Source: Acidocella sp. KAb 2-4
Lineage (GTDB): Bacteria; Pseudomonadota; Alphaproteobacteria; Acetobacterales; Acetobacteraceae
Direction: 5' to 3'
NCBI RefSeq assembly: GCF_020567705.1
Contig: NZ_JAJDJU010000002.1
Location: forward strand, 186,001 to 250,000
DNA: 64,000 nucleotides
Shown: piece after piece, positions 1-64,000 of the stretch
Layout of the letters: every line of letters starts with the position of its first letter
How positions within the stretch are numbered: position 1 is the first letter of the stretch
The notes under the pieces: generated by a model
Told to the model about the DNA's origin: nothing
The model's database searches: none
Seen by the model: the letters and a program-made list of their open reading frames with translations, nothing else
Translations under genes and position numbers: made by a program

Positions 1-3000
1 TTCCAGCCCGGCCTCCAGCGGGTCCTCCGACCCGACCAGCGCCAGATGCGCCTTGCCGCCGTTGAACATGCGGGCGAACAGCTCCTGAAAATGCTTATCC
101 ACCTCGTTGAACACGGCGGAGAGGCGCTCGCGCCCCTCGCGGTTGAGGTGACCGATGGAGCCGCGCAGCTTGGCAATGGCGGAGGTGATCTCGGCGCGCT
201 CTTTCTCGATGGTGGCGATCGCCTCCTCGGCCTCGCCCACCTCGATCTCGGCGCGCAGATTCACCGGCCCCATCTCCTCGCGCTCGCGCGCCAGGCGCTC
301 CCAGCGCTTGCGGGCTTTGTCCTCGGTCTCCGGGCTGAGCTCCTCGGGCGGTTCCGGCAAGGTGGGGCTGGCGCCGAGGCGTTCCAGGATGCGCTCGGCC
401 ACCGTGCCCCACGCATGGTTGGCGGCGGTGATGTTGCCTTCCTCGCGGGCGCGGGCTTCGCGCGCGGCGGAGAGCGCGGCCTCGGCGGCGCGGGCGGTGC
501 GGCTGGCGGTTTCGGCGGCGGTCTGCGCGCTATGCAGGGCGGCGGCGTTGCGCTTGTGCTCGGCCTCGGCGGCGGTCAGGCTCTCACGCGCCTCGCGCTT
601 GGCGCTGGCGGCGGCCTCGGGCGCGGCGGCCAGGGCGGCGATGCTGGTCTCTGCCTCCGCCAACCGGGCGGCGAGGTCGGTGAGCCGGTCCTTGGCGTCG
701 CGCCCGCGCTCGGCCCAATCGGCCATCTCGCGCGTCAGCGATGTCAGGCGGAGCTGGCGCTGCGCCTCGGCGGCTTTCAGCGCCGCGAATTTGCCGCGCG
801 CGGCGGCTTCTTCCTGCCGCGCCTGGGCCATGGCGGCGCGGGCCTTGTCCACGGCGGCGCGGGCGGCGGTTACGTCCGGCAGGCCGGCGGCGCTCTCCTG
901 CGCGGCGCGCAGGGCGGCGGCGGCCTCGGCGGCCTCGGCGGCGGCCTGGTCGCGCTGGGTTTGGGCGGCGGCGGCGCGGCTGGCCCCGCGCTCATGCTCG
1001 GCGGTCAGGCGGATGGCCTCGTTGCGCGCCTTGTCGAAGCGGATCTCGGCCTGGCGGCGGGCCTCGCGCGCGGCGGCCTCGGCGGCGCGGCGGGCTTCGC
1101 GCAGTTTCGCTTCATTGGCGCGGGCCTCGCGCTCGGCGGCTTCGGCGGCCTGGCGCTGTTCGCGCGCGGCGGCGGCGGCGGCGCGCGTGGCGTCGCGCTC
1201 ACGCTCCAGCGCCGCCAGACGGTTGCGCTGCTTCAGCCGCACCGCGGCCTCCGAGGCCGCGCCTGCCCGCACCGTGTAGCCATCCCAGCGCCACACCGCG
1301 CCCTCGCGCGAGACCAGGATCTGTCCTGGCGTCAGGCTGGCCTGATGTGCCTCGCCATCCGCGTCCTGGGGCAGCAGCAGGATATGGCTGAGCGCGCGGG
1401 TGAGCTGCTCTGGCCCTTGCACCAGCCGGTCGAAGCTGGGTAGCGCGGTCTCCGGCGCGGGCAAATCGGGCAGCTTGCGCCAATGGCGCGGGGCGGCATT
1501 GTCGGCGGAGGCGGAAAGCTCCTCGCGCAGCGCGGCGCCGAGGGCGGCTTCCAGCCCCGGCGGCACGCTGATCTGGTCGAGGATCGGCGCGCTCTCGCGC
1601 CCGAATTTTTGCGCCAGCAGGGCGGCCAGGGCGTCGTATTCGGTGGCGATCTTGGTCGCCGCCGATTCGGCGCCGGCGGTCTGGGTGCGGGCGGCGGCCA
1701 GGGCGGCCTCGGCGGCGGCGCGGGCGGCGGCGGCTTCCTCCTCGGCCTGGGCGCGCGCGGCCTCGGCGGCGGTCACCGCCTCGCGGGCGGCGGCCAGCGC
1801 GGTTTCCGCCTCGGCGCGCTCGGCCTCGGCGGCCTGCACCCGCTCGGCCGGAATCAGTGTGGCGGCGAGTTTCTGATACTCCGTCTCGGTCTCGGCGGCG
1901 CGCAGGGCCTGGCGGCGGGCGCGCGACTCGGCTTCGCTCAGGGCGCGGCGGGCGGCCTCGGCCTCGGCGGCGATGCGCGCGGCGTCCTCGGTGGCGCGGT
2001 TGGTCTCGGCCTCGGCGGCGCGCAGCGCCTCCAGCGCCCCGGCCTCGGCCTCGCCCGCCTCGTCCAGCGCGGCGGGGGCAGCTTCGGCTTCGGCGGTCAG
2101 GCGCTGCTGCTCCTCGCGCAGCCGCGCGGCGGCGGCCTCGGCGTCTGTCACCAGCTTGGCGGCGTGGGCGTGGTCGCGGCTCAGCGTGTCCAGGCGGGAT
2201 TTTGCCTCGGCCAGCGCGGCGCGGGCGCGGCTCTCGGCCTCCTCCATCTGCTCGGCGGCGATGCGCGCGCGTTCCAGCGCCGTGCGGGCCGCGGCCTCGG
2301 CCTCGCGCAGCGGCGGCAGCGCGGTTCCGGCCTCGGCGGCGCGGGCTTCGGCGGCCTGCGCCTCGGCGGCGGCTTCGGCCACCTGCGCCTCGGCGGCGGC
2401 GAAGGCGGCCTCGGCCTGTTCGCGCGCGCGCACGGCCAGCGCGCTCTGGATCGCCAGCAGCTCGGCCTCGGCCTGGCGGATATTGCCGGAGAGATTTTTG
2501 TAGCGCGTGGCCTGCCGCGCCTGCTTCTTCAGTTCGGCCAGCCGCGCCTCGACCTGGCCTTTCAGATCATCCGCGCGCAGCAGATTCTGCTCGGCGGCTT
2601 TCAGCTTCAGTTCGGCCTCGTGCCGGCGCGCATGCAGCCCGGTGATCCCCGCCGCCTCCTCAAGCAGCGCGCGCCGCTCATCGGGCCGGGCGTTGACCAG
2701 CGCGCTCACCCGCCCCTGGCTGACCATGGCCGAGGCGCGCGCGCCGGAGGCGAGGTCGGCGAACAGGGTCTGCACGTCGCGGGCGCGGGCCTCCTTGCCG
2801 TTGACGCGGTAGGAGGAGCCGCTGCCGCGCTCGATCTTGCGCGAGACTTCAAGGTCGGGTGCCTCGTGGAAGGGCGGCGGGGCGAGGCCCAGAGTGTCCT
2901 CCAGCGTCAGCGTCACCTCGGCCAGATTGCGCGCCGTCCGCCCGGCCGTGCCGGCGAAGATCACGTCCTCCATTTCATTGCCGCGCATGTTGCGGGCATT

Positions 3001-3159
3001 GGCCTCGCCCATCGCCCAGCGCAGCGCCTCGATGACATTGGATTTGCCGCACCCGTTGGGCCCGACCACGCCGGTGAGGCCGGGCAGAATCTCCACCGTC
3101 GTGGGGTCGGCGAAGCTCTTGAAACCGGCGATGCGCAGGCGGGCAAAACGGGCGGGCAT
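1..3159 (-). CDS. smc: Chromosome segregation protein SMC (3' end outside window)
   Basis: SMC ATPase of the condensin complex, which compacts and segregates the chromosome. The first 1053 codons are visible. The N-terminal head has a Walker A loop (GPNGCGKSN, about residues 32-40) and the QGRVSALV segment that follows it in SMC heads. Long Ala/Glu/Arg-rich coiled-coil arms follow, with a hinge-like region near the middle. The frame runs off the left edge just after the FNGGKAHLAL segment that starts the C-terminal head. The signature motif and Walker B are therefore expected just outside. The start ATG at 3159 lies 6 bases after the stop of the DsbA-like gene, so the two are probably cotranscribed. 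The coiled-coil part is so alanine-rich that long open frames appear on the opposite strand; these are shadows. Confidence 0.95.
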   Translation of the reverse strand, partial: MPARFARLRIAGFKSFADPTTVEILPGLTGVVGPNGCGKSNVIEALRWAMGEANARNMRGNEMEDVIFAGTAGRTARNLAEVTLTLEDTLGLAPPPFHEAPDLEVSRKIERGSGSSYRVNGKEARARDVQTLFADLASGARASAMVSQGRVSALVNARPDERRALLEEAAGITGLHARRHEAELKLKAAEQNLLRADDLKGQVEARLAELKKQARQATRYKNLSGNIRQAEAELLAIQSALAVRAREQAEAAFAAAEAQVAEAAAEAQAAEARAAEAGTALPPLREAEAAARTALERARIAAEQMEEAESRARAALAEAKSRLDTLSRDHAHAAKLVTDAEAAAARLREEQQRLTAEAEAAPAALDEAGEAEAGALEALRAAEAETNRATEDAARIAAEAEAARRALSEAESRARRQALRAAETETEYQKLAATLIPAERVQAAEAERAEAETALAAAREAVTAAEAARAQAEEEAAAARAAAEAALAAARTQTAGAESAATKIATEYDALAALLAQKFGRESAPILDQISVPPGLEAALGAALREELSASADNAAPRHWRKLPDLPAPETALPSFDRLVQGPEQLTRALSHILLLPQDADGEAHQASLTPGQILVSREGAVWRWDGYTVRAGAASEAAVRLKQRNRLAALERERDATRAAAAAAREQRQAAEAAEREARANEAKLREARRAAEAAAREARRQAEIRFDKARNEAIRLTAEHERGASRAAAAQTQRDQAAAEAAEAAAALRAAQESAAGLPDVTAARAAVDKARAAMAQARQEEAAARGKFAALKAAEAQRQLRLTSLTREMADWAERGRDAKDRLTDLAARLAEAETSIAALAAAPEAAASAKREARESLTAAEAEHKRNAAALHSAQTAAETASRTARAAEAALSAAREARAREEGNITAANHAWGTVAERILERLGASPTLPEPPEELSPETEDKARKRWERLAREREEMGPVNLRAEIEVGEAEEAIATIEKERAEITSAIAKLRGSIGHLNREGRERLSAVFNEVDKHFQELFARMFNGGKAHLALVGSEDPLEAGLE

Positions 3160-3165
3160 CTAGCG

Positions 3166-3801
3166 TCAGCCCTTGGCGGCCTGGGCCACGGTGGCGGCGA
3201 AATCGTCGTACGCCATGGCGCCGGGATAGGTTTTGCCGTTGATGATGAAGGTGGGGGTGGCGTTGATGTTGTACATCTTCTCCGCCTCCTGCTGCCCGTT
3301 CAGGATGAACTGGGCGAGCTTGTCGTCGTTCCAGGCGGTCTCGTAGGTGGCTTTGTCCATGCCCGCGAGCGCGGCGTATTTGAAGATCGAGGCGTGATAA
3401 TCCTCGCCCGGCTGGAAGGCCCAGTCATTCTGGCTGGAAAACAGCGCCTCAATGAACGGGTAATATTCCTCGGCCGGCAAATAGCGCGCCACCTGCGCCG
3501 CCTTCAGCGCCACCTGATCGAGCGGGAAGTCGTGATAGATGATCTGCAGCTTGCCGGTATCGACCAGCGCCGGCTTCACCTTGGGCATCGTCACCGTGGC
3601 GAACTCGGCGCAATGCGTGCAGGTGAGGGAGAAATATTCATGCGCGGTGACCGGCGCCTTGGGCGAGCCGATGGAGCGCTGCGTGTACGGGGTGGAGGCG
3701 GGCTTGGCCGGCGCCGTGGGCGAATCGGCGGTGGCGGCCAGGGCGGGGGTGGCAAGGGTGGCACCCACTAGGGATAGTGCTGAGCGGCGGGTAATCTGCA
3801 T
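3166..3801 (-). CDS. DsbA-family thiol:disulfide oxidoreductase, exported
   Basis: A 211-residue thioredoxin-fold protein of the DsbA/DsbG type (Thioredoxin_4-like). The N-terminus (MQITRRSALSLVGATLATPALA) is a signal sequence whose RR-S-A-L-S core resembles a Tat signal. A Pro/Ala linker follows, then the active-site CxxC as C-T-H-C in the TCTHCAEFA segment near residue 60, and a cis-Pro loop near the end (ATPTFIINGKTYPGAM). It probably oxidises or isomerises disulfides in the periplasm. The start ATG is preceded by AGGAG with normal spacing. It sits between the dciA-like gene and smc, an arrangement common in alphaproteobacteria. The family is clear; the substrate is not. Confidence 0.9.
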   Translation of the reverse strand: MQITRRSALSLVGATLATPALAATADSPTAPAKPASTPYTQRSIGSPKAPVTAHEYFSLTCTHCAEFATVTMPKVKPALVDTGKLQIIYHDFPLDQVALKAAQVARYLPAEEYYPFIEALFSSQNDWAFQPGEDYHASIFKYAALAGMDKATYETAWNDDKLAQFILNGQQEAEKMYNINATPTFIINGKTYPGAMAYDDFAATVAQAAKG

Positions 3802-3861
3802 GTTTTCTCCTATATCTGGTGTAGCCGGGTTTGCGTCTCGGAGTCGAATCAGGAATCGCGG

Positions 3862-4344
3862 TTATCCACGGGTTTTTAGGCCGCGATAGAGTTTGGCCAG
3901 GGCCGCGCCCAGCTCGCCCTCGGGCAGGCCGGGCGGCGGCGGCATGTCGCGCGGCGCGGCGCGGCGCGGGGCGGCGGCGGGCAGGCGCGGCGATTGCTGC
4001 ACGAAGCGCAGGCGCTCGACGCTGGCATGGCCGAGCGCGAGGTTGAGCCGCGCGACGATCTGCGACTCGAGCATCTGCAATTCCATCGCGGTGGGGCCGG
4101 TGCAGCCCAGGGTGAGCGTGCCGCCCGCGAATTTCACCGGCACGGCGCGGCTGGCCAGCTCGGGCCCGGCGAGTTGCGGCCAGTCGGCCAGGAGCTGCGC
4201 GGCGGCTGGGGCGCGGCGGCGGAACACCGGGCGCGTGAGCGGCGCGATGAGCGCGGCGATGCCGCGCGGCGCGAAGTTGCGCACCGGCTCCGCCGGGGGC
4301 ACAATTGGTGTCTGTGCGACCCGCTTCTTTCTCTCCGCCGGCAC
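3862..4344 (-). CDS. DUF721 / DciA-like protein
   Basis: A small basic protein of about 160 residues with the DUF721 core (roughly residues 35-115: LLADWPQLAGPELASRAVPVKF, then a beta-rich LTLGCTGPTAMELQ part). DUF721 includes DciA, which helps load the replicative helicase in bacteria lacking DnaC/DnaI; that role is inferred here from family membership only. The start is not ATG. An AAGGAG sits 5 bases ahead of a GTG at 4344, which I prefer over the GTG at 4350 that overlaps the Shine-Dalgarno itself. The proline-rich C-terminus is probably disordered. It is divergent from and overlaps the 5' end of mutY. Confidence 0.75.
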   Translation of the reverse strand: MPAERKKRVAQTPIVPPAEPVRNFAPRGIAALIAPLTRPVFRRRAPAAAQLLADWPQLAGPELASRAVPVKFAGGTLTLGCTGPTAMELQMLESQIVARLNLALGHASVERLRFVQQSPRLPAAAPRRAAPRDMPPPPGLPEGELGAALAKLYRGLKTRG

Positions 4345-5339
4345 GGCCACTCCTTTCCTGGTATGTGCAACACCGCCGCCACTTACCCTGGCGCGCCGCC
4401 CCGGGCGAGGCGGCAGACCCTTATCACGTCTGGCTCTCCGAGATCATGCTGCAACAGACCGTGGTGGCCACGGTGCGCCCCTATTACGCCAAATTTCTGG
4501 CCGCGTATCCGCGCATCGAGGATCTGGCGGCGGCCAGCGTGGAGGAGGTGTGCGGGCATTGGGCCGGGCTTGGCTACTACGCGCGGGCGCGCAACCTGCA
4601 CAAATGCGCGCAGGCGGTGGCGGCGCTGGGCGGGTTTCCGCGCAGTGTCGAGGGGCTGCGGGCGTTGCCGGGCATCGGCCCCTACACGGCCAATGCGGTG
4701 GGGGCGATCGCCTTTGGCCTGCCGGCGTTGCCGGTGGACGGCAATGTGGAGCGCGTGGCGGCGCGCATCTTCGCCATCGCCACGCCGCTGCCCGCGGGCA
4801 AGGCCGAAATCGCCGCCGCCGCTCAGGGCTTCATTGCCGACCAGGATGCCCAGGCCGCGCCGGGGGATTTCGCGCAGGCGCTGTTCGACCTCGGTGCCAC
4901 CATCTGCACGCCGAAATCGCCCGATTGCCCGGCCTGCCCGTGGCGGGCGCATTGCCGCGCCCATGCCCAGGGCGTGGCGGCGAGCCTGCCCGCGCGGGCG
5001 AAAAAACCCGCGCGGCCGCGCCGCACCGGCACCGCCTATGTGCTGCTCGACGCCGCCGATAACGTGCTGCTGCTGCGCCGCCCGCCTACCGGGCTGCTCG
5101 GCGGCATGCTGGCGCTGCCCGAGTCGCCGCCCCTGCGCGCCGCCTGGCGGGAGGCAGGCGCGGTGGAGCATGTGTTCACCCATTTCAGCCTCACCCTGAG
5201 CGTGCTGGCCGCGCGCCGGGCGGCGCTGCCGCGCGGGGCGCTGATGGCCCCTGCCGCCACGGCGCAACTGCCCAGCGTGATGCGCAAGGCGCTTGACGCC
5301 GGGTGCCGGGCGCTCAACCTTGGAGACGATGATGAGTGA
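4305..5339 (+). CDS. mutY: A/G-specific adenine DNA glycosylase MutY
   Basis: Removes adenine mispaired with 8-oxoguanine. It has the HhH-GPD glycosylase fold: the SEIMLQQT helix with the catalytic Glu near residue 47, the LPGIGPYTANAV helix-hairpin-helix, and the catalytic-Asp segment LPVDGNVERV. The C-x6-C-x2-C-x5-C [4Fe-4S] motif (CTPKSPDCPACPWRAHC) follows. A C-terminal Nudix-like domain recognises 8-oxoG. The length (about 344 residues) is normal. No ATG precedes the conserved LLSWYVQHRRHLPW start, so translation must begin at TTG 4305, GTG 4308 or GTG 4314. All of these lie inside the divergent dciA-like gene. The 3' end overlaps the dipeptidase start by 8 bases. Confidence 0.93.
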   Translation: MVSVRPASFSPPARPLLSWYVQHRRHLPWRAAPGEAADPYHVWLSEIMLQQTVVATVRPYYAKFLAAYPRIEDLAAASVEEVCGHWAGLGYYARARNLHKCAQAVAALGGFPRSVEGLRALPGIGPYTANAVGAIAFGLPALPVDGNVERVAARIFAIATPLPAGKAEIAAAAQGFIADQDAQAAPGDFAQALFDLGATICTPKSPDCPACPWRAHCRAHAQGVAASLPARAKKPARPRRTGTAYVLLDAADNVLLLRRPPTGLLGGMLALPESPPLRAAWREAGAVEHVFTHFSLTLSVLAARRAALPRGALMAPAATAQLPSVMRKALDAGCRALNLGDDDE

Positions 5340-6336
5340 TCCGCATGATGGCATCCTGGCCATCGATACGCATGTCGATATCCCCTGGCCGCCCGGCCTC
5401 TCGGTGTTCGAGGATGGGCCGCGCTGCGTCGATCTGCCGAAGATGCGCCGGGGCCGCATCGCCGCCACCTGTTTCGTCGCCTACGTGCCGCAGGGGCCGC
5501 GCGATGCCGCCGGGCACCAAGCCGCCACCGCCCGCGCCCGCGCCATGCTGGACGAGATCGCCGCCATGGCCCCGGCCGATGGCTCGGGTGGGGTGCTGGC
5601 GCCCAGCGCCGCCGCCATCGAGGCCGCTTATCAAGCAGGCCGGCCCGGCATCGTCCCGGTCATTGAGAATGGCTATGCGGTCGGCACCGATCTTGCCAAT
5701 CTCGATGAATTCGCCGCGCGCGGGGTGCGCTACATCACGCTCACCCATAACGGCCATAACGCCATTGGTGACGCCGCGATCCCGCTGCCGAGCCTGGATG
5801 ACCCGCCAGCACTCTATGGCGGGCTCTCTGATTTCGGGCAGGCGGTGGTGGCGCGGATGAACGCGCTCGGCATTCTCGTGGATATTTCGCACACCGCGAA
5901 AACCACGATGCTGCAGGCGGTGGCGCGCTCGCGCGTGCCGGTCTTCGCCTCGCATTCCTGCGTGCGGGCGCTGTGCGAGCACAAGCGCAACCTCGATGAC
6001 GAGCAGCTCGACGCGCTCGGCGCCACCGGCGGGCTGGTGCAGATCACCATCGTCTCCAACTTCCTGCGCCCGAAGGCGCGGACGCAGGATGTGTCGGTCG
6101 CCGACATTGCCGACCATGTCGATTACGTGGTCAACCGCATCGGCATCGACCATGTCGGCATCGGCACAGATTTCGACGGCGGCGGCGAGGTGCGGGATTT
6201 CCGCAACGCCGCCGAGGCTCCGGCGCTCACCGCCGAGCTGGCAAGGCGCGGCTATGGCCATGCCGAGCTGCAAAAGATCTGGGGCGGCAATTTCCTGCGT
6301 CTGCTGCGCCAGGCTGAGACCTTCGCCGCCGGTTAA
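5332..6336 (+). CDS. Membrane-type dipeptidase, peptidase family M19
   Basis: Zinc-dependent dipeptidase of the renal-dipeptidase family (M19), 334 residues. It has the N-terminal metal-binding DTHVDIPW motif (HxD), the bridging Glu in VIENGY, and the SHSC and GIDHVGIGTDFDG segments that close the TIM-barrel site. There is no signal peptide, so it is probably cytoplasmic and cleaves dipeptides, possibly including D-amino-acid-containing ones; the substrate cannot be read. The ATG at 5332 has GGAG 6 bases upstream and is preferred over the adjacent ATG at 5329. It overlaps the end of mutY by 8 bases, which suggests translational coupling. The 3' end overlaps the convergent membrane gene by 4 bases. 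Confidence 0.9.
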   Translation: MSDPHDGILAIDTHVDIPWPPGLSVFEDGPRCVDLPKMRRGRIAATCFVAYVPQGPRDAAGHQAATARARAMLDEIAAMAPADGSGGVLAPSAAAIEAAYQAGRPGIVPVIENGYAVGTDLANLDEFAARGVRYITLTHNGHNAIGDAAIPLPSLDDPPALYGGLSDFGQAVVARMNALGILVDISHTAKTTMLQAVARSRVPVFASHSCVRALCEHKRNLDDEQLDALGATGGLVQITIVSNFLRPKARTQDVSVADIADHVDYVVNRIGIDHVGIGTDFDGGGEVRDFRNAAEAPALTAELARRGYGHAELQKIWGGNFLRLLRQAETFAAG

Positions 6337-6671
6337 GCCTCTTTTTTCGGCTTGCGCCGCGCGGTGAGCAGGCCCTCCAGCGCCAAGCCGGCGGCGACCA
6401 TGGCGAGATCGGCCAGCGGGCTGGGCTCGGGTTGGCGCGGGCGGCGCAGCAGCAGCGCCCCGCTCAACCCGGTCAGGGCCGCCAGCAGCAGCAACGCCCC
6501 GCCGGTGATGGCCGCGCCCGCCGCCGAGCCAACCGCCTGGGCCAGCCAGAGATAGAGCCCGGCGATGAGAAACCCGAGCGCGGTGAGCACCAGGGCGAGC
6601 GCGATGGTGGCGCACGCGCCCCAGAGCGCGGCATTGCGGGCCATGCGGCCGGCGCAGCGTGTCAGGCCCAT
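6333..6671 (-). CDS. Small two-helix membrane protein, holin-superfamily-like
   Basis: A 112-residue protein with two hydrophobic helices (about residues 15-45 and 48-75) and a basic C-terminal tail (LLTARRKPKKEA). The architecture resembles the actinobacterial/proteobacterial 'phage holin family' (DUF1469-type) membrane proteins, which normally sit beside DUF883/YqjD-type proteins and are not phage derived. Here it follows such a gene with a 3-base gap, so the two form one operon. Its function is unknown; a role in membrane stress is only an inference from the pairing. Confidence 0.6.
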   Translation of the reverse strand: MGLTRCAGRMARNAALWGACATIALALVLTALGFLIAGLYLWLAQAVGSAAGAAITGGALLLLAALTGLSGALLLRRPRQPEPSPLADLAMVAAGLALEGLLTARRKPKKEA

Positions 6672-6674
6672 GCG

Positions 6675-7013
6675 CTAGCGCCGCCCCAGCAGGCGCGCGG
6701 CCAGCAGACCGATGCCGAAGGCGACTGCGACGCTGGTTAGCGGGCGGGCGCAGACCTCATGCTCCAGCCGTGTCACCGCGTCCCGGCCCGTATCCTTCAG
6801 CTTTCCGGCCAGTTCCTCCAGGTCGTCCTCCAACGACTCGACGCGGGAGGTGAGGCCCGCATTGTGCAGATAGGCGTTGATGCGCTCCATCGCCTCATGC
6901 GCGTTGCCGCTCAGCCGCTCCTTGGCTCCGGCCAGCTCGGCGCGGAGATGCTCGAATTCCCGCTTGAGAAACTCGACATCGACGGTTTCAGTCTTGTTGT
7001 CCGACTCGCTCAT
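6675..7013 (-). CDS. DUF883 (ElaB/YqjD-like) membrane-anchored protein
   Basis: A 112-residue protein with a charged, helical N-terminal part that probably forms a coiled coil (residues 10-85). A C-terminal hydrophobic anchor rich in small residues follows (PLTSVAVAFGIGLLAARLLGRR). This is the layout of DUF883/ElaB/YqjD proteins, which are tail-anchored in the inner membrane and bind ribosomes in E. coli in stationary phase. The ATG at 7013 has a perfect AGGAGG 7 bases upstream. A longer in-frame upstream extension exists but lacks family similarity and is rejected. First gene of a two-gene operon with the holin-like protein. Confidence 0.75.
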   Translation of the reverse strand: MSESDNKTETVDVEFLKREFEHLRAELAGAKERLSGNAHEAMERINAYLHNAGLTSRVESLEDDLEELAGKLKDTGRDAVTRLEHEVCARPLTSVAVAFGIGLLAARLLGRR

Positions 7014-7143
7014 GCTCCGGCCTCCTGTGGCAAGGTTCATGTCCGTGCCGCAAATATATAAGCAATCCGGCGCGGTTCGGCTATGATGACGGCAAAAGCC
7101 GCGCTGGCGCGCGATGAGTGGCGGAGGAGGCAGGCGGAGCGGT

Positions 7144-8172
7144 ATGCGGAGCAGGACGAGGCGGGACGGAATGATGGCGGCTCTGGCCGTGGCGATGGCG
7201 GCGCCCTGCGCCTGGGGCGATGTGCCGTTTCCTGGCACGCCGAACTCGCTGGCGCCGCTGGTGGCCTCGGTGGCGCCTTGCGTGGTCGGCATCGCCGTCA
7301 CCGAGGCGCCGGGCCAGTCCACCGCCCCGGCCAAGCCCGCGGGCGCGCATCAGCCGCCGATCACCGAGGCTGCCGGCTCGGGCTTCATCATCAGCCCCGA
7401 CGGCATGATCGTCACCAACGACCATGTGATCGCGGGCGCGGCGCACATCACCGTCACCCTGGATGACGGCACGCGTTACACCGCGCGGCTGGTGGGGGCG
7501 GATGATCTCACTGATATTGCTGTCATTAAAATCTCGTCATCTTCGCCGTTGCACCCGGCCCGCTGGGGCGATTCCGCCCAGATGCGGGTGGGCGATTGGG
7601 TGCTGGCCGCCGGTAATCCCTTCGCATTAGGCAATTCGTTCACGCTCGGCATCGTTTCGGCCGAGGGGCGCGATGTCGGTGACGGGCCATTCACCCATTT
7701 CCTGCAGCTCGATGCGCCGATCAACCCCGGCAATTCGGGTGGTCCGTCTTTTGACATGGCGGGGCGGGTGATCGGCATAAATTCAGCAATCGTCTCGCCT
7801 TCCGGCGGGTCGGTGGGGGTGGCTTTCGCCATTCCCAGCAATAGCGCGGCGCCAGTGGTGGCGGCGCTGATCGCGCATGGCGCGGTGGCGCGCGGCTGGC
7901 TCGGCGTGTCGGTGGGTGATGCCGCGAGCGGGGCGGCGGGGGCGGTGATCAACGGCGTTGAGCCGGGCGGACCGGCGGATGAGGCTGGATTGCAGCCGGG
8001 CGATATGGTTGTATCAGTTAACAATCAGGTCATCTCCGACGCCGCCGACTTGACGCGTGACATTGCCTCGACGCCGCCGGGCGGTAAGGTGCAGCTTAAG
8101 GTTAATTCTAACGGTCACCTGTCCCATGTGCAGGTCGTGGTCGGCCGCCGGCCGGCCCAGCTTGGAGAATAG
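7144..8172 (+). CDS. HtrA/DegP-like serine protease with one PDZ domain
   Basis: Periplasmic trypsin-like protease of family S1C. From the ATG at 7144 the protein has 342 residues: a signal peptide (basic MRSRTRR, then a hydrophobic Ala/Met stretch ending about residue 25), and a protease domain with the triad His94 (TNDHVI), Asp124 (LTDIAV) and Ser198 (GNSGGP). A single C-terminal PDZ domain follows from about residue 240 (GWLGVSV...). Alternative starts are ATG 7114 and ATG 7171. I chose 7144 for the GGAG upstream and the basic n-region. It lies 2 bases ahead of a response regulator, as in envelope-stress operons where the protease is coexpressed with its two-component system. Confidence 0.85.
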   Translation: MRSRTRRDGMMAALAVAMAAPCAWGDVPFPGTPNSLAPLVASVAPCVVGIAVTEAPGQSTAPAKPAGAHQPPITEAAGSGFIISPDGMIVTNDHVIAGAAHITVTLDDGTRYTARLVGADDLTDIAVIKISSSSPLHPARWGDSAQMRVGDWVLAAGNPFALGNSFTLGIVSAEGRDVGDGPFTHFLQLDAPINPGNSGGPSFDMAGRVIGINSAIVSPSGGSVGVAFAIPSNSAAPVVAALIAHGAVARGWLGVSVGDAASGAAGAVINGVEPGGPADEAGLQPGDMVVSVNNQVISDAADLTRDIASTPPGGKVQLKVNSNGHLSHVQVVVGRRPAQLGE

Positions 8173-8174
8173 CG

Positions 8175-8858
8175 ATGCGTATACTCGTCGTTGAGGACGA
8201 CAAAGACGTTGCCGCGTTTGTGATCAAGGGGTTGCGCGAGGCCGGCCATGCCGTGGAGGCCGCCGATAACGGGCGCGACGGTTTGTTCCTGGCGGCGTCC
8301 GAGAATTTCGACGCGATCATCCTCGACCGCATGTTACCGGGCGGCATCGATGGTCTGCGCTTGCTCGAAACGTTGCGGGCGCAAGACAATACCACGCCTG
8401 TCGTGTTCCTCTCGGCGCTGACCCAGGTGGATGACCGCGTGCGCGGCTTAAAGGCGGGGGGCGATGACTACCTGACCAAGCCCTTCGCCTTCGCCGAGCT
8501 GCTCGCGCGGGTGGAGGCGCTCGCCCGGCGCGGCAAGGGCGACGGCCCGGCGACGAGGCTGGCGGTGGGCGATCTGGAGATGGATCTGCTCTCGCGCAGC
8601 GTCCGCCGGGGCGCGCAGAAGATCGAGCTGCAGCCGCGCGAGTTCCGTCTGCTGGAGTATCTGATGCGCCATGCCGGCCAGGTGGTCACCCGCACCATGC
8701 TGCTGGAAGGCGTGTGGGATTACCATTTCGACCCGCAGACCAACGTGATCGACGTGCATATCTCGCGCCTGCGCCAGAAGATCGACAAGCCCTTCGAACA
8801 GCAATTGCTGCACACGGTGCGCAACGCCGGCTACATGCTGCGCGCCGAGGAGGCGTAA
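8175..8858 (+). CDS. OmpR/PhoB-family response regulator
   Basis: A 227-residue regulator. The receiver domain (1-120) has the acidic pair at residues 8-9 (VVEDDKD), the phospho-acceptor Asp at about 52 (IILDRMLPG), a Ser/Thr switch (FLSAL) and Lys102 (LTKPF). It is followed by a winged-helix DNA-binding domain (about 130-225, with ELQPREFRLLEYLMRH and the recognition helix in NVIDVHISRLRQKID). It lies in an operon between the HtrA-like protease and its cognate sensor kinase. It most resembles QseB/TctD/CpxR-type regulators. The signal is unknown; envelope stress is suggested by the protease upstream. Confidence 0.9.
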   Translation: MRILVVEDDKDVAAFVIKGLREAGHAVEAADNGRDGLFLAASENFDAIILDRMLPGGIDGLRLLETLRAQDNTTPVVFLSALTQVDDRVRGLKAGGDDYLTKPFAFAELLARVEALARRGKGDGPATRLAVGDLEMDLLSRSVRRGAQKIELQPREFRLLEYLMRHAGQVVTRTMLLEGVWDYHFDPQTNVIDVHISRLRQKIDKPFEQQLLHTVRNAGYMLRAEEA

Positions 8859-8879
8859 GCCCGGAGCCGCGCCCGCCGC

Positions 8880-10328
8880 ATGGACAGCACCCCGCCCCTG
8901 ACGCCGGAGCTGCGCCCCCAGCCGGAGACGGCCCGGGCGGAGGCGCACATCCGGCCGCGCGGGCTGAAGCTGATCCGCTCCGCGGGCATCCGCTTCGCTC
9001 TCGCCTACGGTGTTGTGTTCGCGCTGGCGGCCTTCGTGCTCGCCGTCTCGGTCTGGCGCTCCACCTCCACCCTGCTGGAGCGGCAGGTGCAGAGCTCCAT
9101 CACCGACGATATTTCGCTGCTGATCGAACATGACCAGTTCGGCGGCGCGGCTTCGGTGGTGGCGGCGCTGCAGCAACGCTTGGCCTCGCCGCAGGATGCC
9201 GACCGCATCTACCTGTTCATGGATACCACCGGAACCCGGCTGGCCGGCAATCTCGACCAATGGCCGGCCGGGCTGTCGCAGATGCAAACCTGGTATTGGC
9301 TGCCGGTGCGCCGCGATGGCGAGCCCTCCACCGCGCTGCTGCGCGCCACAACGCTGCCAAGCGGCGGCACGCTGCTGGTGGGGCGCGATGTGCGCGCCCT
9401 GACCGGGCTGCGCGACATGCTGCGCGACGCCATGATCGGCACCGCCAGCCTGATCCTGGTGCTGGGCGTGCTCAGCGTGCTGCTGATCCGCGCCCAGTTC
9501 CGCGGGGTGATCCGCGATATCTCCGGCACCACCCGCGCCATCGCCCAGGGCGATCTCTCGCGCCGCGTGCCGCGCACCGGCAAGGGGGACGAGTTCGACG
9601 AGCTGGCCGGGCTGATCAACGACATGCTGGACCGCATCTCCCGGCTAATGGACGGGGTGCGCCAGGTCTCCAATGCGATCGCGCATGATCTGCGCACGCC
9701 CATCACCCGCGCCCGCGCCCGGCTTGAGGATGTCGCCGCCCATGCCGACGTGCCGGAGCCGGTGCAGACCGCGATCGACCGCGCAACCCAGGATCTGGAC
9801 GGCATCGTGCGCGTGTTCGAGGCGTTGCTGCGCATTGCCGAGATCGAGGCCGGGGCGCGCCGGGCGGCGTTTGTCACGGTCGATCTCTCGCCGATGCTGC
9901 GCGATATGGACGAACTCTACCACGCCGTGGCCGAGGAGCGCGGGTTGCAACTTCACGCCGCCATCTCCAGCCCGTTGCCCGTGTTCGGCGACCGCGAGCT
10001 GGTACAGCAGGCGGTGGCGAATCTGCTCGATAACGCGCTGAAATTCTCGGCCCCCGAGGCGGTGATCCGGCTCTCGGCGCTGCTGCGTGATGGGGTGGTG
10101 GAGATCACCGTGGCCGATCACGGCCCCGGCATTGCCCCGGCTGACCGCGCCCGCGCCACCGAGCGCTTCTTCCGCGCCGAGGCCGCGCGCAACACATCAG
10201 GCTCCGGGCTGGGGCTGGCGTTGGTGGCAGCGGTGGCGCAGCTGCATAACGGCACGCTGCACTTGCTCGACAATAATCCCGGCCTATGCGCCGTGATCAG
10301 CATCCCGGCGCAGCTGCCGCCGGGCTGA
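8880..10328 (+). CDS. Two-component sensor histidine kinase
   Basis: A 482-residue membrane kinase. It has transmembrane helix 1 (about 41-62), a periplasmic sensor region of about 115 residues, transmembrane helix 2 (about 183-203) and a HAMP linker (GVIRDISGTTRAIAQGDLSRRVP). The HisKA domain carries the phospho-acceptor His in AHDLRTPI. The ATPase domain has N, G1 and G2 boxes ([26 protein letters not shown]). It follows the response regulator by 21 bases and is the likely partner. The C-terminal stop lies 2 bases from the stop of convergent ntrX. Confidence 0.9.
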   Translation: MDSTPPLTPELRPQPETARAEAHIRPRGLKLIRSAGIRFALAYGVVFALAAFVLAVSVWRSTSTLLERQVQSSITDDISLLIEHDQFGGAASVVAALQQRLASPQDADRIYLFMDTTGTRLAGNLDQWPAGLSQMQTWYWLPVRRDGEPSTALLRATTLPSGGTLLVGRDVRALTGLRDMLRDAMIGTASLILVLGVLSVLLIRAQFRGVIRDISGTTRAIAQGDLSRRVPRTGKGDEFDELAGLINDMLDRISRLMDGVRQVSNAIAHDLRTPITRARARLEDVAAHADVPEPVQTAIDRATQDLDGIVRVFEALLRIAEIEAGARRAAFVTVDLSPMLRDMDELYHAVAEERGLQLHAAISSPLPVFGDRELVQQAVANLLDNALKFSAPEAVIRLSALLRDGVVEITVADHGPGIAPADRARATERFFRAEAARNTSGSGLGLALVAAVAQLHNGTLHLLDNNPGLCAVISIPAQLPPG

Positions 10329-10330
10329 GC

Positions 10331-11728
10331 TTACGCCCCGGGCTTATCCTCGGCGCCGATGCCGAGCTGCTTGAGCTTGCGGTGCAGGGCGCTGCGCTCC
10401 ATGCCGACGAAATTGGCCGTGCGCGAGATATTGCCGCCGAAGCGCAAAAGCTGCGCCTGTAAATATTGGGTCTCGAACACGTCCCGCGCCTCGCGCAGCG
10501 GCAAGGCCAGCACATCCGCCTCCGGGTCGATGGCCAGGGCCTGCGGCGCGTGGGAGGAGAGTTCGGTCGGCAGCTGCTCGGCATGGAACAGCTCGCCCGG
10601 CTCGCCGGAGCGCATGATCATTAGCCAATCCATGATGTTGCGCAGCTGGCGGACATTGCCCGGCCAGTCATGCGCCTGCAGCGCGGCCACGGCGTCGGAG
10701 GCGAGATGGCGTTGCGGCAGGCCCGAGACCTCGGCGGCGTGTTTGAGGAAGCACTCGGCCAGGGCGGGGATGTCCTCGCGCCGCTCCTTGAGCGAGGGCA
10801 CGCGCAGCGGCACCACGGCGAGGCGGTAATACAGATCCTCGCGGAAGCGCCCGGCGGCGATCTCGGCTTGCAGATCCTTCGCCGTGGTCGCCAGCACGCG
10901 GATATCGACCTTGACCCGGCTCGCCCCGCCCACGCGCTCGAAGCTCTGCTCCTGCAGCACGCGCGCGATCTTGCCCTGGGTTTCCAGCGGCAATTCGGAG
11001 ACCTCGTCGAGCAGCAGCGTGCCGCCATGGGCGCGCTCAAGCACCCCTGGTTTGCGCGGCGCGCCCGGCCCCTCGGCCCCTGGCTCCATGCCGAACAGCT
11101 CGATCTCAAACCGCTCGGGCGCCAGGATCGCGCAGTTCAGCGCCACGAACGGCCCGTCGGCGCGGCGCGAGCGGGCGTGGATCATGCGCGCCACTGTCTC
11201 CTTGCCGGCGCCGGGCGGGCCGGAAACGAGCACGCGCGAGCCGGTGGGGGCAACCTTGTCGATGGCCGCGCGCAGGGCGGCGATGCCGTGGCTGTCGCCG
11301 ATCAGGTTGGTCTCGCCGTCATAACGCAGGCGCCGCAGCTCCTCGTTCTCCTGGGTCAGCTTCGCCGCTTCCAGCGCGCGCTTGACCACCAGCAGCAGCC
11401 GGTCGGAGTTGAACGGTTTCTCGATAAAATCATAGGCGCCGCGCTGAATGGCGGCGACCGCGGTCTCGATCGTGCCGTGGCCGGAGAACATCACCACCGG
11501 CACGCGCGGCACCTCCTGGTGCAGCGCCTCCAGAATGCCGATGCCGTCCAGCTTCGAGCCTTGCAGCCAGACATCGAGGATCACCAGATTGGGGCGGCGC
11601 GCGCGGTAGGCGGCGAGCGCCTCGTCGGAATTCCCGGCGCTGCGGGCCTCGTAGCCTTCGTCGCGCAGAATCGCTTCGACCAGCATGCGGATATCCGGCT
11701 CGTCATCCACGATCAGAATTTCGGTCAT
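10331..11728 (-). CDS. ntrX: Nitrogen assimilation response regulator NtrX
   Basis: NtrC-family regulator of the NtrYX system, 465 residues. It has a receiver domain (1-120, Asp in VILDVWLQ), an AAA+ domain (Walker A GPPGAGKE, Walker B LLLDEVSE) and a C-terminal Fis-type helix-turn-helix (SRTANFVGMERSALHRKL). The sigma54-contact loop GAFTGA, present in NtrC in the same operon, is replaced here by GMEPGAEGP. As in other alphaproteobacterial NtrX proteins, it probably does not activate sigma54 promoters. The start overlaps the ntrY stop by 4 bases (ATGA), so it is translationally coupled. Confidence 0.92.
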   Translation of the reverse strand: MTEILIVDDEPDIRMLVEAILRDEGYEARSAGNSDEALAAYRARRPNLVILDVWLQGSKLDGIGILEALHQEVPRVPVVMFSGHGTIETAVAAIQRGAYDFIEKPFNSDRLLLVVKRALEAAKLTQENEELRRLRYDGETNLIGDSHGIAALRAAIDKVAPTGSRVLVSGPPGAGKETVARMIHARSRRADGPFVALNCAILAPERFEIELFGMEPGAEGPGAPRKPGVLERAHGGTLLLDEVSELPLETQGKIARVLQEQSFERVGGASRVKVDIRVLATTAKDLQAEIAAGRFREDLYYRLAVVPLRVPSLKERREDIPALAECFLKHAAEVSGLPQRHLASDAVAALQAHDWPGNVRQLRNIMDWLMIMRSGEPGELFHAEQLPTELSSHAPQALAIDPEADVLALPLREARDVFETQYLQAQLLRFGGNISRTANFVGMERSALHRKLKQLGIGAEDKPGA

Positions 11729-13965
11729 TCCGCGGGCAACTCCCTCACATCTTGTTCAGCCGTTGTTTCGTTGAGCGCCGGCAGGCTCAGGGACACTTCG
11801 GCCCCCACCCCGCCGGGCGCGGGTTTCAGTTCCAGCCGCCCGCCATGGTCCTCCATGATCTTGGCGACGATGGCAAGACCGAGCCCGGTGCCTTTGGGCT
11901 TGTGCGTCACATAAGGTTCGATCAGCCGGGCGCGGTCGGTCTCCGGCAGGCCGATGCCGTCATCGGTCACGCTCAGCACGGCCATGCCGCCCTGCGCCGC
12001 CAGCCGCAGCGCGACATGCTTCGCCCCGTCGCGCATCGCTACCGCATCCGCCGCGTTTTGCAGAAGGTTGGTCAGCGCCTGGCCCAGCAACCGGCGGTCG
12101 CACACGGCGCGCAAGGGGGCGTCGATGCTCACCTCCCACTCGATTTGCGGATGCGCGACTCGTTGCAGCACCATCGCCTCACGGGCAATGCGCTCCAGCG
12201 ATTCGGGGCGCATCACCGGCGCGGGCATGCGCGCGAAGGAGGAGAACTCGTCCACCATGCGCCCGATATCACCGACATGGCGCACGATGGTCTCGGCGCA
12301 TTGGGTGAAGCTTTCGGGGTCGGAGGTGATCTCCTTGGCGAAGCGGCGCTTGAGCCGCTCGGCGGAGAGCTGGATCGGGGTGAGCGGGTTCTTGATCTCA
12401 TGCGCGATCCGCCGGGCGACATCGGCCCAGGCCGCCTTGCGTTGCGCCGCCATCAACTCCGTCACGTCGTCAAAGGTCACGATAAACCCATCCGGCACCC
12501 CAGAATTCATCTCCGCGCCCAGGCGCACGAGCAGCACACGCTTATGCATGGCCAGCCCATGCTCCACCTGCGCCGTTGCCGGGCGCTCGGGGGCCGCCAT
12601 CACGGCCGCGATCAGGGGGGCGAATTCGGGCACCACATCGGCCAGATTTTGGCCAATCCGGGGCAGCAGGTCGATGCGCAGCAATTCCGAGGCGGCGCGG
12701 TTGGGCAGTTCGACGCGGCCGGTCTTGTCTAGCCCGATCACCCCGGCGGAGACGCCGTCGAGCACGGTCTCGGTGAAGCGGCGGCGCTCGTCGAGCTGGT
12801 TGTTCACGTCCAGCAGCTCGTTGCGCTGGGCGGCGAGCTGCGCGGTCATGCGGTTGAAGGCGCGCGACAGCCCTGCCACCTCGTCGCCGGTCGCGGTCTC
12901 GGGCACGCGCACGGCGAGATCGCCGCCGCGCACCCTTTCGGCGGCGCGGATCAGGCGGCCAATCGGCTTGGCGATCTGGTTGGCGATAACCAGGCCGAAA
13001 CCGATCAGCGCCGAGAGCACCAGCAGCGACAGAATGGCGATGATGAGCGCGAAGGAGACCTCGAGCCCGGCGCGGTTCTTCGACAAACGCTGATATTCGG
13101 CCACGGCCTGCTTGGTCTTGGCCACATGGTCGAGGATCGCCGGGTCGGTCGGCTTCTCGATCATCAGCATCATCGGCGGGGTCATGTCGAGCTTGACCAC
13201 GGCCTGCTCCACCGTGCTGCCCGGGGGGCTGACCACCGGCACCTGACCGGTATTGGCCATGGCGATGATGCGCGTATCCGGCACCGTGGCCGCCATGCCC
13301 GCGAACAGCCCGGCGGAGGCAACGATCTCGCCATTCAGCGGCTCGAAGATCACCGCCTGGGTGAGGCCGCGCGCGGTCGCCTGGGTGACGAGGTAGGAGG
13401 CGAATTCGTTGGGATTGCCGAAGAACACCGCCCCGCCCTGGGAAAGGTCGTTGGCCATGGCCAGGGCGTCGAGCCGGATGTCGTTCTCATGCTCGGTCAG
13501 ATAGCCCTGGGCGACCTGGTTGCTCTCGTCCAGCGCCGTTTGCACACGCTGGTTGAACCAGGCCTGGATGCCGAAATTGAAGAACACGATGGCGAACACC
13601 GCCACCATGATCGCCGGCACCGCGGCCACGCCGCCGAACAGAAACACCAGGCGCACATGCAGCCGCGCCCCGGCGGCGCCGCGCCGGTGTTCGAGCATCA
13701 CGCGCGTGATGCGTCCGGCGAGCACGATGATGAGCAGCAGCAGCGCCGCGAAATCGGCGATGATCATCCCCACCGCCACTCCCGAATGCACCGACAGCTT
13801 GACCCGCCCGGCCAGGACGCCGAACGAGGCCAAGCTGAGCAGCAGCGCCGAGGAGGCGACCAGCAGCGTGGCCACGCGCCCGAGCATCAGGTCCACGACA
13901 TAGGCCCAGCCCGAGCGCGGCGGGGTGTCGGCGCCATCGGGCAGCAGCGGCAGATCTTGCGGCAC
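11725..13965 (-). CDS. ntrY: Sensor histidine kinase NtrY
   Basis: Large membrane kinase of the NtrYX pair. It has N-terminal transmembrane helices, a periplasmic loop, a further helix near residue 310, and HAMP (LIRAAERVRGGDLAVRVPE). A PAS domain follows (DGVSAGVIGLDKTGRVELPN), then HisKA with phospho-His in ARRIAHEIKNPLTPIQ and HATPase (LLQNAADAV, DDGIGLP, GTGLGLAI). I place the start at GTG 13965, which has AAAGG overlapping the ntrC stop and 7-base spacing. The alternative is ATG 14013, which would overlap ntrC by 38 bases and add 16 unconserved residues. It probably senses redox or nitrogen status, as NtrY does elsewhere. Confidence 0.9.
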   Translation of the reverse strand: MPQDLPLLPDGADTPPRSGWAYVVDLMLGRVATLLVASSALLLSLASFGVLAGRVKLSVHSGVAVGMIIADFAALLLLIIVLAGRITRVMLEHRRGAAGARLHVRLVFLFGGVAAVPAIMVAVFAIVFFNFGIQAWFNQRVQTALDESNQVAQGYLTEHENDIRLDALAMANDLSQGGAVFFGNPNEFASYLVTQATARGLTQAVIFEPLNGEIVASAGLFAGMAATVPDTRIIAMANTGQVPVVSPPGSTVEQAVVKLDMTPPMMLMIEKPTDPAILDHVAKTKQAVAEYQRLSKNRAGLEVSFALIIAILSLLVLSALIGFGLVIANQIAKPIGRLIRAAERVRGGDLAVRVPETATGDEVAGLSRAFNRMTAQLAAQRNELLDVNNQLDERRRFTETVLDGVSAGVIGLDKTGRVELPNRAASELLRIDLLPRIGQNLADVVPEFAPLIAAVMAAPERPATAQVEHGLAMHKRVLLVRLGAEMNSGVPDGFIVTFDDVTELMAAQRKAAWADVARRIAHEIKNPLTPIQLSAERLKRRFAKEITSDPESFTQCAETIVRHVGDIGRMVDEFSSFARMPAPVMRPESLERIAREAMVLQRVAHPQIEWEVSIDAPLRAVCDRRLLGQALTNLLQNAADAVAMRDGAKHVALRLAAQGGMAVLSVTDDGIGLPETDRARLIEPYVTHKPKGTGLGLAIVAKIMEDHGGRLELKPAPGGVGAEVSLSLPALNETTAEQDVRELPAE

Positions 13966-13975
13966 GGCCAGCCCT

Positions 13976-15436
13976 TTACCCGACCCGGCGCTGCACGCCG
14001 ATGCCGTGTTCACGGATCTTCTTGCGCAGCGTGTTGCGGTTGAGCCCGAGCAGGGCAGCGGCGCGGATCTGGTTGCCGCGGGTCTCGGCCAGGGTCATGC
14101 GGAGCAGCGGGCGCTCCAGCTCGGCCAAGGCGCGGTCATACAACACCCCCTCCTCGCCGGATTCGCGGATCGTGGCGAGCAGCCGGGCGATATGGCGCTC
14201 GACCACGGCGGCCATGCTGTCGGCCTCCTCGGGCGAGGCGGCGGCGGGCGCGGGGTCCTCGGCCACCTCGTGTTCGGCCAGCTCGGCGGCGATGATCTCG
14301 GCGGTGATTACCGGCTGCGGCACCAGCGCGGCCAGGCGGCGGATCAGGTTTTCCAGCTCACGCACATTGCCCGGCCAGCGATAGGACGAGAGCAGCGCCA
14401 TCGCCGCGGGGTCGATGGTTTTCGCCGGCAGCCCCTCGGCCTGCGCCTTGTTGAGGAAATGCTGCGCCAGCACGGGGATGTCGTCGGGCCGCTCGCGCAG
14501 GGGCGGCAGGCGGATGGGGACCACGTTGAGCCGGTAGAACAGATCCTCGCGGAACTGGCCGGAGCGGATCAGCGCGCGCAGGTCGCGGTGGGTGGCGGCG
14601 ATGATGCGGGCATTGGCGCGGATCGGCTGGCGGCCGCCGACGGTGGTGTATTCGCCCTCCTGCAACACGCGCAGCAGGCGGGTCTGCGCCTCGGGCGGCA
14701 TGTCGCCGATCTCGTCGAGGAACAGCGTGCCCCCGGCGGCCTGCTCGAAGCGCCCGACATGGCGGTTGGTGGCCCCGGTGAAGGCGCCGCGCTCATGCCC
14801 GAACAGTTCCGATTCGATCAGCTCGCGCGGGATGGCGGCCATGTTGATGGCCACGAACGGGCCGCTGCGGCGGCGTCCGTAATCGTGCAGGGCGCGCGCC
14901 ACCAGTTCCTTGCCCGCGCCGGATTCGCCGTTGATCATCACGGTGAGGTCGGTGGTCGTGAGCCGGGCGATGACGCGGTAGATCTCCTGCATCGCCGGGC
15001 TGCGCCCGATCAGCGGCAGCGCCTCGTCCTCCGCTGGTTCCGCCGCCTTGGCCTGGGCCGTGAGCGACACGGGCTGCTTCAGCGCGCGGTCAACCGCGGC
15101 CAGCAAATCGGCGAGGTCGAACGGCTTGGGCAGATACTCGAAGGCGCCGCGCTGGGTGGCCTGCACGGCGGTGGTGAGCGTGCTCTGCGCGCTCATCACG
15201 ATCACCGGCAGCTCGGGGCGCACGCGCCGGATGCGCGGGATCAGATCGAGCCCGTTCTCGTCGGGCATGATGACGTCGGTGATGACGACATCGCCCTCGC
15301 CATCCTCCACCCAGCGCCAGAGCGTGGCGGCGGAGGAGGTGGCGCGCACCTGATACCCGGCGCGGCCCAGCGCCTGGGTGAGCACGGTGCGGATCGAGCG
15401 GTCGTCATCGGCGATGAGGATGGTCGGCAGGGTCAT
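13976..15436 (-). CDS. ntrC: Nitrogen regulation response regulator NtrC
   Basis: Sigma54-dependent enhancer-binding protein, 486 residues. It has a receiver (phospho-Asp in [11 protein letters not shown]), an AAA+ domain with Walker A GESGAGKE, the sigma54-contact loop ERGAFTGA, Walker B LFLDEIGD, and a C-terminal Fis-type HTH ([16 protein letters not shown]). The start is the ATG at 15436, directly before the receiver domain. An open frame 28 codons longer exists but overlaps ntrB. It lies 7 bases after ntrB, its kinase. It activates genes for nitrogen assimilation when phosphorylated. Confidence 0.94.
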
Positions 15437-15443
15437 GATGCGG

Positions 15444-16580
15444 TCAGGCGCTTTCGTTCGGGTCTTCATACACCGGCAGGTGGATGCGGAATTCGGTGCG
15501 GCCGGGGCGGCTATCGACATCGATCAGCCCGCCATGGTCGGCGACGATCTTGGCCACCAGCGCCAGCCCCAGCCCCGAGCCGGCCGCCTTGGTGGAGACG
15601 AAAGGCTCGAACAGATGCCGGCGGATATCCTCGGGGATACCGGGGCCGTTATCGCGCACGGCGACGAAGATCGGCAAATTGGGCCGCGCCCGCCCGGCCG
15701 AGGCGGAGAGCCGCACGCCATGCTGGAAACCGGTGGTGAGGTGGATTTCGCCATCCTGGCGGTCCGCCCCGGCAATCGCCTCGGCGGCGTTTTTAACTAG
15801 GTTGAGCAGCACCTGGATGAGCTGGTCGCGGTTGCCGAGCACATGCGGCAGCGAGGGGTCGTAAGTCTCGACGAATTTGACGCTGCTGGCAAAGCCGCTG
15901 CTGGCCAGTTTGCGCACATGCTCCAGCACGCGGTGGATGTTCACCCCGTGATGCTCCAGCTTCTTCTCGCCGAAGGTCTCCATGCGCTCGACCATGGCGC
16001 GGATGCGGTCGGCCTCGTCGCGGATCAGCACGGCCAGCTCGCGGTCGGCGGGGGGCACGCTCATTTCCAGCAGCTGCGCCGCGCCGCGGATGCCCGAGAG
16101 CGGGTTTTTCACCTCATGCGCTAGGATCGCCGCCATGCCGGTGAGGCTGCGCGCCGCGTTGCGGGCCGAAATCTGCTGGTTCAGCGCGAGGGCGGCGGAT
16201 TCGTCCTGCAAGGTGAGGACGATGTGGTCCGGCTGGTCGACCATCGGCGCCGCCTGCACCGAGCAGCCGCGCCGGGTGAGGCGCGGGCCTTCCAGCACCA
16301 GATTATGCTCGGCGATGCTCACCCCGGCGCGGCGGGCGCGCTCCAGCAGCAGGAAGACCGGGTGGTCGACTGGCAGGATGGTGCTGAGCGGGGTGCGCAG
16401 CAGCAGCGCCTTGGAGGCGCCGAAGAATTCCTCGGCCGCGTAATTAACGGCGAGGAAGCTGTCGGCCTCGTCCAGCACCACCACGGCGAGGGGCAGGGTT
16501 TCCAGGATTTGCGCCGGATCGATGGGCGCGGGGACGGCCGGCCGTTTGACCAATCCGAGCGCCTTGCCCAGACGGTTCAT
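15444..16580 (-). CDS. ntrB: Nitrogen sensor histidine kinase/phosphatase NtrB
   Basis: Cytosolic kinase of NtrC, 378 residues. An N-terminal PAS domain (about 25-130) comes first. HisKA follows with the phospho-His in [16 protein letters not shown], then HATPase with [20 protein letters not shown] and GSGLGLAL. There are no transmembrane helices, as expected for a kinase controlled by PII (GlnB/GlnK). The ATG overlaps the dusB stop (ATGA), so dusB-ntrB-ntrC-ntrY-ntrX is one tightly coupled operon, the usual alphaproteobacterial layout. Confidence 0.94.
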
Positions 16581-17668
16581 GCGGCGCGGGCTTCCGGAGC
16601 ACTCTCGCCTGGCCCGCCGGCGGGGGGCATTTCATCCTGGCGGACGAAGCCCTGCGCGATCAGCGGGTCGTAGAATTCGTCGATCAGCGCCTCCACCGCG
16701 GCGCCATTATCCAGCCGGTTCATCTGCGCGCGAAAGGCGGCGGAGCCGCGCAGCCCGTGGCTGTACCAGGCGACATGCTTGCGCGCGAGGCGCACGCCGC
16801 CGGTCTCGCCAAAATGCGCGCGGATGGCGCGGTAATGGCGCAGCAGGATCTGTTTTTGCTCGGCCAGGCTGGGGGCCGGGGTGATCTGGCCGGTGGTGAG
16901 ATAATCGATCACCTGTTGCAGAAACCAGGGGCGGCCGTAGGAGCCGCGGCCGATCATCACGCCATCGGCGCCGGAGCGGCGCAGCGCCTCCTCGGCTTTA
17001 TATATAGTGGTGATGTCGCCGTTCACGATCACCGGCAGCTTCACCGCCGCCTTCACCTCGCGCACGAAATCCCAGTTGGCGACACCTTCGTAGAATTGCT
17101 GGCGGGTGCGCCCATGCACCGTGACCAGGGTGATGCCCGAGTCCTCCGCGATGCGCGCGAGCCGGGGGGCGTTCAGGCTGTTATGGTCCCAGCCCATGCG
17201 CATCTTCAGCGTCACCGGTACGTCCACGGCGCGGACGGTGGCTTCCAGGATCTTGCCCGCCAGCACCTCGTCGCGCATCAGCGACGACCCGGCCATCTGC
17301 CCGATCGCCACTTTTTTCACCGGGCAGCCGAAATTGATGTCAACCAGATCCGCGCCCAGCCCGACGGCGATCTTTGCCGCCTCGGCCATCGCCGCCGGCT
17401 CGCAGCCCGCGAGCTGCACCGAGGACGGGCCGCCTCCGGCCACCACCTCGGCCATGCGCAGCGTGTTGCGGTTTTCGCGCACCATCGCCCAGGAGGCGAT
17501 CATCTCCGAGACCACCAGCCCGGCTCCCATCTCCTTCACCAGGGCGCGGAAGGGCAGGTCCGTCACCCCCGAGAGCGGGGCGAGGATGACCGGATGCGGC
17601 AGGGTCACCTGCCGGGCGCCGGAGCCGAGCGTGACCGGTTTGATCTGAGGCGGGGTGGAATTGCTCAT
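16577..17668 (-). CDS. dusB: tRNA-dihydrouridine synthase DusB
   Basis: Flavin enzyme reducing uridine to dihydrouridine in tRNA, 363 residues. The TIM barrel begins with PVILAPLSGVTDLPFR and has the NFGCPVKKV segment with the catalytic Cys near residue 115. It also has KMRMGWD and VHGRTRQQFYEG, and an FMN-phosphate site (GADGVMIGRG). A helical C-terminal domain binds tRNA. It is first in the ntr operon; the linkage of dus to ntrB/C or fis is widely conserved. The intergenic region shared with ispF (115 bases) must hold the promoters for both. Confidence 0.94.
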   Translation of the reverse strand: MSNSTPPQIKPVTLGSGARQVTLPHPVILAPLSGVTDLPFRALVKEMGAGLVVSEMIASWAMVRENRNTLRMAEVVAGGGPSSVQLAGCEPAAMAEAAKIAVGLGADLVDINFGCPVKKVAIGQMAGSSLMRDEVLAGKILEATVRAVDVPVTLKMRMGWDHNSLNAPRLARIAEDSGITLVTVHGRTRQQFYEGVANWDFVREVKAAVKLPVIVNGDITTIYKAEEALRRSGADGVMIGRGSYGRPWFLQQVIDYLTTGQITPAPSLAEQKQILLRHYRAIRAHFGETGGVRLARKHVAWYSHGLRGSAAFRAQMNRLDNGAAVEALIDEFYDPLIAQGFVRQDEMPPAGGPGESAPEARAA

Positions 17669-17783
17669 GATTTGTGCAAATTACCTGCCGCCGCGCCGGC
17701 TTGCAATCTCTTAGCGGCAGGGGAGGTTGACCATTCGCCGCCAGCCCGTACATCTCGGGGCGGCAAGACATGGAGCGACACGC

Positions 17784-18266
17784 ATGATCCCCCGCATCGG
17801 CACTGGTTTTGATGTTCACGCGATGGCGGAAAACCGCGAGATGATCATCTGCGGGGTGAAAATCCCCTATGAAAAGGGGCTGGCCGGGCATTCCGACGCC
17901 GATGTCGGCATCCATGCGCTGTGTGACGCGATTTATGGCGCGTTGGCCGAGGGCGATATCGGGCGGCATTTCCCGCCCTCGGAGAATACCTGGAAGGACG
18001 CGGATTCTGCCCGGTTCCTGCGCCACGCGGCGGGGCGGATCGCCGCGCGCGGCGGCAAGCTGGCCAATGCCGACATCACCATCATCTGCGAGCGCCCGAA
18101 GATCGGCCCGCATGCCGAGGCCATGCGCGAGCGCTTGGCCGAGCTGATGGGCGTCGAGATCGGGCAGGTCTCGGTGAAGGCGACAACCACGGAAAAGCTG
18201 GGATTCACCGGCCGCGGCGAGGGAATTGCGGCGCAGGCTTCCGTAATCGTGATGTTGCCGACCTAA
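17784..18266 (+). CDS. ispF: 2-C-methyl-D-erythritol 2,4-cyclodiphosphate synthase IspF
   Basis: Isoprenoid (MEP pathway) enzyme forming the cyclodiphosphate from CDP-ME-2-phosphate with release of CMP, 160 residues. It has the metal-binding D-x-H (GTGFDVHAM), the [20 protein letters not shown] segment with a further metal-binding His, and the C-terminal [15 protein letters not shown] substrate loop. It is a stand-alone IspF rather than an IspDF fusion; no ispD-like sequence precedes it. The ATG at 17784 has GGAG upstream. An in-frame upstream extension of 19 codons is not supported by the family. Confidence 0.93.
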
Positions 18267-18394
18267 GATGCTGAAGCATCGTGCATCTTTGGGGGGAGGC
18301 GCGAAAAGCTTATGAAAAAAATTACAGGATGCCTGCAATTTTTCATCGCTGCGCTGCGAAATAAGCTCTGTCACAGGAACGGAGGTCTGACGTA

Positions 18395-18400
18395 TATAAT
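18395..18400 (+). promoter_or_regulatory. Putative -10 element of a small RNA
   Basis: A perfect TATAAT at 18395-18400 sits 6 bases ahead of the first hairpin of the proposed small RNA. The -35 region is poor: the best match is GTCACA at 18370-18375, with a 19-base spacer. The assignment rests on the -10 box and on the terminator about 80 bases downstream. Confidence 0.45.
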
Positions 18401-18405
18401 GGGGC

Positions 18406-18485
18406 ATAGGATGAGTTATCTCTCCTATTTTCTTGGACGTTTCCTCCCTAAACTTGGCGGTGCATTTTTGCACCGCCTTTTTTTT
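18406..18485 (+). ncRNA. Candidate trans-acting small RNA with anti-Shine-Dalgarno motifs
   Basis: An intergenic transcript of about 80 nt is predicted from a perfect -10 box, two hairpins and a T-run. The 5' hairpin pairs ATAGGA (18406-18411) with TCCTAT (18423-18428), and its loop and 3' arm contain CTCTCC. A single-stranded pyrimidine-rich stretch follows with CCTCCC at 18443-18448, then a strong intrinsic terminator. Unpaired CCUCC-type motifs between hairpins are the hallmark of the alphaproteobacterial alpha-r14/CcsR-like small RNAs that block ribosome binding sites. Membership in that family is my inference from layout, not from an alignment. It is convergent with ssrA. No credible coding frame covers it. 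Confidence 0.6.
18456..18485 (+). terminator. Intrinsic terminator of the small RNA
   Basis: A perfect 9-bp stem, GGCGGTGCA / TGCACCGCC, has a 4-base T loop (18456-18477) and is followed by eight T residues (18478-18485). The T-run is only on the plus strand, so it terminates plus-strand transcription and does not serve ssrA. Confidence 0.9.
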
Positions 18486-18490
18486 GCCTG

Positions 18491-18833
18491 CACGCCAAAC
18501 AGGCGGCGTGGGGATGGGCATGGCATTGCATGGCGGGGAGGAAGTGGGGGGCTTCTGTTGCCCGGTGCCCCCCGAACCGCGCTTAGCTGTTTTTAGGCAG
18601 CGACAGCGAATGCAACGTTGTTATCGTTCGCATTTAAAAATTAGCCCGATAACGGCGGTACAATGCCGAGCAAAAAGTGGGTCTTTACCACGCATGTCGA
18701 GTCTGTTTCGCCCCCATGTAACCAGCCTGCCCGTTGCCGGGCCGGCCGATAAATGGTGGAGGCGCCGGGTACTGCCCCCGGGTCCATAACGCTTATTCCA
18801 CGCACCGTTTATCGCCATAGTCAGCAAGCTGAC
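18491..18833 (-). ncRNA. ssrA: tmRNA, circularly permuted two-piece type
   Basis: Rescues stalled ribosomes and adds a degradation tag. Reading the minus strand, the acceptor piece comes first: T-arm CCGGGGGCAGTACCCGG, then CGCCTCCACCA ending at 18754, with CCA encoded. A spacer of about 38 nt is removed on processing. The coding piece starts at 18715 with GGGGGCG, which pairs over all 7 positions (one G-U) with CGCCUCC of the acceptor piece. A D-loop-like GACTCGACA follows. The tag reading frame (about 18629-18591) encodes ANDNNVAFAVAA and then TAA. A strong GC hairpin follows the tag. The outer ends are approximate. The permuted arrangement is the normal alphaproteobacterial form. Confidence 0.93.
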
Positions 18834-18892
18834 ACCGCCAATATAGGGCCGGTGCGCTGGCTGTGGAAGGGGGGCGGTGTTATGTAACCGGC

Positions 18893-19795
18893 ATGACCCT
18901 AACGCCCGAACAACTGGCCGAGATCGAGGCCGCCCGCGCCGCCACCCGCACCACCCTGCGCCCCACCGTGCCGGCGCTGGAGGAATTGCTGTTCACCGCC
19001 GTCCCAGTGCTGGATCATGGCTTCATCCGTGTGGTCGATTACATGGGCGATGACGCCGCCGTGGTGCAGGCCGCGCGCGTCTCCTACGGCCGCGGCACGC
19101 GCAAGGCGCTGGAGGATGCCGGGCTGATCCGCTACCTGATGCGCCATTGGCACAGCACCCCATTCGAGATGTGCGAGATCAAGTTCCATGTGAAGCTGCC
19201 GATCTTCGTGGCGCGGCAATGGATCCGCCACCGCACCGCCAATGTGAACGAGTATTCCGCCCGCTATTCGGTGCTGGACAAGGATTACTACCTGCCCGCG
19301 CCCGCGCATCTGGCCAAACAATCCAAGGTGAACAACCAGGGCAGAGGCGAGGTGCTGGACGCCGCCACGGCGGAGCGCGTGCTGGGCCTGCTGCGCGAGG
19401 ACGCCGAGCAGACTTACGGCCATTATGAGGAAATGCTGGACGAGGAAACCGGCCTGGCGCGTGAACTGGCGCGCATGAACCTCACCCTCAACACCTACAC
19501 GCAATGGTATTGGAAGACGGACCTGCACAATCTCTTCCACTTCCTGCGCCTGCGCGCGGATGCCCACGCGCAATACGAGATCCGCGTCTATGCCGAGGCG
19601 ATGATGAAAATCGTCGAGGCCTGGGTGCCGCTGAGCTATGCCGCCTTCCGCGATTACCGGCTGGGGGCGGTGACGTTCTCGGCCAAGATGCTGGAATTGC
19701 TGCGCCGGATGCTGGCGGGGGAGGCGGTGACACAGGAGGCATCCGGCCTCTCCAAGCGCGAATGGGCTGAGTTCATGGCTGCGCTGGGGCGCTAA
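18893..19795 (+). CDS. thyX: Flavin-dependent thymidylate synthase ThyX
   Basis: Makes dTMP from dUMP using FAD, NADPH and methylene-tetrahydrofolate, 300 residues. The ThyX signature RHR-x7-S is present ([11 protein letters not shown]), followed by SARYS. Flanking segments include HWHSTPFEM and [19 protein letters not shown]. It replaces the ThyA enzyme, so the cell would not need a separate DHFR for this step. The ATG at 18893 is chosen over an in-frame GTG/ATG extension beginning at 18863, because the conserved N-terminus starts here. Confidence 0.95.
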
Positions 19796-19801
19796 GCCCC
19801 G

Positions 19802-20719
19802 ATGACGCGCAAGCCGAATTTCTTCATCATCGGCGCGCCAAAATGCGGCACCACCTCATGGGCCTCCTGGCTGGCGGAACACCCGCAGGTGTATTTTTCG
19901 CCGCTCAAGGAACCGCATTTCTTTAATTCTGACGTCGAATACAAAGCCCGCCCCACGCCCAAGCAATACGAGACGCTCTTCCGGCCGGCGACGGCGAAGC
20001 ATCAGGCCGTAGGCGAAGGTTCGACCTCCTATCTGGCGTCGCGCGTGGCTGTGCCGGGCGTCGAAGCCCATACAGGCGGACGGGCGAAATACATTGTGTG
20101 CCTGCGCACCCCAGTTGAGATCGCGCCCTCGTCCTACGCGCAGCAATGCGCGGATTTGGGCTAGAAATTGGGAAGCTTTGAGGAGCAATGGCGGCAGAAC
20201 GCGCCATATATCGCGGATGCCGCGAAGTCAGCCCCGCGCTCCCCATTTGTCGAGCTCTTTGAGTTTTGGCGTATTGGCGCCCAATTGAGGCGGTTGTACG
20301 AGCACGTGCCGAGTGAGCGCGTGTTTGTGATTTTGCTTGATGACGTGCAGGCCGACCCGCGTGGTGTGTATTTGTCCCTTCTCGACTTCCTGGGCGTCGA
20401 TGATGACGGGCGCACGGATTTTCCAGTTAAAAATAGCCTCAAAGTCGTGCGGTCAAGTTTGCTGGCGCGGATGCCTCATGTTCTCGCCGCAGCCAAGGCC
20501 AAATCAGGCATCGACACGAATTTCGGGATCGGCGTCGGCAGGTTTATTCACAAGCTCAATTACAAGTTCTTGGACAAGCCGAGGCTCTCCCCCGAACTCC
20601 GCGCCGAACTGCAAGACTATTTCAGCGACGATATTCTGCTCCTGCAGGAGCTGCTCGGGCGCGATCTCTCGCACTGGCTGGCGCCAGCCGCCATCACGCA
20701 GGCTGGGGCGGCGGATTAG
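19802..20719 (+). pseudogene. Sulfotransferase interrupted by an in-frame stop
   Basis: The reading frame encodes a PAPS-dependent sulfotransferase of about 305 residues. The 5'-phosphosulfate loop is GAPKCGTTSWASWL near residue 11, the 3'-phosphate-binding Arg/Ser segment is CLRTPVEIAPSSYA near residue 100, and the C-terminal part is helical. An amber TAG at 20162-20164 interrupts it after codon 120. The frame continues in phase directly afterwards (KLGSFEEQW), so only one base change or a sequencing error separates it from an intact gene. Base composition in the second half is lower in GC than its neighbours, consistent with transfer. The end overlaps the convergent gcvR-like gene by 4 bases. 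The acceptor could be a lipid or polysaccharide. Confidence 0.75.
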
Positions 20720-21249
20720 CCTGCCACCGCCTCGGTCGCGCCGCGCACATCAACCATCAATTCCTGGGTGAGCTGCTCCAGGCTGCGGCGTACATCGTCC
20801 ACCGCCACATGCGCGGGTATGCTCACCTTCAACACGGCGCGGAACATCTCTTCGCCGGTGAAGGGCGCGCTCTCGATGGTGCTGCTCAGCTCCTCGATAT
20901 TCACGCCCAGCTTGCGCAGGGTCTGGGTCACGTCGCGCACGATGCCGGGGCGCTCATGGCCCAGCACGTCCAGCGTCAGGGCCTCGTAATCCTGCGCGGG
21001 GGCACGCTCGCTGCCTTCGGTCACGGTCACGCTCAGCCCATCGGCGCGCAGCTCGGCCAGGGCGGCGGTGAGCGCGGCGGCGGCCTGCGCGGGCGCCCGC
21101 ACCAGCACGATGCCGGCGAATTGCCCAGCCAGATGGGCCAGCCGGCTCTCCAGCCAGCTTCCGCCCGCTGCCGCGATCTTCTGCGAAATCTCGTTCACCA
21201 GGCCGGGCCGGTCGGGCCCGATAAAGGTCAGTACCAATGATGTGGACAT
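20716..21249 (-). CDS. ACT-domain protein, GcvR-like
   Basis: A 177-residue protein made of two ACT domains (about 1-80 and 88-170), each starting with the typical LTFIGPDRPGLVNEIS / LDVLGHERPGIVRDVT motif. This is the layout of GcvR, the accessory repressor of the glycine cleavage operon in enterobacteria, and of related amino-acid-sensing proteins. No GcvA is visible in the window, so a role in gcv control is inferred only. The gcvTHP operon further along is under a glycine riboswitch. It stands alone between the sulfotransferase remnant and the BI-1 gene. Confidence 0.75.
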   Translation of the reverse strand: MSTSLVLTFIGPDRPGLVNEISQKIAAAGGSWLESRLAHLAGQFAGIVLVRAPAQAAAALTAALAELRADGLSVTVTEGSERAPAQDYEALTLDVLGHERPGIVRDVTQTLRKLGVNIEELSSTIESAPFTGEEMFRAVLKVSIPAHVAVDDVRRSLEQLTQELMVDVRGATEAVAG

Positions 21250-21282
21250 AAACTTCCCTCCGTTCCGGCCTGGTGGCGGTGA

Positions 21283-22065
21283 TTACCTGTTGTTGCGCTG
21301 GCCGAAGAGCTGCAGCAGGAACAGGAACAGGTTGATGAAGTTCAGGTAGAGCTGCAGCGCGTCGTAGACGCTGCGCTTGTTCGCCATATCCACCCCATAG
21401 GCGCTGCCGAACTGGATGTAGTCGGCCTTGATGCGCTGGGTGTCGTAGGCGATGAGGCCGACGAAGACGAGCACGCCGATCACGGAAATGGCGAAGGCCA
21501 TCGCCGCCGAATGCAGGAAGATGTTGACCAGCATGGCGAGCATCAGGCCGATCAGCCCCATGAAGAAAAAGCTGCCCCAGCTCGTGAGGTCCTTGCCGGT
21601 AGTGTAGCCATAGAGGCTCATGGCGGCGAAGGTGCCGGCGGTAATGAAGAACACCTCGGCGATCGAGGTGGAGGTGTAGGCCATGAAGATATTGTTGAGG
21701 CTGGCGCCCATGGTGCCGCAGAACACCCAAAACAGCGTCTGCGCCGCCTGGGTGGAGAGTTTGTTGACGCCAAAACTCAACACCATGACGAAGGCGAGCG
21801 GCGCGAAGATGGCGATATAGCTCAGGATGGTCGGCACTTCGACAGTGTAGCCCTGGGCCGTTTGCGCCGTGGTGTAAAACAGCGCGTGCAGCGCGGGCAC
21901 CGCGAAGATGGCGTAGGCGACAAGCCCGGTGAGCACGAGGCCGGATGCCATCCAGTTATATACGCGCAGCATATAGGCGCGCAGGCCGGCATCCAGCGCC
22001 GCGCTGCCATAGGCGGAGAAGCCGCTCTGCGCCGTGCGGTAGGAATTATTGGGGTTTAAAGCCAT
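21283..22065 (-). CDS. Bax inhibitor-1 / YccA-family membrane protein
   Basis: A 260-residue inner-membrane protein with about seven hydrophobic helices. It has the BI-1 hallmarks: an N-terminal cytosolic segment (SAALDAGLRAYMLRVYNWMASGLVLTG) and a C-terminal Asp-containing GLIAYDTQRIKADY motif, followed by a short helix. YccA and YbhL are the E. coli relatives; YccA modulates the FtsH protease, and other members act as pH-sensitive calcium channels. The precise role is not readable here. The gene is monocistronic. Confidence 0.88.
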   Translation of the reverse strand: MALNPNNSYRTAQSGFSAYGSAALDAGLRAYMLRVYNWMASGLVLTGLVAYAIFAVPALHALFYTTAQTAQGYTVEVPTILSYIAIFAPLAFVMVLSFGVNKLSTQAAQTLFWVFCGTMGASLNNIFMAYTSTSIAEVFFITAGTFAAMSLYGYTTGKDLTSWGSFFFMGLIGLMLAMLVNIFLHSAAMAFAISVIGVLVFVGLIAYDTQRIKADYIQFGSAYGVDMANKRSVYDALQLYLNFINLFLFLLQLFGQRNNR

Positions 22066-22140
22066 GGAAGATACTGCTCCTTATGAGGGCATGACGCCCT
22101 TAAGCGTATGATTCTTCCGTTTCGCGGGCTTTTCAAGTGA

Positions 22141-22164
22141 AATGGCGGCGTTGCCGCCGCCATT
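22141..22164 (-). terminator. Hairpin downstream of rne, probable terminator
   Basis: A perfect 10-bp stem, AATGGCGGCG / CGCCGCCATT, with a 4-base loop begins 19 bases beyond the rne stop codon. On the minus strand it is followed only by a short TTTC, so it is a weak intrinsic terminator or an RNA-stabilising 3' structure. Confidence 0.55.
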
Positions 22165-22183
22165 GAGGTTACGAAACGTAAGA

Positions 22184-24952
22184 TTAGCGGCGCCACCAGC
22201 CGGTTTTCTTGGCCGCCGGGGCCTCGGTGGCGCCGACGATGATCGGCTTCACCACCGGTTCCGGCGCGGCGGGCTCCTCAGCCGGGGCTTCCGGCGCCGG
22301 GGGCTCCGGCGCGATGATGACCGGCTCGGCGGTGGTCTGTGCGTCCTCGGCCGCGGCGCTGGGGAGGTCCTCGACGCTCTCCACCGCAACCGGTTCCTCG
22401 GCCAGCAGCGGCTGCGCGGCCTCGGCGGCCTCGCGCGCGGCGCGGCGGGCTTCTTCCTCGGCGCGCTCGGCGGCCTCGAAAATATCCGCGATATCGGCAT
22501 AGACCGGCGTCGGGGCGGCGTCCTCAGCCGGGGCTTCGTCGTCGGCGGTGCGGCTGCGGCGGCCGCCACGGCTGCGGCGGCGCTTCGCCGGAGCTTCCTC
22601 GGCGGCGGGCGCCTCGGCCTCAGCGGGCGCAGGGGCAGGCGGCGCGGGCTCTTCCTCCGGCGCGCCAAGGGCGGCTTCCAGCACCAGATCGATCTCTGAG
22701 GGCTGATCCTCCGCCATCACCGGGGGCACTTCCGGCGCGGCTTCCTCAGTCACGGCCTCGCCCTCGGCGGCTTCCGCCGCTTCCGGCGCGCCGCGCTCGT
22801 CGCGGCGCTTGCCGCGGCGGCGGCGGCGGCGCTTGCGGTCGCCGTTTTCGGCCTTCTCGGCGGCGCTCTCCTCGGTTTCGGTCTCGGCCTCGGCTTCCTC
22901 CTCGGCGATCTCCTCCACCGGGGCGGCGAGCTGGCGCTCGGGGCGCACGGGGGCCGGGGTGGGGGGCGGCGCGGTCTGCGCCTTCAGCCGCTCGATGCGG
23001 AAATTCGTGCCGGCCAGCGTCGAATCCGGGTTGAACACCACCCGCATCGCGTAGCGCTCCTCGATCACCGAGAGCCGCTCGCGCTTGTGGTTGAACAGGT
23101 AGAAGGCGATCTCGGGCGGCAGGGTGACGGCGATTTCGGCGGCGCGGAATTTCGCGCCCTCATCCTCGATCGCACGCAGAATATGCAGCGCCGCGCTCTC
23201 GGGCGAGCGGACGTGGCCCATGCCGGCGCAATGCGGGCAGACGATCAGCGATGCCTCGGTCAGCGAGGGGCGCAGGCGCTGGCGGCTCATCTCCATCAGG
23301 CCGAAATGGCTGATGCTGCCCACCTGGATGCGCGCGCGGTCGTGCTTCAGCGCGTCCTTCAGCTTGCGCTCGACGGCGGCGTTGTTCTTGCGCGACTCCA
23401 TGTCGATGAAGTCGATCACGATCAGCCCGGCGAGGTCACGCATGCGCAACTGCTTGGCCACCTCCTCGGCGGCCTCCAGGTTGGTGCGCAGGGCCGTGTC
23501 CTCGATATTGCGCTCGCGGGTGGAGCGGCCCGAGTTCACGTCGATGGCGACCAGCGCCTCGGTCTGGTTGATCACGATGTAACCACCCGAGCGCAGCTGC
23601 ACCAAGGGGCTCAGCATCGCGTCGAGTTGGGCCTCGACCTGATGTTTGGAGAAGAGCGGCTGGCCCTCGGTCCAAAGCTGCACCTTGCGGGACTGGCTCG
23701 GCATCAGCATGCGCATGAAGTCGCGTGCGGCGCGGAAGCCCTCCTCGCCATCCACCAGAATATCCTCGACATCGCGGGTATAAACATCGCGGATGGCGCG
23801 CTTGATGAGGTTGGCCTCCTCATAGATCAGCGCCGGGGCGGTGGATTCCATAGTCTTGTCGCGGATGTCGTCCCACAGCCGCAGCAAATATTCGCAGTCG
23901 CGCTTGATCTCGGGCTTGGGCCGGTTGGCGCCGGCGGTGCGCACGATCAGCCCCATGCCGGAGGGCACGTCGAGCTCGGTCATCGCCTCCTTCAGGCGGC
24001 GGCGGTCGGCCTGGCTGGTGATCTTACGCGAGACGCCGCCCCCGGTGGGGGAGTTGGGCATCAGCACCGAGAAGCGCCCGGCCAGCGAGAGATAAGTGGT
24101 GAGGGCGGCGCCCTTGTTGCCGCGCTCCTCCTTGACCACCTGCACCAGCATGATCTGGCGGCGGTGGATCACGTCCTGGATCTTGTAATTGCGCAGGAAG
24201 CGTTGGCGCAGGCGGCGCTCGCGGGCTTCCGCGGCGTCGTCGCCATCGCCGCCGATCTGCTCGGGGGCCGGGGCCTCAGGCTCGATGATCTCCACCGCGT
24301 CCTCGGTCGCGATGCTCTCGACCACCGTCTCCGGCGCGCCACCCTCGGCGGCTTCGGCGTATTCGGCGTCGGTCTGCGCGGCCTCGGTCGGCGCCGTCTC
24401 ATCGGCGGCGGTCTCCTCCTCGGGCAGCGGCTCGAACACGGTCGGGGCTTCCGGGTCGGGGGCGATCTCTTCGTCGGCGGCTGCCGGCTCGCTCAGCGCC
24501 TCGGCGATGCCGGTCGGCTCCTCCAGTACCTCGCCATGCGGCTCCGGCTCCTCGGGCGGGGGCGCGGCGACGATCTCGATCGGCTTGATGTCCAGCGCCT
24601 GGGCGGCTTCGGGCTGGGGCTCCTCGGCTTCTTCCTCGGCTTCCTCGGCGGCGCGGGCGGCCTCTTCCTCGGCCTGCATGGCCAGTAGCTTCTCGCGGTC
24701 AGCGACCGGGATCTGGTAATAATCCGGGTGGATTTCCCCGAAGGCGAGGAAGCCATGGCGGTTGCCGCCATACTCGACAAAGGCCGCCTGCAGGCTGGGC
24801 TCGACCCGGATTACCTTGGCGAGGTAGATATTGCCTTTGATTTGCTTGCGGGTGACGGTCTCGACGTCGAAATCTTCAAGCCGGGTGCCATCCAGAACCA
24901 CCACGCGGGTCTCTTCCGCATGGCTGGCGTCGATCAACATTCTTTTGGTCAT
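22184..24952 (-). CDS. rne: Ribonuclease E
   Basis: Main mRNA-decay and rRNA-processing endonuclease, 922 residues. It starts MTKRMLIDASHAEETRV. The S1 domain is split: its first strands (37-72) are separated by an acidic, Pro/Glu/Ala-rich insertion of about 150 residues from the rest (IQDVIHRRQIMLVQVVKEERGNKGAALTTYLSL). The 5'-sensor and DNase-I-like catalytic domain follow, with the metal-binding Asp residues (VAIDVNSG, GLIVIDFIDM). The Zn-link is CPHCAG. The last 300 residues are disordered, with Arg-rich patches (RKRRRRRRGKRR) that should bind RNA and degradosome partners. The ATG at 24952 is preferred; a longer frame to 24994 is not conserved. Confidence 0.94.
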   Translation of the reverse strand: MTKRMLIDASHAEETRVVVLDGTRLEDFDVETVTRKQIKGNIYLAKVIRVEPSLQAAFVEYGGNRHGFLAFGEIHPDYYQIPVADREKLLAMQAEEEAARAAEEAEEEAEEPQPEAAQALDIKPIEIVAAPPPEEPEPHGEVLEEPTGIAEALSEPAAADEEIAPDPEAPTVFEPLPEEETAADETAPTEAAQTDAEYAEAAEGGAPETVVESIATEDAVEIIEPEAPAPEQIGGDGDDAAEARERRLRQRFLRNYKIQDVIHRRQIMLVQVVKEERGNKGAALTTYLSLAGRFSVLMPNSPTGGGVSRKITSQADRRRLKEAMTELDVPSGMGLIVRTAGANRPKPEIKRDCEYLLRLWDDIRDKTMESTAPALIYEEANLIKRAIRDVYTRDVEDILVDGEEGFRAARDFMRMLMPSQSRKVQLWTEGQPLFSKHQVEAQLDAMLSPLVQLRSGGYIVINQTEALVAIDVNSGRSTRERNIEDTALRTNLEAAEEVAKQLRMRDLAGLIVIDFIDMESRKNNAAVERKLKDALKHDRARIQVGSISHFGLMEMSRQRLRPSLTEASLIVCPHCAGMGHVRSPESAALHILRAIEDEGAKFRAAEIAVTLPPEIAFYLFNHKRERLSVIEERYAMRVVFNPDSTLAGTNFRIERLKAQTAPPPTPAPVRPERQLAAPVEEIAEEEAEAETETEESAAEKAENGDRKRRRRRRGKRRDERGAPEAAEAAEGEAVTEEAAPEVPPVMAEDQPSEIDLVLEAALGAPEEEPAPPAPAPAEAEAPAAEEAPAKRRRSRGGRRSRTADDEAPAEDAAPTPVYADIADIFEAAERAEEEARRAAREAAEAAQPLLAEEPVAVESVEDLPSAAAEDAQTTAEPVIIAPEPPAPEAPAEEPAAPEPVVKPIIVGATEAPAAKKTGWWRR

Positions 24953-25315
24953 AAAAACTCCGGTGCGCGCGGCCGGGGCCGGTGCGGGCAGCAAGGCTCC
25001 GCTCCGGCAGGGCGCGATATGTGTGCAGAAATGGGGAAGCAGACCGGAGCCGCGCCTTATCCGAGCAGAAAAAGAAGTCTTCGGTAGGCAGAGCGGTCAT
25101 CGGTCCTTGAACTCGCCGTGGCGAGGCGCCACGGCCATGGGGTATTTTTATCGGGGCTTCCGGAGCGCGGAACCGGCGGTACAAGGCCGGTCTCCGCCCA
25201 GGCCCGGGAGCCTGCCTTTGTAGATGGCTCAAAACCCCTTGTTCCGCAAGGGGGTTGTTCGGTGCCGCCGTTCCCCGCAAGATAAGTGGCGGAAAGTTAA
25301 CGTGAGATACCGCAG
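24953..25315 (-). promoter_or_regulatory. Long leader/intergenic region upstream of rne
   Basis: 363 bases without a credible gene separate rne (minus) from a divergent glycosyltransferase (plus). It holds several GC-rich self-complementary stretches. These include CCGTGGCG...CGCCACGG at about 25126-25143 and CCCCTTG/CAAGGGG at 25235-25253, the latter followed on the minus strand by TTTT. In E. coli the rne leader is folded and mediates feedback control of RNase E. A similar role is plausible here, but no family-specific element is recognised. Confidence 0.4.
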
Positions 25316-26683
25316 ATGACTTTGAAGCACCGTTTCGCCATTTGCGCCTGCGCGCGGTGGGAAACGCCTTATATCGTGGAATGGCTGAACTATTACCGGG
25401 ATCTCGGGTTCGGCCATGTCTATTTATATTGCAACGATGACGATCCCGGCCCGTTTTATGAACGTGTGTTGCCTTTCACCCAGGGGGCGGCGCCGTTCGT
25501 CACCTTCCACCACCATCCGCATCAGGGCCAGCAATTCGAGATGTACGCGCATTTTCTGCGCCATCATCTGGCGGAGACGGAATGGGTGTCGTTTTTCGAT
25601 ATCGACGAATTCCTGCGCCTGCCGCCGGGGCAGGACATCGCCGCCTTTATGGCGCGCTTCGCCCCCGAGGTGGAGTGTGTGCTGTTTAACTGGGTGTTCT
25701 TCGGCCCCAATGGCCACAAGATCCCGCCCGAAGGGCTGGTGCTGGAGAATTTCACCCGGCGCGAGGCGGCGCTGCACCCGCATACAAAGTTTGCTGCCCG
25801 CAGTCTGACCCTGGCTGAACTGCGTGCATGTGTACCCGCTCGCGCTCACACTTTCTGGCACGAGTTTAATACCAAGTTAGATCGACCGGTTAACGCGGTT
25901 AACGCTTTGGGCGAGAGCATGGCGGAGTATTTTCGGGATTTTCCGGAGCAGGCGCAGAATTTCGTCAATATTCCCGAGCGCCGTGAGCGGTTGCTGGCGA
26001 CCGCGATCATGCATCACTACGCGTTCCGCTCCGAGCGGGCCTATGCCGAGCGCGCCGCGCGCGGGCTGAAGGGGGATTTCAGTGGCCAGGATATGTGGAA
26101 GCGCGTCGCCGAGGGGCCGGACTTCGCTGGGTTGCTGGCCAAGATGAACGCGGTGGAGGATACCAGCCTGGCGGGATTCTGGGCCGAGCGCCGCCAGCGC
26201 GCCCACACCTTCGGCACGGAGCTGCCGGAGCAGGTCCAAACCCCCACCCGCCCCGATAATATCAGCCGCAGCAAGCCGGCCACGCAAAGCTCGCATTCCT
26301 CATGGTCCTTCGGCCCCACGCCGGAGCAGGACGCCGCCGGGGCGGTGAATGGCGTGCTGGACGGGGCGCGGCATTTCCACACCGATCGCGAGGATGACCC
26401 GTGGTGGCGGGTCGATCTCGGCGGCCTCGCCACGATCACCGAAATCCACATCCACAACACCACCGACCACACCGCCGAGCGCTTCCGCGATTTCCGGTTG
26501 GAAGTGTCGATCGACGGCGAGGCCTGGGCAGCGCTGGCCGAGAAGCGCGATGGCGAGACGCTCACCGCGCCGTTCGTCTGGGCCGGGCCGGGCACGGCCT
26601 GGGCGCGCTATGTGCGCGTCACCCTGCTCGGGAACAATTTTCTGCATCTCAGCCAGGTCGAGGTGTTCGGTAAGCTGCCCTGA
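25316..26683 (+). CDS. Glycosyltransferase (GT92/Glyco_tranf_2_4-like) with C-terminal F5/8-type discoidin domain
   Basis: A 455-residue protein in two parts. Residues 1-300 resemble the DUF23/GT92-type glycosyltransferases of capsule and LPS loci. They begin RFAICACARWETPYIVEWLNYYRDLGF and contain the metal-binding FFDIDEFL (DxD), a VFFGPNGH segment and a late HHYAFRS. Residues 320-455 form a coagulation-factor 5/8-type (CBM32-like) domain: SHSSWSF..., ARHFHTDREDDPWWRVDLGG, ITEIHIHNTTD, and the C-terminal ARYVRVTLLGNNFLHLSQVEVFG. No signal peptide is visible. The discoidin domain may bind the growing glycan. The donor and acceptor sugars are unknown. No operon partner is nearby. Confidence 0.8.
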   Translation: MTLKHRFAICACARWETPYIVEWLNYYRDLGFGHVYLYCNDDDPGPFYERVLPFTQGAAPFVTFHHHPHQGQQFEMYAHFLRHHLAETEWVSFFDIDEFLRLPPGQDIAAFMARFAPEVECVLFNWVFFGPNGHKIPPEGLVLENFTRREAALHPHTKFAARSLTLAELRACVPARAHTFWHEFNTKLDRPVNAVNALGESMAEYFRDFPEQAQNFVNIPERRERLLATAIMHHYAFRSERAYAERAARGLKGDFSGQDMWKRVAEGPDFAGLLAKMNAVEDTSLAGFWAERRQRAHTFGTELPEQVQTPTRPDNISRSKPATQSSHSSWSFGPTPEQDAAGAVNGVLDGARHFHTDREDDPWWRVDLGGLATITEIHIHNTTDHTAERFRDFRLEVSIDGEAWAALAEKRDGETLTAPFVWAGPGTAWARYVRVTLLGNNFLHLSQVEVFGKLP

Positions 26684-26764
26684 AATGGCGCGCCGGGGCG
26701 GGCGGACTTGCCTTGCCATGGTGCTTTGCGGCATCAGGCGTCGCAACGACGAGGAGAATGAAGC

Positions 26765-28921
26765 ATGCCCGAAACCCGCGTTTCCGTTGACGGCCTGAGT
26801 GTCGCCGCCACGCTGTACGACTTTGTGAACAACGAGGCGCTGCCCGGCACCGGCATCGAGCCTGCCCGGTTTTGGCCCGGTTTCACCGGCCTGCTGCGGC
26901 GCTTTGCGGCCAGCAACGCGCAGCTTCTGGCCAAGCGCGACGCGCTGCAGGCGCTGATCGATTCCTGGCATGTCTCGCGCAAGGGCCAGCCGCATGACCA
27001 GGGCGCCTATGAGGCCTTCCTGCGCGAGATCGGCTATCTGCTGCCCGAGCCGCCCGCCTTTGCCATCGACACCGCCAATGTCGATGACGAAATCGCCCGC
27101 ATCGCCGGGCCGCAGCTGGTGGTGCCCGTCTCCAACGCCCGCTACGCGCTGAATGCCGCCAATGCCCGCTGGGGCAGCCTGTATGACGCGCTCTACGGCA
27201 CCGACGCTCTGCCCGAGACCGACGGCGCGGCGCGCGGCAAGGGCTTCAACCCGGTGCGCGCCGATCTGGTGATCGCCCGCGGCCGCGCCTTCCTCGACGC
27301 GCATTTCCCGCTGGCCGATGGCTCGCATGCCGATGTGCTGGGCTACAAGGTGCGCAACGGCCACCTGGCCGCGGTGCTGCCCTCGGGCGAGGTCGGGCTG
27401 CGCGAGGCCGCCCAGTTCGCCGGTTATACCGGCGAGGCCGGGGCGCCCAACAGCGTGCTGCTGAAGAATCACGGCCTGCATGCCGATATCCTGATCGACG
27501 CCGCGCACCCGATCGGCAAGAACGACACCGCGCATGTGGCGGACATCATCCTGGAATCCGCGATCACCACGATCATGGATTGCGAGGACTCGGTGGCCGC
27601 CGTGGATGCCGCGGACAAGGTGGACGTCTACCGCAACTGGCTCGGGCTGATCCTGGGCACGCTCACCGCCCCGGTGGAGAAGGGCGGCAAGGTGTTCGAG
27701 CGCGCGATGAACCCCGACCGCGTTTACACCGCGCCGGATGGCGGCAGCCTCACCCTGCACGGGCGCTCGCTGATGCTGGTGCGCAATGTCGGCCACCATA
27801 TGCTCACCGATGTGGTGACGCTGAACGGCGCCGAGGTGCCGGAGACGGTGGTGGACGCCGTGATCACCTCGCTCATCGCCATGCGCGACCTGAGCCTGAA
27901 GAAGAATTCGCGCACCGGGTCGGTCTATATCGTTAAGCCCAAGCTGCATGGGCCGGATGAAGTGGCCAACGCCAACGCGCTGTTCGGCGCGGTGGAGGAG
28001 CTGCTCGGCCTGCCCGCCAACACGCTGAAGATGGGCATCATGGATGAGGAGCGCCGCACCTCGGCCAATCTCAAGGCCTGCATCGCGGCGGCGAAGTCGC
28101 GCGTGGTGTTCATCAACACCGGCTTCCTCGACCGCACTGGCGATGAGATCCACACCTCGTTCGAGGCCGGCGCCTTCATCCGCAAGAACGACATCAAGGC
28201 CCAGCCCTGGATCAAATCCTACGAGGACCGCAATGTCGATTTCGGCCTGGAATGCGGGTTGCAGGGCAAGGCGCAGATCGGCAAGGGCATGTGGGCCGCG
28301 CCCGACCTGATGGCCGCGATGCTGGAGCAGAAGATCGCCCACCCGAAGGCGGGCGCCAACACGGCCTGGGTGCCCTCGCCCACCGCCGCCACGCTGCACG
28401 CGCTGCATTATCATATGGTCGACGTGTTTGCCCGGCAGGAGGAGCTGAAATCCCGCCCGCCGGCCAAGCTGTCCGACCTGCTGACCATTCCGCTGGCCAA
28501 TGGCATCAACTGGAGCGCCGAGGAGATCCGGCAGGAGCTGGATAATAACTGCCAGGGCCTGCTCGGCTATGTGGTGCGCTGGGTGGACCAGGGGGTGGGC
28601 TGCTCCAAGGTGCCGGATATCCACGATGTCGGGCTGATGGAGGACCGCGCCACGCTGCGCATCTCCTCGCAGCACCTGGCCAATTGGCTGCACCATGGCG
28701 TCGTCACCCAGGAGCAGGTGATGGAGGCGCTGAAGCGCATGGCGCTGGTGGTGGACCGCCAGAACGCGGGCGATGCCGCCTATAAGCCGATGGCTCCCGC
28801 TTATGATGGCCCGGCCTTCAAGGCAGCGTGCGAGCTGGTGTTCGAGGGCCGCGCCCAGCCCAACGGCTATACCGAGTTCGTGCTCACCCGCCGGAGGCGG
28901 GAGGCGAAGGCAGCGGGCTGA
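26765..28921 (+). CDS. glcB: Malate synthase G
   Basis: Condenses glyoxylate with acetyl-CoA to malate, 718 residues, the full length of the G isoform. It has TIM-barrel segments [16 protein letters not shown] (catalytic and Mg-binding acidic residues), [19 protein letters not shown] and [14 protein letters not shown]. Late in the protein, [22 protein letters not shown] contains the catalytic Asp. GAGGAG lies 6 bases upstream of the ATG. No isocitrate lyase is in the window, so it may serve glyoxylate from glycolate or purines, or a glyoxylate shunt encoded elsewhere. Its 3' end overlaps a convergent small gene by 38 bases. Confidence 0.96.
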
Positions 28922-29303
28922 GCGTTTCCTCCGGCGGGGTCTGGCTTTTCAGCACCTCGCTGACTTTCACATGCAATTCGACGTGCAGCTGATGGATTTC
29001 CCCCATCAGCTGCCGGATCGAGTTCACCGTCTCCATCACCGCGTCATGCTGCTCGCGGGCGAGCTGGTCGGAGCCGCGCGCGGCCAGGATGGTGCCCACG
29101 CCGATCAGCGGCAGAGCGATGAGTTGCAGCACGCCCGAGCTGGCATATTGCACGAACGGCATCAGCGCCGGCCATTTCAGCGGCAGCAGCGAGAAGATCA
29201 GGCAGAACCAGAAGAACCCCATCGTCGCGAAGATCGCGTTGGCGCGGATCGCGATCTGGTCGTCCATCCAGGCGAAGAATTTTTTGAGCCGAGAGAATTG
29301 CAC
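28884..29303 (-). CDS. Small membrane protein of unknown function
   Basis: About 139 residues from GTG 29303, chosen because GGAGG lies 8 bases upstream; ATG 29336 in the same frame would add 11 residues. It has an N-terminal amphipathic segment ([20 protein letters not shown]) and two transmembrane helices ([18 protein letters not shown] and a second around [14 protein letters not shown]). A cytosolic helical tail is rich in Gln/Glu/His. The layout resembles low-affinity-iron-permease-like or DUF1003-type proteins, but I do not recognise the family. The last 13 codons overlap the end of glcB on the other strand. Confidence 0.55.
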
Positions 29304-29351
29304 GCGCGCCTCCGTATGGTTTGCTGGCGCAACCATACCAGAGGCCGTGGT

Positions 29352-29870
29352 TCAGCGCACCGGGATGGTGGCGAGGCGGAACGCGCCGTTGCTGACCGCC
29401 TCGGGCGGTGGCGGGCGGCGGCAGCAGATCAGCCAGTAAGGCAGCACCAGCAGCAGCGTCCAGCCGAAGCTGCCGAGCAGGGCGGTGCCGCTCTCCAGCG
29501 GTAATTGCGAGGGGAAAAGCGCCAAATCCAGCAGCCAGAGCGTGCGCCAAACCAGCCCGGTGAGGCGCACGGCCGGAGCGAGGGCGGCGCGGTTCGGAGC
29601 TTGGCGCTCATGCGCGCGGATCTGCAGGAAGGCGGTGCCCGCCATCACCAGCAGGCAGAGCATGTCCTGCACGAAATCGGCGCTGAACGGTTTGTCGAAG
29701 GCATGGACCCAGATCAACCCCAACCCGGCGCCGAGCACGGCGCAGGCGCGGGCGATGCTGTAGAGCGGCAGGCCGAGATGCCAGTCCGCGCGGTTGACCG
29801 CGGGCTGCAACACCCGGTCGATGATGAAATCATCTATCCGCCGTGCGATGTCGATGAGTTTCCGTCCCAT
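29352..29870 (-). CDS. Hypothetical four-helix membrane protein
   Basis: A 172-residue integral membrane protein. It has an N-terminal amphipathic region (MGRKLIDIARRIDDFIIDRVLQP), then four hydrophobic helices at about 36-54, 66-83, 101-118 and 131-150, and a Pro-rich cytosolic tail. I recognise no family. It starts inside the 3' end of the nagA-murQ fusion gene (41-base overlap, different frame, same strand), so it is probably translated from the same transcript. A link to peptidoglycan recycling is only suggested by that coupling. Confidence 0.6.
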   Translation of the reverse strand: MGRKLIDIARRIDDFIIDRVLQPAVNRADWHLGLPLYSIARACAVLGAGLGLIWVHAFDKPFSADFVQDMLCLLVMAGTAFLQIRAHERQAPNRAALAPAVRLTGLVWRTLWLLDLALFPSQLPLESGTALLGSFGWTLLLVLPYWLICCRRPPPPEAVSNGAFRLATIPVR

Positions 29871-31899
29871 CGCTGTCTGGTCCTGTCGCTCCCTCTCGGT
29901 TGTCCAGCGCCCGCCGTAATGAGCTTGATGCCGCCGCCAGTCGGGCCTTGGCCTCGGCCGCGCTCAACCGGCGCAAAATCATCAGCGCCGCCACCTTAAC
30001 ATGCATATCGCAAGCGCCGAGTGCAAGCATCGCGTCGTCCTCGCTGGCGCTGGTGATCTGGCGGACCATGGCCACGGCGCGGCGGCGCAGCTTGGCATTC
30101 GTTGCGCGCATGTCCACCATGTAGGGGCCGAAGGTCTTGCCGAGCCGGATCATGACCGTGGAGGACAGGGTGTTGAGCGCGATTTTCTGCGCCGACCCGG
30201 CGGAGAGCCGCGTGGACCCGGCGATGATCTCGGCCCCGGTGACAATCTGCACCGCGATCTCGGCGGCTGCGGCCATCGGCGCGGCGGCGTTGTTGACGAT
30301 GGCGCCGGTCAGCCCGCCCCGCTGCCGCGCCTCGCGGATGGCGGCCAGGGTAAAGGGCGTGCTGCCCGAGGCGGCGATGCCGACCAGCGCGTCGCCGGGG
30401 CCGAAATCATGCGCGGCGAGGGCGGCGCGGGCGGCCTGTTCGTCATCCTCCGCGCCCTCGGCGGCTTTGACGAAGGCGGACGGCCCGCCCGCCAGCAGGG
30501 GGATGATCAGCCCGTCCTCGATGCCGAAGGTCGGGCCGCACTCCACGGCGTCGAGGAAGCCCAGCCGCCCTGAGGTGCCCGCTCCGGCATAAAACAGCCG
30601 CCCGCCAGCTTGCAGCTTGGTGGCGACGGCATCCGCCAGCCGCGCCAGGGCCGGGGCGGCGGCGGCAAGCGCACGCTGCGCCGCCTGTTCCTGGGCCAGG
30701 AAGCTGTGCACGATGTCGAGCGTGGGGCGCTCGTCGAGATCCATCAGCTCGGGCTGCGCGCTCTCTGTGCCGCGCGGGGTGTCGGCTTGGGGTTTGGCCA
30801 CCCCGGCGGTCCAGACGCGCAGCGGGTGTAGATCGTCGCTGAACCAGACCAGATCTCCCCGCGCGCCGGGGATGAGTACGCCGCGATCGGCGAGGTTGAG
30901 GGCGCGGGCAGGGCGGGAGGTGGCGGCGGCGAGGGCGGTTTCCGGCGCCACCCCGGCGGCCACCAGGCGGCGCAGCCCGTCATCGAGCGTGATGCCCGCC
31001 CCGGCGATGGTGCCATCCGCGCGCAGCCCCACGCCCTGGTGGCCGAGCGTGACCGCCGCGCCGCCAAATTCGCGCACCGCGCCCGGCGCCAGCCCGGCGA
31101 TGAGAATCGAATCGGTAACGGCGATGGCGCGCGGGCAGGCGGCGAAGGCGATGGCCAGCAATTCCGGCGCCACATGCACGCCATCGGCGATCAGGCAGGG
31201 GGAAAGGCGCGGATCGGTGAGCGCCACCCCCGGCGCGCCGGGGGCGCGGTGGTGCAGGGGCGATTGCGCGTTGAACAGATGCGTAACCAGCGCGGCGCCC
31301 GCGGCGGCGGCTTCGCGCATGGCCGCGGCGTCGGCATTGGTGTGGCCGAGCGCCACCGCCACCCCGGCTTCGCGCAGCCGGGCGATGGCGGCGAGCGCGC
31401 CAGGCAGCTCCGGCGCCAGGGTGACGAGCCGCACCACCTGGCCCATCGCCAGCACGGCATCCAGCGCCGCCTGATCGGGCAGGCGCAGGAATGCGGCGAG
31501 ATGCGCGCCACGCTTCTCCGGCGCCAGGAACGGGCCTTCGAGATGCAGCCCGAGAATCGCGCCATGCCGCGCTTGCGCCGCCGCCACGCGCCGCGCCACC
31601 GCCGCGAGGTCGGCCAGCGGCGCGGTGATGGCGGTGGGCAGCACCGAGGTCACGCCGCAGGCCGCCAGCCCGGCGATGAAGGCATCCCACTCATCGGGCG
31701 TGGCGCTGGCGCAATCGACGCCGAAGGCGCCGTTATTGTGCAGGTCGATCAGGCCGGGGGCGAGGAAGCCATGCGTCAGGCGAATGTCTGCGTCCACATC
31801 GTCAAAGACAATGCGGCTGATGCGACCGTTTTCCAGCGCCAGAGCGCCCGGGCCGGTGAAGTTGTCGCCCAGGAACAGGCGGGGTGCGGAGATGATCAT
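29830..31899 (-). CDS. Fusion of GlcNAc-6-phosphate deacetylase (NagA) and MurNAc-6-phosphate etherase (MurQ)
   Basis: One 689-residue chain with two complete enzymes of peptidoglycan recycling. Residues 1 to about 370 are NagA-like: PGLIDLHNNGAFG, the metal-site Glu in LHLEGPFL, His in ALGHTNAD and HLFNAQSP, and the catalytic Asp in AVTDSILIAG. Residues from about 380 onward are MurQ: a TESAQPELMDLD start, AGAGTSGRLGFLDAVECGPTFG with the catalytic Glu, GIAASGSTPF, AEIIAGSTRLSAGSAQKIALN and MVDMRATNAKLRRRA. MurQ turns MurNAc-6-P into GlcNAc-6-P and D-lactate, and NagA deacetylates GlcNAc-6-P, so the two steps are consecutive. The ATG has no Shine-Dalgarno and lies 13 bases behind tRNA-Thr. 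Confidence 0.93.
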   Translation of the reverse strand: MIISAPRLFLGDNFTGPGALALENGRISRIVFDDVDADIRLTHGFLAPGLIDLHNNGAFGVDCASATPDEWDAFIAGLAACGVTSVLPTAITAPLADLAAVARRVAAAQARHGAILGLHLEGPFLAPEKRGAHLAAFLRLPDQAALDAVLAMGQVVRLVTLAPELPGALAAIARLREAGVAVALGHTNADAAAMREAAAAGAALVTHLFNAQSPLHHRAPGAPGVALTDPRLSPCLIADGVHVAPELLAIAFAACPRAIAVTDSILIAGLAPGAVREFGGAAVTLGHQGVGLRADGTIAGAGITLDDGLRRLVAAGVAPETALAAATSRPARALNLADRGVLIPGARGDLVWFSDDLHPLRVWTAGVAKPQADTPRGTESAQPELMDLDERPTLDIVHSFLAQEQAAQRALAAAAPALARLADAVATKLQAGGRLFYAGAGTSGRLGFLDAVECGPTFGIEDGLIIPLLAGGPSAFVKAAEGAEDDEQAARAALAAHDFGPGDALVGIAASGSTPFTLAAIREARQRGGLTGAIVNNAAAPMAAAAEIAVQIVTGAEIIAGSTRLSAGSAQKIALNTLSSTVMIRLGKTFGPYMVDMRATNAKLRRRAVAMVRQITSASEDDAMLALGACDMHVKVAALMILRRLSAAEAKARLAAASSSLRRALDNREGATGPDSDGTETHRHRTADR

Positions 31900-31912
31900 G
31901 ACAGGAGAATAC

Positions 31913-31987
31913 TGGTGCCGGGTGAGGGATTTGAACCCCCGGCCTTCGGTTTACAAAACCGCTGCACTACCACTGTGCTAACCCGGC
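31913..31987 (-). tRNA. tRNA-Thr (anticodon UGU)
   Basis: The cloverleaf reads on the minus strand: acceptor GCCGGGT / ACCCGGC, discriminator A, CCA encoded (31913-31915). The anticodon loop TTTGTAA gives anticodon TGT, and the T-arm is CGGGGGTTCAAATCCCTCA-like. 75 nt including CCA. The D-arm GTTAGCACAGTGGTAGTGC is slightly shortened. Confidence 0.95.
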
Positions 31988-32082
31988 GCGAGAGGGGACT
32001 TAACATAATCCGCATTTGCTTCCATCCCCCCTCTTGATCTTCTCGTGTAACCCGGTTTATACGCCGGTCCCACGAAAGGCAC

Positions 32083-32158
32083 GGGGCTATAGCTCAATTG
32101 GTAGAGCGTCTGCATGGCATGCAGAAGGTCAGCGGTTCGATTCCGCTTAGCTCCACCA
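32083..32158 (+). tRNA. tRNA-Ala (anticodon GGC)
   Basis: 76 nt with encoded CCA (32156-32158). The acceptor stem is GGGGCTA / TAGCTCC with one G-U, the D-arm AGCTCAATTGGTAGAGC, the anticodon stem TCTGC / GCAGA around ATGGCAT (anticodon GGC), and the T-arm AGCGGTTCGATTCCGCT. It is divergent from tRNA-Thr, with about 95 bases between them. Confidence 0.97.
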
Positions 32159-32167
32159 TTTCCCCTC

Positions 32168-32593
32168 TTACCCCAGTTTCAGCTGCACATCGACGCCCTT
32201 GGTCAGCGCGTGCGAGTACGGGCAGACGATATTCGCCTTCTGCACCAGCTCCTCCAGTACTGTGGGGGCGATCCCTGGTGAGGTGACGGTGAGCGCGGCG
32301 GTGATGCCGAAGCCGGTGCCATCCTCGCGCGGGCCGATGCCGATTTCGGCTGAGACCTTTGTGTCCTCGGGCAGTTTCACGTTTTCTTTTCCGGCCACGA
32401 ATTTCAGCGCGCCGAGGAAGCAGGCGGAATATCCGATGGAAAATAACTGCTCGGGATTCGTGCCCGGCCCATCATCGCCGCCCAGCTCCTTGGGCACGGA
32501 GAGGGTCACGGCGAGGCGGCCATCATTTGTGGCGCCGGAGCCGGCGCGCCCGCCCGTGGCGTGGCCGTGGGCGGTGTATTTCACGTCAGGCAT
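32168..32593 (-). CDS. ohr: Organic hydroperoxide resistance protein (Ohr/OsmC family)
   Basis: A 141-residue thiol peroxidase that reduces organic hydroperoxides. The two redox cysteines are visible, the peroxidatic one in SIGYSACFLGALK and the resolving one in NIVCPYSHALTKG, along with the domain start VKYTAHGHATGGRAG. The ATG at 32593 has GAGGAG 5 bases upstream; a 12-codon longer frame is not conserved. No adjacent OhrR repressor is visible. It ends 10 bases from the convergent tRNA-Ala. Confidence 0.95.
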   Translation of the reverse strand: MPDVKYTAHGHATGGRAGSGATNDGRLAVTLSVPKELGGDDGPGTNPEQLFSIGYSACFLGALKFVAGKENVKLPEDTKVSAEIGIGPREDGTGFGITAALTVTSPGIAPTVLEELVQKANIVCPYSHALTKGVDVQLKLG

Positions 32594-32645
32594 ATCTGCT
32601 CCTCGTTTTTTGGTTGAGACAAGGAGCATGTGGCGCTGAAACCGC

Positions 32646-33848
32646 TCAGCGCAAGGCGGCGCAGAATTCCGCGATGCGGGCGCAGGCCGTGCTTAACAGC
32701 GCCTCGGAGGTGGCGGTGGAGATGCGCACATGGCCGGGCATGGCGAAGGCCGAGCCCTGCACCACGGCGGTATGGGCTTCCTCCAGCAGCGCCATGCTGA
32801 AATCGGAATCGGTGGCGAGCTTGCGCCCTCCTGGCGTGGTCTTGCCCAGGCAGCCGGCGATGTTGGGGAACACGTAGAACGCGCCTTCAGGCTTGTGGCA
32901 GGCGATACCCGGCACCTGGTTGAGCGCCGCCACCACGAGGTCGCGCCGGGCTTGATAGGCGGCGGCCCGCGCGGGCAGGTAATCCTGCGGCCCGGTGAGC
33001 GCGGCGAGCGCCGCCGCCTGGCCGATGGAGGAGACGCCGGAGGTGGCCGTGGCCTGCGCCACCGTGCAGGCCTTGACCAGCGCCGCCGGCCCGAACAGCC
33101 AGCCGACGCGCCAGCCGGTCATGGCGTAGGTCTTCGACACGCCGGAGACCGTCACCACCCGGTCCGCGAGGTCGGGCGCGACGCCGAGCAGGGTGACATG
33201 CTTGCGCCCGTCGAACAGCAAATGCTCGTAGATGTCATCGGAGAGCACCCAGAGCCGCGGATGCGCGCGCAGCACCTCGGCCAGGGCCAAAAGCTGGTCG
33301 GTGGTGCAGGCGGCGCCGGAGGGGTTGTTGGGGTAGTTCAGCAGCAGCAGCTTGCTGCGCGGGGTGATGGCGCGCGCCAGCGCGGCGGGCTGGAGCATGA
33401 AGCCATCCTCCTGCGGGCAGGGCACGAACACGGTCCTGGCCCCGGCGAAATTCACCGTCTGCTCATAGCCGGCCCAGGCGGGGGCGGGGATGATCACCTC
33501 GTCACCGGCCTCGGTGAGCGCCATTAGCACGTTGAAGATCGCCTGCTTGCCGCCATTGGTCACCAGCACATCGGCCGGGCGGATCGCCAGCCCGTGCTCG
33601 CGCTGGAATTTCTCCGCCACGGCCTGGCGCAGCGCCTCGGTGCCGCCGAGCGGGGGGTATTTGGTGTCGCCGCGGGCGGCGGCGTCGTGCGCGGCCGCCA
33701 CCACATGCGCCGGGGTGGGGAAATCCGGCTCGCCCAGCGAGAGGGAGACGACATCATGCCCCGCCGCGCGCAGGGCGCGGGCGCGGGCCGCCATGGCCAT
33801 GGTGGCGGCGAGTTCGGTGCGTTCGATTCGTGCGGAGAATTTGGTCAT
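32646..33848 (-). CDS. PLP-dependent aminotransferase, aspartate aminotransferase type (class I/II)
   Basis: A 400-residue fold-type-I aminotransferase of the AspC Ib group. It has SLGEPDFPTP, the LNYPNNPSGA motif with the PLP-contacting Asn, SDDIYEHLLF, and the PLP Lys in VSGVSKTYAMTGWR. It has the C-terminal Arg region (HVRISTATS) that binds the substrate carboxylate. Its most likely reaction is aspartate/oxaloacetate exchange, though aromatic or prephenate activity is possible in this subgroup. The ATG at 33848 is favoured over a frame extended by 24 codons. Confidence 0.9.
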   Translation of the reverse strand: MTKFSARIERTELAATMAMAARARALRAAGHDVVSLSLGEPDFPTPAHVVAAAHDAAARGDTKYPPLGGTEALRQAVAEKFQREHGLAIRPADVLVTNGGKQAIFNVLMALTEAGDEVIIPAPAWAGYEQTVNFAGARTVFVPCPQEDGFMLQPAALARAITPRSKLLLLNYPNNPSGAACTTDQLLALAEVLRAHPRLWVLSDDIYEHLLFDGRKHVTLLGVAPDLADRVVTVSGVSKTYAMTGWRVGWLFGPAALVKACTVAQATATSGVSSIGQAAALAALTGPQDYLPARAAAYQARRDLVVAALNQVPGIACHKPEGAFYVFPNIAGCLGKTTPGGRKLATDSDFSMALLEEAHTAVVQGSAFAMPGHVRISTATSEALLSTACARIAEFCAALR

Positions 33849-33991
33849 GCGCCGAGTGTGGCGCGCCGCCGGGCGCGCGGCAAGCAAGCCCTTGGCATTG
33901 CAGCAAGGCAGACGTGCCAAGGGCAGATTGCTTGGCGGCGGAGGTGGGGGTATGAGCGGCCATCATTTGCACATCCGCCAGGGAGCGAAAC

Positions 33992-35383
33992 ATGGCTGAA
34001 AATTTCGACGTCATCGTGATCGGGGCTGGCCCCGGCGGCTATGTCTGCGCTATTCGCGCGGCGCAGCTCGGTTTCAAGGTGGCTTGCGTCGAGAAGCGCG
34101 CGACCCTGGGCGGCACCTGCCTGAATATTGGCTGCATCCCCTCCAAGGCGCTGCTGCAATCCTCCGAGGATTTCGACCACGCCAAGCATGGGCTCAAGGA
34201 TCACGGCATCGCGGTGGGCGAGGTGAGCATCGACATCGCCCGCATGCAGGCCCGCAAGGCCGAGGTGGTGGGCGCCAACACCAAGGGCATCGAGTTCCTG
34301 TTCAAGAAGAACAAGGTGACCTGGATCAAGGGCGCCGCCGCCTTCACCGGCCCGGGCGCGATCGAGGTCGCCGGGCAGGCCTATACCGCCAAGCACATCA
34401 TCATCGCCACCGGCTCCGATTCGGTGCCGCTGAAGGGCGTCGAGGTCGATGAGAAGCGCATCGTCACCTCCACCGGCGCGCTGGAGCTGGACAAGGTGCC
34501 GGGCCATCTCGTGGTCATCGGCGGCGGCGTGATCGGGCTGGAGCTGGGCAGCGTGTGGCGCCGCCTGGGCGCCGAGGTCACGGTGGTCGAGTTCCTCGAG
34601 CGCATCACCCCAGGCCTGGATGGTGAGATCTCCAAGACCTTCCAGCAGATGCTGGCCAAGCAGGGCTTCAAGTTCAAGCTCGGCCACAAGGTGACCAGCG
34701 CTAAGGCCGACGCCAAGGGCGTGACCCTGACCGTGGAGCCCGCCAAGGGCGGCGCGGCCGAGGAGATCAAGGCCGACATCGTGCTGCTGGCGATCGGCCG
34801 CTACGCCTATACCGAGGGCCTGAACCTGGCCGCCGCGGGCGTGGAGACCGATGAGCGCGGCCGCATCAAGGCCGGTAAGCATTTCGAGACCAACGTGCCG
34901 GGCATCTACGCCATTGGCGATGTGATCGCCGGGCCGATGCTGGCGCACAAGGCCGAGGAGGAGGGCGTCGCCCTCGCCGAGCGCCTGGCCGGGCAGGCCG
35001 GGCATGTGAATTACGGGGCGATCCCGAGCGTGGTGTATACGTGGCCGGAAGTGGCCGCCGTGGGCGCCACCGAGGAGGAGTTGAAGGCGGCGGGCGTGCA
35101 ATACACCGTCGGCAAATTCCCCTTCATGGCCAATGGCCGCGCCCGCGCGATGGGCTGCACCGACGGCTTCGCCAAGGTTCTGGCCGAGAAGGGCACCGAC
35201 AAGCTGCTCGGCGCGCATATCATTGGGCCGGATGCCGGCACGTTGATCGCGGAGCTGGCCACGGCGCTGGAATTCGGCGCCTCGGCCGAGGATGTGGCGC
35301 GCGTCTGCCACGCCCACCCGACGCTGAACGAAGTGGTGAAGGAAGCCGCGCTCGCCGCCGACGGCCGGGCGATCCATATCTGA
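33992..35383 (+). CDS. lpdA: Dihydrolipoyl dehydrogenase
   Basis: E3 component of 2-oxoacid dehydrogenases and L protein of glycine cleavage, 463 residues. It has FAD-binding GAGPGGYVCAIRAAQLG, the redox disulfide GGTCLNIGCIPSKAL, NAD-binding VIGGGVIGLELGSVW, and the C-terminal catalytic HAHPTLNEVVKEAAL (His-Glu). The ATG has GGGAG upstream. No pdh, sucA or other E1/E2 genes are adjacent, so it is a stand-alone copy. It may serve the gcv system in this window. pdxJ follows after a 1-base gap. Confidence 0.95.
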   Translation: MAENFDVIVIGAGPGGYVCAIRAAQLGFKVACVEKRATLGGTCLNIGCIPSKALLQSSEDFDHAKHGLKDHGIAVGEVSIDIARMQARKAEVVGANTKGIEFLFKKNKVTWIKGAAAFTGPGAIEVAGQAYTAKHIIIATGSDSVPLKGVEVDEKRIVTSTGALELDKVPGHLVVIGGGVIGLELGSVWRRLGAEVTVVEFLERITPGLDGEISKTFQQMLAKQGFKFKLGHKVTSAKADAKGVTLTVEPAKGGAAEEIKADIVLLAIGRYAYTEGLNLAAAGVETDERGRIKAGKHFETNVPGIYAIGDVIAGPMLAHKAEEEGVALAERLAGQAGHVNYGAIPSVVYTWPEVAAVGATEEELKAAGVQYTVGKFPFMANGRARAMGCTDGFAKVLAEKGTDKLLGAHIIGPDAGTLIAELATALEFGASAEDVARVCHAHPTLNEVVKEAALAADGRAIHI

Positions 35384-35384
35384 G

Positions 35385-36104
35385 ATGACCCGCGCCCTTC
35401 GCCTCGGCGTCAACATCGACCACGTGGCCACGCTGCGCAACGCGCGCGGCGGCGGCCACCCGGACCCGTTCACCATCGCCAAGGCCTGCGCCGCGGCGGG
35501 AGCGGATGGCGTCACCATCCATCTGCGCGAGGACCGGCGGCATATCCGCGACGCCGATGCCGAGGTGATCTGCCGCTGGGCCGCCAAGCCGGTGAATTTC
35601 GAGATGGCGGCGACCGAGGAGATGGCCGCGATCGCCACCCGGCTGAAGCCGCACGGCGCCTGCATCGTGCCCGAGCGCCGGGCCGAGGTGACGACCGAGG
35701 GCGGGCTGAACGTGGTGCAGCAGCGCGCGAAATTGCAGCCGGTGATCCGGCGCCTGCAGGATGCCGGGATCGTGGTGTCGCTGTTCATCGACCCCGAGCC
35801 CGAGCAGGTGCGGGCGGCGGCCGAGATCGGCGCCCAGGTGGTGGAGCTGCATACCGGCGCTTATGCGCATGGCAAGCCGGGCGAGCTGGAGCGGTTGCGC
35901 GCCGCGGCGGCGCTCACCGCCGAGGCGGGGTTGGAATGCCATGCCGGGCACGGGTTGACCTTCGCCAATGTGCAGCCGGTGGCGGCGCTGCCGCAGGTGG
36001 TGGAGCTGAATATCGGGCATTTCCTGATCGGCGAGGCGCTGCTGATGGGGCTGCCCGCCGCGATCGCGGAGATGAAACGGCTGATGGCCGAAGCGGCGGG
36101 CTAA
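35385..36104 (+). CDS. pdxJ: Pyridoxine 5'-phosphate synthase
   Basis: Last ring-forming step of the DXP-dependent vitamin B6 pathway, joining deoxyxylulose-5-phosphate and 3-amino-1-hydroxyacetone phosphate, 239 residues. The family motifs are present: RLGVNIDHVATLRNARGG, ADGVTIHLREDRRHI, NFEMAATEEM, GAQVVELHTGAYA and HAGHGLTFANV...ELNIGHFLIGEAL. It directly follows lpdA and is followed by an intrinsic terminator. Confidence 0.96.
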   Translation: MTRALRLGVNIDHVATLRNARGGGHPDPFTIAKACAAAGADGVTIHLREDRRHIRDADAEVICRWAAKPVNFEMAATEEMAAIATRLKPHGACIVPERRAEVTTEGGLNVVQQRAKLQPVIRRLQDAGIVVSLFIDPEPEQVRAAAEIGAQVVELHTGAYAHGKPGELERLRAAAALTAEAGLECHAGHGLTFANVQPVAALPQVVELNIGHFLIGEALLMGLPAAIAEMKRLMAEAAG

Positions 36105-36114
36105 TGGCGCGGCG

Positions 36115-36138
36115 GGGCGGGGGTTCCCCGCCCTTTTT
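36115..36138 (+). terminator. Intrinsic terminator after pdxJ
   Basis: An 8-bp stem, GGGCGGGG / CCCCGCCC (36115-36122 with 36126-36133), has a 3-base loop and is followed by five T residues. It lies 10 bases beyond the pdxJ stop codon. Confidence 0.88.
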
Positions 36139-36209
36139 ATTTGAGCGGTGATGCGGTTGTGATGCGCGTTGCCCTTGGCGTGGCGCGACCTCACCGGCAT
36201 CATGGCGGC

Positions 36210-37496
36210 ATGGTCAGTTTCACCACCCCACGCAACCGGCGCATTCTGCTCAGCGGCGCTGCCGGGGTGACGCAGCGCCTGGTGCAGCTCGCCACCAGTC
36301 TCATCACGCTGCCGCTGGTGCTGCACCGGCTGGGCGATGCTGGGTTCGGCGTGTGGGGGGCGGCGACGTCGCTGGCATGGGCCGGGGCGATGCTCGATCT
36401 CGGGCTTGGCGGGGCGCTGATCACCTTGCTGCCCCGCGCAGGCGGACAGCGGGGAGTCTCGCGTGATTACGTGACCGCCAGCCTGTTTGTCGCGACAGGG
36501 ATCAGCCTGGGCATGCTTGCCATAGGCTCCGCGCTCGCATTGCTCTGGCCGCATCTCGCGCCGTCGGGGCCGTTTCTGATCGCGGGGCTCGGATTGGCGG
36601 TGAACATTCCCCTCGGCTTGTCCGGGGCGTTGTGGTTCGGGCTGCAGAAAGGGCATGTCACCGGGTTTTGGAATACGGTGCAGACAGGGCTGACGCTGCT
36701 CTTCGTGGTCGCCGGTGTGGTGGCTGGGGCAGGGGTGACGGTCCTGACATTGGCCATCTATGCTGCCGCAGCGCTCGCGAATGCCGGCTCGCTGATCCAC
36801 CTGCTATGGCGCGTTCCGGAGCTGCGGCCAAGCCCATGGCCGAAATTTGGCGTGATGCGGACAGCTCTGCGCAGCGGGATTTCACTGTCGATGATCGGCG
36901 CCGTCGCGTCCGGCGCGTATGTGCTCGATAACGTGCTGGCGCTGCACTGGCTCGGCCCGCACGCGGCGGCGCAGATGGCGGTGGCCCTGCGCGTTTGTAT
37001 CACCGCCAGCGGCATGTTGGCGGTTGCGACACAGGCGTTTTGGCCGGAGTTTGTGGAGGCCGTGGCGCATGGGGATCACCACTGGGTTGTGCGGGCGCTC
37101 GGGCGGGGTACGCTGATGGTGACCGTGCTTGCCCTTGCCGGATGCGGCTTGCTGGTGCTGGCCGGGAAACCGGTGCTGGCGTGGTGGCTGCATCAGGACC
37201 TGCATCTGCCCCACGCGCTGTTCCTGGCCATGGCGGCGTGGATCCTGGTGCCCGCGCTCACCCGCGTGGCGGGGTTGTTGCTCAACGCCAAGGCGCTTTA
37301 TCGCGGGCAGTTCCTGGCCCAGCTCGCGGCCACGGCGCTGGCGCTGGCGCTGAAGCCGCTGGGCGCCAAATTTCTCGGCGCGGCCGGTTTGCTCGCGGCC
37401 ACGCCGCTGGTATCGCTGTTCATCATCTGCCCCGCCTATGCCTGGTTGGCCTGGCGCGCGGCGGCCGCTCCCCGGTTCCAAAAGGTCCGCGCATGA
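36210..37496 (+). CDS. Polysaccharide flippase (Wzx/MATE-like, oligosaccharide flippase family)
   Basis: A 428-residue polytopic membrane protein with about 12 hydrophobic helices and the N-terminal motif typical of Wzx/RfbX-type proteins (GVTQRLVQLATSLITLPLVLHRLGDAGFGVWG). It should translocate a lipid-linked sugar unit across the inner membrane. The start is taken at ATG 36210; an in-frame ATG at 36162 is possible. It is the first gene of the surface-glycan locus. The stop overlaps the ATG of the next gene (ATGA). GC content begins to fall here relative to pdxJ. Confidence 0.82.
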   Translation: MVSFTTPRNRRILLSGAAGVTQRLVQLATSLITLPLVLHRLGDAGFGVWGAATSLAWAGAMLDLGLGGALITLLPRAGGQRGVSRDYVTASLFVATGISLGMLAIGSALALLWPHLAPSGPFLIAGLGLAVNIPLGLSGALWFGLQKGHVTGFWNTVQTGLTLLFVVAGVVAGAGVTVLTLAIYAAAALANAGSLIHLLWRVPELRPSPWPKFGVMRTALRSGISLSMIGAVASGAYVLDNVLALHWLGPHAAAQMAVALRVCITASGMLAVATQAFWPEFVEAVAHGDHHWVVRALGRGTLMVTVLALAGCGLLVLAGKPVLAWWLHQDLHLPHALFLAMAAWILVPALTRVAGLLLNAKALYRGQFLAQLAATALALALKPLGAKFLGAAGLLAATPLVSLFIICPAYAWLAWRAAAAPRFQKVRA

Positions 37497-38422
37497 CGTT
37501 TCTGAGTGTCATCACCCCCTGCTATAACGAGGAAGCCAATGTCGCGGAGCTGCATGCGCGCGTCGCCGCCGCCATGGCGGGCATCCCCGATTGCACCTAT
37601 GAGCATATCTTCATCGACAATGCCTCCGCCGACCGCACCGTGGCGCTGCTCAAGGAGCTCGCCGCCGCCGACCCGCGCGTGAAGATCATCGTCAATGCCC
37701 GCAATTTCGGCCATATCCGCTCACCCATGCACGCTTTTCTGCAGGCCTCGGGCGAGGCCGTGATCAGCATCGTCGCCGATTTGCAGGACCCGCCGGAGAT
37801 GATCCCGACGCTGGTGGCGAAATGGCGCGAGGGGTATTCCACCGTGCTGTGCGTCAAGCGCTCCTCCGAGGAGACGGCGGCGATGTTCCTCCTGCGCCGG
37901 GCCTATTACGCGCTGGTGGAACGGCTCTCCTCGATCGAGACGATTCAGAACTTCACCGGCTTTGGCCTGTATGACCGCAAGGTGGTGGAGGCGGTGCGCA
38001 GCTTCGGTGATCCCTACCCGTTCTTCCGCGGGATGATCGCCGAGATCGGGCTGGGCATCTGCAAGCTCCCCTACGACCAGCCGGTACGCAAGCGCGGCAT
38101 CACCAAGAATAATTTCTACACGCTCTACGATATCGCGATGCTCGGCATCACCAACCTGTCCAAGGTGCCGCTGCGGCTGGTTACCGCATTCGGGTTCTTC
38201 AGCGCCTGTCTGTCGTTTCTCGCTGGGTTCTCCTATCTCGTTTACAAGCTGATCTTTTGGTCGAGCTTCACGGTCGGCATGGCGCCGCTGATCATCGGGC
38301 TGTTTTTTCTGGGCTCGGTGCAGCTCGTCTCGCTTGGCATCATTGGTGAATATGTGGGCGCGATCCATACCCAGGTGCAGAAACGCCCCTATGTGATCGA
38401 GAAAGAGCGGATCGGCTTCTAG
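37493..38422 (+). CDS. Family 2 glycosyltransferase, polyprenyl-phosphate type (GtrB/DPM1-like)
   Basis: A 309-residue enzyme with a GT-A domain: FLSVITPCYNEEANV at the start, FIDNASADRT, and the catalytic DLQDPPE (DxQ/DxD). The KRGITKNNFYTLYDIAMLGI segment is typical of dolichyl/polyprenyl-phosphate glycosyltransferases. Two C-terminal transmembrane helices follow (about 225-250 and 258-285). It would load a sugar on undecaprenyl phosphate for transfer outside the membrane. It is translationally coupled to the flippase and lies 4 bases before the GT87-like gene, which could use the product. Confidence 0.88.
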   Translation: MTFLSVITPCYNEEANVAELHARVAAAMAGIPDCTYEHIFIDNASADRTVALLKELAAADPRVKIIVNARNFGHIRSPMHAFLQASGEAVISIVADLQDPPEMIPTLVAKWREGYSTVLCVKRSSEETAAMFLLRRAYYALVERLSSIETIQNFTGFGLYDRKVVEAVRSFGDPYPFFRGMIAEIGLGICKLPYDQPVRKRGITKNNFYTLYDIAMLGITNLSKVPLRLVTAFGFFSACLSFLAGFSYLVYKLIFWSSFTVGMAPLIIGLFFLGSVQLVSLGIIGEYVGAIHTQVQKRPYVIEKERIGF

Positions 38423-38426
38423 CGCC

Positions 38427-39665
38427 ATGCCCCAGCGTTTCCGGATCAGCGCCATCGGCTTGGCCGTGCTGGCGGGGTTCGCGGTGCTGCACGCGCTGGC
38501 CTTGCGGATTTACGACTTCATCACCCGCATCCCCGACGGCGTGGCCAAGCCGCACCCCTTCGCCGACACGCTGGCGGTGTTGCAGGCTGCCGCCTGCTGG
38601 CGGGGCGGGGTGGATGTGTACCACCCGAGCGCCTGCCTGGGCGGCGGCGTGTTCAACTATTCGCCTGTGTTGCTGCGGCTGGGCCTGCTCGGGCTGGGCG
38701 GGCAGGATACGCTGGCGGTGGGGCTGGGGTTGTGTCTGGCGTTTATCGCAGCGCTGGCGCTGCTGCCGGCGCCGTCGCGCGGCGGGGAGTTCCGGCTGCG
38801 TTTGGCCGCCAGCCTTTCCCCGGCCAGCTATTACGCGCTGGAGCAGGGCAATCTCGATGCTGGTCTGTTCGCGGCCATTCTGCTGGCCGTGTGGCTGCTA
38901 TGGCGCGCACCGCGGGCGCGGCTGCTGGCTTATGGCGTTTTCGCCCTTGGTGCGGCGGCGAAATTCTACCCCATAGCCGGGTTTGCGCTGGCCCTGCGCG
39001 AGCGCCGCAGCGTGGTGCTGGGGCTGGCGGCGGCCGGGTTGGCGGGGCTGGCGCTGGTGCTGGTGCTCTACGGGCGGCAGGTGATGACGGCCCTGACCAT
39101 CATTCCCTCCGGTACGCCGTTCCGCGCCAGTTTCGGCCGCATCGACCTGCCGCGCGGGCTGTTGATGCTGCATTGGCTGCGCCCGCCCGCGGGGCTCGGC
39201 GCGGGAGCCTGGGCGGCGCTGCTTTCCTGGGCCATGGCGGCAGTGGCGCTGGCGGCGGCGCTGGGGCTGCAACGCAGCTGGGGCCGTGCGCTGGCGGCGC
39301 TGGACGAGGCGCGGCGCCTGCTGCTCATCGCCGGGGCGGCACTGGTGGCGCTCTGCTTTTTCGCCGCGCAAAACATCGAATACCGCGCGGTTTACCTGCT
39401 GCTGACCCTTCCGGGGCTGTGGCGGCTGGGCGCGGCGCGGCCCCGGTTGCGCGGCTTGGCGATGGTGTCAGTATTGTTGCTGTGGGAGGCCGTGCCCCGT
39501 GCCCTGTTCGCCGGGTTGGCGCAGCCTTATATCCCCGCGCCGGTGACCTCCTGGTTCTGGCTGTTGCGCGAGGCGCTCTGGTGGTGGGTCGCGGTGGAGT
39601 TCACGGCTTTGTTACTGGCGTTCGCGGCGGCGCAGCTGCCCCGCCTCGGGGCCAGGAAAAATTGA
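38427..39665 (+). CDS. GT87 / DUF2029-like polyprenol-phosphate-dependent glycosyltransferase
   Basis: A 412-residue multi-helix membrane protein with about ten hydrophobic helices. The first periplasmic loop is conserved (IYDFITRIPDGVAKPHPFADTLAVLQAAACW...VDVYHPSA, with FNYSPVLLRL), and the GAAAKFYPIAGFAL motif typical of GT-C mannosyltransferases (GT87/DUF2029) is present. It probably transfers a sugar from polyprenyl phosphate to a surface glycan. The preceding GtrB-like gene would make the donor. Family membership is from motif layout; the sugar is unknown. Confidence 0.72.
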   Translation: MPQRFRISAIGLAVLAGFAVLHALALRIYDFITRIPDGVAKPHPFADTLAVLQAAACWRGGVDVYHPSACLGGGVFNYSPVLLRLGLLGLGGQDTLAVGLGLCLAFIAALALLPAPSRGGEFRLRLAASLSPASYYALEQGNLDAGLFAAILLAVWLLWRAPRARLLAYGVFALGAAAKFYPIAGFALALRERRSVVLGLAAAGLAGLALVLVLYGRQVMTALTIIPSGTPFRASFGRIDLPRGLLMLHWLRPPAGLGAGAWAALLSWAMAAVALAAALGLQRSWGRALAALDEARRLLLIAGAALVALCFFAAQNIEYRAVYLLLTLPGLWRLGAARPRLRGLAMVSVLLLWEAVPRALFAGLAQPYIPAPVTSWFWLLREALWWWVAVEFTALLLAFAAAQLPRLGARKN

Positions 39666-39690
39666 CGGTTTCTTGCAAATCCCATAGAAA
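39662..39690 (+). promoter_or_regulatory. Putative sigma70 promoter of the CDP-sugar operon
   Basis: TTGACG (39662-39667) and TAGAAA (39685-39690) are separated by 17 bases. The start codon of the NeuB-like gene lies 32 bases downstream of the -10 element. The -35 overlaps the stop codon of the GT87-like gene. It would give the sugar-nucleotide genes their own transcript. Confidence 0.4.
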
Positions 39691-39722
39691 AATAGTCGAA
39701 TCATCCGGTGGGGAGCCGATCT

Positions 39723-40847
39723 ATGCGCAGTTCGATTTTCGACAATCTGTTCGTGCTGGAGATGGCGAATAATCACTGGGGGGATGTTGAGCGCGGGCTC
39801 AAGATCATCGCCGATTACGGCAAGGTGGTGCGCTACAACAACGTGCGCGCGGCGATGAAGTTTCAGTTCCGTGACGTTGAGCAGTTCATCCACAAGGATT
39901 TCCGGCACCGTACCGATATCCGTTACATCAAGAAGACTCTGGATACCCAGCTCTCCTGGGCGGATTACCAGAAGCTGGTGACCGCCGTGCGCAACGCCAG
40001 CATGATCTCGATGGCGACGCCGTTCGACGAGGTGTCGGTTGATAAATGTGTCGAGCTTGGCATTCAGATTATCAAAATCGCCAGTTCCGACATCAAGGAT
40101 TGGTTCCTCATCGAAAAAATCGCCACCACCAAGAAGCCGGTGATCATCTCCACCGGCGGCTCATCGCTGCGCGATCTTGATGATATCGTCTCCTTCTTCG
40201 CCAAGCGCAATATTCCGCTGGCGATCAATCATTGCGTGTCGATCTATCCGTCGGAAGATCACGAGCTGGAGATGAACCAGATCGATTTCCTGAAGAGCCG
40301 TTATCCTGACAATGTCATCGGCTTCTCCACGCATGAATATCACGATTGGCATAATTCGATGCTGATCGCCTACGCCAAGGGGGCGCGCACCTTCGAGCGC
40401 CATGTCGATATCGAAGCGGGCGGGATTCCGGTTTCGCCCTATTGCTCGCTGCCCGAGCAGGTGGATACCTGGTTCAAGGCGTTCCACAAGGCCGAGGAAA
40501 TGTGCGGCGGGTCGGCCGCCGCCAAGCGCGTGCCGCCGGAGAAGGAGGTGCGCTATCTCGACGGCCTGGTGCGCGGCGTTTACGCCAAGCGGGAGCTGCC
40601 TGCGGGGCATGTGCTGAGCGATGAGGATGTGTATCTCGCCATCCCGCTGCAAAAGGGCCAGATCTCGTGTCGCGAGATGATGAAGGGTGAGGTGCTGATC
40701 AACCCCATCGCCAAAGATGCCGCGATCGCCTTCACGAATATCGATAGCCCCTATGGCGCGGATTCGGCGCTGGCGAAGATGATCGAGCAGCGCGGCATCG
40801 ATCCCGAACCCGAGGCGCCGGCCACCAACGTCACGCGGCTGGTGTAG
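39723..40847 (+). CDS. NeuB-family (N-acetylneuraminate synthase-like) protein with SAF domain
   Basis: A 374-residue protein. Residues 1-280 form a NeuB-type TIM barrel (LFVLEMANNHWGDVERGLKII, AAMKFQFRD, ATPFDEVSVDKCVELGIQIIKIASSDIKDW, ISTGGSSLRDLDDIV, NHCVSIYP, IGFSTHE, FERHVDIE). A SAF/antifreeze-like domain follows (about 290-345, RGVYAKRELPAGHVLSDEDVYLAIP). NeuB enzymes condense PEP with an amino sugar to give nonulosonic acids. No NeuA- or NeuC-like gene is nearby; instead it leads a CDP-dideoxysugar operon, so its substrate is likely different. The ATG at 39723 has GGGAG 7 bases upstream. The gene after it starts 2 bases beyond the stop. Confidence 0.8.
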   Translation: MRSSIFDNLFVLEMANNHWGDVERGLKIIADYGKVVRYNNVRAAMKFQFRDVEQFIHKDFRHRTDIRYIKKTLDTQLSWADYQKLVTAVRNASMISMATPFDEVSVDKCVELGIQIIKIASSDIKDWFLIEKIATTKKPVIISTGGSSLRDLDDIVSFFAKRNIPLAINHCVSIYPSEDHELEMNQIDFLKSRYPDNVIGFSTHEYHDWHNSMLIAYAKGARTFERHVDIEAGGIPVSPYCSLPEQVDTWFKAFHKAEEMCGGSAAAKRVPPEKEVRYLDGLVRGVYAKRELPAGHVLSDEDVYLAIPLQKGQISCREMMKGEVLINPIAKDAAIAFTNIDSPYGADSALAKMIEQRGIDPEPEAPATNVTRLV

Positions 40848-40849
40848 GC

Positions 40850-42628
40850 TTGCGCGTCGCCGATTATATCGCCCGCCTGGTGGCGGCGCATGGCGTGACG
40901 CATTTCTTCACCGTCACCGGCGGCGGGGCAATGCATCTCAACGACGCCTTTGCCCGCAACAAGGGGCTGTATGGCATCTGTTTGCATCACGAGCAGGCTT
41001 GCGCGATGGCGGCGGAGGCGTATTGCCGGCTTTCCGGGCGGCTGGCGCTGCTCAACGTCACCACCGGCCCGGGCGGCATCAACGCGCTCAACGGCGTGCA
41101 CGGGGCGTGGACGGATTCCATCGGCATGCTCGTCATCTCCGGCCAGGTGAAGCAGGAGACGATGGCGACGAGCTACGATCTGCCGTTGCGCCAGCTTGGC
41201 GACCAGGAGGCGGATATCGTCGCCATGGTCAAGGGAATCACCAAATACGCGGTGGTGCTGCGCGACAAGAATGATACACGCTACGTGGTTGAGAAGGCGC
41301 TGCATCTCGCGCTGTCCGGGCGGCCAGGTCCGGTATGGATTGATGTGCCGATGGACATCCAGGGCGCGCAGATCGAGCCTGAGGCGCTGCGCGGCTACAT
41401 GCCGGAGCCGGAGCCGGCGACACCAGATGCGCATGAGATGGCGGAGATTTTACGCAACGCGAAGCGTCCCGTGATCATGCCCGGCACCGGCGTGCGCATT
41501 GCGGGCGCGCATGAGGATTTCCTGCGTCTCGTCGAGTTGACGAAATTCCCTGTTGCCACCGCGTTCAATGCGCATGACGTGTTGCCCGACGAGCATCCCG
41601 CCTATGTCGGCAGGCCGGGCACGGTGGGCGACCGCGCGGGCAATTTCGCGGTACAGAACGCGGATGTCGTGCTCATTCTCGGCTGCCGGCTGAATATCAG
41701 GCAGATTTCCTATAATTGGGAAAACTTCGCGCCGGATGCGGTGAAGATCATGGTCGATATCGACCCGGCGGAACTGGCCAAGCCGACACTGAAAATCGAG
41801 AAGCCAGTGCTGGCGGATCTCAAAACCTTCATCCCGGCGCTGACGCGCGCGCTCGGCAATTTCGCGCCGAGCGAGGCGCAGCGCCGCTATCTCACCTGGT
41901 GCCAGGAGCGCCGTCACCGCTACCCGGTGGTGCAGCCTGCCTATGTCGACGACTCGCGCGGCATCAATCCGTATATTTTCGCTGACAAACTGTTTGACGT
42001 GGCAGGCGAGACGGATGTCGTCGTCACCGCCAACGCTACGGCTTGTGTCACCACCTTCCAGGCGGCGAAACTCAAAGCTGGGCAGCGGATGTTTTCGAAT
42101 TCAGGCTCGGCTTCGATGGGCTATGACCTGCCTGCCGCGATCGGCGCCGCTTATGCCGCGCCGGAGCGGCGGGTGATTTGCCTTTCGGGCGATGGCAGCT
42201 TCATGATGAACATGCAGGAGCTGCAAAGCATTGTCGGGCAGGGGCTGAACATCAAGATCTTCCTGCTCAACAACGCGGGCTATTCATCGATCAAGCAGAC
42301 GCAGAGCGCATTCTTCCCGGATAATATGTTCGGCTGCGATGTCCAGACCGGCGTGAGCTTCCCTGATTTCTGCGCCGTCGCCGCCGCGTTTCGCCTGCCC
42401 GTGCACCGCGCCGCCACGCATGCCGAATTGCCCCGCGTGCTGGGGGAGGTTTTGGCAGCGCCCGGTCCGCAATTTTGCGAAATCATGATGGACCCGGATC
42501 AAGTATTCGCGCCTAAACTCTCCTCGCGCAGGCTGGAAGATGGGCGCATGGTCTCCTCGCCGCTGCATGACATGGCACCGTTTCTTTCGCGCGAGGAACT
42601 GGCCGAGAATATGTGGAGCGGCGAATGA
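40850..42628 (+). CDS. Thiamine-diphosphate enzyme, acetolactate-synthase-like (YerE-like)
   Basis: A 592-residue ThDP enzyme with the three-domain layout of acetohydroxyacid synthase. The Pyr domain carries the catalytic Glu48 (HHEQACAMAAEAY) and NVTTGPGGINALNG. The central domain is about residues 190-340. The PP domain contains the ThDP/Mg motif GDGSFMMNMQELQ...LLNNAGYSS. In this setting the best fit is YerE, which transfers a two-carbon unit from pyruvate to the C4 keto group of CDP-3,6-dideoxy-4-ketoglucose to give branched sugars. That is an inference from the neighbouring rfbF-rfbG-rfbH. Start codon TTG at 40850. The stop overlaps the rfbF ATG (ATGA). Confidence 0.82.
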   Translation: MRVADYIARLVAAHGVTHFFTVTGGGAMHLNDAFARNKGLYGICLHHEQACAMAAEAYCRLSGRLALLNVTTGPGGINALNGVHGAWTDSIGMLVISGQVKQETMATSYDLPLRQLGDQEADIVAMVKGITKYAVVLRDKNDTRYVVEKALHLALSGRPGPVWIDVPMDIQGAQIEPEALRGYMPEPEPATPDAHEMAEILRNAKRPVIMPGTGVRIAGAHEDFLRLVELTKFPVATAFNAHDVLPDEHPAYVGRPGTVGDRAGNFAVQNADVVLILGCRLNIRQISYNWENFAPDAVKIMVDIDPAELAKPTLKIEKPVLADLKTFIPALTRALGNFAPSEAQRRYLTWCQERRHRYPVVQPAYVDDSRGINPYIFADKLFDVAGETDVVVTANATACVTTFQAAKLKAGQRMFSNSGSASMGYDLPAAIGAAYAAPERRVICLSGDGSFMMNMQELQSIVGQGLNIKIFLLNNAGYSSIKQTQSAFFPDNMFGCDVQTGVSFPDFCAVAAAFRLPVHRAATHAELPRVLGEVLAAPGPQFCEIMMDPDQVFAPKLSSRRLEDGRMVSSPLHDMAPFLSREELAENMWSGE

Positions 42629-43419
42629 TCGACAATGCCCGTGGCATCAAGGCGGTAATTCTGGCGGGCGGCCGCGGGTCGCGACTGTCGGAGGAGACGG
42701 ATACCAAGCCAAAGCCGATGGTGGAAATCGGCGGACGGCCGATTTTGTGGCATATCATGAAGATCTACGCCCAGCATGGCATCACGGATTTCATCATCTG
42801 CCTTGGCTACAAGGGCGCGAAGATCAAAGATTATTTCTACAACTATAATCTTTATTCGGCGGATATCACGGTTGACCTGCGTTCTGGCACCACGATCCAT
42901 CAGAGCCAGGCTGAAGACTGGCGGGTGACCCTGGTGGAAACCGGGTTGGAGACGCAAACCGGCGGTAGGCTTCGGCGGATTCGTAAATATCTTGGCGATG
43001 ACGAGATGTTTTGCATGACCTATGGCGACGCGGTGGCGGATATCGATATCACGGCGGAGATCGCCTTCCACCGTGCGCATGGGCACCTGGCGACGGTTGC
43101 GGCGGTACGGCCAATGGCGCGCTTCGGGGCGCTGCATCTCGATGGCGATTCGGTTGATCGTTTCGAGGAAAAGCCGGTCGAGGAATCCGGCGTGATCAGT
43201 GGCGGCTTCTTCGTGCTCAATCCAAAGGCGCTTGATTTCATCGAAGACGACACAACGCTATGGGAAAAGGCGCCGATGGAGCGGTTGGCGGCGTCAGGTG
43301 AATTGCGCGCCTATCGCCATGGCGGCTTCTGGCAGCCCATGGACACGTTACGCGACCGCATGACGCTGGATCAGCTTTGTGAGTCGGGACAGGGGCCTTG
43401 GATGACATGGCAAGAGTGA
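42625..43419 (+). CDS. rfbF: Glucose-1-phosphate cytidylyltransferase
   Basis: Forms CDP-glucose from glucose-1-phosphate and CTP, 264 residues. It has the nucleotidyltransferase signature AVILAGGRGSRLSEETDTKPKPMVEIGGRPILWHIM. The family-specific segments are LGYKGAKIKDYFYNY, MTYGDAVADIDI, GGFFVLNPKALDFI and FWQPMDTLRDR. First enzyme of the CDP-dideoxyhexose pathway. It overlaps both neighbours by a few bases. Codon use is less GC-rich than in housekeeping genes of the window. Confidence 0.94.
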   Translation: MIDNARGIKAVILAGGRGSRLSEETDTKPKPMVEIGGRPILWHIMKIYAQHGITDFIICLGYKGAKIKDYFYNYNLYSADITVDLRSGTTIHQSQAEDWRVTLVETGLETQTGGRLRRIRKYLGDDEMFCMTYGDAVADIDITAEIAFHRAHGHLATVAAVRPMARFGALHLDGDSVDRFEEKPVEESGVISGGFFVLNPKALDFIEDDTTLWEKAPMERLAASGELRAYRHGGFWQPMDTLRDRMTLDQLCESGQGPWMTWQE

Positions 43420-44468
43420 CGCATGCGCTACCGCGCGCCTCCTTTTGGAGCGGCAAGCGCGTTTTCATCACGGGCCATACTGGTTTCAAAGGTGGCTGGC
43501 TGACATTGTGGCTTTCGCAACTCGGCGCAATATTGCGTGGCTATGCGCTGGCGCCGGAAACCGAGCCGGATTTCTTTGCGGCATGCCATGTGGCGCGCCA
43601 TATCGAACACCAGATCGCGGATATCCGCGATGCCGCCACGCTGACCGCGGCAATGCGAGATTTCGCTCCTGAGATCGTGCTGCATCTCGCCGCACAGCCG
43701 CTCGTCCGCGCGTCCTATCTGCGGCCGATGGAAACTTACGCCACGAATATCATGGGTACGGCGAATGTGCTGGATGCTGTCCGGCAGACGCCGAGCGTGC
43801 AGGTAACGATCGTTGTCACCAGCGACAAGGTTTATGCCGAGAGCGCTGGTGTGCATGACGAAACATCGAGGCTGGGCGGGCATGATCCGTACAGTGCCTC
43901 AAAGGCCGGTGCTGAGTTGGTGGCTGCATCGTTTCCCATGCCGGCGGGGCAGAGGCTGGCTACGGTGCGCGCGGGAAATGTCATTGGCGGCGGGGATTGG
44001 GCGGAGGACCGTCTGCTGCCTGATTTCTTTCGGGCGATCATGGCAGGCGAGTTGCTGACCTTGCGCCATCCGGCAGCGGTGCGGCCATGGCAACACGTGC
44101 TCGAGCCTCTCTGCGGCTATCTGGTCGCCACGGAATACATGTGGGCGCATGAGGCGCCGCGCGAGAGCTGGAATTTCGGCCCAGATCCAAATGACAGCGC
44201 CACGGTGCAGAGCGTCGCCGCGCGGCTTTGCGCGCTGTGGGGGCAGGGGGCGTTTTTCACCGTGGCGCCGGATGCCAACCCGGTGCATGAGGCGCAGAGT
44301 TTGCGTCTGCGTTCGGAAAAGGCGTGGCGCGATCTCGCGTGGCGCCCGAGTATGAGGCTCGATGATGCGCTGGATGCCACGGTATCGTGGTATCGCGCCT
44401 TTAAGGATGGCGCCGACATGGAAGCTTTCACACTCTCGCAAATCAGGGCTTTTAGCCAATATGAGTGA
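43407..44468 (+). CDS. rfbG: CDP-glucose 4,6-dehydratase
   Basis: NAD-dependent SDR enzyme giving CDP-4-keto-6-deoxyglucose, 353 residues. It has Rossmann motif [36 protein letters not shown] and the catalytic Y-x3-K in [11 protein letters not shown]. The substrate segment [19 protein letters not shown] is typical of RfbG. The ATG at 43407 lies inside the last codons of rfbF (13-base overlap); a TTG at 43398 is a less likely start. Second step of the pathway. Confidence 0.94.
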
Positions 44469-45777
44469 AGCGGAGGCGCTGCGGCGCCAGATTCTCGAAC
44501 TTTCCGCGCGCTATGCGGAGCTTGCGCATGCGCCGCAGCCCTTCCACCCGGGCAGCTCACCCGTGCCTGTCTCAGGCAAGGTTTATGGTGCGCCGGAATT
44601 GGTAAACCTTGTGGATTCAGCGCTGGAGTTCTGGCTCACCACGGGGCGTTTCAATGATGAATTTGAAACCAAACTGGCGCAGGCCGCGCAGAGCCGTTAC
44701 GCGCTCACCGTGAATTCAGGCTCGTCAGCCAATCTGCTCGCGGTTACGGCGCTCACCAGCCCAAGCCTGGGGACGGCGGCCCTGAAGCCGGGCGATGAGG
44801 TGATCACCTGTGCGACGGGATTCCCGACCACTGTGAATCCGGTTTTGCAGAACGGTCTGGTTCCGGTCTTCGTCGATGTTTCGCTGCCAACCTACAATAT
44901 TGACGCATCCGCGATCGAGGCGGCAATCACGCCCCGCACCCGCGCCATCGCGCTGGCACACACATTGGGTAATCCTTTCGATATCGATACTGTTATGGCG
45001 ATCGCGAAGCGCCATGATCTGCGGGTGATCGAGGATTGCTGTGACGCTCTGGGGGCAAAATATAACGGTGCGGCGGTGGGCGGTTTTGGCGAGATCGGCA
45101 CGCTCAGCTTCTACCCGGCGCATCACATCACCACCGGCGAGGGCGGCGCGGTTTTTACAAAATCCAGCCATTATAAGCGGATTCTCGAATCGTTGCGTGA
45201 TTGGGGGCGCGATTGCTGGTGTCCGCCGGGGCAGGATAACACGTGCAAGCAACGCTTCTCCTGGCAGCTTGGCGGTTTGCCTTTGGGTTATGACCACAAA
45301 TACATTTACTCCCATGCCGGCTATAACCTGAAGATGACCGACATGCAGGCCGCGGTGGGGGTGAAGCAGCTTGACCGGCTGGATGAATTCGTGGCCACGC
45401 GCAACGCCAATTTCGCCTATCTCCGCGCCGGGTTGCAGCGCTTCGAGGAGTTTCTGATCCTGCCTGAAGCGACGCCGAGTTCTGAGCCGTCCTGGTTCGG
45501 GCTGCCGCTCACCATACGCCCTGGCGCGCCGCATGCGCGCGATCTGCTGGTCGGGCATCTTAACCGTGCGCGCATCGGCACGCGTTATCTGTTTGGCGGC
45601 AATCTCATTCACCAGCCCTATATGAAACACCAAAACTACCGCGTCGGCGGGCCGACGCCGAACGCTGATCTGGTGATGAACAACACGTTTTGGATCGGCG
45701 TGTATCCCGGTCTTACCTCAGCGCATCTCGACTACATGCTGGCCAGCTTTGAGGAGTTCTTCGCGCTCCATGCTTGA
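44461..45777 (+). CDS. rfbH: CDP-4-keto-6-deoxyglucose 3-dehydrase (E1, RfbH/DdhC)
   Basis: PMP- and [2Fe-2S]-dependent dehydrase removing the C3 hydroxyl, 438 residues. The DegT/AHBA fold is complete ([22 protein letters not shown]). The usual PLP Lys is replaced by His ([11 protein letters not shown], His221), the diagnostic feature of E1. The Fe-S cysteines are at 252, 254 and 262 ([11 protein letters not shown]), matching the C-x-C-x7-C spacing of E1. E1 needs an NADH-dependent E3 reductase, which is not in the window. The ATG at 44461 overlaps rfbG by 8 bases. An upstream extended frame is spurious. Confidence 0.94.
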
Positions 45778-46657
45778 AGCGCTGACGCCCCTGCGCGGCG
45801 TGCCGGTTGTCATCACCGGGGCGGGCGGCTGGCTGGGCCAGGCGGCGCTGGAGATGGCGCATCAGGCTGGGGCGGAGATTCACGCCTTCGGCGCCAGCGC
45901 GCGCGACTACACGTTGCGTAGCGGCGCCGCCCTACCCATCCGGGCTTTGGACGAATTGGCGACGCTGCGCTGCCCCGCGCCGCTGATGCTGCACATGGCA
46001 TTTCTCACCCGCGAGCATGCGGCCAAGATGCCAGTTGAGACCTACATCGCCACCAACAGGGCGATCTCAGACACAGTCGAGGCCTTCATCCGCCGCAACG
46101 GCGCGCGCGGCGTGTTCGTGCCCTCCTCGGGCGCGGTGTATGCGCCGCCGCCCAACCCGTATGGTGACGGCAAGCGGGAGGACGAAGCCCGCTTCGCCGC
46201 GCTCGGCGTGCCCTGCGTCTCCATCCGTGTGTTCAACCTCGCCGGCCCGTTCATCAACAAGCTCGAGTCTTATGCGCTTGCCTGCATCATCCGCGATCTT
46301 CTGGCCGATAGGCCGGTCACGCTGCGCGCTGCGCATCCGGTCTGGCGCGGCTATGCGCATGTGGGGGATGTGCTCAACATCGCACTCGGCCTGCTGGCGC
46401 GCGGTGAATCGCCGCCGGTGTTCGATTCCTGGGGTGAGCCGGTGGAATTATCCGCCCTTGCCGCCCGCGCGGCGCGGGTGCTTGGCAAGCCGCTCGTGCT
46501 GCACCGCCCGGAATGGCAAAACGGCGCCCCCGATGTTTATCTCGGGGACGCCGCCGCGTTTCTTGGGTTCGCTTCCTCGATTGGTTTGGAACCTGCCAGC
46601 CTGGACCGGCAGATTCTGGACACCGCCGATTATTTGGGCAGGTGCTTCTCGATATAA
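45770..46657 (+). CDS. NAD(P)-dependent SDR epimerase/reductase (YerF-like role possible)
   Basis: A 295-residue extended-type SDR with nucleotide-binding [28 protein letters not shown] and the catalytic Y-x3-K in NPYGDGKRE. The substrate-binding region is [13 protein letters not shown]. In yersiniose loci the last step is reduction of the acetyl side chain by such an enzyme (YerF). Here it is the last gene of the coupled operon, so I infer that role, but a C4 or C5 epimerase or reductase is equally possible. It overlaps rfbH by 8 bases and, at its 3' end, the convergent speE by 28 bases. Confidence 0.75.
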
Positions 46658-47487
46658 GGCGGCAGCCAGAAGCTCGCCACATGCACGCGCGGGCTCCAAT
46701 ACTCGCCGGCAATCCCGGCGGCTTCGGCGCGCGCGGTGATCGTCTCCACGCTATGCTGCGTCAGGCTGGCATCCTTGCCGGCCCAGCCGAGCGTCATATA
46801 GCCGCCGACATAGGTCGGCACGGCGGCGACATAGGCGGTGACATGCGGGAAGAACTGCTTGCGGCGCAGCGAGGTGTCGCGCAGCTCGTCAGCCTGCATG
46901 AAGGGCACGCCGCACTGGTTCACGATCAGCCCTTGCGGGGTGAGGATGCGCGCCGCGTTTTTGTAGAACTCGTCGGTGAACAGCACCTCGCCCACACCGA
47001 TCGGGTCGGTGGAGTCGACGATGATGACATCGAACGACGCATCCGGCGCTTTCTTCACGTAGTCGATGCCGTCGCCCACGATCACCTGCGCGCGCGGATC
47101 ATTCCAGGCATTGCCGCCAATATCCGGCAGGAACTCCTTGGAGAGGCGGATCACCTCGCCGTCGATCTCGGCCATCACCGCGCGCTCCACGCCCTTGTGC
47201 ATCAGCACATGGCGCAGCACGCCGCCGTCACCGGCGCCGATGATCAGCACGTTTTTGGCGTTGCCATGCGCCAGCAGCGGCACGTGGGTCAGCATCTCCT
47301 GATACACGAACTCGTCGCGCTCGGTGATCTGCACCACGCCATCCAGCGTCAGCACGCGGCCATGGCTGTCCGTCTCGAACAAGCCGATGTCCTGAAACTC
47401 GCTCTTCACCCGCGCGAGCTGGCGCACGAAGCGAAAGCGCTGCCCCCAATCGGGGTACAGCGTCTCGTTAAACCATGTATCGGTCAT
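46630..47487 (-). CDS. speE: Spermidine synthase
   Basis: Transfers the aminopropyl group from decarboxylated SAM to putrescine, 285 residues. Motifs are FQDIGLFETDSHGRVLTLDGVVQITERDEFVYQEML, the SAM-fold LIIGAGDGGVLRHVL, the catalytic DSTDPIG (Asp), QCGVPFM and YVAAVPTYVGGYM. It lies 1 base after speD in a two-gene spermidine operon. The C-terminal codons overlap the end of the SDR gene on the other strand. Confidence 0.96.
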   Translation of the reverse strand: MTDTWFNETLYPDWGQRFRFVRQLARVKSEFQDIGLFETDSHGRVLTLDGVVQITERDEFVYQEMLTHVPLLAHGNAKNVLIIGAGDGGVLRHVLMHKGVERAVMAEIDGEVIRLSKEFLPDIGGNAWNDPRAQVIVGDGIDYVKKAPDASFDVIIVDSTDPIGVGEVLFTDEFYKNAARILTPQGLIVNQCGVPFMQADELRDTSLRRKQFFPHVTAYVAAVPTYVGGYMTLGWAGKDASLTQHSVETITARAEAAGIAGEYWSPRVHVASFWLPPYIEKHLPK

Positions 47488-47488
47488 G

Positions 47489-47944
47489 TTAAGCGATCAG
47501 CCCGCGTTTTTGTTCGTTGATCTGGATGTGGCTCGGCGTGAACGCTTCCTTGAGGAAGGGGATCAGCTTGTACGGGTCGCAGCAGCCGCACATGAACACA
47601 TCCAGCGCCGCGAAATTACGCTCGGGCCAAGAGTGAATGGAGATATGGCTCTCCGCCAGCACAACCACGCCGGAGACGCCGCCATTCGGCTCGAAATGGT
47701 GGAAGTGGTGATGAAGGATCGTGGCGCCGGCCGCGATCGCGCCGTCGCACAGCGTCTTGTCGATCAGCTCCGGGCTGTCGAGATTGGAGGCACCCCACAG
47801 ATCGATGATCAGGTGCATCCCGGCGTATTTCACGCCATCTTTCTCGACGTAGTAATCCTTCTGCGGCTCAGCAGAGACCGTGGAAATCGCCTGGTTTTCG
47901 CTCGGAGACTCCGAGACCATCCCCAGTCGGGCAAGTGCGTTCAT
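47489..47944 (-). CDS. speD: S-adenosylmethionine decarboxylase proenzyme
   Basis: Pyruvoyl enzyme supplying decarboxylated SAM, 151 residues. Self-cleavage is expected at the Glu98-Ser99 bond in LAESHISIHSWPE, leaving pyruvoyl at Ser99. Other active-site parts are the catalytic Cys region MCGCCDP and HLIIDLWGA. The class-1b core is preceded by about 40 extra residues (MNALARLG...KDYYVEKDG). The ATG at 47944 is preceded by GAGGGGG. It is in an operon with speE. Confidence 0.94.
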   Translation of the reverse strand: MNALARLGMVSESPSENQAISTVSAEPQKDYYVEKDGVKYAGMHLIIDLWGASNLDSPELIDKTLCDGAIAAGATILHHHFHHFEPNGGVSGVVVLAESHISIHSWPERNFAALDVFMCGCCDPYKLIPFLKEAFTPSHIQINEQKRGLIA

Positions 47945-48060
47945 TGCGAACCCCCTCAACTAGCAGACAGCCTGTAAGGCGCAGCACCGCGCTGCGCCCC
48001 CCTGGGCCAGTGGGGGGGGCTTATGAGGCCATACCCCCCTGGATGCAAGTGATATTTTAA

Positions 48061-48096
48061 CGCCCGGCCAAGAATTTTTCGTGTCCTGGCCGGGCG
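48061..48096 (-). terminator. Hairpin downstream of gcvP
   Basis: A 10-bp stem, CGCCCGGCCA / TGGCCGGGCG, with a 16-base AT-rich loop lies 14 bases beyond the gcvP stop. On the minus strand it is followed by TTAAAAT, so it may be an inefficient intrinsic terminator. Confidence 0.5.
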
Positions 48097-48109
48097 TATT
48101 TGCATGCCG

Positions 48110-50976
<2,867 letters not shown>

Positions 50977-50980
<4 letters not shown>

Positions 50981-51357
50981 GCCAGCGTGCCCAGAAATTC
51001 ATCATACGCCGCGCGGTCCAGCAGGGTGGACACGGAAGCCGGGTCCGCCAGGCGCAGCTTGAAGAACCACGCCGCGCCCTCGGCGCCGGTGTTGACTAGG
51101 CCCGGCTCGTCCACGATCGCCTGGTTGGCCTCGGCCACCGTGCCCGCCAGCGGGGCATACACGTCGGAGGCCGCCTTCACGCTCTCCACCACCGCAACCG
51201 CCTCAGCCTTGGCGACATTGCGGCCCGGCTCCGGCAGTTCGACGAACACGATGTCGCCCAGCGCGGCTTGCGCGTGGTCGGTGATGCCGACAGTGGCGAG
51301 ACCGTCAGCGCCGATCGAAACCCATTCGTGATCCTTGGAATAATAAACCTGGGCCAT
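50977..51357 (-). CDS. gcvH: Glycine cleavage system H protein
   Basis: Lipoyl carrier of the glycine cleavage system, 126 residues. The lipoylated Lys is Lys61 in [12 protein letters not shown]. Flanking motifs are [30 protein letters not shown] and a C-terminal AAWFFKL. The ATG at 51357 has AAGGAG upstream; a 9-codon longer frame running into gcvT is not conserved. It lies between gcvT and gcvP. Confidence 0.96.
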
Positions 51358-51373
51358 AAGCGGTGTCTCCTTT

Positions 51374-52435
51374 TCAGCGAACATAGTTATGAGGAACGAA
51401 GGGCAGGGCGGTGACCGTGCCGGGCAGCGGCTTGTCGCGCACGATCAGCTCAAGCGCGGTGCCAGGCGAAGCCAGATCAGCCCGTACATAGCCCAGCGCG
51501 ATCGGGGCGTTCAGCGTGGGGGAGAACACGCCGGAGGTGATCTCGCCGACGCGCGCGCCCTGGTGGCGGATTTCGGCATGGGCGCGGGCCGGGGCGCGGC
51601 CGTCGAGGCGGATGCCGACCAGCTTCTCGGCGGTGCCCTCGGCCAGTGCCGTGTTCACCGCCGCGGCGCCGAGGAAATCAGCCGCCGCCAGGCGCTTCTT
51701 GGAAAGCGCGAAATTCAGCCCGGCCGCCACAGGGCTGGTGGCCTCGCCAATGTCATTGCCATAAAGCGGCAGCCCGGCCTCCAGGCGCAGCGAGTCGCGC
51801 GCCCCCAGCCCGGCGGGCACCGCCCCGCGCGCCAGCAGGATCTCGGCCAGACGCTCGCCCGCTTCACCCGGGCAGCCGATCTCGAAGCCGTCCTCGCCTG
51901 TATAGCCCGAACGGGTGACCACGCAGGGAATACCCTCCACGCTCACCGCCGCCGCATCCATGAATTTAAGCGCCGCGCCCTCGGGGAACAGCGCCGCCGC
52001 CTTCGGGCCTTGCAGCGCCAGCAGCGCGCGGTCGAAATGCGTGGTCACGGCCAGGCCATGCGCGCGCATATGCGCCACGTCCACATCCTTGCGCCCGGCA
52101 TTCAGCACCGCCTGCAGATGCGTGCCGAGATTGGCGACCATCAGATCATCGATGATGCCGCCCTGGGCGTTGAGCAGCAGCGTGTAGCGCTGGCGCCCGG
52201 CTTTCAGCCCGGTGATGTCGCCCGGCACCAGGGCCTCGAAGCCCCGCGCGTCGGCGATCTCGACCTGTCCCATATGGGAGACGTCGAACAGCGCGGCGCC
52301 CTCGCGGCAGGCATTATGCTCGGCCATGATGCCCGCATATTGCAGCGGCATCTCATAACCGGCGAACTCAACCATGCGCGCCCCGAGCTTGCGGTGCAGC
52401 CCGTCCAAAGGTGTTTTCAGCATATGAATCCCCAT
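51374..52435 (-). CDS. gcvT: Aminomethyltransferase, T protein
   Basis: Tetrahydrofolate-dependent step of glycine cleavage, releasing ammonia and methylene-THF, 353 residues. Motifs are [28 protein letters not shown], the catalytic-Asp region (GGIIDDLMV), [28 protein letters not shown] and the C-terminal barrel ([22 protein letters not shown]). Start at ATG 52435 or the in-frame ATG 52423; neither changes the conserved part. First gene of gcvT-gcvH-gcvP, directly behind the glycine riboswitch. Confidence 0.96.
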
Positions 52436-52475
52436 CAGATCAGCTCCCAGCTTGAAGCGCCGGCAGTTCTGACCC

Positions 52476-52664
52476 CCCTCTGTCCTGGGAACCTGAGAGA
52501 TTCGGGCGGTTTCATCCGTCCTTGACCCCGTCGGTGCGGTGGCGCTGCCACCGGCTTTCCAGAGTATCCCTTTGACAAGCCGCAGCCCTTTTTGCCTGAG
52601 CGGTTCCGGGGGCCGGTTGCGCCTTCGGCGGCGCGGGTCTATGCCCGCGCTCTCTCCTGCGTCC
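52476..52664 (-). promoter_or_regulatory. Tandem glycine riboswitch controlling gcvTHP
   Basis: Two consecutive glycine aptamers are read on the minus strand. Aptamer 1 begins GCAGGAGAGAG (about 52661) and ends in CGCTCAGGCAAAAAGG (52587-52602). Aptamer 2 begins GGGATACTCTGGAAAG (from 52570) and ends in CTCTCAGGTTCCCAGGACAGAGG (52478-52500). These are the conserved three-way-junction parts of the gcvT element. The linker is short, as needed for the cooperative tandem arrangement. The riboswitch ends about 40 bases before the gcvT start and so could expose or hide the ribosome binding site. Glycine is expected to switch the operon on. Confidence 0.93.
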
Positions 52665-52677
52665 GAATAAGGACAAT

Positions 52678-52766
52678 TCCTTTTGCCTGAGATTTCGGGA
52701 TTTGCAAAGCTGGTAATTGTCTATACAATTTCCTGGCCACCTTATTTTAGGCTGGCCCTAAAATAA
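52678..52766. promoter_or_regulatory. Divergent control region between gcvT leader and ABC ATPase gene
   Basis: The gap between the riboswitch and the ABC ATPase start holds three separate signals. CTCAGGCAAAAGGA (minus, 52678-52691) copies the 3' motif of a glycine aptamer. AATTGT-CTAT-ACAATT (52715-52730) is a perfect 6-bp inverted repeat of the kind bound by GntR-type regulators. TTATTTTAGG-CTGGC-CCTAAAATAA (52742-52766) is a perfect 10-bp inverted repeat ending 23 bases before the ATPase ATG. The AT-rich stretch must contain promoters for both directions. Confidence 0.5.
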
Positions 52767-52789
52767 AAAATAGGGAATGTTTGTAATCC

Positions 52790-53575
52790 ATGTCCGATAC
52801 GTCCAAACCCACACCGACCCTGGTGGTCGAAGATATCCATAAGAGCTTCGGCAAGGTCGAGGTTCTCAAAGGCGTGTCGCTGACCGCCTATGAACATAAC
52901 GTGATCGCCATTCTGGGTTCCTCCGGCTCCGGCAAGAGCACTTTTTTGCGCTGCATCAACCTGCTGGAAATGCCCGATCGCGGCCGGGTCTCGATCAAGG
53001 GCGAACTGATCGAGATGAAGGACGGCAAGAACGCCCGCGCCGCGGCGAATCCGCGCCAGATCGAACGGTTGCGCACCCGTTTGTCGATGGTGTTCCAGCA
53101 GTTCAACCTGTGGGCGCACATGACGGTGCTGCAAAACGTCATCGAAGCCCCGGTGCATGTGCTGAAGCTCGATAAGAAAACCGCCATCGCCCGCGGTGAG
53201 GCGATGCTGGAAAAGGTTGGCCTGGCCAACAAGCTCGACGCCTATCCGGCCCAGCTCTCTGGCGGGCAGCAGCAGCGTGTGGCGATTGCCCGCGCCCTGG
53301 CCATGGAGCCCGAGGTGCTGCTGTTCGACGAGCCAACCTCGGCCCTCGACCCCGAACTGGTCGGCGAAGTGCTGAAGGTGATGCGCGATCTCGCCAAGGA
53401 AGGGCGCACCATGCTGGTCGTCACCCACGAGATGGGGTTCGCCCGCGAGGTGGCCGACCGCGTGATGTTCCTGCACAAGGGCCAGACCGAGGAGGAGGGC
53501 CCGCCGAGCGAGATGTTCACCAACCCCAAATCGGAGCGCTTCCGCCAGTTCCTCTCGAGCACATTGCGGCACTAA
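52790..53575 (+). CDS. Polar amino acid ABC transporter ATP-binding protein (HisP/GlnQ-like)
   Basis: A 261-residue nucleotide-binding subunit of a polar-amino-acid uptake system. It has Walker [11 protein letters not shown]-loop [14 protein letters not shown], signature LSGGQQQR, Walker [13 protein letters not shown] and the switch His in VVTHEMGFA. The extra segment after Walker A ([24 protein letters not shown]) is typical of HisP/OccP-type ATPases for basic amino acids. No permease or binding protein is adjacent, which is unusual. It is divergent from the glycine-controlled gcv operon and may share control elements with it. Confidence 0.92.
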
Positions 53576-53658
53576 GATCTGGCCGGCGCCGTTGTCACGG
53601 CCACGTCGGGCTTCCTATCTAGGAGCCAGACCACAGATCACGCAGTTCGAGACAGTTC

Positions 53659-54531
53659 ATGGCAGAAGACCCGTATAAAGTGCTTGGGGTGAAGCGGGAG
53701 GCGACGGCGGATGAAATCCGCGCCGCCTATCGCAAGCTCGCGAAGAAGCATCACCCCGACCTCAACCCCGGCAACAAGGCGGCGGAGGAGGCGTTCAAGG
53801 CCGTCTCGCTGGCCAATGACATCCTCTCCGACCCGGAGAAGCGCGCCCGCTTCGACCGCGGCGAGATCGACGCCGCCGGGGCCGAGCGCGCGCCGCAAGG
53901 CCATTGGCGCCAGCATGCCGGGGCCGGGGCGGCCGGGTTCGGCGGGTTCGACGATATTTTCGCCAATATCTTCGAGCAGCGGGGTCACGGCCCCGCCCGT
54001 GGGCAGGATGAGCGCTATTCGGTGCGCGTCGGTTTCCTCGAGGCGGTGAATGGCGGCAGCAAGCGCATCACCTTGCCCGATGGCCAGAGCCTTGACGTGA
54101 AGATTCCGCCCGGCACCGAGGAGGGCGGCGTGCTGCGCCTGCGCGGCCGCGGCCAGCCAGGCCGCAATGGCGGCCCCACCGGCGACGCGCTGATCGAGGT
54201 GCATGTTGGCTCGCACCGGCTATTCCGCCGCGAGGGGCGCAACATCCACCTGGAACTGCCGATCTCGCTGAAGGAGGCGGTGCTCGGCGGCAAGGTGCAG
54301 GTGCCGACCCCGGCCGGCGATGTAGTGATGACCGTGAAACCGCATACCGAGAGCGGCACCGAGATGCGCCTGCGCGGGCGCGGCGTGCCCGCGCATGGCC
54401 ACCATCATGCGGGCGACCTGCTGGTCAAGCTGCGCGTTGTCGTCGGCCCGGCCGATGCGGCGCTGGAGGCGTTCCTGCAAAGCTGGGAGCAGCCGGGTTA
54501 CGACCCGCGCGCCGGGCTCAGCGCCTACTGA
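53659..54531 (+). CDS. DnaJ-family co-chaperone, CbpA-like (no zinc finger)
   Basis: A 290-residue co-chaperone. The J domain (1-65) has the HPD motif at 32-34 (KKHHPDLNPG). A Gly/Phe-rich linker follows (AAGFGGFDDIFANIFEQRG), then the two C-terminal substrate-binding beta domains (about 115-280: SLDVKIPPGTEEGGVLRLRGRGQPG, KEAVLGGKVQVPTPAG, EMRLRGRGVPAHG). The Cys-rich zinc finger of DnaJ itself is absent, as in CbpA. It stimulates a DnaK partner encoded elsewhere. The end overlaps the convergent efflux gene by 7 bases. Confidence 0.92.
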   Translation: MAEDPYKVLGVKREATADEIRAAYRKLAKKHHPDLNPGNKAAEEAFKAVSLANDILSDPEKRARFDRGEIDAAGAERAPQGHWRQHAGAGAAGFGGFDDIFANIFEQRGHGPARGQDERYSVRVGFLEAVNGGSKRITLPDGQSLDVKIPPGTEEGGVLRLRGRGQPGRNGGPTGDALIEVHVGSHRLFRREGRNIHLELPISLKEAVLGGKVQVPTPAGDVVMTVKPHTESGTEMRLRGRGVPAHGHHHAGDLLVKLRVVVGPADAALEAFLQSWEQPGYDPRAGLSAY

Positions 54532-55421
54532 GCCGCCTGGCCGTTGCCCGTGTCGCGCGGGGTGATGGAGACGGTGCAGGTCATCCCCGCCACCAGCTTC
54601 ACCCCGTCCGGCACATGGTCGAGCTCGACGCGCACGGGGATGCGCGCGGCGAGGCGGACCCAGGTGAAGGTCGGGTTCACATCCGCCAGCAGCGTGGCGG
54701 AGGTGGGGGTGCGCTCGACATCGGCGATGCCCGCCGCGATGCCGCTGACATGGCCGGTAATGGCCGGGCCGCCCTGCATCAGGGTGATCTTGGCGGCGTC
54801 GCCAGGGCTGATGCCGCGCATCTTGGTCTCTTCGAGATACGCGTCGACATAAAACGAATCGCTGTCCACGATCGCCAGAACCGGCTTGCCGGCGGTTACG
54901 TAATCACCTGGCCGCATGGAGAAATTGGTGATCACGCCGTTCACTGAGGCATATACCGTGCTGCGCCGCTGGTTCAGCTCCGCCACGCCGAGATTGGCGA
55001 GCGCCAGGTTGTATTCGGCTTCCGCTTCCTGCGCCGTGGCGCTCGCCTGGTCGCGGCTGAGCCCCGAGGCGGCGTTGTTCGACACCGCGGCGTAGCGCGC
55101 AGCGTCGCTCTTGGCTTGTTGCATGGCCGCGCGGGTGCGGTCCACCGCCGCCTGGGCCTGCTGCACCGCCAGGGTGAAGCGGGCGGGGTCGATCTGGAAC
55201 AGCTTGTCGCCCTCATGCACAACCTGATTGTCGTGCACGAAAACCTGCACGACCGGGCCGCTCACATCGGGCGCCAGATCCACCACGTCGGCGCGGACCC
55301 GGCCATCGCGGGTCCAGGGCGCGTCCATGTAATAATCCCATAGCTGCGAGGCGACGAGCGCGGCGGCAAGCAGCACCACGAGCGTGGCGAGGAGGCGAAA
55401 CGGCAGGGAGGCGGTCGTCAT
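54525..55421 (-). CDS. HlyD-family membrane fusion protein, AaeA-like
   Basis: Periplasmic adaptor of an efflux pump, 298 residues. It has an N-terminal transmembrane anchor (LLATLVVLLAAALVASQLWDYY), a lipoyl-like half (TRDGRVRADVVDLAPDVSGPVVQVFVHDNQVVHEGDKLFQIDPARF), an alpha-helical hairpin (about 85-145) and a second lipoyl half followed by a beta barrel. It resembles AaeA and EmrA-type adaptors. It is the third gene of a minus-strand operon with a DUF1656 protein and a FUSC permease, the same three components as aaeXAB. Confidence 0.85.
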   Translation of the reverse strand: MTTASLPFRLLATLVVLLAAALVASQLWDYYMDAPWTRDGRVRADVVDLAPDVSGPVVQVFVHDNQVVHEGDKLFQIDPARFTLAVQQAQAAVDRTRAAMQQAKSDAARYAAVSNNAASGLSRDQASATAQEAEAEYNLALANLGVAELNQRRSTVYASVNGVITNFSMRPGDYVTAGKPVLAIVDSDSFYVDAYLEETKMRGISPGDAAKITLMQGGPAITGHVSGIAAGIADVERTPTSATLLADVNPTFTWVRLAARIPVRVELDHVPDGVKLVAGMTCTVSITPRDTGNGQAAQ

Positions 55422-55434
55422 GATACTCCGATCA

Positions 55435-55641
55435 TCAGAACAGGCGGTTCATCGCCAGGCTAACCAGCCCGGTGAGGATGATAAGGACGGAAAAATCGAA
55501 GAGCGGGCGGTGCCAGACATAGCGGTAAAGCCCGGCCGCAGCCATCAGGCGGCGCACGCCGATGCCTAGCGCCTGCGCGATCAGCGCCCAGACCAACAGG
55601 GGCGGCAGATAAACACCGAACAGGTCGATTTCACCGATCAT
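55435..55641 (-). CDS. DUF1656 (AaeX-like) small membrane protein
   Basis: 68 residues with two hydrophobic helices and the DUF1656 N-terminus (MIGEIDLFGVYLPPLLVWALIAQ). The same kind of protein (AaeX) accompanies AaeA and AaeB in aromatic-acid efflux systems; its role there is not known. The ATG overlaps the stop of the FUSC gene by 4 bases, and the HlyD-like gene follows after 13 bases. Confidence 0.85.
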   Translation of the reverse strand: MIGEIDLFGVYLPPLLVWALIAQALGIGVRRLMAAAGLYRYVWHRPLFDFSVLIILTGLVSLAMNRLF

Positions 55642-57650
55642 GCCAGTCTCCGTGCGGGTTCGGTCCAGGGCGCGATCTGCGGCGGCGGGGCGGCGGGGAA
55701 CAGCACGCAGCGCAGGCCGGAGAGCATCATCAGCGCCGTCTTGTGGCTGTGCGGATCCTCCGCGAGCAGGGAGATGCTCTCATCGATCGCATCCTGCAAG
55801 GCGTGCGGCGCGGGGCGGCGCGGATCGGCGCGGTAATGCGCCGCCACGCCGGTGAACACCGCCTCGCAGGCCCGCCGCGCCGCCAGCGGCATGCGCCATA
55901 ATTCACGGTGCAGGCCGAGCATGTTCAGGCCCACGCGCAGGCTGCCGAGCAGGGCGCGCAAATTGGCGTCGCGATTGGCGGAGATGGCGGCGAGGCGCGG
56001 CACCATTAGCCCCAGCCGGTCCACGGTGATGCCGATCAACATGGCCGCATCCACGCCGCTGCGCCCCTCGGCGGCCTCCGCGATCTCGCGCCAGCTCGCC
56101 CGCGTCAGCCGTTCCGCGGTCCAGGCGGCGCCGAAGGAGCGGATCAGCCGCGTCATGACCAGGGCGCTGCCCAAGCCCATCAGCACCGCGATCGAGCTGT
56201 TGGCATAGGTGGCGAAGCCCGGCACATAGCCGTTTTCCACCGCCATTTGGGTGGCGCCGATGGCGCTGAGATTCATGCCCACGGCGAAGGTGCTCGGCCG
56301 CGAGATCATCAGCCCGATGATCATCCCGGCGGGCAGCAGCACGAGATAGAGTTCCTCGAAGCAGGTCACGCGCGGCAGCACCGCGAAGGAGTAAATGCCG
56401 ACGCAGATCAGCGCGAGGGACGAGCTGCGCACCATGCCGGCGATGGCAGGGGCCGGATTATCCTGCGCGGCGAAGAAGGAGCAGGCCACCGCGACCATGA
56501 TCGCCGCCCCCGCCCCGGTGGGCCAGGCGGTGAAGATCCATAGCGCGCAGACCAGCAGCACCGAGGTTGCCGCCGCGAGCCCGGAGAGCGCCGCCAACAT
56601 ATGGTCGCGGTTATGCACCACGACGGCGACGAAGTCGCGCTCCAGTTGGCCCTCTGGCGGCGGCTCGCCATGCAGGATGTGCTGTCGGATCTCGCGGGAA
56701 TGCTTGGCGAGGCTCACAAGCTCCTCCAGCCGCAGCGCTAGGCTGGCGCGCAGAAGGCCTGGCCAGTCATGCTCGGCCTCCTCCAGCGCCACGATCTCGG
56801 CCAGTAGCGCGTCGGCCTCTTCCGGGGTGCCGCCATGCATCCAGGCCACGGTCCGGTCCAGCGCGTGCTGCAAGCCTGGGGTAATCCCGCTCAGGCGGTA
56901 GAGCTGCGCCACGCGGTCGCCGATCGAGCTGAGAATCGGCAGCAGGCTGATCAGATAGACCCGCAGACGCGAAACATAGGGCACCGAATCCCGCAGATGC
57001 GAGGTGTCATAGGCCAGCAGGTCGATCATCGCCGAGGTGTCGATGGCCTCGAAGGCCAAATGCGCGCGCCCGTCACGCGCGGCGGCGCTGTCATCGTGCC
57101 CGCTCAGCGCCGCCACGGCCCAGTTCACCGCCGGCTTGGTCCACCCCGCCATGCGCCGCGCCAGCACCGGCCCGAGCGGGCGCGGGAACACCAGCAGCCC
57201 AAACGCGGTGGTGCAGGTGATGCCGATGGAGATCTCCTCGACGCGGGTCAGCGCCGTCTGGAAAATATGCTGCGGCGCGGTCACGGAGGGAAAGCCGATG
57301 ATGCCCGCGGTGTATCCCGCCAGCATGAAGGTATAGGCGCGCGGTGAGCGGTCGAGCAGCGAGAAATACAGGCACATCCCCAGCCAAAGCGCCAGGGCGA
57401 GGCTGAGCAGCGCCGGCGCGTTGACGAGGTTGGGCACCATCGCCACCGCCGCCGTGCCGCCGATGGCGGTGCCGCCAAGCCGGTACAGCGCCTTCGAACG
57501 CATCGCCCCGCTAAACGGCTGCGCGACGATGAAGGCCGTGGCCATTGCCCAATAAGGATTGTCGAGCCCCAGCCACAGCGACAGATACAGCGCCGCCATG
57601 GCGCCGGTGAACGTCTTGAAGGCAAACAGGAGCTCGTCCGGTTTCGGCAT
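55638..57650 (-). CDS. FUSC-family permease, AaeB-like efflux protein
   Basis: A 670-residue inner-membrane protein with two blocks of about five to six helices (about 1-160 and 350-500). They flank a cytosolic helical region, as in AaeB/YccS-type FUSC proteins. Motifs include the N-terminal FKTFTGAMAALYLSLWLGLDNPYWAMATAFIVAQPFSGAMRSKALYRLGGTAIG and the repeat in the second half. It probably exports hydroxylated aromatic carboxylic acids, the known AaeB substrates. The start is taken at ATG 57650. The longer frame (to 57701 or 57875) runs through an AT-rich promoter-like stretch. Confidence 0.88.
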   Translation of the reverse strand: MPKPDELLFAFKTFTGAMAALYLSLWLGLDNPYWAMATAFIVAQPFSGAMRSKALYRLGGTAIGGTAAVAMVPNLVNAPALLSLALALWLGMCLYFSLLDRSPRAYTFMLAGYTAGIIGFPSVTAPQHIFQTALTRVEEISIGITCTTAFGLLVFPRPLGPVLARRMAGWTKPAVNWAVAALSGHDDSAAARDGRAHLAFEAIDTSAMIDLLAYDTSHLRDSVPYVSRLRVYLISLLPILSSIGDRVAQLYRLSGITPGLQHALDRTVAWMHGGTPEEADALLAEIVALEEAEHDWPGLLRASLALRLEELVSLAKHSREIRQHILHGEPPPEGQLERDFVAVVVHNRDHMLAALSGLAAATSVLLVCALWIFTAWPTGAGAAIMVAVACSFFAAQDNPAPAIAGMVRSSSLALICVGIYSFAVLPRVTCFEELYLVLLPAGMIIGLMISRPSTFAVGMNLSAIGATQMAVENGYVPGFATYANSSIAVLMGLGSALVMTRLIRSFGAAWTAERLTRASWREIAEAAEGRSGVDAAMLIGITVDRLGLMVPRLAAISANRDANLRALLGSLRVGLNMLGLHRELWRMPLAARRACEAVFTGVAAHYRADPRRPAPHALQDAIDESISLLAEDPHSHKTALMMLSGLRCVLFPAAPPPQIAPWTEPARRLA

Positions 57651-57747
57651 GCCCGCTACAAACAGTAAGCTATGGCAGGTTAATAGACATAATATTCGCA
57701 TTCCGGCCTTGCGCGCATCGCGCCTTGCGCCGGTTATATAAGCACAT

Positions 57748-58884
57748 TCATGCGCGGTGCGCAGCGATCGCCAAGGCTGTTCCTCGCCCCAGACGGCGAA
57801 ATTGGCGTTGCAGCGGCTGGTCGTACCAGAAAGTGACGGCGGCGGCGGCGAGATAAAGCGTGAGCAGGCCGACAAAACTCAGCCCGTATAGGTCTAATAG
57901 GGACAGTTTCAGGGCGCGATTGAACTGGTCCCACGCCAAGAGCAGGGGGGCGTGCAGGATATAAAGCGGGTAGGAGAGCGCGCCGGCCCGTTCCGCCCAG
58001 CGCCCCAGGCGCAGCCAGCCATGGCGCTCAAGTCCCGCCAGCCCTAGCAGTAACATGGCAAGACCGCAGGCCATGAGCGGAACCTGCGTGCCCGGCGCTC
58101 CGTATTGATCGCCCCAGCCGAGCCGCGACAGCATGACCAGGGAGAGGACGGCGCCGGCGCCGGTGAGCGCCGTGCTGACCACCGCGCCGGCGCCGCGTAG
58201 CCGCGCGAAGCCATATCCAGCCGCCAGCCCGGCGAAGAAATAGATGTCCATGAAGCTGGTGAAACGGTCGCCATAGCGGGTTGCCAGTTCATTAACGAGG
58301 AAGGGCGGTGGCAGGTGCAACAGCGCCAGCGCCAGCGCCGGACCCGGGGCCCAGCGCCACAAGGTGAGAAGGATCCACGCCGCCAGGAGTGGCCGGCCGA
58401 GCCATGGCAGCAGGCACAAGCCGAATATCGTGTAGAACGCTATTTCGTAGCGCAGCGACCAGGCGGGGGCGATGAAATCACCGTCATGCCACGGCGACAG
58501 GGTAAAAAGTTGCAAGCTGAACGCCGGTGTGAGGAAGCCGCTCAGGTAATGGATCGGGATCACCAGCGCCAGCCAATAGCTGGGGTAGATGCGGCAGGCG
58601 CGGCGCCACCAGAAGCGAAGCGGCGCGGTCAGGCGGCCGAAATCGCCCAGATGCGCGCTGGCCATGACAAAGCCGCTCAGGACAAAGAAATATTGCACGC
58701 CGATCGCGCCAGGCGCATGCCAGCCGGCGAACACAGTTTGCCCGGCATGGGCGGCGTGTGTATTTACATCGGGCAGCCAGTGGGTGAGCACGACAATGGA
58801 TGCCGCCAGAAACCGCCCCAACTCCAGCGTACCCAGCTTGGCGCTGGGGGCAGCGGCAGGGCGGGAGGTTGCGTGCGGCATCAT
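57748..58884 (-). CDS. Acyltransferase family 3 (OafA-like) membrane protein
   Basis: A 378-residue membrane acyltransferase with about ten hydrophobic helices. It begins LGTLELGRFLAASIVVLTHWLPDV, where the conserved His sits in TM1, followed by GVQYFFVLSGFVM and RFWWRRACRIYPSYWLAL. Such proteins O-acetylate or otherwise acylate surface polysaccharides. The start is uncertain; ATG 58884 is chosen next to the conserved part, with ATG 58902 as an alternative and no clear Shine-Dalgarno for either. It is divergent from the sirtuin gene with about 64 bases between. Confidence 0.82.
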   Translation of the reverse strand: MMPHATSRPAAAPSAKLGTLELGRFLAASIVVLTHWLPDVNTHAAHAGQTVFAGWHAPGAIGVQYFFVLSGFVMASAHLGDFGRLTAPLRFWWRRACRIYPSYWLALVIPIHYLSGFLTPAFSLQLFTLSPWHDGDFIAPAWSLRYEIAFYTIFGLCLLPWLGRPLLAAWILLTLWRWAPGPALALALLHLPPPFLVNELATRYGDRFTSFMDIYFFAGLAAGYGFARLRGAGAVVSTALTGAGAVLSLVMLSRLGWGDQYGAPGTQVPLMACGLAMLLLGLAGLERHGWLRLGRWAERAGALSYPLYILHAPLLLAWDQFNRALKLSLLDLYGLSFVGLLTLYLAAAAVTFWYDQPLQRQFRRLGRGTALAIAAHRA

Positions 58885-58948
58885 GCCGCAGGTTCTTGAC
58901 ATAAAGCCTGGCGCCAGACCAGAGCCGGGCACAGGCCAAGGAGGACGC

Positions 58949-59668
58949 ATGATCCGGCGCAATCTCGTGGTGTTGACGGGGGCGGGCATCTCCGCCGAAT
59001 CAGGGATCTCCACCTTCCGCGATGCTGGCGGGCTGTGGGAGAATCACCGGCTGGAGGATGTCGCCACGCCCGAAGGCTTCGAGGCCGACCCGGACCTTGT
59101 GCACCGGTTCTACAATGCCCGTCGCGCTCAGCTGCACCAAGTGGCGCCCAATGCGGCGCATTTCGCGCTGGCGGCGCTGGAGCGCGCCTGGGCCGGGCGC
59201 GGTGATTTCCTGCTGGTCACGCAAAATGTCGACGATCTGCACGAGCGCGCGGGCAGCGCGCGGCTGCTGCACATGCATGGTGAATTGCGCCGCCTACGCT
59301 GCGCGGCCTGCGGCCATACCCACCGGCACGAGGATGAGGCGGGAGCGCATCTCGCCTGCCCCGCCTGTGGCGAGGAGGGGGGGATGCGGCCCGATATCGT
59401 ATGGTTCGGCGAGATCCCCTACCACATGGATGATATTGCGGCGGCGCTGGATGTCGCCGATATCTTTTGCGCCATCGGCACGTCGGGCCTCGTTTACCCG
59501 GCGGCGGGGTTCGCGGCCGAGGCGCGGCATAACGGGCGCGGATGCACGCTGATCGAGATCAACCCCAACCCCACCGGGGCGGCGGTGTTCGACCATGTAA
59601 TCGCCGCCCCGGCGACGCGCGGCGTGGCGGATTTTCTGCGGTTTCTGGATTTGGAGGAGGACGCATGA
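58949..59668 (+). CDS. cobB: NAD-dependent protein deacylase (sirtuin, CobB-like)
   Basis: A 239-residue sirtuin. It has the NAD-binding GAGISAESGISTFR, TQNVDDLHERAG and the catalytic His in HMHGELRRLRC. A four-Cys zinc site follows (CAACGHTH...CPACGEE), then RPDIVWFGEIPY, GTSGLVYPAAGF and INPNPTGA. It lacks the N-terminal extension of E. coli CobB. It removes acetyl or other acyl groups from lysines, for example from acetyl-CoA synthetase. AAGGAGG lies 4 bases ahead of the ATG. The stop overlaps the start of the small secreted protein (ATGA). Confidence 0.94.
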   Translation: MIRRNLVVLTGAGISAESGISTFRDAGGLWENHRLEDVATPEGFEADPDLVHRFYNARRAQLHQVAPNAAHFALAALERAWAGRGDFLLVTQNVDDLHERAGSARLLHMHGELRRLRCAACGHTHRHEDEAGAHLACPACGEEGGMRPDIVWFGEIPYHMDDIAAALDVADIFCAIGTSGLVYPAAGFAAEARHNGRGCTLIEINPNPTGAAVFDHVIAAPATRGVADFLRFLDLEEDA

Positions 59669-59946
59669 AACGGGCCTTGTTGATATTGGCGGTGCTGCTG
59701 GCCCCGATGGCAGCGGCGGCGCAGCCGCAGCCGGTTTGCCGCGCCGACAGGCTGATCCAGGCCAATGGCCGGTATCTGCAAACCCAGACCGGGCATTGGT
59801 ACAAGCTCTATCCGGGACAGGGCTGGCGGACCGCGCTATGGCTGCCGCAGGACAGGCTGAATATCTGCTGGATCGGCGCGAATGCCTACCGGATCACCGA
59901 TCTGTCCATGCGGAACCAGTCAGTCCAGGCGCTGGACCTGAACTGA
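59665..59946 (+). CDS. Small exported protein of unknown function
   Basis: 93 residues with a clear Sec signal peptide (MKRALLILAVLLAPMAAAAQ, cleavage after AAA). The mature part is about 73 residues with two cysteines (QPVCRAD, NICWIG) that could form a disulfide, and Trp/Tyr-rich strands (TGHWYKLYPGQGWRTALWLP). I recognise no family. It is translationally coupled to cobB by an ATGA overlap with GGAGG upstream. The coupling of a cytosolic deacylase with an exported protein has no obvious explanation. Confidence 0.7.
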   Translation: MKRALLILAVLLAPMAAAAQPQPVCRADRLIQANGRYLQTQTGHWYKLYPGQGWRTALWLPQDRLNICWIGANAYRITDLSMRNQSVQALDLN

Positions 59947-59962
59947 CTGGGCGCGGCGTGGC

Positions 59963-60376
59963 TTAGACGGCGCTTTCGATCAGCGGCATGGCCATGCGCG
60001 ACTTGGCGAGCACCATGCCGATATTGGCGGTGTTGCGGCAGACGAACACGCCCACGTAATCCTGGTACTTCTTGCCTCGCATGAAGACATGGATCGCGTT
60101 GTCGGAGTTGACGATATATTCCTGGAAGTAGTGGCGCGCGGTGTCGACGCCGCGGGCGCGCTTCCACAATGTCTCGACGGTGGCGACATTTGGCCCCTGG
60201 AACAAATCGGCCGTGGCGGCGGCAACCAGATCGATCACCTCGCGCGGATGCGAGTCCACGGTCTTGATGCTGAGCAGAAAGCCCGAGCCGACATCGACAT
60301 AGCCGGCGGCCATGCATTCAGGGATCGTCGCGATGGCCTTGGCGACGGCGGCATCGAGATCGGAAGTGGTATTCAT
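59963..60376 (-). CDS. Small protein, probable roadblock/LC7-like fold
   Basis: 137 residues without membrane helices or signal. The alternation of strands and helices fits a roadblock/LC7 domain: CMAAGYVDVGSGFLLSI as the first hairpin, DLVAAATADLFQG as a helix, then YIVNSDNAIHVFMRGKKYQDYVGVFVCRNTANIGMVLAK. Such domains dimerise and regulate small GTPases or scaffolds. The assignment is by eye and moderate. It lies 99 bases downstream of the ABC-phosphatase fusion on the same strand and may be its partner. The ATG at 60376 is preferred over an upstream in-frame start at 60403. Confidence 0.55.
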   Translation of the reverse strand: MNTTSDLDAAVAKAIATIPECMAAGYVDVGSGFLLSIKTVDSHPREVIDLVAAATADLFQGPNVATVETLWKRARGVDTARHYFQEYIVNSDNAIHVFMRGKKYQDYVGVFVCRNTANIGMVLAKSRMAMPLIESAV

Positions 60377-60475
60377 GTAGGGTGTACTCCGTGGAAAAGC
60401 CAAAATGAAAGATCGGGTGGCGGTGGCCGCTCCCGGTCCCTCGGCGGATTGTCCCCAGGTATCGTTTGTTTTTGA

Positions 60476-62503
60476 TTATGTCGGGTTGGGCGCGTCGGCG
60501 GCGCGGTCGCGCAGCAAAGCCTGTTCCTGCTGCACCTCATACTCCATGAGGAAATCCTCCTGGTCGTCGGATTGCACGAACTGGCGGTTGAAGCGGCGGA
60601 TCTGGTTCAGCGCCATCTGCGCCGAGAGGCCTTTCTCCTTGACCAGATAAGCCGCCAGGATGGTGCCGGTGCGGCCGAGCCCGGCCAGGCAATGCACGGC
60701 CAGAACCTTACCGGCGTCGAGCAGCTCGCGCATGTGCGTCACCAGCAAATCCATCTCCGCCGGGGTCGGGGCTTTGCGGTCGGCGATCGGCAGGTGCACG
60801 TTGTTGAGCCCGTGCCGGGTCAGGGCGTCCTGCGGGAAGTCCTTCTCGGTCAGGGTGATCAGCGTGGTCACGCCGACATTCTTGAGCAGGTCGAGATCGT
60901 AATCGACATCGGCCGAGACGCCGGGCATCGGGGTCGCGGCCAAGCGGCCCTCCTCGATCCAGACAAAGCCGCGCGGGCCGGAGGAGGCGCCGGGGTAGCG
61001 CGTCACCGCCACCCGCTCGGGCTCCTGATAGGCCGGGGCGGGGGCTTTGAGCGGGGCGGAGACCGGCTCCGGCGCGGGCGCGCTGGCGGCCTCGGCGTCA
61101 TCCTCGGGCGCCAGGGCGGCGCGGATCTCGGATTTGATCGCCGCCATCGCCTCGGCTGAGAGGGGCGGCGGCGGCTCGACATGCTCGGCCAGGGTCTCGG
61201 CCGGGGCGCCGGGCGCGGGCAGGGCGACGCTGCCCGTGGCCACGAATTGCGCCACCACTTGGTTGGCGTTGCCGGTGAAGAACGCCTCGGTCGGCGCCTG
61301 TGCTTGCACCCGCCCGCCCGCCAGCAGGATGATGTTGCCGGCGATCCGCCGCGCCTGTTTCTGGTTGTGCAGCACCACCAGCAGCGCGCCATGCGCGCCC
61401 AGCGTCTGCAACAGATCGAGCACGGTTTCGGCGCCCGCGTCGTCCAGCCCCGCGGTCGGCTCGTCGATCATCAGCAGCGCCGATTCCGCCGCCGCCTCGC
61501 GCAGGATGGTGACGACACGCTGCGTCAGCGTATCCAGCTCCATGAATGGCAGGTCGAGCTTGTCGATCAGCCACGCCGTCCCGGCTTGGCGCAGCCATTG
61601 GCAGGCCCAGTCGCGCTGTTCGGCGTCGGAAACGCCCTCCATGCGGTCTCGGACATGGAACAGCAGGCTGTCCAGCGCCGAGCGCTGGGTGAGCTGGATG
61701 CGCTGCGCCACCAAGAGCGGATGATGCGCCGCGCTCACCGGCTCGCCCTTGAAGCGGGCCTCGCCCCAGCTCTTGAACAGGGCGTTTTGCGTGTAGATCG
61801 CGGCCAGGGCGCGCAGCAGCGTGGATTTGCCGGTGCCAACCGGGCCCATCAACACGGTGATGCCCTGGGCCGGGATCTCTAGCGAGACATTGTCGAGGAT
61901 CACCTTGTCGCCGAAGCCGACGCCGAACCCGGCGCAGGAGACGATCGGCGCCGCGGCCTGGGGCGCAGGGGGCGGCTCGGGCGCTGCCGTTATGATGGGT
62001 TCGGGCGCTGGCGCCGGGGGTTCGGGCTCAGCCGCTGCCGCGGCGGGCGGGGGTGCCGGTTCTGGCAAGGTGTCGGACGCGGGGACAATCTCAACCGGTG
62101 CCGGCTCGGGTTCCGGCGCCGGCGGGGCGGGGTGCAGCGTGAGCGGTTCAGCCTCGCCCTCCTCCGGCGTGAGCGGCTCCGGGGCGAGGTTCAGATAGTT
62201 GAGGATTCCACTCTCCGCCGCGGGGGCGGGCGGCAGATAAACGGGATCAGCGTGCCGCGCCCGGCCAAAGCTCGGCTCACTCGCCGGCTCCAGATTCAGC
62301 GCGGCGGGCTCCGCGGCGTCAGGGGCGGGGGAGACGAAATGCAGTTCCTCGCCGCTGGTGCGCTGCGAGAAAATTGAGGTGTCGATCGGCCTCTCGTCGC
62401 GCCGGCGCTGGCGCGCCCGGCGGGCGAGATCCGCCAGCAGCAGCAGGAGCGCAAGACCAATGACCCCAAGGCCGACATAGAGAAGCTGTATTTCGCCTTT
62501 CAA
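60476..62503 (-). CDS. Membrane-anchored fusion of an ABC ATPase domain and a dual-specificity protein phosphatase
   Basis: 675 residues in four parts. Residues 7-25 are one transmembrane helix. Residues 40-185 are a Pro/Ala/Glu-rich disordered linker. Residues 187-425 are an ABC nucleotide-binding domain with Walker A GPVGTGKST (220-228), Walker B LLMIDEPTAGLD (Glu348) and the switch His379. The LSGGQ signature is not recognisable (LDTLTQRVVTI instead). Residues 505-660 are a cysteine-dependent phosphatase with general acid Asp575 (PIADRKAPT) and the P-loop HCLAGLGRT (Cys605, Arg611). The ATPase is nearest PstB-like domains. The start is TTG 62503. No ABC permease is adjacent. Function unknown; a membrane-tethered nucleotide-controlled phosphatase is plausible. 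Confidence 0.85.
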   Translation of the reverse strand: MKGEIQLLYVGLGVIGLALLLLLADLARRARQRRRDERPIDTSIFSQRTSGEELHFVSPAPDAAEPAALNLEPASEPSFGRARHADPVYLPPAPAAESGILNYLNLAPEPLTPEEGEAEPLTLHPAPPAPEPEPAPVEIVPASDTLPEPAPPPAAAAAEPEPPAPAPEPIITAAPEPPPAPQAAAPIVSCAGFGVGFGDKVILDNVSLEIPAQGITVLMGPVGTGKSTLLRALAAIYTQNALFKSWGEARFKGEPVSAAHHPLLVAQRIQLTQRSALDSLLFHVRDRMEGVSDAEQRDWACQWLRQAGTAWLIDKLDLPFMELDTLTQRVVTILREAAAESALLMIDEPTAGLDDAGAETVLDLLQTLGAHGALLVVLHNQKQARRIAGNIILLAGGRVQAQAPTEAFFTGNANQVVAQFVATGSVALPAPGAPAETLAEHVEPPPPLSAEAMAAIKSEIRAALAPEDDAEAASAPAPEPVSAPLKAPAPAYQEPERVAVTRYPGASSGPRGFVWIEEGRLAATPMPGVSADVDYDLDLLKNVGVTTLITLTEKDFPQDALTRHGLNNVHLPIADRKAPTPAEMDLLVTHMRELLDAGKVLAVHCLAGLGRTGTILAAYLVKEKGLSAQMALNQIRRFNRQFVQSDDQEDFLMEYEVQQEQALLRDRAADAPNPT

Positions 62504-62855
62504 AACCCGACATCCCTGTGTTGCCGGGCCGTTCTGGCAGGCTGGCTTGGTCTCTCAACAGATACCCCGCCAGGCCCGCCATATGCCCGAAATTGGAGGG
62601 TTTGCGCGCCTGCCTTGGAATAGACCTCTGGCGGCTCGCCCGTTATGCGGGACGCTAACCGGTCTGCATCTTTTTGAGAAGATGAATTGCGGCGGAATAA
62701 ACATTAAGTTACTGGAAAGTAATAAATTTCCGCGCCGGAATGTACAGAAATGCACACTGAGCGTAGTGTTTGTCTAATTATTGGAGCGGAGTTTGCCGGG
62801 CAATAAAAGTGAGTCGCGAGTCACAGTGCCAAGCATCCAGGAACAGTGTCGGAGG
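62504..62855. other. Intergenic region upstream of the ABC-phosphatase fusion
   Basis: 352 bases without a credible gene lie between the fusion gene and tRNA-Ser, both on the minus strand. A marked AT-rich island at about 62690-62740 contains TTACT-GGAA-AGTAA (perfect 5-bp inverted repeat) and probably the promoter of the fusion gene. A direct repeat GAGTC-GC-GAGTC lies at about 62812-62823. I see no recognisable RNA element. Confidence 0.4.
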
Positions 62856-62946
62856 TGGCGGAGAGACAGGGATTCGAACCCTGGGTACGCTATTAACGTA
62901 CACACGCTTTCCAAGCGTGCGCCTTAAGCCGCTCGGCCATCTCTCC
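62856..62946 (-). tRNA. tRNA-Ser (anticodon GGA)
   Basis: 91 nt including encoded CCA (62856-62858). The acceptor stem is GGAGAGA / TCTCTCC with discriminator G. The anticodon stem-loop CGCTTGGAAAGCG gives anticodon GGA. It has the long variable arm expected of tRNA-Ser (GTACGTTAATAGCGTAC-like stem) and T-arm CAGGGTTCGAATCCCTG. Confidence 0.97.
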
Positions 62947-63008
62947 ATCCGGCGTGGGGGCAGTCTCTAGCGAAAGACGGCGCCGCTGCCAAGCCCTACT
63001 TGCCGGTC

Positions 63009-64000
<992 letters not shown>

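Follow-up and report, generated by a model that had tools for sequence, protein, structure and literature searches.

A single gene of the window, the 64,000-nucleotide stretch of DNA from Acidocella sp. KAb 2-4 that was analyzed here, encodes an ABC ATPase fused to a dual-specificity phosphatase (DSP), and it is followed by a gene for a small protein with a predicted Roadblock/LC7 fold. The reading towards which we lean, and which we consider rather probable, is that the fusion is a nucleotide-binding-gated DSP-type protein phosphatase acting with its Roadblock/LC7 partner in MglA/Roadblock-type signalling, where we infer the binding of ATP, the interaction of both proteins, the direction of control and the substrate. 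This points to a hitherto undescribed type of phosphatase, under nucleotide control, in the G-protein signalling of bacteria. An earlier note on this DNA had proposed that the ATPase was probably a switch and not a transporter motor, and this part stood; a single architecture across the Acetobacteraceae, which it had named as a sign of a real system, was not supported, and it had missed both the Roadblock partner and the context of Ras-like GTPases. That partner and the GTPase operons make the fusion part of a signalling module and not an isolated oddity. The fusion gene is organized as follows:

60476..62503, minus strand: ABC ATPase–DSP fusion gene, TTG start, 675 residues in one open frame
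62429..62491, minus strand: N-terminal transmembrane helix (residues ~5-25, from hydropathy); IQLLYVGLGVIGLALLLLL is the sole hydrophobic stretch near the N terminus
61946..62428, minus strand: Pro/Ala/Glu-rich linker between the helix and the ABC domain (residues 26-186, from the translation), of differing length in relatives
61229..61945, minus strand: ABC nucleotide-binding domain (residues 187-425; Pfam ABC_tran over 203-351, E 4.2e-12, above cut-off)
60989..61228, minus strand: disordered linker between the ABC domain and the DSP (residues 426-505; AlphaFold pLDDT mostly below 50)
60524..60988, minus strand: DUSP23/VHZ-like dual-specificity phosphatase domain (residues 506-660; Pfam DSPc over 537-657, 1.5e-14)

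On translation, the frame (62503-60476, minus strand) showed no internal stops and no frameshifts, and the domains succeed one another in the order transmembrane helix, Pro/Ala/Glu-rich linker, ABC domain, disordered linker and DSP. The earlier description of one open frame joining these elements to a Cys-based phosphatase was thus upheld, with Pfam support for both domains; the strand, which is minus, had not been given, and the residue numbers assigned to K226, Asp575, Cys605 and Arg611 were all correct. A frameshift or assembly join between the two domains, which the note had named as a possible refutation, was looked for in relatives and none was found, the same fusion recurring in several genera; such an origin was ruled out, given that the gene is unbroken in numerous genomes, a complete Comamonas chromosome among them. 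An Arg-rich segment of cytoplasmic type comes directly after the transmembrane helix. Relatives from the window's genus share the TTG start and the hydrophobic helix, and the membrane anchor is confined to the members from this genus; since all other members lack it, the ABC-DSP core is the common unit of the family. The AlphaFold model of the fusion, made with 20 family sequences and, like that of the partner, of the monomer only, was confident for the ABC domain and the DSP (blocks mostly at 80-97) and showed disorder between them. Of the three regions compared, the ABC–DSP linker had the lowest amino-acid identity in almost every pair, and the spacing from Walker A to the phosphatase Cys varies widely across the family (301-801 residues). 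A tRNA-Ser (gga) gene lies at 62856-62946 on the minus strand, between lepA and the fusion gene.

The ABC domain is nearest to PstB, both among NCBIfam models (1.5e-29; 103 bits against a cut-off of 343) and by its predicted structure, which is closest to E. coli PstB (Foldseek E 1.1e-18). Its diagnostic elements are the following:

61820..61849, minus strand: Walker A, MGPVGTGKST, with K226; Lys in 20 of 22 members, changed to Arg in the loci L064 and L065
61517..61537, minus strand: degenerate signature LDTLTQR where LSGGQ(Q)QR is expected; SGG core missing in 22 of 22 members
61460..61477, minus strand: Walker B and catalytic Glu, LLMIDE (343-348); D347 and E348 invariant in a 20-sequence alignment, Walker B present in every member
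61367..61369, minus strand: H-loop His379; His in 17 of 22 members, Gln in five members from genomes without the Roadblock partner

Walker A, Walker B and the catalytic Glu of the ABC ATPase superfamily are therefore in place and the LSGGQ signature is not, as the note had read from the window's gene. The position of the signature is occupied by LDTLTQR, LSPVQQR, LPLAVQR or similar variants throughout the family, and the invariant Gln267 of the Q-loop is retained even in L064 and L065. Because LSGGQ has been lost, and in every relative, the ABC domain is not expected to be a transport motor; no permease gene adjoined the fusion in the neighbourhoods that were read, namely those of the window and of other family loci.

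The C-terminal domain was assigned from profiles and from its catalytic residues:

60779..60781, minus strand: general acid Asp575; Asp in 20 of 22 members, Glu in L064 and L065
60671..60691, minus strand: phosphatase P-loop, C605-LAGLG-R611; Cys in 20 of 22 members, SHASLGR in L064 and L065

The DSPc score (54 bits, cut-off 33.5) is accompanied by better matches to two other DSP-PTPase families, Tc-R-P (3e-20) and PTP-SAK (7.6e-20), and by weak ones to PTPlike_phytase (4.3e-6) and PTP-NADK (6.4e-7), while the best solved relatives are PDB 25xa (4.5e-24) and DUSP23 (2e-20). The HCxxGxxRT P-loop and upstream Asp that characterize DSPc are represented by HCLAGLGRTG and D575, and Cys, Asp and Arg are all kept together in 20 of the 22 members. 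The domain evolves under a dN/dS of about 0.1 with respect to its closest relatives. The two exceptions, L064 and L065, which come from two species, have jointly lost the Walker-A Lys (K to R), the H-loop His, the phosphatase Cys (C to S) and the general acid (D to E). Between them, dN/dS is 0.13 and 0.11 in the two catalytic domains, and because purifying selection persists in both, these proteins look like functional pseudoenzymes and not like decaying genes. To judge from their sequences, the catalytically dead L064 and L065 show that enzymatic activity would be dispensable in some species. The joint loss of the Walker-A Lys and the phosphatase Cys is what would be expected if the two sites were coupled, and it fits the proposal, already made in the note, that the ABC domain serves as a nucleotide or dimerization switch for the phosphatase, which is still the most economical reading.

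The locus continues with the gene placed just behind the fusion:

59963..60376, minus strand: partner gene for a 137-residue Roadblock/LC7-fold protein (by predicted fold), ~100 bp downstream of the fusion and co-directional with it

This protein gave no Pfam family at E<=1, Robl_LC7 included, and for this reason it was classified by its predicted fold only (AlphaFold pLDDT 88), which Foldseek matched to the Streptomyces Roadblock/LC7 protein 3kye (2.2e-7) and to MglB (4.6e-7). In 16 loci the fusion is followed by a co-directional gene for a partner of ~135 residues, with a gap of at most 129 bp in 15 of them. The linkage is close also at the level of genomes. In a sample of 399 genomes of the phylum, the five with an ABC-DSP phosphatase (called at 200 bits or more) are the same five, and the only ones, in which the best match to the partner scores above 180 bits, and among 250 Burkholderiales the partner occurs in 5/5 ABC-DSP genomes, with a weak relative in only one other. 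Within the window's genus, it is present in 7/12 carriers of the fusion (in G035 away from the fusion) versus 0/25 non-carriers. Partner and ABC distances are correlated (Mantel r 0.94), a correlation that shared ancestry alone can yield. The five carriers without partner (G013, G015, G018, G021 and G033) are exactly the genus members without the H-loop His, and two of them also lack the Walker-A Lys and the phosphatase Cys. The partner and the His were probably lost in a single evolutionary event within one clade, and their association therefore counts as one data point.

Relatives of the partner were seen in other settings. The genome of the window holds two further paralogues, at C67:103581-103988 (59% identity) and at C12:36773-37159 (35%), the latter next to a further small protein that weakly matches LAMTOR5. 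On Ruegeria plasmids (L068 and L069), partner relatives of 37-39% identity belong to a conserved gene run that also encodes a Ser/Thr protein kinase and four GTPases of the dynamin family. On the other side of the partner, a plus-strand gene of the window ending at 59946 and convergent with the fusion locus encodes a small secreted-type protein; comparable small proteins are encoded close to the fusion in L060, L061, L062 and L066, and their recurrence indicates partial synteny of the locus among members, whether or not they have the Roadblock gene.

The ABC-DSP order is common to 22 loci, found in the window's genus, in Comamonas (including one on a complete chromosome), in other Burkholderiales (L076-L079) and in two additional families of this phylum (L112 and L113). 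The single conserved architecture across the Acetobacteraceae that the note would have taken as support was not borne out by this distribution: in the window's genus the fusion is patchy (12/37 genomes, one relative being an Acidocella MAG), and in the sample of the class the partner is present in 1/289 genomes, which is the window's own. These samples hold one genome per species, some of them incomplete, and weak family members may escape the first-look filter of the search. One Comamonas genome carries, on a different contig, a second fusion and Roadblock pair (L063) in AT-richer sequence with a transposase-like gene nearby, a setting that suggests horizontal movement of the pair. No record in the plasmid collection contained the whole fusion, the matches there being ordinary ABC ATPases only. 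The best phosphatase match outside the family in the phylum sample (genome G689, locus L127) was considered as a broken fusion and ruled out, for it is a free-standing gene. A defence system was likewise rejected, as the PADLOC matches cover the generic ATPase only. The note knew of no characterized protein with this domain order, and no description of an ABC-DSP fusion was found in the open-access full-text literature, subscription papers lying outside the scope of the search.

The third component of the proposed module, a Ras-like GTPase, is encoded within the gene run of the fusion in L077, L078, L079 and L113, and in L077 its stop codon and the start codon of the fusion overlap (ATGA). Canonical Robl_LC7 genes also occur in GTPase-bearing fusion loci, and L077, L079 and L113 include proteins that resemble a receiver/winged-helix component, as judged by eye and from one weak HTH_AsnC match. 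More distant relatives of the partner also accompany MglA-like GTPases and other roadblocks. The window locus itself has neither a Ras-like GTPase gene nor a receiver-like or winged-helix protein. On C1, another contig of the same genome, a Ras-like GTPase (ATP_bind_1 match) and a small roadblock-like protein overlap by 4 nt (L157, 5891-5232 and 6271-5888); 22 further genomes of the genus were searched with this GTPase, and it was found in none. No Ras-like GTPase was detected in G012, G034 and G035, which carry both fusion and partner and two of which are >=97% complete. Two further observations were made in this context. In L078, a gene for a BLUF blue-light sensor (6841-7266, minus strand; Pfam BLUF 2.7e-24) lies inside the ABC-DSP/Roadblock/GTPase run, and light may thus be an input to the module. 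L115-L121, most of which come from GTDB family f176, combine Roadblock-type proteins, frequently arranged in tandem, with MglA-like GTPases and genes of kinase-like appearance, in what looks like an expanded, uncharacterized GTPase signalling cluster.

A model can be proposed in which, in the window's genus, one helix would tether the fusion to what is presumably the inner face of the membrane. The ABC domain would bind ATP and change its state, most likely by dimerization or by a change of partner, and the Roadblock protein encoded by the adjacent gene would read or set this state, together with the Ras-like GTPase where the operon has one. The state would then pass to the DSP, carried on its flexible linker, which would dephosphorylate a protein of the pathway. 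It is also possible, although we hold it to be doubtful, that the Roadblock protein takes the ABC ATPase instead of a Ras-like GTPase as its nucleotide-switch partner, its binding replacing the LSGGQ otherwise provided in trans, so that the system would be an ATP-driven analogue of MglA/MglB with a tethered phosphatase as output. What points in this direction is that G012, G034 and G035 have no detected GTPase, and that the genus members devoid of the Roadblock lack the H-loop His.

Other explanations must be weighed against the partnered, nucleotide-gated protein phosphatase. The fusion might work alone, its ABC domain sensing ATP/ADP and gating the DSP, with the Roadblock gene as a passenger from an ancestral operon. 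Five genus members do carry the fusion without any partner, and the joining of the domains by itself suggests intramolecular coupling; however, the linkage to the partner is held across distant families, in the window's genus the partner never occurs without the fusion, and the partner-less fusions show loss of ATPase residues, in two cases of phosphatase residues as well, all of which makes this proposal unlikely. The conservation of L064 and L065 at dN/dS ~0.11-0.13 in both domains, despite their missing catalytic residues, would be expected if the ABC and DSP folds were primarily binding modules of a scaffold, the DSP acting as a phospho-reader and catalysis being secondary. We regard this as improbable for the family, in which the complete DSP triad and Walker A and B are retained by 20 of 22 members.

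A further question is what the DSP acts upon. Enzymes of the DSP fold are diverse, and the weak phytase-like and PTP-NADK matches could be taken to indicate a non-protein substrate (an inositol phosphate, a nucleotide or an RNA end), coupled by the ABC domain to nucleotide status. This is quite unlikely in view of the best solved relatives, which are DUSP23-type dual-specificity phosphatases, of the Roadblock/GTPase signalling context and of the Ser/Thr kinase next to the partner relatives in Ruegeria. That the ABC domain is an orphan transporter ATPase, fused to a phosphatase by chance, is hardly credible: its fold and profile are near PstB, but its score falls well short of the PstB cut-off, the signature is lost in 22/22 members and no adjoining permease was seen.

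To our knowledge, bacterial Ras-like GTPase/Roadblock modules are widespread and their outputs mostly unknown. An ABC-phosphatase that travels with a Roadblock protein provides them with a definite enzymatic output accessible to assays, and an ABC domain with a family-wide loss of the signature is suited to testing whether it acts purely as a nucleotide switch. Should the Roadblock protein act directly on the ABC domain, Roadblock proteins would regulate more than GTPases.

The fusion and its partner can be compared with several known systems. The ABC domain shares with PstB and other ABC importer ATPases its fold, Walker A and B, Q-loop and H-loop, and differs from them in having neither LSGGQ nor a permease and in being joined to a phosphatase. 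The DSP resembles DUSP23/VHZ in the C605/R611 P-loop, in Asp575 and in overall sequence (2e-20), whereas here it is joined to an ABC domain and, in the window's genus, membrane-tethered. In its predicted fold the partner is similar to MglB of M. xanthus and T. thermophilus (TM ~0.7); unlike MglB, with which it shares ~15-20% identity, it has no Robl_LC7 match and is encoded with an ABC ATPase-phosphatase. Group 3 MglA systems comprise a Ras-like GTPase, Roadblock proteins and a receiver/winged-helix (HTH-like) protein (Wuichet & Søgaard-Andersen 2014, PMC4316618), and the word phosphatase does not appear in the main text of the survey that defined them. L077, L079 and L113 resemble them in gene content, with a GTPase, one or two Roadblocks and a protein with what looks like an HTH part, whereas the window's genus and Comamonas keep only the fusion and the Roadblock together. 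Finally, the actinobacterial conservons (Cvn) also combine a small GTPase, a Roadblock protein and a phosphosignalling enzyme in each operon (PMC4316618); in them this enzyme is a histidine-kinase-like protein, while here it is an ABC-linked phosphatase.
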